A DNA stretch of 32,067 nucleotides, from assembly GCA_019113665.1 (NCBI GenBank), contig DXGW01000040.1, forward strand, positions 1 through 32,067, given 5' to 3'. Of this stretch, positions 1-32,067 are shown in pieces. Both the position numbers and the translations under genes were made by a program. Under the pieces are notes generated by a model. It saw only the letters and a program-made list of their open reading frames with translations. It ran no database searches and had not been told where the DNA came from. Positions within the stretch are counted from its first letter, which is position 1; every line of letters begins with the position of its first letter. Origin of the DNA: Candidatus Alistipes excrementipullorum (GTDB lineage Bacteria > Bacteroidota > Bacteroidia > Bacteroidales > Rikenellaceae).

Positions 1-5
1 AAGCG

Positions 6-809
6 GTGAATGCCGCCGTCAAGGCCGGGGCGGAGATAATGAAAGTCTACAAGAACAGCGATGATTACGACATAAACATCAAAAGCGACAAAACGCCTAT
101 TACCGTCGCCGACCGTCTGGCCCACAACAAGATAAAGGAGGCTCTCGGGTGTACGCGAATCCCGATCCTGAGCGAGGAGGGGCGTGAAATGCTTTTTGAC
201 GAGCGTCGTAACTGGGACATGTTCTGGCTGGTGGACCCGCTCGACGGAACTGTCGAATTCATAAAGGGAAACAACGAGTTTACGGTAAACATAGCCCTGA
301 TGCACAACAACGAGTGTATCGGGTCGGTGGTCTACGTGCCCTATTTCAAGAAGATGTATATCGGCGAGAAGGGACACGGAGCCTATCTGGTCGAGGGTAT
401 CGCTCCCGAAGCCGACGCCCGTCATACTTATGACGAACTCGTGGCCCGCTGGGTGGCGCTGCCGTCGGACCCGCATGAGCGCAAGCACCCGCGCATAGCC
501 GTCTCGCGTTCGCACCAGACGCCCGAAACGGCCGAATATGTCGAGGCGATACGCCGTCGCTATCCCGATGCCGAGGTTGTGGAGCAGGGCAGTTCGTACA
601 AGTTCTGCATGCTGGCCGAGGGTACGGTCGACTATTATGTCCGCACGAGTGCGACTTACGAGTGGGATACGGCTGCGGGCGAATTGATCCTTGCCGAGGC
701 GGGCGGAAGTACGAAGGCCCTACCGGACGGCACTCCGCTGAAATACAATAAGGAAGATCTGCACAACCCATGGTTCGAATGCCGGTCGGGCAACTGCATG
801 ATAGAGTGA
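6..809 (+). CDS. cysQ: 3'(2'),5'-bisphosphate nucleotidase (CysQ-like inositol monophosphatase family), probably truncated at the left edge
   Basis: Protein carries the IMPase-family motif WLVDPLDGTVEFIKGNNEFTVNIAL and the C-terminal YEWDTAAGELILAEAGG. The ORF opens on GTG at the window edge, so the true start is probably upstream. Confidence 0.9.
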   Translation: MNAAVKAGAEIMKVYKNSDDYDINIKSDKTPITVADRLAHNKIKEALGCTRIPILSEEGREMLFDERRNWDMFWLVDPLDGTVEFIKGNNEFTVNIALMHNNECIGSVVYVPYFKKMYIGEKGHGAYLVEGIAPEADARHTYDELVARWVALPSDPHERKHPRIAVSRSHQTPETAEYVEAIRRRYPDAEVVEQGSSYKFCMLAEGTVDYYVRTSATYEWDTAAGELILAEAGGSTKALPDGTPLKYNKEDLHNPWFECRSGNCMIE

Positions 810-813
810 TATG

Positions 814-841
814 AAAAAGGCGCGGAGATCCGCGCCTTTTT
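814..841. terminator. Intrinsic terminator, likely bidirectional (cysQ and the convergent minus-strand ORF)
   Basis: Perfect inverted repeat AAAAAGGCGCGGA-GA-TCCGCGCCTTTTT, with a U-tract readable on either strand, located between convergent genes. Confidence 0.9.
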
Positions 842-861
842 CGTGTAAGTGTTGCCAGGTG

Positions 862-1131
862 CTATTTCTCGTGGAGCCTCTCCTTCTGTGACTCCTCGAT
901 GTCGCAGGCCGAGCAGTTTCCGCTGCAGCCTATATCCTTGCAGTCAACCTGTCCGGAGTCCTCGCGCGACTCCTGAACGGCGCACTTTATACCCAGCCGC
1001 TGCATGTTCCTGTTGGTCGAGATTTCACTTTCGATGAAGTGTCCCTTGATCATGATTGTCAGCGACATTCCGATCACGAAGAGCGCTACGGCTCCGATTG
1101 CGCACAGTATTACTATCAACCACGATGGCAT
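862..1131 (-). CDS. Small single-TM, Cys-rich membrane protein of unknown function
   Basis: MPSWLIVILCAIGAVALFVIGMSLTIMIKGH... then C...CX4CX3CX2C (DCKDIGCSGNCSACD). The listed ORF begins at 1167, but M13 (1131) is preferred because a predicted minus-strand promoter sits at 1172-1179. Confidence 0.7.
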   Translation of the reverse strand: MPSWLIVILCAIGAVALFVIGMSLTIMIKGHFIESEISTNRNMQRLGIKCAVQESREDSGQVDCKDIGCSGNCSACDIEESQKERLHEK

Positions 1132-1156
1132 AATGTTCCGAATTTTGGTTTCAGAT

Positions 1157-1202
1157 TTTGTTTTCAACCGACAAATGTATACATTTGTAGAATAAATTGC
1201 AA
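1157..1202. promoter_or_regulatory. Divergent overlapping Bacteroidota-type promoters centred on the palindrome ACAAATGTATACATTTGT
   Basis: 1171-1188 is a perfect 18-bp palindrome. TACATTTG (TAnnTTTG) reads on + at 1180-1187 and on - at 1179-1172. TTTG at 1157-1160 on + is 19 bp upstream; TTG on - at 1202-1200 is 20 bp upstream. Confidence 0.7.
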
Positions 1203-1288
1203 GATTGTTGCCCGATTCGCAATACGGGCGGCGAAAGTTTCGAACAGCGGGCGAAAAGGCCCCGATGCGACTTTTGATTTAGGAGATT

Positions 1289-2629
1289 ATGAAAATCGTT
1301 ATATCAGGTGTGGGCGAGATGGGCAGCCATCTGGCGAAGATGCTGAGCGGCAACGGGCACGACATCACGGTCATAGATTCAGACCCCAAACTCCTTGCCG
1401 ACGTCAGCAGCCTTGCCGACGTAGTCACGGTCGAGGGTGACGCCACGACATTTGCCGTACTGCGCAAGGCCGCCGTGCGCAAGTGCGACCTCTTCATCGC
1501 CGTAAACCATGTCGAGAACGACAACGTGCTTGCCGCCATCATGGCCAAGCAGCTGGGCGCCAAGAAGTCGATAGCCCGTATCGACAACAACGAGTACCTC
1601 GAACCGAACAACAAGGAGATGTTCATAAACATGGGCATCGACTACCTGTTATATCCCGAGAAGGTGGCGGCCGGCGAGGTCATCAACCTGCTCGGACATA
1701 CGGCCACGACCGAGTATGTCGACTTTTCGAGCGGCAAGCTCTCGCTTGTCGTCTTCCGTCTCGAGCCGACGTCGCCGCTTGTCGGCAAGCGCCTGGCCGA
1801 CCTGTCGGAGTCGGACATGTCGATGAGCTTCCGTGCGGTGGCCATCTCGCGCAGCGGCCAGACGATAATCCCGACGGGCGAGGACAGTTTCATGGAGGAC
1901 GACATGGTCTATGTGATTACGCGGCAGGATTCGCTCCACGAGGTGATGGCCCTGTCGGGGCAGGCCGACGTGCGCGTCAAGAACATGATGATCCTCGGCG
2001 GCTCGCGCATAGGCGTGCGCATAGCCTCGGAACTCCAGGACGAGATAAACATCAAACTTATCGACTACAATGCCGACAAGGCTTACCGTTTGGCAGAATT
2101 GTTGGACAAGACCCTGATCATCAACGAGGACGGCCGCAATACCGAGGCCATGATGGAGGAGGGACTGTCGAACATGGACGCCTTCGTGGCGGTCACGGGG
2201 CGCAGCGAGACCAACATTCTGACGGCCATGCTCGCAAAGCGCATGGGCGTGAAGAAGGTCATCGCCGAGGTCGAGAACCTCAACTACATAAACCTGGCCG
2301 AGAGCATCGGCATAGATACGATCATCAACAAGAAGCTGGTTACGGCCTCGAACATATTCCGCTTCACGATGTCGACCGACGTGCAGGCCATAAAGTGCCT
2401 TACGGGCAGCGATGCCGAAGTGCTCGAATTCATCGTGAAGCCGAATTCCCCGGCCACGAAAAACCGGATCAAGGACATGGGCCTGCCCAAGGACGTGATT
2501 ATCGGCGGTATCGTGCGGGGCGACAAGGTTTTCATTGCCGTCGGCAACACCGAAATCAACGCCTATGACAGGGTGGTGGTGTTCGCCATGCCGTCGGCCA
2601 TTGACAAGATAGGTTCTTACTTTAACTGA
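1289..2629 (+). CDS. trkA: Trk system potassium transporter peripheral protein TrkA (two RCK domains)
   Basis: MKIVISGVGEMGSHLAKMLSGNGHDITVID (Rossmann GxGxxG) and a second NAD-binding repeat MMILGGSRIGVRIASEL; length 446 aa. Confidence 0.93.
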   Translation: MKIVISGVGEMGSHLAKMLSGNGHDITVIDSDPKLLADVSSLADVVTVEGDATTFAVLRKAAVRKCDLFIAVNHVENDNVLAAIMAKQLGAKKSIARIDNNEYLEPNNKEMFINMGIDYLLYPEKVAAGEVINLLGHTATTEYVDFSSGKLSLVVFRLEPTSPLVGKRLADLSESDMSMSFRAVAISRSGQTIIPTGEDSFMEDDMVYVITRQDSLHEVMALSGQADVRVKNMMILGGSRIGVRIASELQDEINIKLIDYNADKAYRLAELLDKTLIINEDGRNTEAMMEEGLSNMDAFVAVTGRSETNILTAMLAKRMGVKKVIAEVENLNYINLAESIGIDTIINKKLVTASNIFRFTMSTDVQAIKCLTGSDAEVLEFIVKPNSPATKNRIKDMGLPKDVIIGGIVRGDKVFIAVGNTEINAYDRVVVFAMPSAIDKIGSYFN

Positions 2630-2702
2630 GTACCGAATACTGCGACCCGGAGACGAATGGTGAGGAGACCTGCAGCATGTTTCACGTCAAAATGTTGTTC
2701 AG

Positions 2703-4172
2703 GTGTCATTCAGGGAAAAATTTCTGCGCCGGTGGTTCGGACTGCGGCGCAGGGGCATAGAGAATTTCATGCGTCACCCGCACGAAGTGCAGCGGCGGAC
2801 GCTTTCCGAACTGATGTCGCGCGGGGCCGCCACCGATTTCGGCCGCCGCTACGATGTCGGACTTATGGAGTCGGTCGAGGATTTCCAGTCGGGGGTGCCG
2901 CTCTCGGACTACGACTCGTTCTCGGGTTACGTGAGGCAGATGCTCGACGGCGGAAGGGACGTGACGGCGCGCGGCCGGGTGAGGCTGTTTGCGCGCTCGT
3001 CGGGTACGACCTCGGACCGCAGCAAGTACATTCCCGTTACGCGTCGGGCGCTGTGGAACGACCATCTGCGCGGAATGCGCGATGTGGTGACGCTCTATCT
3101 GGCGGCCTGTCCCGATTCGAAGATTCTCGACGGCAAGACGCTGACGCTCGGCGGCACATGTTCCAGCCGCAACGGCGTGACGACGGGCGACCTGTCGGCT
3201 CTGCTGATGCTCGAAACCCGCATGGCAGGAGGGTGGTTCCGGCTGCCTCGGACGGAGACGGCGCTGATGGCCGGCTTCGACGAAAAGGTCGAGCGGATAT
3301 GCCGCGAATGTACGCGTGAACATGTCACCTCGTTTGCCGGGGTGCCTTCGTGGAATCTGGCGATGATGCGGCGCGTGCTCGAATATACGGGACGCAGCGA
3401 CCTGCATGAGGTGTGGCCCGGGCTCGAACTCTTCGTGCACGGCGGCATGGGTTTCGCTCCGTACCGCAAGGCATTCGGCGAGATGTTCCCGTCGGGCGAC
3501 ATACGGTACATGGAGACGTACAACGCCTCGGAGGGATTTTTTGCGATAGCCGACGACCTGTCGCGCAACGACATGCTGCTGATGCTCGATTACGGCACCT
3601 TTTACGAATTCCGCGACGGGCGGACGGTGGTGCCGCTCGAAGGCGTCGAATGCGGGCGCAGCTATGCGATGATAATAACGTCGTCCAACGGCCTGTGGCG
3701 GTACGAATTGGGCGATACGGTGGAGTTTACCTCGACGTCGCCGTACAGAATACGCATTACGGGACGCACGCGCCAGTTCATAAATGTTTTCGGCGAGGAG
3801 CTCATACTCGACAATGCCGAACGTGCTGTTGCTGCGGTGTGCGCGCGTACCGGAGCCGTCATCGGCGAGTACACGGTAGCCCCTCGGTACATGAGCCGCG
3901 AACGCAGGGGCGCGCATGAGTGGATTATCGAGTTTTCGCGCCGGCCCGGCGACATGGAGGAGTTCGCCCGCCAACTCGACGGGGAGCTGATGATGCTCAA
4001 CTCCGATTACGAAGCCAAGCGGCGCAGCGCCATGGACCCGCTGCAGATAAGCGAGGTGCCGTGCGGTACGTTCAGACGCTGGCTCGATGCCTCCGGCAAG
4101 AACAAGGTGCCCCGCCTGTCGAACGACCGGCGTGTGGCAGATGCGGTGGCGGGCATGGTGAAGGAGAGATGA
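2703..4172 (+). CDS. GH3 (auxin-responsive GH3-like) family acyl-acid amido synthetase
   Basis: ATP-binding ARSSGTTSDRSKYIP, YMETYNASEGFFAI, YELGDTVEFTSTSPYRIRITGRTRQFINVFGEEL: GH3-family motifs; GTG start. Confidence 0.88.
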   Translation: MSFREKFLRRWFGLRRRGIENFMRHPHEVQRRTLSELMSRGAATDFGRRYDVGLMESVEDFQSGVPLSDYDSFSGYVRQMLDGGRDVTARGRVRLFARSSGTTSDRSKYIPVTRRALWNDHLRGMRDVVTLYLAACPDSKILDGKTLTLGGTCSSRNGVTTGDLSALLMLETRMAGGWFRLPRTETALMAGFDEKVERICRECTREHVTSFAGVPSWNLAMMRRVLEYTGRSDLHEVWPGLELFVHGGMGFAPYRKAFGEMFPSGDIRYMETYNASEGFFAIADDLSRNDMLLMLDYGTFYEFRDGRTVVPLEGVECGRSYAMIITSSNGLWRYELGDTVEFTSTSPYRIRITGRTRQFINVFGEELILDNAERAVAAVCARTGAVIGEYTVAPRYMSRERRGAHEWIIEFSRRPGDMEEFARQLDGELMMLNSDYEAKRRSAMDPLQISEVPCGTFRRWLDASGKNKVPRLSNDRRVADAVAGMVKER

Positions 4173-4212
4173 AGAATACGAACATAAGACAATATTTTAA
4201 TCCGGACTTGAA

Positions 4213-4836
4213 ATGTATATAGCAATTGCGGGAAATATCGGAAGCGGCAAGACCACTCTTACCGAGATGCTTACCAGGCGCTACGGCGCAAAGGCCTATT
4301 ACGAGGATACGGACAACCCGTATATAGGCGATTTCTATGAGGACATGAACCGCTGGGCTTTCCAGCTTCAGATCTATTTTCTCGGCAGCCGCGTCCGTCA
4401 GACACTCGACATGCTGGCCGACCGCGCGGAGAACATTTTCCAGGACCGCACGATCTATGAGGACGCATACATCTTTGCCGGGAACCTGCACCAGATGGGG
4501 CTGATGTCGGGACGTGATTTCAAGACCTACATGAAGGTTTTCGACGTTTCGTCGACGCTCATACCGCGCCCCGACCTGCTCATATACCTCAAGGCGAGTG
4601 TGCCCACGCTCATTACGCAGATACGCAAGCGCGGCCGTGACTACGAACAGAACATCGACGAGAACTACCTGTGCCGCCTCAATGACAAATACAACGACTG
4701 GATCGACAATATCTACGACGGTGAGGTGCTTGTCGTGGACAAGGACAACGAGGATTTTGTCGACGATCCCGCCGTATTCGAGCGTATCTGCGCCGAGATC
4801 GAGAAGAAACGCGCCGCAATGCAGGCGGAAAAATAG
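4213..4836 (+). CDS. Deoxynucleoside kinase (dNK family)
   Basis: MYIAIAGNIGSGKTTLTEML P-loop, DRTIYEDAYIFA (ERS-like motif), family-typical length 207 aa. Confidence 0.92.
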   Translation: MYIAIAGNIGSGKTTLTEMLTRRYGAKAYYEDTDNPYIGDFYEDMNRWAFQLQIYFLGSRVRQTLDMLADRAENIFQDRTIYEDAYIFAGNLHQMGLMSGRDFKTYMKVFDVSSTLIPRPDLLIYLKASVPTLITQIRKRGRDYEQNIDENYLCRLNDKYNDWIDNIYDGEVLVVDKDNEDFVDDPAVFERICAEIEKKRAAMQAEK

Positions 4837-4844
4837 TGCGAGCG

Positions 4845-6209
4845 ATGTCCCTGCCTGAGAAATTCGTCGAAAGGCTTGTCGGCGAGATGGGTGAGGCCGA
4901 GGCCCGTGCCCTGTGCGAGGCTCTCGAGGGAGAACCCCCCGCATCGATACGCCTGAACCCGTGCAAGCCTACTTTGGAGGTCGAGGGTGAACGCATACCG
5001 TGGAGCCGTTACGGGGTGCGTCTCGCATCGCGCCCGTCGTTTACGGCGGACACGCGTTTCCATGCAGGTGCGTATTACGTGCAGGAGGCGGGCTCGCAGT
5101 TTGTCGGACACCTGCTCGAACCATACGACATGGAGGGGGCCGTGCTCCTCGACATGTGCGCGGCTCCGGGTGGCAAGACGACACTCTACTCGACGCTCGT
5201 GGGGCGTGACGGCCTGGTCGTCGCCAACGAGATAGTGCGCAACCGCGCCATGGTGCTGGCCGACAACGTCCGCAAGTGGGGCATGGGCAATGTCGTGGTG
5301 ACGAACAACGACCCGCGCCATCTGGCCGCCTTCGGAAACTTTTTCGACGTGGTGGCAGTCGATGCGCCGTGCTCGGGTGAGGGAATGTTCCGCAAGGACG
5401 CCCAGGCACGTGAGGAGTGGAGCGAAAATGCCGTGAGAATGTGTGCCGCCCGCCAGTCGGAGATACTCGACCGTGCATGGGAGGCGTTGCGCCCCGGCGG
5501 CGTGCTGATATACAGTACGTGTACATTCAATACTGTCGAGAATGAAGGGGTGCTGCACGCATTCGGCGAGCGTGTCGGCGATGACCTTGTCGAGGCTGAA
5601 ACCGCGGGCTGCGATCCGCAGTGGGGTATAGTCGAGGGTCGTGAAGGTGTGTTCCGCACGTTCAGGTTCTACCCCCACCGTACGTGTGCCGAGGGATTCT
5701 TCGCGGCCGTGGCCCGCAAGAGGGAGTCCGGTGCGCGACGTTCGGTCCCGAAAGCCCGCCGCCGCGTGATGAACGATGCGGGAGGCGATGTGCGCCGTGA
5801 ATTGTCGCGCTGGGTCACGGAACCCGACGAGATGCGTTTCGCCGAGGTCGCCGGTACATATTATGTATATCGTGCGCGCGCATATGAAGAGGTCCGCCGC
5901 CTGTCGGAGTCGCTGTCCGTAGTCTGTTCTGGCGTGGCAATGGGGCAGGTTTTCGGCGGAAAGCTGAAGCCCGATCCCGCACTGGCGTTCTTCTGCGGAC
6001 TCAACCGTGAGGCTGTGCCGTGCACGGACCTGCCGCAGGAGGAGGCGCTGAAATATCTGCGCAAGCAGGAGCTGCAGGCGCCGCTGTTTGCCGAAGGGGT
6101 GAATCTGGTCTGCTGCGACGGTTATGCGCTGGGATTCGCCAAACGAGTTTCAAACAGGGTAAACAACCTGTATCCCAACTCATTGAGAATATTGAAAACC
6201 GATCTGTAA
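4845..6209 (+). CDS. rsmF: RsmF-like rRNA (cytosine-C5-)-methyltransferase, NOL1/NOP2/Sun family
   Basis: LLDMCAAPGGKTTL, VDAPCSGEGMFRKD, IYSTCTFNTVENEGVL motifs. ATG at 4845 is preferred; a GTG at 4836 overlaps the upstream stop codon. Confidence 0.88.
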   Translation: MSLPEKFVERLVGEMGEAEARALCEALEGEPPASIRLNPCKPTLEVEGERIPWSRYGVRLASRPSFTADTRFHAGAYYVQEAGSQFVGHLLEPYDMEGAVLLDMCAAPGGKTTLYSTLVGRDGLVVANEIVRNRAMVLADNVRKWGMGNVVVTNNDPRHLAAFGNFFDVVAVDAPCSGEGMFRKDAQAREEWSENAVRMCAARQSEILDRAWEALRPGGVLIYSTCTFNTVENEGVLHAFGERVGDDLVEAETAGCDPQWGIVEGREGVFRTFRFYPHRTCAEGFFAAVARKRESGARRSVPKARRRVMNDAGGDVRRELSRWVTEPDEMRFAEVAGTYYVYRARAYEEVRRLSESLSVVCSGVAMGQVFGGKLKPDPALAFFCGLNREAVPCTDLPQEEALKYLRKQELQAPLFAEGVNLVCCDGYALGFAKRVSNRVNNLYPNSLRILKTDL

Positions 6210-6222
6210 ATTTTTTCGTGCA

Positions 6223-6741
6223 ATGGCTGAAAAACTGTTTTATTCGATGGGCGAGGTGGCCGAGATGTTCGATGTTAACCAGTCGCTGATACGCTACTGG
6301 GAGTCGAAATTCGATGTGTTGCGTCCCAAAAAGAACAAGAAGGGAAACCGTATGTTCCGCCCCGAGGATATAGAGAACTTCAAGATCATATACCATCTGG
6401 TCAAGGAGCAGGGCATGACTCTCGAAGGGGCCCGCCGGGCGATGAAGCAGCGCGGGACGACTGCCGTGTCGCGTGATGCGGAGTTGATGGAGCGCCTGCA
6501 GAACATACGCTCGATGCTTGCCGAGGTGCGTGAGATGCTCAAGGTCAAGGACGACGACATAGTTGTCGACGACAAGGCTGCCGTCGACGCGGCCGCTCCG
6601 GACGATGAAGCCGTTGCGGGCGGCAAGGCGGCAGGACAGCGCAAGGCCGTGAAGGTTATCGAGCCGAAACAGCCCGCACAGGAACCTGCCGAGGAGAAAC
6701 CCAAACCGAAACTTCCGTTTTACGAACAAACACTGTTCTGA
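6223..6741 (+). CDS. MerR family transcriptional regulator
   Basis: N-terminal KLFYSMGEVAEMFDVNQSLIRYWESKFDVLRPKKNKKGNRMFRPEDIENFKIIYHLVKEQGMTLEGARR is a MerR-type winged HTH; the C-terminus is low-complexity Ala/Lys/Asp-rich. Confidence 0.9.
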   Translation: MAEKLFYSMGEVAEMFDVNQSLIRYWESKFDVLRPKKNKKGNRMFRPEDIENFKIIYHLVKEQGMTLEGARRAMKQRGTTAVSRDAELMERLQNIRSMLAEVREMLKVKDDDIVVDDKAAVDAAAPDDEAVAGGKAAGQRKAVKVIEPKQPAQEPAEEKPKPKLPFYEQTLF

Positions 6742-6742
6742 T

Positions 6743-7531
6743 ATGAAAATCAAGGATATAACCGATGCCATTGAGGCTTTTGCGCCGTTGAGGCTGCAGG
6801 AGTCATACGACAATGCCGGCCTTATCGTGGGGCGGCCCGATGACGAGGTGCACAGCGTGCTGCTGTCCGTGGACGTCACCGATGAGGTGATGGACGAAGC
6901 CGAACGCGAAGGTTGCGACATGGTGATCACCCATCACCCGATAATCTTCCACCCGCTCAAGCGCCTCAACTCGTCGAACTATATCGAACGTTGTGTCGAA
7001 CGTGCCGTGCGCCGTGGCATAGCCCTGTATGCGTGCCACACCAACCTCGACAGCGCTCCGCACGGCATGAGCTGGCGTCTGTGCGAGATGCTCGGCGTGG
7101 GTAATCTGCGCGTGCTGCAGCCCTCGGCCGAGATGGAGGGCGCCGGTTTCGGGGCCGTGGGCGAGCTGCCCGAACCGATGCCGACTGTCGACTTCATGCG
7201 CCGCATAATGGAGGTTACGGGAGCCTCTGTGGTCCGGCACAGCGATGTGGTCGCACCGACTGTAAGCCGTATAGCCGTATGTACCGGTGCCGGTGCCTCG
7301 CTGATGGGCGATGCCCGTGCCGCCGGCGCCGACCTCTACCTGACCTCCGATCTCAAGTATAACGATTTCATGACCCCCGACGGAGGGTTCATCGTGGCCG
7401 ATATAGGCCATTTCGAGAGTGAATATTGCGCAATTGAGATTTTATTTGATATTTTATCAAAAAAAATGATTACCTTTGCGGTTCGCAAGAGTGGACACTC
7501 GCGAAGCCCTGTAAGTTACTTGACAAAATAA
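6743..7531 (+). CDS. Nif3-like dinuclear metal center hexameric protein (YbgI-type)
   Basis: YDNAGLIVGRPDDEV, VITHHPIIFHPLKRLN, YACHTNLDSAPHGMSWRLCEMLG, ADIGHFESEYCAIEILFDIL. Confidence 0.93.
   Translation: MKIKDITDAIEAFAPLRLQESYDNAGLIVGRPDDEVHSVLLSVDVTDEVMDEAEREGCDMVITHHPIIFHPLKRLNSSNYIERCVERAVRRGIALYACHTNLDSAPHGMSWRLCEMLGVGNLRVLQPSAEMEGAGFGAVGELPEPMPTVDFMRRIMEVTGASVVRHSDVVAPTVSRIAVCTGAGASLMGDARAAGADLYLTSDLKYNDFMTPDGGFIVADIGHFESEYCAIEILFDILSKKMITFAVRKSGHSRSPVSYLTK
7445..7478 (+). promoter_or_regulatory. Putative promoter inside the 3' end of the Nif3-like gene, driving the zinc-ribbon gene
   Basis: TACCTTTG (TAnnTTTG) at 7471-7478; TTTG at 7445-7448 (22-bp spacing, slightly long) in an AT-rich stretch. 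Confidence 0.6.
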
Positions 7532-7547
7532 ACTGAAAAACATATAT

Positions 7548-8312
7548 ATGGCAGCACAGAAAAAGACATCGGAAACGGATTTTTCCATGCAGGAGAAGAT
7601 AGCCGCTCTCTACGAGTTGCAGAAAATCGATTCGCAGATCGACGAAATCAACAAGATCAAGGGCGAGTTGCCGCTTGAGGTTCAGGATCTGGAGGACGAA
7701 ATTGCCGGGCTGAATACGCGCATCGACAATATCAAGGCCGAAATCGAAGAACTCAACACCCTGTCGAAACAGCGCAACCGCGAGAAGGACAAGGCGCAGA
7801 TCCTCATATCGAACTACAAGGAGCAGCAGAACAATGTCCGCAACAACCGCGAGTTCGATGCCATTTCGAAGGAGATCGAGTATCAGGAACTCGAAATAGA
7901 GCTTGCCGACAAGCGCCTGAAGGAGTATGCCGCCGGTGTCAAGGTCAAGAAGGCATCGCTTGAGGAGACGCAGGCCACCGTTGCCGAGCGTACGATGGAC
8001 CTCAATGCCAAAAAGACCGAACTCGACAGCATCGAGGCCGAAACCGCCGATCAGGTGGCTGACCTTGAGAAGCGCGCCGAGGCCGCCAAGGAGAAGATCG
8101 ACGAGCGCCTGCTGGCCGCTTATGATCGTATCCGCAGAAACGTCCACAACGGTCTTGCGGTGGTTACGGTTCGCCGTGACGCGTGCGGCGGTTGCTACAA
8201 CCGTATCCCGCCCCAGCGTCAGGCCGACATTCGCCTTGGCAAGAAGCTGATCGTCTGCGAGTATTGCGGCCGCATACTTGTCGGCGGCGACGAGGAGCAG
8301 GCGCAGCAGTAG
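7548..8312 (+). CDS. C4-type zinc ribbon / coiled-coil protein (DUF164-like)
   Basis: Long coiled coil (KIAALYELQKIDSQIDEINKIKGELP...) followed by CGGCYNRIPPQRQADIRLGKKLIVCEYCGRIL. Confidence 0.9.
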   Translation: MAAQKKTSETDFSMQEKIAALYELQKIDSQIDEINKIKGELPLEVQDLEDEIAGLNTRIDNIKAEIEELNTLSKQRNREKDKAQILISNYKEQQNNVRNNREFDAISKEIEYQELEIELADKRLKEYAAGVKVKKASLEETQATVAERTMDLNAKKTELDSIEAETADQVADLEKRAEAAKEKIDERLLAAYDRIRRNVHNGLAVVTVRRDACGGCYNRIPPQRQADIRLGKKLIVCEYCGRILVGGDEEQAQQ

Positions 8313-8355
8313 TACGGCTGTAAAGTGAGGGGACGACGGAATGTCCCATAGTGAT

Positions 8356-8399
8356 AACCCGAGGGGCGGACTTGTGAAAAGTCCGCCCCTCGGGTTTTT
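8356..8399 (+). terminator. Intrinsic terminator after the zinc-ribbon gene
   Basis: AACCCGAGGGGCGGACTT-GTGAA-AAGTCCGCCCCTCGGGTTTTT: perfect long stem plus T-run. Confidence 0.92.
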
Positions 8400-8456
8400 G
8401 CCGTTCCGGCGGGCGTCCGAAGCTGCCGGTGTGGCTAAAAATATCGTATGAAGGTC

Positions 8457-8485
8457 TTGAGTTTGTAAAAATATGATTACCTTTG
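8457..8485 (+). promoter_or_regulatory. Putative promoter for the NAD+ synthase gene
   Basis: TTG 8457-8459, 18 bp, TACCTTTG 8478-8485, about 30 bp before the ATG at 8518. Confidence 0.6.
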
Positions 8486-8517
8486 CGGAATAGTAAGTAA
8501 GATATAACTTTTTGCAG

Positions 8518-10104
8518 ATGAAGATAGCTCTTGCTCAATTGAATTATACCACCGGCGACATTCAGGGCAACGCCTCGAAGATCGTCGATGCGGTAGAGAA
8601 GGCCAAGGCCGTGCATGCGGACCTTGTAGTGTTCGCCGAACAGGCCGTCAGCGGTACACCCGCATTCGATTTGCTGCGGAAAACAACATTTATAGAGCTT
8701 TGCGACGAAGCTCTCGAAAACATAGCTTCACATTGCAAGGGCATTGCCGCCATCGTCGGCCTGCCGATACTTACGAATGACGGTACGATCAGCGCGGCTG
8801 CCGTGGTTGTCGACGGGAGGGTCGTGCGCTGCGTAGGCAAACAGTTCATCTCGGCACGCCGCGAGATGGGATATCTCGTGCCGTCGAAGGGATACGAGTA
8901 TGTCGAGATGTGCGGACACAAGATGGCCGTGGTCGTAGGCGACGACCTGAGCCATATCTATGACATGGACCGCGAGGCCGACATGATCGTCAGCATCAAT
9001 TCGCGCCGCTACGGCAAGGACGTACTCGCATACCGTTACGATTCGTTCCGCAAGACCGCTTTCGTCGAGGGCAAGACCCTCGTCTTCATAAACAACATCG
9101 GAGGCTCGGCCGAGATCGTCTATGACGGCACATCGTGCGTCGTGGACAAGAGCGGCGAGATTACCCTCATGATGAAGAGTTTCGAGGAGGATTTCGCCGT
9201 CTACGACACCGATGCCGAACACAAGGCTGTCGAGACGATGCCTTACTCGACCTGCAACGACCATACGCGCATGCTCTACCGCGCCGCCTGCCTCGGCCTG
9301 AAGGATTATTTCGCCAAGAGCGGGTACACGAAGGCCAGCATCGGACTTTCGGGCGGTATCGATTCGGCCGTGGTGGCATGCATCGCTGCCGATGCCCTCG
9401 GCCGTGAGAACGTGAAGGCGCTGCTCATGCCGTCGCAGTTCTCGTCTGACCATTCGGTCGAGGACGCCAAGGCTCTGGCCGAGAACCTCGGGATACAGTA
9501 CAGCGTGCTCCCCATTACCGAGGTCTACAAGTCGATAATGGATACGCTCAAGCCGATAACCGGAGGTACGGAGTTCGACTCCACCGAGGAGAACATTCAG
9601 TCGCGTATCCGTACCATCATGCTGATGGCCATGCAGAACAAGAGCGGATACGTCCTGCTCAACTCCTCGAACAAGAGCGAGAATGCCCTGGGCTTCTGTA
9701 CGCTGTATGGCGATACGGCCGGTGCGTTCAGCGTCACGGGCGACCTCTACAAGACCGAGATGTATGCCGTGGCACGTTACATCAACCGCGAATTCAACGA
9801 TGTGATCCCCGAAAACATATTGACCAAGGAGCCGTCGTCGGAACTCCACCCCAACCAGAAGGACAGCGACATACTGCCTCCTTACGACGTGGTGGACGCC
9901 ATTCTGGAACGCATGATCGAGGAGGGACAGCATCGCGAGGAGATCGTCAATGCCGGTTTCGACTCGGAGGTGGTCGAGAAGATCCACTCGATGATCATGC
10001 GCAACGAAAAGAAACGTTACCAGTTCCCGCCGGTATTGAGGTTGTCTTCATGCGCATTCAAGCATGAGCGCCTGATGCCTCTTATCAACAAGTACGGGTA
10101 TTAG
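8518..10104 (+). CDS. nadE: NAD+ synthase with N-terminal nitrilase-type (glutaminase-like) domain
   Basis: Synthetase P-loop SIGLSGGIDSAVVACIAADALG; LLNSSNKSENALGFCTLYGDTAGAFSVTGDLYKTEM; N-terminal MKIALAQLNYTTGDIQGN...LVVFAEQAVSG. The listed ORF starts at a TTG (8512); ATG 8518 is preferred. Confidence 0.92.
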   Translation: MKIALAQLNYTTGDIQGNASKIVDAVEKAKAVHADLVVFAEQAVSGTPAFDLLRKTTFIELCDEALENIASHCKGIAAIVGLPILTNDGTISAAAVVVDGRVVRCVGKQFISARREMGYLVPSKGYEYVEMCGHKMAVVVGDDLSHIYDMDREADMIVSINSRRYGKDVLAYRYDSFRKTAFVEGKTLVFINNIGGSAEIVYDGTSCVVDKSGEITLMMKSFEEDFAVYDTDAEHKAVETMPYSTCNDHTRMLYRAACLGLKDYFAKSGYTKASIGLSGGIDSAVVACIAADALGRENVKALLMPSQFSSDHSVEDAKALAENLGIQYSVLPITEVYKSIMDTLKPITGGTEFDSTEENIQSRIRTIMLMAMQNKSGYVLLNSSNKSENALGFCTLYGDTAGAFSVTGDLYKTEMYAVARYINREFNDVIPENILTKEPSSELHPNQKDSDILPPYDVVDAILERMIEEGQHREEIVNAGFDSEVVEKIHSMIMRNEKKRYQFPPVLRLSSCAFKHERLMPLINKYGY

Positions 10105-10127
10105 TATCTTCGGCCGAACGCATCACG

Positions 10128-10550
10128 ATGAACATGAACGGACATATAGAACACATCGGACGCGTCGAGAATGTTGTCGGCCGGAGTGTCTTTGTCAAGA
10201 TAATTTCCCAAAGCGCCTGCGGAAGCTGCGAGGCCCGCAAGGCGTGCGGTTTGAGCGAATCGTCCGAAAAAATCATAGAAGTGGAAACCTCGTCGGCATC
10301 GGAGTATGCCGTCGGTGACGAGGTCATGGTCTCGGTGCGCCGCAGGGTCGGCCTGATAGCCGTGGCCATAGCCTATGTCGCCCCGCTGGTCGTGCTTGTC
10401 GCCGTGCTCGCAGGCGCCGAAGCCTTCGGCGTGAGCGAACGCAAGGCCGCACTGGCTTCGCTGTGCGGCGTGGCGGTCTATTATCTGCTGCTGTGGCTCT
10501 TCAGGGAGAGAATCTCGGACAGGGTGAATTTTATTATTCATAAAATATAG
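10128..10550 (+). CDS. rseC: SoxR-reducing system protein RseC family
   Basis: GRVENVVGRSVFVKIISQSACGSCEARKACG, two C-terminal TM segments; immediately upstream of rnfB. Confidence 0.88.
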   Translation: MNMNGHIEHIGRVENVVGRSVFVKIISQSACGSCEARKACGLSESSEKIIEVETSSASEYAVGDEVMVSVRRRVGLIAVAIAYVAPLVVLVAVLAGAEAFGVSERKAALASLCGVAVYYLLLWLFRERISDRVNFIIHKI

Positions 10551-10553
10551 GCA

Positions 10554-11522
10554 ATGAGTATTTTACTTTTTACTGTTTTGACACTTTGTGTTCTGGGCGT
10601 GTTGTCGGCCGTCGTGCTCTACTTCGTGGCCCAGAAGTTCAAGGTCGAGGAGGATCCCCGTATCGACGAAGTGGAGAAGATGTTGCCCGGTGCCAATTGC
10701 GGAGGCTGCGGATTTGCGGGTTGCCGTGCCATGGCCGAAGCTCTTGTCAAGCGTGACGACATCTCCGAACTTTTCTGCCCGGTGGGCGGTGGCGATACGA
10801 TGAAGGCCATAGCCACATATCTGGGTAAGGCCGCTCCCGAAAAAGAGCCTCGCGTGGCTACCGTCCGCTGCGGCGGAACATGCGAGAAACGTCCGCGTAC
10901 CAACACCTTCGACGGTGCAAGGTCGTGTGCCGTCGCTTCGTCGCTCTATGTCGGCGAAACGGCTTGCGCCTACGGCTGTCTGGGTTATGGCGATTGTGTG
11001 ACGGCATGTGCTTTCGACGCCATTCACATCAACCCCGAAACCGGCCTGGCCGAGGTCGACGCCGAGAAGTGTACGGCTTGCGGCGCCTGCGTGAAGGCTT
11101 GCCCCAAGGGCTTGATCGAACTGCGCAAGAAGTGGCCCAAAGGCCGTGCAATCTACGTGTCGTGCATGTCCAGGGACAAGGGTGCCGTGGTGATGAAGGC
11201 CTGCAAGGCCGGCTGTATCGGTTGCGGCAAGTGCGAGAAGGTGTGCGAGTTCGGCGCAATCAAGGTCGAGAACAACCTCGCATTCATCGATTCGGACAAG
11301 TGCCGCCTCTGCCGCAAGTGTGTCAACGAGTGCCCGACCGGAGCCATCAAGATCATAGGCCTGGCCCCGCTGCCCAAGGCCCCGAAGGCCGCTCCCGCAG
11401 CTGCAGCAGCTCCTGCCGCAAAGACGGAGACCGCTGCTCCGAAAGCCGGACCGGCCGCTGTGAAGGCAGCCGCTGAAACGGCCCCGAAGGTTGAACCGGT
11501 TGAAAACAAAAAGGAGAAGTAG
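10554..11522 (+). CDS. rnfB: Electron transport complex subunit RnfB (Fe-S protein)
   Basis: N-terminal TM, GANCGGCGFAGCRAMAEALVK cluster, multiple ferredoxin motifs (CTACGACVKACP, CIGCGKCEKVCE, CRLCRKCVNECP), Ala/Pro/Lys-rich C-tail. Confidence 0.95.
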   Translation: MSILLFTVLTLCVLGVLSAVVLYFVAQKFKVEEDPRIDEVEKMLPGANCGGCGFAGCRAMAEALVKRDDISELFCPVGGGDTMKAIATYLGKAAPEKEPRVATVRCGGTCEKRPRTNTFDGARSCAVASSLYVGETACAYGCLGYGDCVTACAFDAIHINPETGLAEVDAEKCTACGACVKACPKGLIELRKKWPKGRAIYVSCMSRDKGAVVMKACKAGCIGCGKCEKVCEFGAIKVENNLAFIDSDKCRLCRKCVNECPTGAIKIIGLAPLPKAPKAAPAAAAAPAAKTETAAPKAGPAAVKAAAETAPKVEPVENKKEK

Positions 11523-11526
11523 CGCT

Positions 11527-12870
11527 ATGAAAACATTTCCCATAGGCGGTATACATCCGTCAGACAACAAACAGTGGAGCAAGGCGAGCGCCATCGAGGC
11601 GATGCCGCTGCCCGATACGGTCACGATCCCTCTGGCGCAGCACATAGGCGCTCCGGCCGTGGCAAAGGTCGCCAAGGGCGACAAGGTGCTTACGGGTCAG
11701 CTTATTGCCGAAGCCGCAAGTTTCATGTCGGCAAACATTCACTCCCCGATTTCGGGTACGGTTACGGCCGTGGACCTCGTGCCCAATGCCCAGGGACTGC
11801 GCCAGATGATGATAACCATCAAGCGCGAGGGCGACGAGTGGGCCGAAGGCATCGACCGCTCCGACGAGCTCGTGAAGGAGTGCAACCTTGAGGCCTCCGA
11901 GATCCTGGCACGCATCAAGAATGCCGGTATCGTCGGCATGGGCGGCGCCACGTTCCCCACGCACGTGAAACTTTCGATCCCGGCCGGAAAGAAGGCCGAG
12001 TTTCTGATAATCAACGGTGTCGAGTGCGAACCGTATCTGACCTCGGACTACCGTACGATGCTCGAATACGGCGAGCGTCTGATCGTCGGTGTCAGGATCC
12101 TGATGAAGGCCATCGACGTGAAGAAGGCATTCATCGGAGTCGAGAACAACAAGCCCGACGCCGTGGCTCATCTGCGCGAACTGGCTGCAGGAGTCGAAGG
12201 TGTTGAGGTCGTGCCGTTGAAGGTGCGTTACCCGCAGGGCGGCGAGAAGCAACTCATCGCGGCCTTGACAGGCCGTCAGGTGCCGCCTCCGCCGGCATTG
12301 CCCATCGACGTGGGTGCCGTCGTATGCAATGCTTCGACGACGGTCGCGGTTTACGATGCCGTGCAGAAGAACAAACCTCTCATCGAGCGTGTGGTAACGG
12401 TGACGGGCAAGCATGTGGCCCAGCCCAAGAACCTGCTCGCACGTATGGGTACGCCCATCTCGGCTCTCGTGTCGATGGCGGGCGGACTGCCCGAAGGCGA
12501 TGTCAAGGTGCTCAACGGCGGTCCTATGATGGGCCGTGCGATGGTGAACCTCGATTCGCCCGTTACGAAGGGCTGCTCGGGTATCACCATACTCGACGGT
12601 CGCGAGGCCCAGCGCAGCGCAGCTACCGTCTGCATCAAGTGTGCGAAGTGCGTCGAGGCCTGCCCGATGGGTCTCGAACCCTTCTTCCTCTCGAAAATGT
12701 CGAAGCGCAAGTCGTGGGACGTGGTCGAGGCTAACAGGGTTACCGACTGTATCGAGTGCGGCTCGTGCCAGTACACCTGCCCGGCAAGCATGCCCCTGCT
12801 GGACTTCATACGTACGGGCAAACAGACCGTAATGGGTATTATCCGCGCACGTGCGGCTGCTAAAAAGTAA
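11527..12870 (+). CDS. rnfC: Electron transport complex subunit RnfC
   Basis: KTFPIGGIHPSDNK, NAGIVGMGGATFPTHVKL, CIKCAKCVEACPMGLEP and CIECGSCQYTCPASMPLLD. ATG 11527 is preferred over the listed 11491 start, which overlaps rnfB. Confidence 0.95.
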   Translation: MKTFPIGGIHPSDNKQWSKASAIEAMPLPDTVTIPLAQHIGAPAVAKVAKGDKVLTGQLIAEAASFMSANIHSPISGTVTAVDLVPNAQGLRQMMITIKREGDEWAEGIDRSDELVKECNLEASEILARIKNAGIVGMGGATFPTHVKLSIPAGKKAEFLIINGVECEPYLTSDYRTMLEYGERLIVGVRILMKAIDVKKAFIGVENNKPDAVAHLRELAAGVEGVEVVPLKVRYPQGGEKQLIAALTGRQVPPPPALPIDVGAVVCNASTTVAVYDAVQKNKPLIERVVTVTGKHVAQPKNLLARMGTPISALVSMAGGLPEGDVKVLNGGPMMGRAMVNLDSPVTKGCSGITILDGREAQRSAATVCIKCAKCVEACPMGLEPFFLSKMSKRKSWDVVEANRVTDCIECGSCQYTCPASMPLLDFIRTGKQTVMGIIRARAAAKK

Positions 12871-12888
12871 TATAAACAACGGAAAGAT

Positions 12889-13860
12889 ATGGCAAATAGA
12901 TTCTTTGTTTCTCCGTCGCCGCATATACACACCGAACAGACCACGCAGAAGATCATGGCCGATGTCATCATCGCACTGCTGCCTGCATTGTGTGTGTCGA
13001 TCGCGGTTTACGGTTGGGGAGTGCTCGTCCTGACTGCCGTCTCGATTGCGAGCTGCGTCCTCTTCGAATTCCTTATCCAGAAATACCTGCTTCGCGGCGA
13101 GTGCACGATAGGCAACCTGTCGGCCGTGGTTACGGGTCTGCTGCTGGCATTCAACCTTCCCTACGGACTGCCGTGGTGGATCGTGGTGATCGGCGCGTTC
13201 GTGGCCATAGCTGTCGGCAAGATGACCTTCGGCGGTCTGGGCAAAAACCCGTTCAACCCCGCACTCGTTGGTCGTGTGTTCCTCCTGATTGCATATCCGG
13301 CTCAGATGACCACATTCCCCGCCCCCAGGATCGAGGGCTTCGTCGATGCATATTCGGGTGCCACGCCTCTGGCAGCCGCAAAGGCCGGACTGGTAGATTA
13401 CGGATCGTATGACATGCTCGGCATGTTCAACGGCGCAATGGCCGGATCGGTCGGCGAAATAGCGACGCTGGCACTGTTGCTCGGTTTCGTCTACCTGTTG
13501 TGGAACAAGGTGATAACATGGCATATTCCCGTAGCCGTTCTCGGCTCGATGGCCGTGTTCGCCTTTGTGGTGGCGCTGTTCATGGGCGGCGACGCTTCGT
13601 TGCTCTATGAGTTCCCGCTCTTCCACCTGCTGGCCGGTGGTGCCGTGCTGGGTGCCGTCTACATGGCTACCGACTACTCGACATCGCCGATGAACCACCG
13701 CGCAATGCTGATATACGGTGTCGGTATCGGTGTTCTGACCATGTGCATTCGCCTGTGGGGCGCATATCCCGAGGGTATGTCGTTCGCCATACTGATCATG
13801 AACTCGGTGGTGCCCCTGCTGAACAAATATGTCAAACCCAAGCGTTTCGGCTTGAAATAA
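12889..13860 (+). CDS. rnfD: Electron transport complex subunit RnfD
   Basis: Polytopic membrane protein with flavinylation motif DAYSGATPLAAAK and FGGLGKNPFNPALVGRVFLLIAYP. Confidence 0.95.
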   Translation: MANRFFVSPSPHIHTEQTTQKIMADVIIALLPALCVSIAVYGWGVLVLTAVSIASCVLFEFLIQKYLLRGECTIGNLSAVVTGLLLAFNLPYGLPWWIVVIGAFVAIAVGKMTFGGLGKNPFNPALVGRVFLLIAYPAQMTTFPAPRIEGFVDAYSGATPLAAAKAGLVDYGSYDMLGMFNGAMAGSVGEIATLALLLGFVYLLWNKVITWHIPVAVLGSMAVFAFVVALFMGGDASLLYEFPLFHLLAGGAVLGAVYMATDYSTSPMNHRAMLIYGVGIGVLTMCIRLWGAYPEGMSFAILIMNSVVPLLNKYVKPKRFGLK

Positions 13861-13875
13861 TGTGGAGGTTGCAAG

Positions 13876-14511
13876 ATGAAAAGTACACTTTTTAACATGG
13901 TGACCGTGCTCTTCTGCATTACGCTTGTCGCATCGGCAGGCGTCGGCGCGGTCAATATGATTACGGCCGAACCGATCGCCGCCTCGAAGCAGAAGGCTGT
14001 CGAAGATGCAATCCTCGCCGTGCTGCCCGCTTTCGAGCAGAGTACGGCCGAAGAGATGACCATAGACGAGATGCCGATAACGGTACACAAGGCCGTCAAC
14101 GGCAACGATCTTGTCGGCTATGCCGTCGAGACGATGACCAAGAGCGGTTTCAACGGCGTCATACGCCTGATGGTGGGCTTCTCGCCCGAAGGCCAGGTGC
14201 TGAACGTTAATGTCCTCGAGCAGGCCGAGACCCCGGGCCTCGGAACCAAGATGTGCGACGAGGGCAACCCCCTGATCTCAAGTATCAAGGGTAAGAACCT
14301 CGAATCGATGAAACTTGTCGACGGCCGCCTGGCCGTACGCAAGGACGGCGGCGACGTAGATGCGCTGACGGCCGCTACGATCTCGTCGCGCGCGTATGTC
14401 GATGCCGTAAACCGTGCTTACATGGCTTACAAGAGCGTAGTGGACGGAACCGAACCGACCGACGTGTCGACCGGCGCCACCAAGACGCAGAAAGGAGGTA
14501 ACAATGAATAA
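13876..14511 (+). CDS. rnfG: Electron transport complex subunit RnfG (FMN-binding)
   Basis: Single TM, EQAETPGLGTKMCDEG and DALTAATISSRAYVDAV FMN-binding region; position between rnfD and rnfE. Confidence 0.93.
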   Translation: MKSTLFNMVTVLFCITLVASAGVGAVNMITAEPIAASKQKAVEDAILAVLPAFEQSTAEEMTIDEMPITVHKAVNGNDLVGYAVETMTKSGFNGVIRLMVGFSPEGQVLNVNVLEQAETPGLGTKMCDEGNPLISSIKGKNLESMKLVDGRLAVRKDGGDVDALTAATISSRAYVDAVNRAYMAYKSVVDGTEPTDVSTGATKTQKGGNNE

Positions 14512-15088
14512 ACTCTCGCTCGTCCTCAAGGGCATAATCAAGGAGAACCCGACGTTCGTGCTGGTGCTGGGTATGTGCCCGACACTCGGTACGACTACCT
14601 CGGCCTCCAACGGCTTCGGTATGGGTGTGGCCACGATGGCCGTGCTCATCATGTCGAACCTCGTCATCTCGCTGGTCAAGAACCTGATCCCGGACAAGGT
14701 GCGCATACCGGCCTTCATCGTCATCATCGCGTCGTTCGTGACCATAATACAGATGCTCATGCAGGCCTATGTGCCGGCTCTCTATGCGAGCCTCGGCGTC
14801 TTTATTCCACTGATTGTGGTGAACTGCATCATTCTGGGCCGTGCCGAGGCTTTCGCCTCGAAAAACTCGCCCGTGGACTCGATGCTCGACGGTGTGGGCA
14901 TAGGTCTCGGATTTACGCTCTCGCTGACAGTCATCGGCGCAATCCGCGAGCTGCTCGGAAACGGTTCGGTGTTCGGTTTCTCGTTCGGAATATCGGACTA
15001 CATGCCGCTGGTGTTCGTCCTCGCCCCGGGTGCCTTCCTGGTGCTGGGATATCTTATGGCTTTGTTTAACAAATTCGTGAAGAAATAG
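14504..15088 (+). CDS. rnfE: Electron transport complex subunit RnfE
   Basis: GIIKENPTFVLVLGMCPTLGTTTSASNGFGMG; polytopic; overlaps the rnfG end by 8 bp. Confidence 0.95.
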   Translation: MNKLSLVLKGIIKENPTFVLVLGMCPTLGTTTSASNGFGMGVATMAVLIMSNLVISLVKNLIPDKVRIPAFIVIIASFVTIIQMLMQAYVPALYASLGVFIPLIVVNCIILGRAEAFASKNSPVDSMLDGVGIGLGFTLSLTVIGAIRELLGNGSVFGFSFGISDYMPLVFVLAPGAFLVLGYLMALFNKFVKK

Positions 15089-15090
15089 TT

Positions 15091-15672
15091 ATGGAAACGG
15101 TATCATATTTTGCAATAATCCTGGGGTCGATCCTCGTAAACAACGTCGTTCTGGCCCAGTTCCTCGGAATATGTCCGTTCCTCGGCGTTTCGTCGAAGGT
15201 CGAGACCTCGCTCGGTATGGGTGCGGCCGTGACGTTCGTGATGTCGCTGACGGCTGTGGTGGCATGGTGCCTGCAGACATACGTCCTCGTGCCGCTGCAC
15301 ATCGAGTACATGCAGACGATAGTCTTCATTCTGGTCATCGCCGCACTGGTGCAGATGGTCGAGATCATTCTCAAGAAGGTGTCGCCGTCGCTCTACCAGG
15401 CTCTCGGAATATTCCTGCCGCTCATCACGACCAACTGCGCCGTGCTGGGTGTTGCGATCCTGATGATTCAGAAGGAGTTCAACCTCCTGCAGAGTGTCGT
15501 GTATTCGGCTTCGACGGCCATAGGTTTCGCCCTGGCGCTGACGCTCTTCGCCGGCATACGCGAACGCCTCGATTTCGAGGAGGTGCCCGCCGCAATGAAG
15601 GGTACGCCCATAGCGTTGATTACGGCCGCGCTGCTGGCCATGGCATTCCTCGGTTTCTCGGGAATGGTATAG
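15091..15672 (+). CDS. rnfA: Electron transport complex subunit RnfA
   Basis: ILVNNVVLAQFLGICPFLGVSSKVETSLGMGAAVTFV; polytopic. Confidence 0.95.
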   Translation: METVSYFAIILGSILVNNVVLAQFLGICPFLGVSSKVETSLGMGAAVTFVMSLTAVVAWCLQTYVLVPLHIEYMQTIVFILVIAALVQMVEIILKKVSPSLYQALGIFLPLITTNCAVLGVAILMIQKEFNLLQSVVYSASTAIGFALALTLFAGIRERLDFEEVPAAMKGTPIALITAALLAMAFLGFSGMV

Positions 15673-15681
15673 CGTACATAT

Positions 15682-15738
15682 GCCGGGGCTCTCTCCCCGG
15701 CGAGACAGTGACGGCCGCCAGGATTGCCCGGGCGGCCG
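15682..15738 (+). other. Two tandem GC-rich hairpins downstream of rnfA
   Basis: GCCGGGG-ctctct-CCCCGGC (15682-15701) and CGGCCGCC-(11 nt)-GGCGGCCG (15712-15738); neither is followed by a T-run. Confidence 0.6.
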
Positions 15739-15830
15739 CCGCCGTATCGGTCATCGCCTCAACACCATCGAAAAATTGCACGGCCGAGAAAAGTGCCCGG
15801 TTTTGTGTGTGCCTATTCGGAAAATAATAT

Positions 15831-15838
15831 TAAATTTG
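15831..15838 (+). promoter_or_regulatory. Putative -7 element for the hpt-queE-ftsB-thiL group
   Basis: TAAATTTG fits TAnnTTTG, 55 bp before the hpt ATG (15893); no well-spaced -33 found. Confidence 0.5.
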
Positions 15839-15892
15839 CATTTAAAACATACCGCCGCTTAAATATTGATTACACATAATACCATTCGAACA

Positions 15893-16441
15893 ATGAAGCA
15901 GAGAGTAACTCTTAACGACCGCACTTTCGAGGTGATGATTCCCGCGGAGGAGATCGACAAGGCCGTGTCGAAGATCGCCGATCGCCTCAACCGTGATTAT
16001 GCGGATTGCGAAAAGGCGCCGATTTTTGTCAGCGTGTTGAGCGGGTCGTTCATGTACCTGGCCGACCTTACGCGCAAGATCACCTTCAACAACGAGATAG
16101 CCTTCATCAAGATCTCGTCGTACGAGGGTACGCAGTCGACAGGTTGCGTAAAGCAGCAGCTGGGCATAGATTTCGACATCACGGGCCGTGACATCATAAT
16201 CGTCGAGGATATCGTCGAGACGGGCCACAGCATCAACCATGTTGTCGAGCACCTGCGCTCGAAGAACCCCCACAGCGTCGAAATATGCACTCTCTTCTTC
16301 AAGCCCGAAAAGTACCAGTACGATCTTCCGATCAAGTACCGTGCTATGGAGATAGGCAATGAGTTCATCGTGGGATACGGTTTGGATTACGACCAGCTGG
16401 GCCGCAATCTCAAGGATATTTACGTTGTGACGAATGACTGA
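15893..16441 (+). CDS. hpt: Hypoxanthine phosphoribosyltransferase
   Basis: PRPP-binding IIIVEDIVETGHSINHV, VSVLSGSFMYLADL; ATG 15893 (MKQRVTLNDRTFEV) is preferred over the listed 15866. Confidence 0.92.
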   Translation: MKQRVTLNDRTFEVMIPAEEIDKAVSKIADRLNRDYADCEKAPIFVSVLSGSFMYLADLTRKITFNNEIAFIKISSYEGTQSTGCVKQQLGIDFDITGRDIIIVEDIVETGHSINHVVEHLRSKNPHSVEICTLFFKPEKYQYDLPIKYRAMEIGNEFIVGYGLDYDQLGRNLKDIYVVTND

Positions 16442-17057
16442 CGCTCTGTTGGAGGGCGGGGCCAAACTTCCGCTGGTCGAGGATTTCTATACCATTCAGG
16501 GTGAGGGTTTCCATGCAGGCAAGCCTGCCTACTTCATTCGTCTGGGCGGTTGTGACGTCGGTTGCAGCTGGTGCGACGCCAAGTACACGTGGAATCCGAA
16601 ACTCTATCCTCCGGTGCCGATCGACACGATCGTCGAAAGGGCATCGTCATGCGAGGCGCAGGCCATCGTAATAACGGGCGGCGAGCCGTTGCTCTATCCG
16701 CTCGGACAGCTTACGCGGCGCCTGCATGAAAAGGGGCTGGAGATATTCCTCGAAACATCGGGATCGCACCCCTTCAGCGGTGAGTTCGACTGGGTATGTC
16801 TCTCGCCTAAGGTCAAGCAGCCCCCGTTGGACGAGGCTTACGTGCGGGCGGACGAACTCAAGGTAATCATCGGCAGCGAATCCGATTTCGAATGGGCGGA
16901 ACGCAATGCCGAACGGGTTACGGAACATTGTCTGCTCTACCTGCAGCCCGAGTGGAGCGTCTACGGGAAGATCATGCCGGCAATAGTCGAATACGCCAAG
17001 GCCCGGCCGAAATGGAACATCTCGGTGCAGGTTCACAAGTTCATGCATATCCCCTAA
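16434..17057 (+). CDS. queE: 7-carboxy-7-deazaguanine synthase QueE (radical SAM)
   Basis: DFYTIQGEGFHAGKPAYFIRLGGCDVGCSWCDAKYTW, ITGGEPLLYPL, LETSGSHP; overlaps hpt by 8 bp. Confidence 0.93.
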   Translation: MTDALLEGGAKLPLVEDFYTIQGEGFHAGKPAYFIRLGGCDVGCSWCDAKYTWNPKLYPPVPIDTIVERASSCEAQAIVITGGEPLLYPLGQLTRRLHEKGLEIFLETSGSHPFSGEFDWVCLSPKVKQPPLDEAYVRADELKVIIGSESDFEWAERNAERVTEHCLLYLQPEWSVYGKIMPAIVEYAKARPKWNISVQVHKFMHIP

Positions 17058-17069
17058 CAGTTTGCAGCG

Positions 17070-17342
17070 ATGAAAGTGCATGTGGGACAACGTTTCTGGA
17101 TTACGCTTACGACCTTGATATTCATCTTCGCGGTGTTTGTCATAGGTCGTAATCTGGTCAATGTGATCAAGATAAGCCATCGCATATCACTTCTTGAGGA
17201 CGAGCGCGAGGTCTATCTGCAACGCATTGCCGAGGACAGCGCCCTCTACGAGCAGCTGCAGTACGACGAGTATCTCGAAAAGTATGCCCGCGAGCACTAC
17301 CACATGCAGCGGCGTGACGAGCACGTCTATATAATCAAATAA
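17070..17342 (+). CDS. FtsB/DivIC-like septum formation initiator family protein
   Basis: 90 aa with one TM followed by a short coiled coil (ISLLEDEREVYLQRIAEDSALYEQLQYDEYLEKYAREHYHMQRRDEHVYIIK). Confidence 0.8.
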   Translation: MKVHVGQRFWITLTTLIFIFAVFVIGRNLVNVIKISHRISLLEDEREVYLQRIAEDSALYEQLQYDEYLEKYAREHYHMQRRDEHVYIIK

Positions 17343-17366
17343 GGGTCGCAGAGGCCGAAATACAAC

Positions 17367-18311
17367 ATGCCGATGTCCGAATTCGGGTTCATAGCAAGCG
17401 TCAGGAGACTTTTCGAGTCGGTGCCCTCGAACGGGTTCGAGGGTATAGGCGACGATTGCGCCGTCTTCCCGTTCGGCGAGGGTGAGTCTCTGGTCTTTAC
17501 AACCGACCTGCTGGCAGAGGAGGTGCACTTCCTCCGCCGGGCCACATCACCGTTCCTTCTCGGGCGCAAGTCGCTGGCCGTAAATATCAGCGACGTGGCG
17601 GCAATGGGTGCCCGTCCCGTGGCATCGATGCTGTCGCTGGCCCTGCCGCGCGAACTTACGGGCGAGTGGGCCGATGAATTCATGCGCGGCTATCATGACA
17701 TGTCGGAACATTACGGAGTGAAACTCATAGGAGGCGATACGACTCTTTCCGAGTCGGGGCTTACGGTGAACGTCGTGGCCATAGGCCGTGTTCCGGAAAA
17801 CTGTATCAAGCGCCGTTCGGCGGCGTGCGAGGGCGACGTCGTGATGGTCGGCGGACGGCTCGGAGCTTCGGCCGAAGGTCTCCGCGATATTCTGCGCGGT
17901 GAGTACGATACGCCGAATGCCCTTATTCATAAAAATCCGGAACCGCAGGTAGCCGAAGGAATATGGCTCGGCTCGCGTCATGAGGTGCATGCCATGATGG
18001 ACATATCGGACGGCGTGGCATCGGACCTGGTGCATATCCTTGAGGCCTCGCACGTGGGAGCTGTTGTCGATGTGGAGTCGGTTCCTGCCGTGTCGGACGT
18101 CAGAACGGCTGTATGCGGCGGGGAGGATTACAAACTTCTCTTTACGGTTGCGGCCGACAAGGCCGACGGGCTGCGGTCCGAATATGCCGCCGCATTCGGT
18201 GAGGCGCCGTTTGTCATCGGGCGCATCGTCGCATCGGAATCTCCGTCCATCGAGTGGCACAGCGGCGGCCGTATCATTACACCCGACTGGCACGGGTTTT
18301 CGCACTATTAG
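17367..18311 (+). CDS. thiL: Thiamine-monophosphate kinase
   Basis: GIGDDCAVFPFGEGESLVFTTDLLAEEVHF, LGRKSLAVNISDVAAMGARPV, LIGGDTTLS, MDISDGVASDL. Confidence 0.95.
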   Translation: MPMSEFGFIASVRRLFESVPSNGFEGIGDDCAVFPFGEGESLVFTTDLLAEEVHFLRRATSPFLLGRKSLAVNISDVAAMGARPVASMLSLALPRELTGEWADEFMRGYHDMSEHYGVKLIGGDTTLSESGLTVNVVAIGRVPENCIKRRSAACEGDVVMVGGRLGASAEGLRDILRGEYDTPNALIHKNPEPQVAEGIWLGSRHEVHAMMDISDGVASDLVHILEASHVGAVVDVESVPAVSDVRTAVCGGEDYKLLFTVAADKADGLRSEYAAAFGEAPFVIGRIVASESPSIEWHSGGRIITPDWHGFSHY

Positions 18312-18344
18312 TCTCTGTCCGGGAGTTCATTACCCCCCCTGTGT

Positions 18345-19802
18345 TCATCTTTTTCCGGCCATTCGTCGCAGGACGGTGATGATCTCGCGTGCGGCTTCGA
18401 GCCTGAATGCGAGAGCAAGGACCACGTATACCACTACACCCGTCACGATCTTGACAAGCAGCCTCAGTGCCTCGCCATATCCGGCTACATATCTGCCGAC
18501 GAGCATGACGGCGGCATACATCGCTGCCGTGACCAGCAGCGTGGGCAGCAGGGTCCGCACCATGCGCAGCAGTGAGAGCGATGTGTAGCGCTGCGAGGCC
18601 GTGAAGTTGACCACGAACTCGCACAGCGACATTGCGGCGAGTCCCCATGCCACCGCCTCGACGCTTTGCGGTATTGTTACGGCAAGTATGGCGGTCATGA
18701 TGATCTTCTTCAGAATCTCGAGTTTCAGTATTATGTCGCCGTTGCTGCGCACCTTGAGTATATTGTAGGCTATCATCGCCAGCGGGTAGAAGAGCCCCGT
18801 TATGCAGAGTATTCGCAGGTAGGGGACCGTCGGCAGCCATTTTTCACCCAACAGCAGCAGGAACAGGTCGTCGGCTACGGCAATGATGCCTGCCATCATC
18901 GGGAACATGGCAAAAGCCACGACCATCATCACCTGGCGGTAGCTCTCGGTGAACTTGCGTTCGTCGCCGCCGATCTTCGACAGGGCAGGGTAGGTGACGC
19001 TCTGCACGGCCTGCATGGTCGAGGTTACGGGCAGGTCCTTGAACTTCTGTGCCTGGTTGAAATAGCCGAGGGCATCGGCCGAGTATATCTTGCCGATGAA
19101 CATCTGGGCTATGTTGTTGTAGAGAGTCGATATTATGTCGGTCGAGAGCAGCCGCAGCGAGAACGGGGCCATCTCCTTTACCGGTGCGGCCGTCAGCCGT
19201 GCCGACGACGGGCGCCAGTCGCTGGCGAACCACAGTATGGCCGCCTTGAACACCAGCGTCGCAAGGCGCTGTCCCACGAGGCTCCATACGCCGCAGCCGG
19301 CCAGAGCCATGGCTATGGCCACGATGTCGGCGCCCAGCGATGAGGCGAATGTCGCTTTCGAGAGCAACCCGAATCGGAACTGTCGCGTGAAGATAGTATT
19401 CTGTATCACGCACAGCGCATTGGCCGGAAGCAGCAGGAAGAGCACCGGGGCTATGCGTGCGATTACAGGCTGGCCGTAGTACGATGCCACGAGCGGCGAT
19501 ATGGCCACGAGTACCGCATACAGCACTACCGACATGGCGATGTTGAAGACGAATACGGACTTGTACTCCTCGTCAGTCGGGTTTTCCTTGCGAATGAGGG
19601 TCTGTGAGAAGCCGCTGTCGACGACAACGAGCGCAATGGCCGTGAAGGAGGTCATGATGGCCATCACGCCGAAATCCTCGGGCATGAGAAGCCGTGCCAC
19701 GACTATGCTCACGACCATCTGCAGCAGCATCGATCCGACCTTCTCGGCGATGCTCCATGCAACCCCTGCGGCAACCTTGTCTTTCAGCTCCCCGTTGCCC
19801 AT
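18345..19802 (-). CDS. Lipopolysaccharide/O-antigen flippase-type polysaccharide biosynthesis protein (MOP superfamily)
   Basis: 485 aa polytopic protein; GVAWSIAEKVGSMLLQMVVSIVVARLLMPEDFGVMA and IFTRQFRFGLLSKATFASSL are typical of WzxC-like flippases. Confidence 0.88.
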   Translation of the reverse strand: MGNGELKDKVAAGVAWSIAEKVGSMLLQMVVSIVVARLLMPEDFGVMAIMTSFTAIALVVVDSGFSQTLIRKENPTDEEYKSVFVFNIAMSVVLYAVLVAISPLVASYYGQPVIARIAPVLFLLLPANALCVIQNTIFTRQFRFGLLSKATFASSLGADIVAIAMALAGCGVWSLVGQRLATLVFKAAILWFASDWRPSSARLTAAPVKEMAPFSLRLLSTDIISTLYNNIAQMFIGKIYSADALGYFNQAQKFKDLPVTSTMQAVQSVTYPALSKIGGDERKFTESYRQVMMVVAFAMFPMMAGIIAVADDLFLLLLGEKWLPTVPYLRILCITGLFYPLAMIAYNILKVRSNGDIILKLEILKKIIMTAILAVTIPQSVEAVAWGLAAMSLCEFVVNFTASQRYTSLSLLRMVRTLLPTLLVTAAMYAAVMLVGRYVAGYGEALRLLVKIVTGVVVYVVLALAFRLEAAREIITVLRRMAGKR

Positions 19803-19811
19803 TCGTTCTTA

Positions 19812-21266
19812 TCAGTTGTTCGCGTGGCTGTTTCTCTCGCGTATGTCGCCTACGCATGCGATCTCGACATACGATGCCCCGCGTTCGGGTGAGAAGCTGC
19901 CGCCGACGCTGACCAGAAGGTCGTCGTCATGCAGCTGTTCGGTCTCGTCGATAAACTCCATGGCGTCGGCCAGGAAGTGGTAGCGGTCGTCGAGCGACTT
20001 GTCGCGCAGTATGGGCTTCACTCCGTACGAAAGTGCCAGAATGCGCTGCGCATGCAGCGTATAGCATACGGCAACTACCGTCTTGCGGCTGCGGAACGCC
20101 GCAAGATAACGGCCCGTACGGCCCGTGAGCGTGTCGACGACGATGTACTTCACCGGCAGGTTGGTCGAGGCGCGCACCGCCGACCTTGCAACCTGTGCCG
20201 TGATCTCGTGTGCCACCGATACCATGTTCATGTCGGTCATGGGGACGAAGTGGCGCTCGTCCTCCTCGATGCGGCCTGCTATGCGGGCCATGGTCTCGAC
20301 CGACTCCACCGGATAGTCGCCCATGGCGGTCTCCTCGCTCAGCATGACGGCGTCGACGCGCTCGTAGATGGCGCTCGCCACGTCGCTCACCTCGGCACGT
20401 GTCGGACGCGGCGCGTGTATCATCGAATAGAGCATCTGCGTGGCTATGATGACGGGCCGCTTGGCCATGATGCAGCTCTCGACTATGCGGCGCTGCGCCG
20501 TGGGTATCGCCTCGGCCGGAAGCTCCACGCCGAGGTCGCCGCGTGCAACCATGATGCCGTACGATGCCTCGATGATGTCGTCGAGGTTGTCGAGACCCTC
20601 CTGGTTCTCGATCTTCGAGATGATCTTGATCTTGCTCGAACGGCTGTCGAGAATATCCTGCACGGCCTTTACGTCATCGGCGCTGCGCACGAACGAGTGG
20701 GCTATGAAGTCTATGTCGTTCTCGGTAGCCCATTCGATGAAGGCGCGGTCACGCTCGGTGACTGACGGCAGGGCGATGGATACGCCCGGAATGTTGACGC
20801 TCTTGCGGGGACGCAGCGTGGCGTCGCCCGAAAAACGGCACAGGAGTTCGTCACCGTTTTTCTCGATGACACGCAACTCGATCTCGCCGTCGGAAATCAG
20901 GAGACGGTCGCCGACGCTTATGCTCGGTATGGCCGACGTCGTGTTGAGATAGATGACTTCGGCTGTCGAAGGTTCGGCCGTCTGTGTGCCGCGGACCCTC
21001 ACCGTGTCACCCGCATGGAACGTAAGAGCGTCCTCGTAACGCTCGTCGATACCAGTGACCCGTATCTCGGGTCCCTTGGTGTCGAGCATGATCGGTATGG
21101 CGTTGTTCACGCCGTGGACCGTCTTGACAATGCGTGCGGCGCTCTCCATGGTTACGTGCGCCGTGTTGATACGTACCACGTCCATGCCGGCATGCATCAG
21201 CTTTTCGATAAGCTCCGCCGTACAGTTACGGTCGGAGATGGTTGCTATGATCTTGGTCTTTTTCAT
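19812..21266 (-). CDS. pyk: Pyruvate kinase
   Basis: TKIIATISDRNCTAELIEKLMHAGMDVVRINTAH, IMLDTKGPEIRV, IISKIENQEGLDNLDDIIEASYGIMVARGDLGVELP, AVMLSEETAMGDYPVESVETM. Confidence 0.96.
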   Translation of the reverse strand: MKKTKIIATISDRNCTAELIEKLMHAGMDVVRINTAHVTMESAARIVKTVHGVNNAIPIMLDTKGPEIRVTGIDERYEDALTFHAGDTVRVRGTQTAEPSTAEVIYLNTTSAIPSISVGDRLLISDGEIELRVIEKNGDELLCRFSGDATLRPRKSVNIPGVSIALPSVTERDRAFIEWATENDIDFIAHSFVRSADDVKAVQDILDSRSSKIKIISKIENQEGLDNLDDIIEASYGIMVARGDLGVELPAEAIPTAQRRIVESCIMAKRPVIIATQMLYSMIHAPRPTRAEVSDVASAIYERVDAVMLSEETAMGDYPVESVETMARIAGRIEEDERHFVPMTDMNMVSVAHEITAQVARSAVRASTNLPVKYIVVDTLTGRTGRYLAAFRSRKTVVAVCYTLHAQRILALSYGVKPILRDKSLDDRYHFLADAMEFIDETEQLHDDDLLVSVGGSFSPERGASYVEIACVGDIRERNSHANN

Positions 21267-21309
21267 CGTTCTTTCCTAACTTTTACCTAACCTGTCCTTG
21301 TGTTTTGAT

Positions 21310-21729
21310 TTAACCTTTCAGCGCCTCGATGCCCAGCCGGTAGGAGTCGAGCCCGAATCCCATGATCGACCCCTTGCATACGGGGGCGAGGAGCGACGTG
21401 TGGCGGAACTCCTCGCGTGCGAGGATCGACGAGATGTGAACCTCGACAACCGGCGTCGATACGGCCGCAACGGCATCGCGCAGCGCTACCGACGTGTGGG
21501 TATAGCCCCCGGCGTTGAGCACGACACCGTCATACCTGCCCTCACTGCCGTGCAGGGCGTTGATGAGCTCGCCCTCGACATTCGACTGGTAGAGTTCGAG
21601 CTCCGTTTCGGGGTAGCGCGCCTGCAACTCGGCGAGGTAGTCGTCGAATGTGCGCGTACCGTAGATCTCCTTGTCACGCCGTCCCTGCAGATTGAGGTTC
21701 GGCCCGTTGAGTATGAGTATCCTCTTCAT
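21310..21729 (-). CDS. aroQ: Type II 3-dehydroquinate dehydratase
   Basis: MKRILILNGPNLNLQGRRDKEIYGTRTFDDYL, LNAGGYTHTSVALRDAV, EVHISSILAREEFRHTSLLAPVCKGSIMGFG. M5 of the listed ORF is preferred as start. Confidence 0.95.
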   Translation of the reverse strand: MKRILILNGPNLNLQGRRDKEIYGTRTFDDYLAELQARYPETELELYQSNVEGELINALHGSEGRYDGVVLNAGGYTHTSVALRDAVAAVSTPVVEVHISSILAREEFRHTSLLAPVCKGSIMGFGLDSYRLGIEALKG

Positions 21730-21733
21730 GTGG

Positions 21734-22813
21734 CTATGCATATATCGTTCCGTATGATTTGGGCTCGGCCTCGCCGCGCAGCAGCATAAGCCCGCTTTCG
21801 GCCAGCGCCTGCATCTCGTCCTCGCCCGGATATACCGCTATCGGCGCGATGAACGAGCAGTGTTCCATGATGCGCTCGACGATGTCTTCGTTGTTGGCCA
21901 GACCGCCCGTGAGGATTATCGCGTCGATGTCGCCGCACATCACCGTGGCCATCGACCCGATGGTCTTCGATACCGTGTAGCACATCGTTTCGAGCAACAA
22001 TTGCGCCTCCGCGTCCCCTGACTTGGCGCGCTTCTCGACCTCGATTATCGAGTTTGTACCGAGCCAGTCTACTATGCCTCCGCGTCCGCAGCACATCTTC
22101 TTCAGTTCGGCGCGGCTGTAGCGCCCCGAGAAGCAGAGGTCGACAAGCTGTCCTGCGGGAAGCGTGCCCGCACGCTCGGGTGCAAGCGGGCCCTCGCCGT
22201 CGAAGGCGTTGTTTACGTCGACGACCCGCCCCTTGCGGTGCGCTCCGACCGATATGCCTCCGCCCATGTGGACCACGATGAGGTTCATCTCGTCGTAGCG
22301 GCGGCTGTTGGTGTGCGCATAGAGACGTGCGACTGCCTTCTGGTTGAGCGCATGGAAGATCGATATGCGGGGCAGCTCCTTCACTCCGCTGATGCGGGCC
22401 GTCTGCTGCAACTCGTCTATCGTCGGGGGATCGGCTATGTAGGCCTTGATCCCGGCCTTCTCGGCTATGGCGAGCGCTATGGGAGCCCCGAGATTCGAGG
22501 CGTGCTGGTTGGTCGTCTCGCGGAGGTCGCGCAACATGGCTTCGTCTATGCCGTAGATGCCTCCTTCGATCGGCTTGACAAGCCCGCCGCGGCCTATGAT
22601 GACCGAGAGGAGCCTGATGTCGACTCCCTTCTCTTCAAGGGCGTCGAGAACCAGACCCAGCCGCCATTCGAACTGGTCCGGTATGCTGTGGAATCGGCCT
22701 ATTTCTTCGCTTGAATGTCTTATGGTGACATTCCATATGAGCTCCTCGTTGCGGAAGAGCGCTATCTTGGTCGAGGTCGACCCGGGGTTGATTGTCAGAA
22801 TCGTGTAGTCCAT
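21734..22813 (-). CDS. buk: Butyrate kinase
   Basis: LTINPGSTSTKIALFRNEEL, GRGGLVKPIEGGIYGIDEAM, HMGGGISVGAHRKGRVVDVNNAFDGEGPLAPERAGTLP: ASKHA acid kinase, butyrate-kinase branch. Confidence 0.93.
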   Translation of the reverse strand: MDYTILTINPGSTSTKIALFRNEELIWNVTIRHSSEEIGRFHSIPDQFEWRLGLVLDALEEKGVDIRLLSVIIGRGGLVKPIEGGIYGIDEAMLRDLRETTNQHASNLGAPIALAIAEKAGIKAYIADPPTIDELQQTARISGVKELPRISIFHALNQKAVARLYAHTNSRRYDEMNLIVVHMGGGISVGAHRKGRVVDVNNAFDGEGPLAPERAGTLPAGQLVDLCFSGRYSRAELKKMCCGRGGIVDWLGTNSIIEVEKRAKSGDAEAQLLLETMCYTVSKTIGSMATVMCGDIDAIILTGGLANNEDIVERIMEHCSFIAPIAVYPGEDEMQALAESGLMLLRGEAEPKSYGTIYA

Positions 22814-22902
22814 CGAGGTTTTGGATTTGATTTTGGCAATATGTATCCGTCAGTCTCTCCTTGCGGGAAAGATTGATATACAGTTCATAATGGCAAGGCT
22901 TG

Positions 22903-22932
22903 CGCCTGTCTTACCTTGCGGCAAGACAGGCG
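22903..22932 (-). other. Hairpin overlapping the ptb stop codon (ptb-buk junction)
   Basis: CGCCTGTCTT-(10 nt)-AAGACAGGCG: perfect 10-bp stem spanning the TAA of ptb; no strong T-run follows in the minus-strand direction. Confidence 0.6.
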
Positions 22933-23816
22933 AGAGCTATCGAGTACTTCTTCGTGAGGGTGGAGTCTCCGCGCGAGGTCAGTACGCACGGAACCGTGGT
23001 TCCCATGACCATTGCGGCGAGTTCGCCGTGGCCGAAATGCGATACGGACTTGAAGAATACGTTGGCCGATTCGATGTTCGGGAAGAGCAGGCAGTCGGGG
23101 TCGCCGGCTACGGACGAGCCTTTCACCTTTTTCTGCTCGGCTGCCTCCTTGTAGAGGGCCACGTCGAGCGACAGCGGGCCGTCGATTATGGCATTGCCCA
23201 ACTGGCCGCGGTCACCCATCTTGGCGAGTATGGCGCCCTCGGTCGACGACGGTACGCTCGGAAGAACCTGCTCCGACGGGGCTATGCAGGCAATCTTCGG
23301 AGTCTCGATACCCAACAGGTTGGCTGTCTTTGTAAGATAGCCTATGAGTATGGTCTTCTGCTTGAAGTCCGGAAGCGGAATTACGGCCACGTCCGAAATG
23401 AGCAGCAGTTTATGGTATTCGGGCATCTCCATGATAGCCACGTGGCTAAGCGTGCCCTTGGGCGGGAAGAGACCTGCGTCCTTGTTGAGTATGCCGCGCA
23501 TGTACTTGTCGGTCGATACCAGACCCTTCATCAGTACGTCTGCGTCGCCCGAAACTACGGCCGCAACGGCCAGAGCCACGCACTTCACGTCGCTCTTTTC
23601 GTCGATGATGCGGAATGCGTTGACGTCGATGCCCTCTTCGGCGCATACCTGTTCGATGACCTTCTTGTCACCGTAGAGTGTGGGCTCTACCAGCCCCTCG
23701 TTGTAAGCGTCGTACACCGCCGAGATGGTGTGGGCGTCCTGTCCGTAAGCTACTGCGAGGCGCTTGCGTCCCTTGCGGCGTGCAGCCTCGACAATTTCCG
23801 TTAAATGCTTTATCAT
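22911..23816 (-). CDS. ptb: Phosphate butyryltransferase / phosphate acyltransferase family
   Basis: MIKHLTEIVEAARRKGRKRLAVAYGQDAHTISAV..., LMKGLVSTDKYMRGILN, FPNIESANVFFKSVSHFG; next to buk. M30 of the listed ORF is preferred as start. Confidence 0.9.
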   Translation of the reverse strand: MIKHLTEIVEAARRKGRKRLAVAYGQDAHTISAVYDAYNEGLVEPTLYGDKKVIEQVCAEEGIDVNAFRIIDEKSDVKCVALAVAAVVSGDADVLMKGLVSTDKYMRGILNKDAGLFPPKGTLSHVAIMEMPEYHKLLLISDVAVIPLPDFKQKTILIGYLTKTANLLGIETPKIACIAPSEQVLPSVPSSTEGAILAKMGDRGQLGNAIIDGPLSLDVALYKEAAEQKKVKGSSVAGDPDCLLFPNIESANVFFKSVSHFGHGELAAMVMGTTVPCVLTSRGDSTLTKKYSIALACLAAR

Positions 23817-23862
23817 TGTCTTGTGTGAATTAAATGATGTCCGATAAATATGTATGTAATTG

Positions 23863-23901
23863 GTTTGCGGGCGCGGGACGCTCCGGCCCCGCACCGCAAA
23901 C
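23863..23901 (-). other. GC-rich hairpin downstream of ackA (ackA-ptb junction)
   Basis: GTTTGCGG ... CCGCAAAC outer stem with nested GCGGG/CCCGC; begins 10 nt after the ackA stop; no clear T-run. Confidence 0.6.
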
Positions 23902-23910
23902 ATGTCGTCT

Positions 23911-25119
23911 TTATGCGTTCTTGACGAGATTGTATGTGTCGGTTGCGATGACCAGCTCCTCGTTGGTGGCGATGGTGGCTACCTTGACCTTCGAGTCGGG
24001 CGTCGAAAGTATGGCGTCGACACCGCGCGAACGGCTGTTGACCTCGTCGTCGAACTTCAGGCCCAGGAACTCCATGTTCGAGCATACGCTGCGGCGCAGG
24101 TCGGCCGAGTTCTCGCCGACACCGCCCGTGAAGATGATGAGGTCGACGCCTCCCATCTCGGCTGCATATTCGCCGATGAACTTCTTGACGCGCATGTAGT
24201 AGGCGTCGCGTGCAAGTATGGCGCGCTCGTTGCCCTCGTCGTATGCCTTGTCTATGTCGCGCATGTCGCTCGATATGTCGGTCATGCCCTGAACGCCCGA
24301 CTGCTTGTTCATCATGGTGTTCAGCTCGGCGTAGGTCATGTTTTCCTTCTCGCCGATGAAGGTGATGGCGCTGGCGTCGACATTGCCGCAGCGCGTGCCC
24401 ATGATCAGGCCGTCGAGCGGCGAGAAGCCCATCGACGTGTCGAACGACTTGCCGTTGAGCACGGCCGTAACAGATCCGCCGTTGCCGATGTGGCAGGTGA
24501 TTATCTTCGAGTTGTCGATGTCGAGGCCCGCAAGTTCGGCTCCGACCCTGGCCACGTATTTGTGGCTCGTGCCGTGGAACCCGTATTTGCGTACGCGGTA
24601 CTTCTCATAGTATTTGTGGGGCAGGGCGTACATGTAGTTGACAGCCGGAATCGTCTGGTGGAACGAGGTGTCGAAGACCGTGACCTGCGGAACCGACGGC
24701 AGTACCTTCTCGATCGAAAGCACGCCTTCGAGGTTGGCTGGATTGTGCAGCGGCGCGATCTCGAACAGCGAACGGATCTTCGCCTTGACGTCGTCGTTGA
24801 CGATGCAGCTTGCGGGGAAGAATTCGCCGCCGTGAGCCACGCGGTGACCTACGGCCTTGACCTCGTCGAGCGAGGCGATTACGCCGTGCTCACTGTCGGT
24901 GAGGGCGTCGAGTACGAGTTTGATGCCCGTTGTATGGTCGGGTATCGGCTGGTGAGTCTCATAGGGCGTCTTTCCGGTGGGCTTGTGCGTGAGAATGCCC
25001 TCGGGCAACCCGATGCGCTCGACCAGTCCCTTGGCCAGAAGCGATGAGTGGGCGTCGTCGATGTCGATGACCTGATACTTGATCGACGAACTGCCGCAGT
25101 TCAGAACCAATATTACCAT
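23911..25119 (-). CDS. ackA: Acetate kinase
   Basis: MVILVLNCGSSSIKYQVID, AVGHRVAHGGEFF, FDTSFHQTIPAVNYMYALPHKYYEKYRVRKYGFHGTSHKYV, IIFTGGVGENSADLRR. Confidence 0.97.
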   Translation of the reverse strand: MVILVLNCGSSSIKYQVIDIDDAHSSLLAKGLVERIGLPEGILTHKPTGKTPYETHQPIPDHTTGIKLVLDALTDSEHGVIASLDEVKAVGHRVAHGGEFFPASCIVNDDVKAKIRSLFEIAPLHNPANLEGVLSIEKVLPSVPQVTVFDTSFHQTIPAVNYMYALPHKYYEKYRVRKYGFHGTSHKYVARVGAELAGLDIDNSKIITCHIGNGGSVTAVLNGKSFDTSMGFSPLDGLIMGTRCGNVDASAITFIGEKENMTYAELNTMMNKQSGVQGMTDISSDMRDIDKAYDEGNERAILARDAYYMRVKKFIGEYAAEMGGVDLIIFTGGVGENSADLRRSVCSNMEFLGLKFDDEVNSRSRGVDAILSTPDSKVKVATIATNEELVIATDTYNLVKNA

Positions 25120-25195
25120 AATCTCTGTTTTTGTGTATTTGTTTGATTATTACTCTTCTATGTGTTGCATGCATTGCGTCGGCGCAAATGCAGTA

Positions 25196-25203
25196 CAAAG
25201 ATA
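25196..25203 (-). promoter_or_regulatory. Putative -7 element upstream of ackA
   Basis: CAAAGATA on + reads TATCTTTG on - (TAnnTTTG), 77 bp before the ackA start; -33 not evident. Confidence 0.5.
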
Positions 25204-25236
25204 GCAAAATTTTCCCGATGCCTGCCGGCTTTCTCC

Positions 25237-25893
25237 CTATTTTTGGAATTTGTAGCCCAAACCCTTGACCGTGACTATGTGTCTGTCTCCGATTTTGCAG
25301 CGCAGGCGGCGTATGTGCACGTCGATGGTCCGGTCGCCTACGACCACGCTGCTGCCCCAGATGTGGGAGTATATCTCCTCGCGGGTGAAGAGCCTGCCCG
25401 GTTGCGAGTAGAGCAGGTCGAACAGCGCGAACTCCTTTCTGGGCAATGCGATTTCCGTGCCGTCGATCATTACCGTGTGGCGTTCGCGGCTGATCTCGAT
25501 GCCGCTCTCCGGCGCGGAGTCGTCGACGCGGCGCAGCAGCGCGTTGACGCGGCTCTTCAGCAGGGTCATTTTTATGGGTTTGGTGATATAGTCGTCGGCC
25601 CCGGCGTCGAATCCCGACAGTTGCGATTCGTCTTCGCCAAGCGCCGACAGGAACACGATAATCGCCCCGGACGTGGCCGGCAGCGCACGCAGTGCCCTGC
25701 ATGTCTGTACCCCGTCCATTACGGGCATCATCATGTCGAGCAGTATGAGGTGCGGACGGCATTCGGCTGCCGTCCTGACAGCCTCAGCTCCGTCGGTTGC
25801 CGTGTAGACTTCGTACCCCTCCTTCGACAGATTGTATCTGACAAACTCAAGTATGTCGGTTTCGTCGTCGACGAGCAATATGCGGTAGGCCAT
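25237..25893 (-). CDS. OmpR/PhoB-family response regulator
   Basis: MAYRILLVDDETDILEFVRYNLSKEGYEV, LILLDMMMPVMDGVQTC, DDYITKPI; winged-helix LFTREEIYSHIWGSSVVVGDRTIDVHIRRLRCKIGDRHIVTVKGLGYKF. M11 of the listed ORF is preferred as start. Confidence 0.93.
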   Translation of the reverse strand: MAYRILLVDDETDILEFVRYNLSKEGYEVYTATDGAEAVRTAAECRPHLILLDMMMPVMDGVQTCRALRALPATSGAIIVFLSALGEDESQLSGFDAGADDYITKPIKMTLLKSRVNALLRRVDDSAPESGIEISRERHTVMIDGTEIALPRKEFALFDLLYSQPGRLFTREEIYSHIWGSSVVVGDRTIDVHIRRLRCKIGDRHIVTVKGLGYKFQK

Positions 25894-25963
25894 GGCTGAA
25901 CTCTTTTCCTGCGAAGATAACAAAAATCCCGAATAATTTTATGCCCGAACGGATAAAAATCGC

Positions 25964-25971
25964 TATCTTTG
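25964..25971 (+). promoter_or_regulatory. Putative -7 element for the DUF349 gene
   Basis: TATCTTTG (TAnnTTTG) 48 bp before ATG 26019; it lies inside the listed 701-aa ORF and argues against that start. Confidence 0.6.
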
Positions 25972-26018
25972 CACTGAACTATGCTTTATGGTATGGTGGA
26001 ATTAAAAAAGATTTAGTG

Positions 26019-28046
26019 ATGGCTGCCAAAAAAACTACTTTGACCGCTTCGGACGAGATAATCGTCAATGCCGAAGATATGCGACAGGAATCCGCAACGG
26101 AGCCCGTAGCAACCACAGAGAACGATATGAACGCCGGCAATGAGAATGCCGGAGTCGAGGCCCCGGCGGGCGATGCTGCCGGAAAACCTATTGCAGAGGA
26201 AGGGGCCGTATCCGCTCCGCAGGAGCAGACGACGGACGAAGCGCCGGTTGCGGCGGAGGAGGTGAGCGACGGCCCGGACGCCGATGAGGAGATCCCGGAA
26301 GGGGAACCCGATGCGGAGGAGGCCATGCAGGACTCCGTCGATGTACTTGCCGGAAAGAGCAAGGCCGAACTTGTCGAACTTTTCGAGAAGATTCTGGCCG
26401 AAAAGTCCGTGCAGGCCATACGCCGTGAGGTCGAGGCTCTGAAGGTGGCCTTCTACAAACTGCACCGCGCCGATGTCGAGGCTGCACGCAAGGCTTTTGC
26501 CGAACTCGAAGGCGAAGAGGCCGAGTTCGTGCCGCAGGTCGACGCCCTGGAGGTGAAGTTCAAGGACCTGTTGAAGGAGTACCGCCGCCGTCGCGATGAA
26601 TATACCGCCAACCTCGACCATGTCAAGGAGGAGAACTACAAGGCCAAACTGCAGATCATCGAGGAGCTGAAGGAGCTCGTCAACTCCGACGAGACGCTCA
26701 ATACGACCTTCGCCCGTTTCCGCGAACTGCAGCAGCGCTGGAAGGATATCGGCATGGTGCCGCAGCAGTATGTCAAGGACCTGTGGGAGACCTATGACCT
26801 GCATGTCGAGAATTTCTACAACTTCATCAAGATAAACAAGGAACTGCGCGATCTCGACCTGCGCAAGAACTACGAGACGAAACTCTCGCTGTGCGAACAG
26901 GCCGAGGCTCTCGCCGACGAGCCTTCGATCGTCGAGGCGTTCCATAAACTGCAGAAACTCCACGACGACTGGCGTGAGACGGGACCCGTGGCCAACGAGT
27001 ACAAGGAGCCTCTGTGGGAGCGTTTCAAGGAGGCATCGGCCCGTGTGAACAAACGCCACCAGGAGTTTTTCGAGAACATCAAGAAGGAGCAGGTGCACAA
27101 CCTCGAGCTCAAGGACGCCCTTTGCGTGAAGGCCGAGGCGCTGGCTTCGCAGAGCTACTCCACCCGCAAGGAGTGGAACCGTGCAAGCGAGAAGCTCCTC
27201 GACATACAGAAGGAGTGGAAAGGCATAGGTTTCGCGCCCCGCAAGGACAACAACCGCATATATGAGCGTTTCCGCGCCGCCTGCGACAAGTTCTTCGAAC
27301 TCAAGCGCGAGTTTTATTCGGGCGTGAAGGACGAGATGGACAACAACCTCAAGCTGAAGACCGAGATATGCGAGGCTGCCGAGGCCCTCAAGCAGAGCGA
27401 GGAGTGGAAGAAGGCAACCGACCGGCTCATATCGCTGCAGGCCCGCTGGAAGGAGATAGGCCCCGTATCGCGCCGCTATTCCGATGCCGTATGGAAGCGT
27501 TTCCGTGCAGCCTGCGACGAGTTCTTCGATCGCAAGGCCAAGCATTTCGCTTCGGTAGACGGCGAGTACGACGAGAACCTCTCCCGCAAGAAGGCCCTTC
27601 TTGAGGAGATGAAGACCGCCGACGTAAAGGAGGGCGGATACGACATGATCAAGGAGTTCCAGCGCCGCTGGAGCGAGATAGGTTTCGTGCCCATCAAGTT
27701 CAAGGAGCAGATGCAGAAGCAGTACAAGGAGGCGCTCGACCGCCTGTTCGGTGAATTGCGCGGCTCGGAGCACGACCGTTCGATCAACCGCTTCAAGGAC
27801 AAGATCTCGTCGATGAAGGCGACGGGCGACAAGCGCCTGCGTACCGAACGTGACCGCCTCTACAACAAGGTGCGCCAGCTGGAGCAGGAGATAGCGCTCC
27901 TCGAAAACAACATAGGATTCTTCTCCAAGTCGAAGAACACCGAGTCCATGATCGCCGACGTGAAGGCCAAGATCGAAAAAGCCAAACGCGAGATGAACGA
28001 AGCCATCGAGAAGGTGAAGATGATCGACGAAAACAAGGAACAGTAA
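26019..28046 (+). CDS. DUF349 domain-containing protein with five helical repeats
   Basis: Five repeats of the W(K/R/S)xxG(x)(V/A)P signature (WKDIGMVPQQY, WRETGPVANEY, WKGIGFAPRKD, WKEIGPVSRRY, WSEIGFVPIKF) and an acidic N-terminus. Start at MAAKKTTLTAS. Confidence 0.88.
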   Translation: MAAKKTTLTASDEIIVNAEDMRQESATEPVATTENDMNAGNENAGVEAPAGDAAGKPIAEEGAVSAPQEQTTDEAPVAAEEVSDGPDADEEIPEGEPDAEEAMQDSVDVLAGKSKAELVELFEKILAEKSVQAIRREVEALKVAFYKLHRADVEAARKAFAELEGEEAEFVPQVDALEVKFKDLLKEYRRRRDEYTANLDHVKEENYKAKLQIIEELKELVNSDETLNTTFARFRELQQRWKDIGMVPQQYVKDLWETYDLHVENFYNFIKINKELRDLDLRKNYETKLSLCEQAEALADEPSIVEAFHKLQKLHDDWRETGPVANEYKEPLWERFKEASARVNKRHQEFFENIKKEQVHNLELKDALCVKAEALASQSYSTRKEWNRASEKLLDIQKEWKGIGFAPRKDNNRIYERFRAACDKFFELKREFYSGVKDEMDNNLKLKTEICEAAEALKQSEEWKKATDRLISLQARWKEIGPVSRRYSDAVWKRFRAACDEFFDRKAKHFASVDGEYDENLSRKKALLEEMKTADVKEGGYDMIKEFQRRWSEIGFVPIKFKEQMQKQYKEALDRLFGELRGSEHDRSINRFKDKISSMKATGDKRLRTERDRLYNKVRQLEQEIALLENNIGFFSKSKNTESMIADVKAKIEKAKREMNEAIEKVKMIDENKEQ

Positions 28047-28082
28047 AACATCAAAGCATACAAAGGATTCTAAATTCAGATT

Positions 28083-29708
28083 ATGAAACTGTCAAAGCCA
28101 AAGTATATTTTTGTTACGGGCGGCGTGGCTTCGTCGCTGGGCAAAGGCATAATATCGGCGTCGGTTGCGCGTCTGCTGCAGGCCCGCGGGTATTCGGTAA
28201 CGATACAGAAACTCGATCCGTATATCAATATCGACCCGGGTACGCTGAACCCATACGAGCACGGCGAGTGCTATGTAACCGAAGACGGTACCGAAACGGA
28301 CCTCGACCTGGGACACTACGAGCGCTTCACGTCGATAACCACATCGAAAGCCAACAACGTCACCACCGGCAAAATATACAAGAGCGTCATCGAGAAGGAG
28401 CGCAAGGGCGAATTTCTCGGCAAGACCGTGCAGGTGATCCCCCACATCACGGACGAGATCAAGCGTCGCATACAGATGGTGGGGCTGAACAGCAACTATG
28501 ACGTGATAATCACCGAGATAGGCGGTACGGTGGGCGATATCGAGTCGCTGCCCTTCATCGAGTCGGTGCGCCAGCTGCGCTATTCGCTCGGATATCAGAA
28601 TACGGCACTCATTCACCTTACGCTCATTCCATACATGGCGGCTGCCGGAGAGCTGAAGACAAAACCCACGCAGCATTCGGTCAAGGCCCTGCTCGAAAAC
28701 GGTCTGCAGCCCGATATCCTGGTGCTGCGCACCGAGCACCCGCTGACCCCGACCATAAAGCGCAAGGTGGCACTCTTCTGCAATGTGCTGCCCGAAGCCG
28801 TAATCGAGTCGCGCGACATGCCGACGATATACGAAGTGCCGCTCCGCATGCGTGAACAACGCCTCGACGAAGTGGTGCTTCAGCGTTTGGGCCTGCCGGT
28901 CGAGGGCGATGTCGACCTGACGGCATGGAGCGATTTCGTCGACAAGATAAAGCACCCGAAATACAGAATCGACATTGCTCTGGTGGGTAAGTACACCGAG
29001 TTGCCCGATGCATACAAGTCGATCTCGGAATCGTTCATACACGCCGGTGCCGTGAACAACTGCAAGGTGAAGCTCACCTATGTGAACTCCGAGAAACTCA
29101 ACGCCGGAAACGTTGAGGAGACTCTGGGCAAGATGGCCGGCATACTCGTGGCTCCCGGATTCGGCAACCGCGGTATCGAGGGCAAGATCGTCGCTGTGAA
29201 ATTTGCGCGCGAACACAAGATTCCGTTCCTCGGAATATGCCTCGGAATGCAGTGCGCCGTCATAGAGTTCGCCCGTGACGTGCTCGGCCTCAAGGACGCA
29301 AACTCGAGCGAGATGGAGGTTACGAAACACCCCGTGATCGACCTTATGGAGGAGCAGAAGGGCGTTACGGCCAAGGGCGGAACGATGCGTTTGGGCGGTT
29401 ACCCCTGTGAACTCAAGGAGGGCTCGAAGGTCGCCGAGGCTTACGGTACGACGCATATCGTCGAGCGCCACCGTCACCGTTACGAGTTCAACAACGAATA
29501 TCTCGAACAGTTCGAGGCTGCCGGCATGAAGGCCGTCGGCGTGAACCCCGAAACGGGACTGGTCGAGGTTATCGAGGTCGAAAACCACCCGTGGTTCGTC
29601 GGTACGCAGTTCCACCCCGAGTACAAGAGTACGGTGGAGCGCCCGCACCCGCTGTTCGTGGCTTTCGTGGCAAACGCAATGAAATTCAGCAATATTAAAA
29701 AAGAGTAG
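28083..29708 (+). CDS. pyrG: CTP synthase
   Basis: KYIFVTGGVASSLGKGIISASVARLLQARGYSVTIQKLDPYINIDPGTLNPYEHGECYVTEDG; GATase motif FLGICLGMQCAVIEFAR. Confidence 0.98.
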   Translation: MKLSKPKYIFVTGGVASSLGKGIISASVARLLQARGYSVTIQKLDPYINIDPGTLNPYEHGECYVTEDGTETDLDLGHYERFTSITTSKANNVTTGKIYKSVIEKERKGEFLGKTVQVIPHITDEIKRRIQMVGLNSNYDVIITEIGGTVGDIESLPFIESVRQLRYSLGYQNTALIHLTLIPYMAAAGELKTKPTQHSVKALLENGLQPDILVLRTEHPLTPTIKRKVALFCNVLPEAVIESRDMPTIYEVPLRMREQRLDEVVLQRLGLPVEGDVDLTAWSDFVDKIKHPKYRIDIALVGKYTELPDAYKSISESFIHAGAVNNCKVKLTYVNSEKLNAGNVEETLGKMAGILVAPGFGNRGIEGKIVAVKFAREHKIPFLGICLGMQCAVIEFARDVLGLKDANSSEMEVTKHPVIDLMEEQKGVTAKGGTMRLGGYPCELKEGSKVAEAYGTTHIVERHRHRYEFNNEYLEQFEAAGMKAVGVNPETGLVEVIEVENHPWFVGTQFHPEYKSTVERPHPLFVAFVANAMKFSNIKKE

Positions 29709-29722
29709 AAACAAGCTATCAG

Positions 29723-29768
29723 GGGCGGAGCTGCCGTGAAATGACGACAGCCCCGCCCATCGTCTTTT
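29723..29768 (+). terminator. Imperfect hairpin plus TTTT between pyrG and yidC (terminator or attenuator-like)
   Basis: GGGCGGAGCTGCCGT-gaaatg-ACGACAGCCCCGCCC (two mismatches), then ATCGTCTTTT; the T-run ends 3 nt before the yidC ATG (29772). Confidence 0.6.
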
Positions 29769-29771
29769 GAC

Positions 29772-31727
29772 ATGGACAAGAAATCTATTATAGGAATAAT
29801 CCTTACGGGCCTTATATTCGTAGGCTTCGCGGTATATACAACCAAAGAACAGCAGAAATACCAGAAACAGTTGGCCGAGTACAACGCCTACATGGCCAAA
29901 CAGCAGCAACAGCAGAACCTTCTCGACGCGGAATCGGCCGAAACCGCAGCCGAGGCCGTGCAAACCGAAACCGAAGTGTCGCCCGAAGAGCGTGCCGCAA
30001 TGGAGAAGGTTGCCCGTTACGGCGAAACCCTTGCCGCATACCGTGACCGCGAACCGCAGACGGTGACTGTCGAGAATGAGTTCCTCAAGCTCGACTTCTC
30101 GACCCGCGGCGGTCAGATCATCAATGCCGAACTCAAGGAGTACACCAAATACGCCCCCAAGGGCGAACGTAACGAACGTGTGCGCCTCTTCGATCCGGCT
30201 ACGGCCCGTTTCGACATGTCGTTCTATGTCAAGAACGGCACCAACAACGTGAAGGTGAATACCTCGGAGTACGATTTCGAGGTGCTGCCCCTTGAGGCCA
30301 ACGATTCGCTGCAGCGTCTGACGATGCGCCTGCCTGTGGCCGAGGGCGCATACTTCACATATGTATATACCGTCCACAACGGCACCGATCCCGAGCGCGA
30401 CTACCTTGTCGACCTCGACGTGCACCTCGAAAACATGGCGCCGGTTATGTCGAAGCAGAGCAGCCTCGGCATAATGTGGAGCAATACGTCGTACCAGAAC
30501 GAGCGCGGCTTCCAGAACGAGAATACCTATACGACCGTGGCATACAGACTGCCCAAGGAGAGCTCAATATCCGACATAGGCATGAGCGAGGAGGGGCGCG
30601 AGGAGGAGGTCAGCTCGTCGGTCAACTGGGTGGCGTTCAAGCAGCAGTTCTTCTCGTCGGTGCTTATCGCCAGGTCCAACTTTACATATGCCGACATGTC
30701 GTTCGACACATGCAAGCCCGGCTCGGGATACATAAAGGACTTCATGGCCGAGATGTCGGTGCCCTACAATGCCGAAACCGACGGATACAACTTCGCTTTC
30801 TACCTCGGCCCGAACAAGTATGCGATACTGAAGAACATTACCGATGAAAACGGCGACAAGATTGCGCTCGAACGACTCATTCCCCTGGGCTGGGGTATCT
30901 TCGGCTGGGTGAACCGCTGGGTGACAATCCCGGTATTCGACTTCCTGCGTCAGTACATCTCGTCGTTCGGCATAATCATTCTGATACTGGCCATACTCGT
31001 CAAGCTCGTCATCTCGCCGCTGACATACAAGAGCTACCTGTCGAGCGCCAAGATGCGCGTCATCAAACCCGAGATGGACGCCCTCAATGCCAAGTATCCC
31101 AATCCGGACGACGCAATGAAGAAACAGCAGGCGATGATGGACCTCTACAAGAAGGCCGGCATCAATCCCCTGGGAGGCTGCCTGCCGATGCTTATACAGA
31201 TGCCCATAATCATCGCGCTGTTCCGTTTCTTCCCCGCTTCGATCGAGTTGCGCGAGCAGCCGTTCCTGTGGTCCGACGACCTGTCGTCGTATGACAGCGT
31301 GCTCAACCTGCCGTTCAACATTCCGTTCTACGGCGACCATGTGAGCCTCTTCGCGCTGCTCATGGCCGGCATGCTCTTCTTCTTCTCGTATGTGAACTAC
31401 AAGCAGACGGCTTCGGGTCAGCCCCAGATGGTGGGAATGAAGTTCATGATGGTCTACCTCATGCCGCTGATCACGCTCTTCTGGTTCAACAACTATTCGA
31501 GCGGTCTGTGTTTCTATTACTTCCTGACGACGGCCCTCTCGCTGGTTCAGACATACGCCATACGCTACATGATGGACGACAACAAGATCCATGCGATGAT
31601 CCAGGCCAATGCCGCCAAGAAGGGCAACGGCAAGAAATCGAAGTTCCAGCAGCGTTACGAGGAGATCATGCGCCAGCAGGAGCAGATGATGAAGCAGCAG
31701 AACGCCCAGAAGGGCAAACGCAAATAG
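29772..31727 (+). CDS. yidC: Membrane protein insertase YidC
   Basis: MDKKSIIGIILTGLIFVGFAVYTTKEQQKYQ; large periplasmic domain; LVKLVISPLTYKSYLSSAKMRVIKPEMDALNAKYPNPDDAMKKQQAMMDLYKKAGINPLGGCLPMLIQMPIIIALF. Confidence 0.97.
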   Translation: MDKKSIIGIILTGLIFVGFAVYTTKEQQKYQKQLAEYNAYMAKQQQQQNLLDAESAETAAEAVQTETEVSPEERAAMEKVARYGETLAAYRDREPQTVTVENEFLKLDFSTRGGQIINAELKEYTKYAPKGERNERVRLFDPATARFDMSFYVKNGTNNVKVNTSEYDFEVLPLEANDSLQRLTMRLPVAEGAYFTYVYTVHNGTDPERDYLVDLDVHLENMAPVMSKQSSLGIMWSNTSYQNERGFQNENTYTTVAYRLPKESSISDIGMSEEGREEEVSSSVNWVAFKQQFFSSVLIARSNFTYADMSFDTCKPGSGYIKDFMAEMSVPYNAETDGYNFAFYLGPNKYAILKNITDENGDKIALERLIPLGWGIFGWVNRWVTIPVFDFLRQYISSFGIIILILAILVKLVISPLTYKSYLSSAKMRVIKPEMDALNAKYPNPDDAMKKQQAMMDLYKKAGINPLGGCLPMLIQMPIIIALFRFFPASIELREQPFLWSDDLSSYDSVLNLPFNIPFYGDHVSLFALLMAGMLFFFSYVNYKQTASGQPQMVGMKFMMVYLMPLITLFWFNNYSSGLCFYYFLTTALSLVQTYAIRYMMDDNKIHAMIQANAAKKGNGKKSKFQQRYEEIMRQQEQMMKQQNAQKGKRK

Positions 31728-31734
31728 CGGCAGG

Positions 31735-32067
31735 GTGGCTTTCGCAAACTCCATATCAAACGACGAGCTGGCATTGTTGCCGGCGGCGCAGTTCGACGGC
31801 GACATAGTCGTGGTCGACACCGAACCTGCGCTGGTCGAGGCATGCCGGTACCTTTCGCAGCAGCATGTGCTCGGATTCGATACCGAGACGCGCCCTTCGT
31901 TCAAGGTCGGGGTGTCGTACAAAGTGGCTCTGCTGCAGCTGTCGACTTATGACCGCTGCTATCTGATACGTCTGTGCAACGTTAAACCGGTGCAGAAACT
32001 CATCAGCATACTCCAGCGGAGCGACATAGTCAAGATAGGTACGGACGTGACGGGCGACATTCGTTCG
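31735..32067 (+). CDS. RNase D-like 3'-5' exonuclease (DEDD family), truncated at the right edge
   Basis: Manual translation from GTG 31735: VAFANSISNDELALLPAAQFDGDIVVVDTEPALVEACRYLSQQHVLGFDTETRPSFKVGVSYKVALLQLSTYDRCYLIRLCNVKPVQKLISILQRSDIVKIGTDVTGDIRS. GFDTETRPSF is the Exo I motif. Not in the ORF list, presumably because there is no stop in the window. Confidence 0.82.
   Translation, partial: MAFANSISNDELALLPAAQFDGDIVVVDTEPALVEACRYLSQQHVLGFDTETRPSFKVGVSYKVALLQLSTYDRCYLIRLCNVKPVQKLISILQRSDIVKIGTDVTGDIRS

Follow-up and report, generated by a model that had tools for sequence, protein, structure and literature searches.

Rikenellaceae encode a fused NAD synthetase whose nitrilase-type domain lacks the catalytic cysteine and which is predicted to use free ammonia

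The window, i.e. the whole stretch of 32,067 nucleotides from Candidatus Alistipes excrementipullorum that we analysed (contig DXGW01000040.1), carries a nadE gene followed by an rseC-like gene and an rnf operon. The relevant features are the following:

8518..10104, + strand: nadE, fused nitrilase-type and synthetase NAD synthetase with a predicted inactive glutaminase, 528 aa from the ATG at 8518
8518..9240, + strand: putative pseudo-glutaminase domain (C-N hydrolase fold), Pfam PF00795 at residues 2-232
8638..8640, + strand: Glu41 (GAA), at the Glu position of the triad; 97% of the Rikenellaceae family have Glu here
8839..8841, + strand: Lys108 (AAA), triad Lys position, Lys in 91% of the family and otherwise Arg
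8848..8877, + strand: degenerate loop after the Lys (5KHA LPNYGVFDEKRYF), region of the tunnel-gating YRE loop; consensus lost, alignment gapped
8938..8940, + strand: Gly141 (GGC), at the position of the nucleophilic Cys by alignment to 5KHA
9271..10101, + strand: NAD synthetase domain (adenylating, PP-loop), Pfam PF02540 at residues 254-501, 236 bits
9349-9366, + strand: SGGIDS motif of NadE, intact
10027..10101, + strand: C-terminal loop expected to dock the synthetase on the nitrilase-type domain, retained
10128..10550, + strand: rseC-like gene, the first after nadE, Pfam RseC_MucC at 94.6 bits
10554..15672, + strand: rnf operon with rnfB, rnfC, rnfD, an FMN-binding rnfG-like gene and two Rnf-Nqr membrane subunits

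The nadE reading frame starts at 8512 or 8518 and ends at 10104 (+ strand), and it encodes a fused NAD synthetase of type F in full length. It matched the NCBIfam model PRK13981 (NAD+ synthase), which represents the fused, dimeric type, over residues 1-526 of 528 with 529.7 bits (cut-off 479) and contains the synthetase domain with the SGGIDS P-loop, while the Pfam CN_hydrolase match was weak (34.6 bits compared to a cut-off of 23.2). A scan of the window against Rfam gave no match, and a promoter and terminator scan upstream of nadE gave no site on the coding strand. The full-length AlphaFold2 model was confident, with a mean pLDDT of 90.9 and a pTM of 0.91, and a Foldseek search with this model retrieved 5kha_A as top PDB match, with the fused enzymes 4F4H and 3N05 also among the best. 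The closest solved relatives are the glutamine-dependent enzymes of A. baumannii (5KHA) and B. thailandensis (4F4H). The window NadE agrees with them in length and in the order of its domains, is 35% identical along its entire length, and shares the predicted fold, the synthetase site and the C-terminal docking loop. Unlike these enzymes, it has neither the Cys nor the CEDxW motif, and its pocket and gating loop are degenerate.

In the alignment to 5KHA, the segment 'LICEDIWS' of the A. baumannii enzyme pairs with 'VVVGDDLSH' of the window NadE, which places Gly141 at the position of the catalytic Cys. The original prediction, according to which Glu41 and Lys108 are kept and Gly141 (GGC, 8938-8940) replaces the nucleophile, was confirmed by this alignment as well as by that of the family. 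For the latter, 68 alignable Rikenellaceae NadE sequences from about 20 genera, 41-95% identical, were compared: the Cys column contained Gly in 66 and Asn in two of them, and Cys in none (0/68), while CED(L/I)W was present in 150 homologues from outside the family, drawn from further families of Bacteroidales as well as from other orders and phyla. Since all 68 orthologues carry Gly or Asn where the 150 outside homologues carry Cys, a sequencing error or a mutation private to this genome, either of which a Cys in the orthologues would have suggested, is ruled out.

The loss is not confined to the nucleophile. Cys-intact homologues share 47 columns of the N-terminal domain with a conservation of at least 90%; Rikenellaceae have lost 23 of these, including C155, W159 (the Trp of CEDxW), Y58 and N103, and also L122-P123, Y125, F128, R132, F134, S181 and P182 (all 5KHA numbering); much of the segment L122-F134, which corresponds to the YRE-type loop, is thereby gone. 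In characterised enzymes, this loop couples the two active sites and gates the tunnel between them (PMC6946656). What remains, apart from Glu41 and Lys108, consists largely of positions that belong to the fold, such as Gly, Asn, Asp and Phe. As regards the features expected of an enzyme of EC 6.3.5.1, the window NadE therefore has an incomplete Glu-Lys-Cys triad, with Glu41 and Lys108 in place and Gly141 instead of Cys, and a glutamine pocket and YRE-type loop from which Tyr58, Trp159, Ser181-Pro182 and the loop consensus have been lost (5KHA numbering). The synthetase domain, described as intact from its SGGIDS motif beforehand, proved to be so also at the level of the family, as 67 of its 85 strongly conserved columns are kept and the remainder show mostly mild changes.

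In spite of the loss of its catalytic residues, the pseudo-glutaminase domain is under purifying selection (dN/dS of about 0.15) and is not junk. The mean dN/dS over 96 Alistipes-group pairs (Nei-Gojobori) was 0.155 for the N-terminal and 0.108 for the synthetase domain, both rough values because many pairs are close to synonymous saturation. Low dN/dS, family-wide conservation and the lack of internal stops rule out a sequencing error or a pseudogene. The earlier description of the domain as a relic holds only with the reservation that selection maintains it. The C-terminal loop, through which the synthetase is docked to the glutaminase domain (PMC3376133), is present in all two-domain forms and absent from the single-domain proteins L190 and L193.

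We counted all genes with an NAD_synthase domain in 31 Rikenellaceae genomes. The Cys-less NadE was the only NAD synthetase found in 14, many of them near-complete, namely G006, G026, G020, G036, G118, G013, G027, G007, G021, G009, G017, G025, G034 and G047; the other NAD_synthase matches of these genomes scored 20-38 bits and were attributed, on size and score only, to ORFs of other PP-loop enzymes. NadA, and with it the de novo route to NaAD, was detected in 13 of the 14; the exception, G118, carries a NAPRTase-family gene. When 13 of these genomes were tested for salvage, PncB/NadV was not found in 12 and PnuC not in 10. Having NadA, a sole NadE and, in most cases, neither PncB/NadV nor PnuC, these bacteria must amidate NaAD by means of the Cys-less NadE, which has to be a working NAD synthetase. 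As such a synthetase has no glutaminase of its own, the donor is most simply ammonia; fused NAD synthetases accept free ammonia in vitro (PMC6946656), and ammonia is the physiological donor for a typical single-domain NAD synthetase (PMC3376133). In G057 (C1:1669491-1670387), the NadA match fell into two pieces within one frame of 324 aa, with profile positions 154-225 unmatched.

The genome of the window encodes a second NadE of the large type, about 645 aa long and with an intact CEDLW motif (G000:C28:16175-18091, L205). This type was found above cut-off in 80 of 150 Rikenellaceae genomes, and in genus g20 and a single g9 genome its place is taken by an additional single-domain NadE. In the genus of the window, the second, Cys-intact NadE can presumably provide glutamine-dependent synthesis, and the organism may thus have two routes, with the Cys-less NadE using ammonia and the large NadE using glutamine. 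Since such a second enzyme occurs in most Alistipes-group genomes, including that of the window, the Cys-less gene could be auxiliary there. A second glutamine-dependent copy is, however, insufficient as a simple cause of the loss, because many genomes without the large NadE keep only the Cys-less gene; the same applies outside Rikenellaceae, where 13 genomes have a Cys-less two-domain form and no other NadE. Three Rikenellaceae NadE proteins of about 465-475 aa, two of 474 aa and one of about 468 aa, lack the middle of the nitrilase-type domain (L206 and L062 of g8, L207 of g14) and are the only NadE of their genomes (G027, G007 and G013). The Cys-less NadE sequences L054 and L055 of g20 are very divergent; as the sampled g20 genomes also have a single-domain NadE, constraint on the Cys-less protein has possibly been relaxed in this genus.

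The gene order behind nadE is conserved: rnfB follows closely downstream in each of the 30 Alistipes-group loci that were examined, and L112, which is more distant, shows the same arrangement. This association of NAD synthesis with a ferredoxin:NAD+ oxidoreductase is suggestive, and it may be a passive linkage.

The best explanation of these data, to which we assign a probability of about 0.88, is that the window NadE is a NAD synthetase that uses free ammonia, as enzymes of EC 6.3.1.5 do, and is fused to a pseudo-glutaminase scaffold. The enzyme would adenylate NaAD with ATP, and the intermediate would then be attacked by free ammonia from solution. The N-terminal nitrilase-type domain would no longer hydrolyse glutamine, having lost the nucleophile, oxyanion and pocket residues and the tunnel-gating loop, and would be kept as a folded scaffold docked on the synthetase, with a role perhaps in stability or oligomer assembly. 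We infer both the donor and the scaffold role; the family-wide loss, the degenerate pocket and gating loop, the intact synthetase domain and the genomes that make NAD de novo with a sole NadE strongly support the original prediction of a dead fused domain in an ammonia-dependent enzyme, and the Cys-less NadE almost certainly depends on ammonia.

A counterpoint is that the triad Glu and Lys are almost always kept although they are useless without the Cys, so that a role in binding a ligand is conceivable. The pseudo-glutaminase could accordingly be an allosteric regulatory domain sensing, for example, glutamine, ammonia or, via the neighbouring Rnf, the redox state. The conservation of the fold together with Glu and Lys, the purifying selection on the domain and the conserved nadE-rnf linkage would fit such a function, but the very pocket that would bind glutamine has degenerated and is variable, and several lineages have dropped large parts or all of the domain while keeping only that NadE, which argues for a dispensable scaffold. 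We therefore regard a regulatory domain as unlikely, and hold as equally doubtful the broader proposal of a regulatory repurposing, possibly coupling NAD supply to the Rnf ferredoxin:NAD+ oxidoreductase, combined with a repeated reversal to ammonia in Bacteroidales up to domain loss. Use of glutamine by another route is less probable still. Two-subunit NAD synthetases of type C/R exist (PMC3376133), and the presence of one to three other CN_hydrolase genes in most genomes examined leaves some scope for ammonia delivery in trans by a separate nitrilase-type subunit that hydrolyses glutamine, either docked or undocked. This is improbable, however, as the fused pseudo-domain already fills the docking face, the remaining CN_hydrolase ORFs are about as long as ordinary stand-alone nitrilase-like (250-310 aa) or Lnt-like (500-590 aa) proteins, and there is no additional gene beside nadE, where rseC-rnf comes next. 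Even less credible is a replacement nucleophile, for which the original prediction had proposed Cys132 of VEMCGHK and for which Cys62 and Cys73, both more than 90% conserved in the Rikenellaceae family, might also be considered. Cys132 does not belong to the Cys residues that the family conserves, Cys62 and Cys73 occur equally in about half of the Cys-intact homologues and are hence ancestral, and not only the Cys but also the Trp of CEDxW, the loop and the residues of the pocket have been lost; we therefore rejected these candidates.

With respect to known NAD synthetases, the window NadE resembles the single-domain ammonia-dependent enzymes (H. pylori 1XNG, NadE of E. coli and Salmonella) in its synthetase fold and in the expected free-ammonia chemistry. 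Unlike these, it retains a complete, folded and presumably inactive nitrilase-type domain plus docking loop, and it originates from fused enzymes and not from the single-domain branch. Having a glutaminase domain and an extended C-terminal loop, it does not belong to the single-domain type N (De Ingeniis et al. 2012), which the domain-less proteins L190 and L193 do match; judged by sequence similarity, these two go back to fused enzymes. The nearest laboratory analogue is the engineered C176A variant of M. tuberculosis NadE (3SDB, 3SEQ, 3SEZ and 3SZG), likewise a fused NAD synthetase without the Cys, which differs in being a point mutant with an otherwise intact pocket and a member of the octameric subfamily of about 680 aa. 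In the window NadE, the Cys was lost naturally and the pocket has decayed with it, and the Cys-less forms can be regarded as natural counterparts of the C176A mutant.

A search of the literature on fused NadE without the Cys and on NadE of Alistipes returned nothing relevant; NAD synthetases as a kind of enzyme are known, and the Cys-less fused variant appears to be undescribed in the literature searched. Fused NAD synthetases are regarded as glutamine-dependent: the reference survey of the family gives glutamine as the donor of every type F enzyme that had been characterised, and deems it unlikely that the fused form is lost or split (PMC3376133). In Rikenellaceae, the fused form seems to have decayed back to ammonia use across a whole lineage of gut bacteria, and where automatic annotations or metabolic models deduce glutamine dependence from the fused domain, they are probably in error for this family.

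Outside Rikenellaceae, the Cys was kept in the genomes sampled from beyond Bacteroidales, and other families of this order showed a range of replacements. The Cys position is occupied by Gly in L090, L211/L238, L218, L222 and L225, by Ser in L139 and L243, and, in sequences from rumen and other Bacteroidales, by Leu in L196/L197 and by Tyr in L149, L156 and L180, the last three of which also have the triad Glu changed to Ala. The CEDxW-type motif is deleted in L096/L119/L241, and the N-terminal domain is strongly degenerate in L194/L195. L190-L193 (263-284 aa) have no glutaminase domain at all; their synthetase shares about 48-51% identity with that of the window, and they apparently go back to a fused ancestor from which the entire domain was lost. 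Besides the 13 genomes relying on Cys-less two-domain forms, four non-Rikenellaceae genomes have the domain-less form and no other NadE, and NadA was found in 12 of these 17. The stages encountered range from single Cys loss through a degenerate pocket and an eroded domain to a missing domain, and allow tests of when and why an amidotransferase abandons glutamine, be it in an ammonia-rich anaerobic habitat or in the presence of a second glutamine-using copy. In G240, a stand-alone nitrilase-type protein of 252 aa that resembles the NadE N-terminal domain and a single-domain NadE are encoded on different contigs (L199 and L200), and these two may form a type R pair.

As to the number of losses, parsimony on the careful tree requires eight changes (7-9 in bootstraps); none of the 200 bootstrap trees requires only one, and the starred branches force at least three. 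AU tests of one clade for all Cys-less sequences gave p values of 0.745 (poor quick tree) and 0.123, so that a single clade was not rejected. A single origin of all Cys-less Bacteroidales forms is thus compatible with the AU test, while the bootstrap trees need more than one. For individual sequences, one clade with Rikenellaceae was rejected for L218 (p = 0.002), not rejected for L225 (p = 0.594), and gave p = 0.038 for both together. These results suggest at least two statistically secure independent losses in Bacteroidales, and about eight by parsimony.
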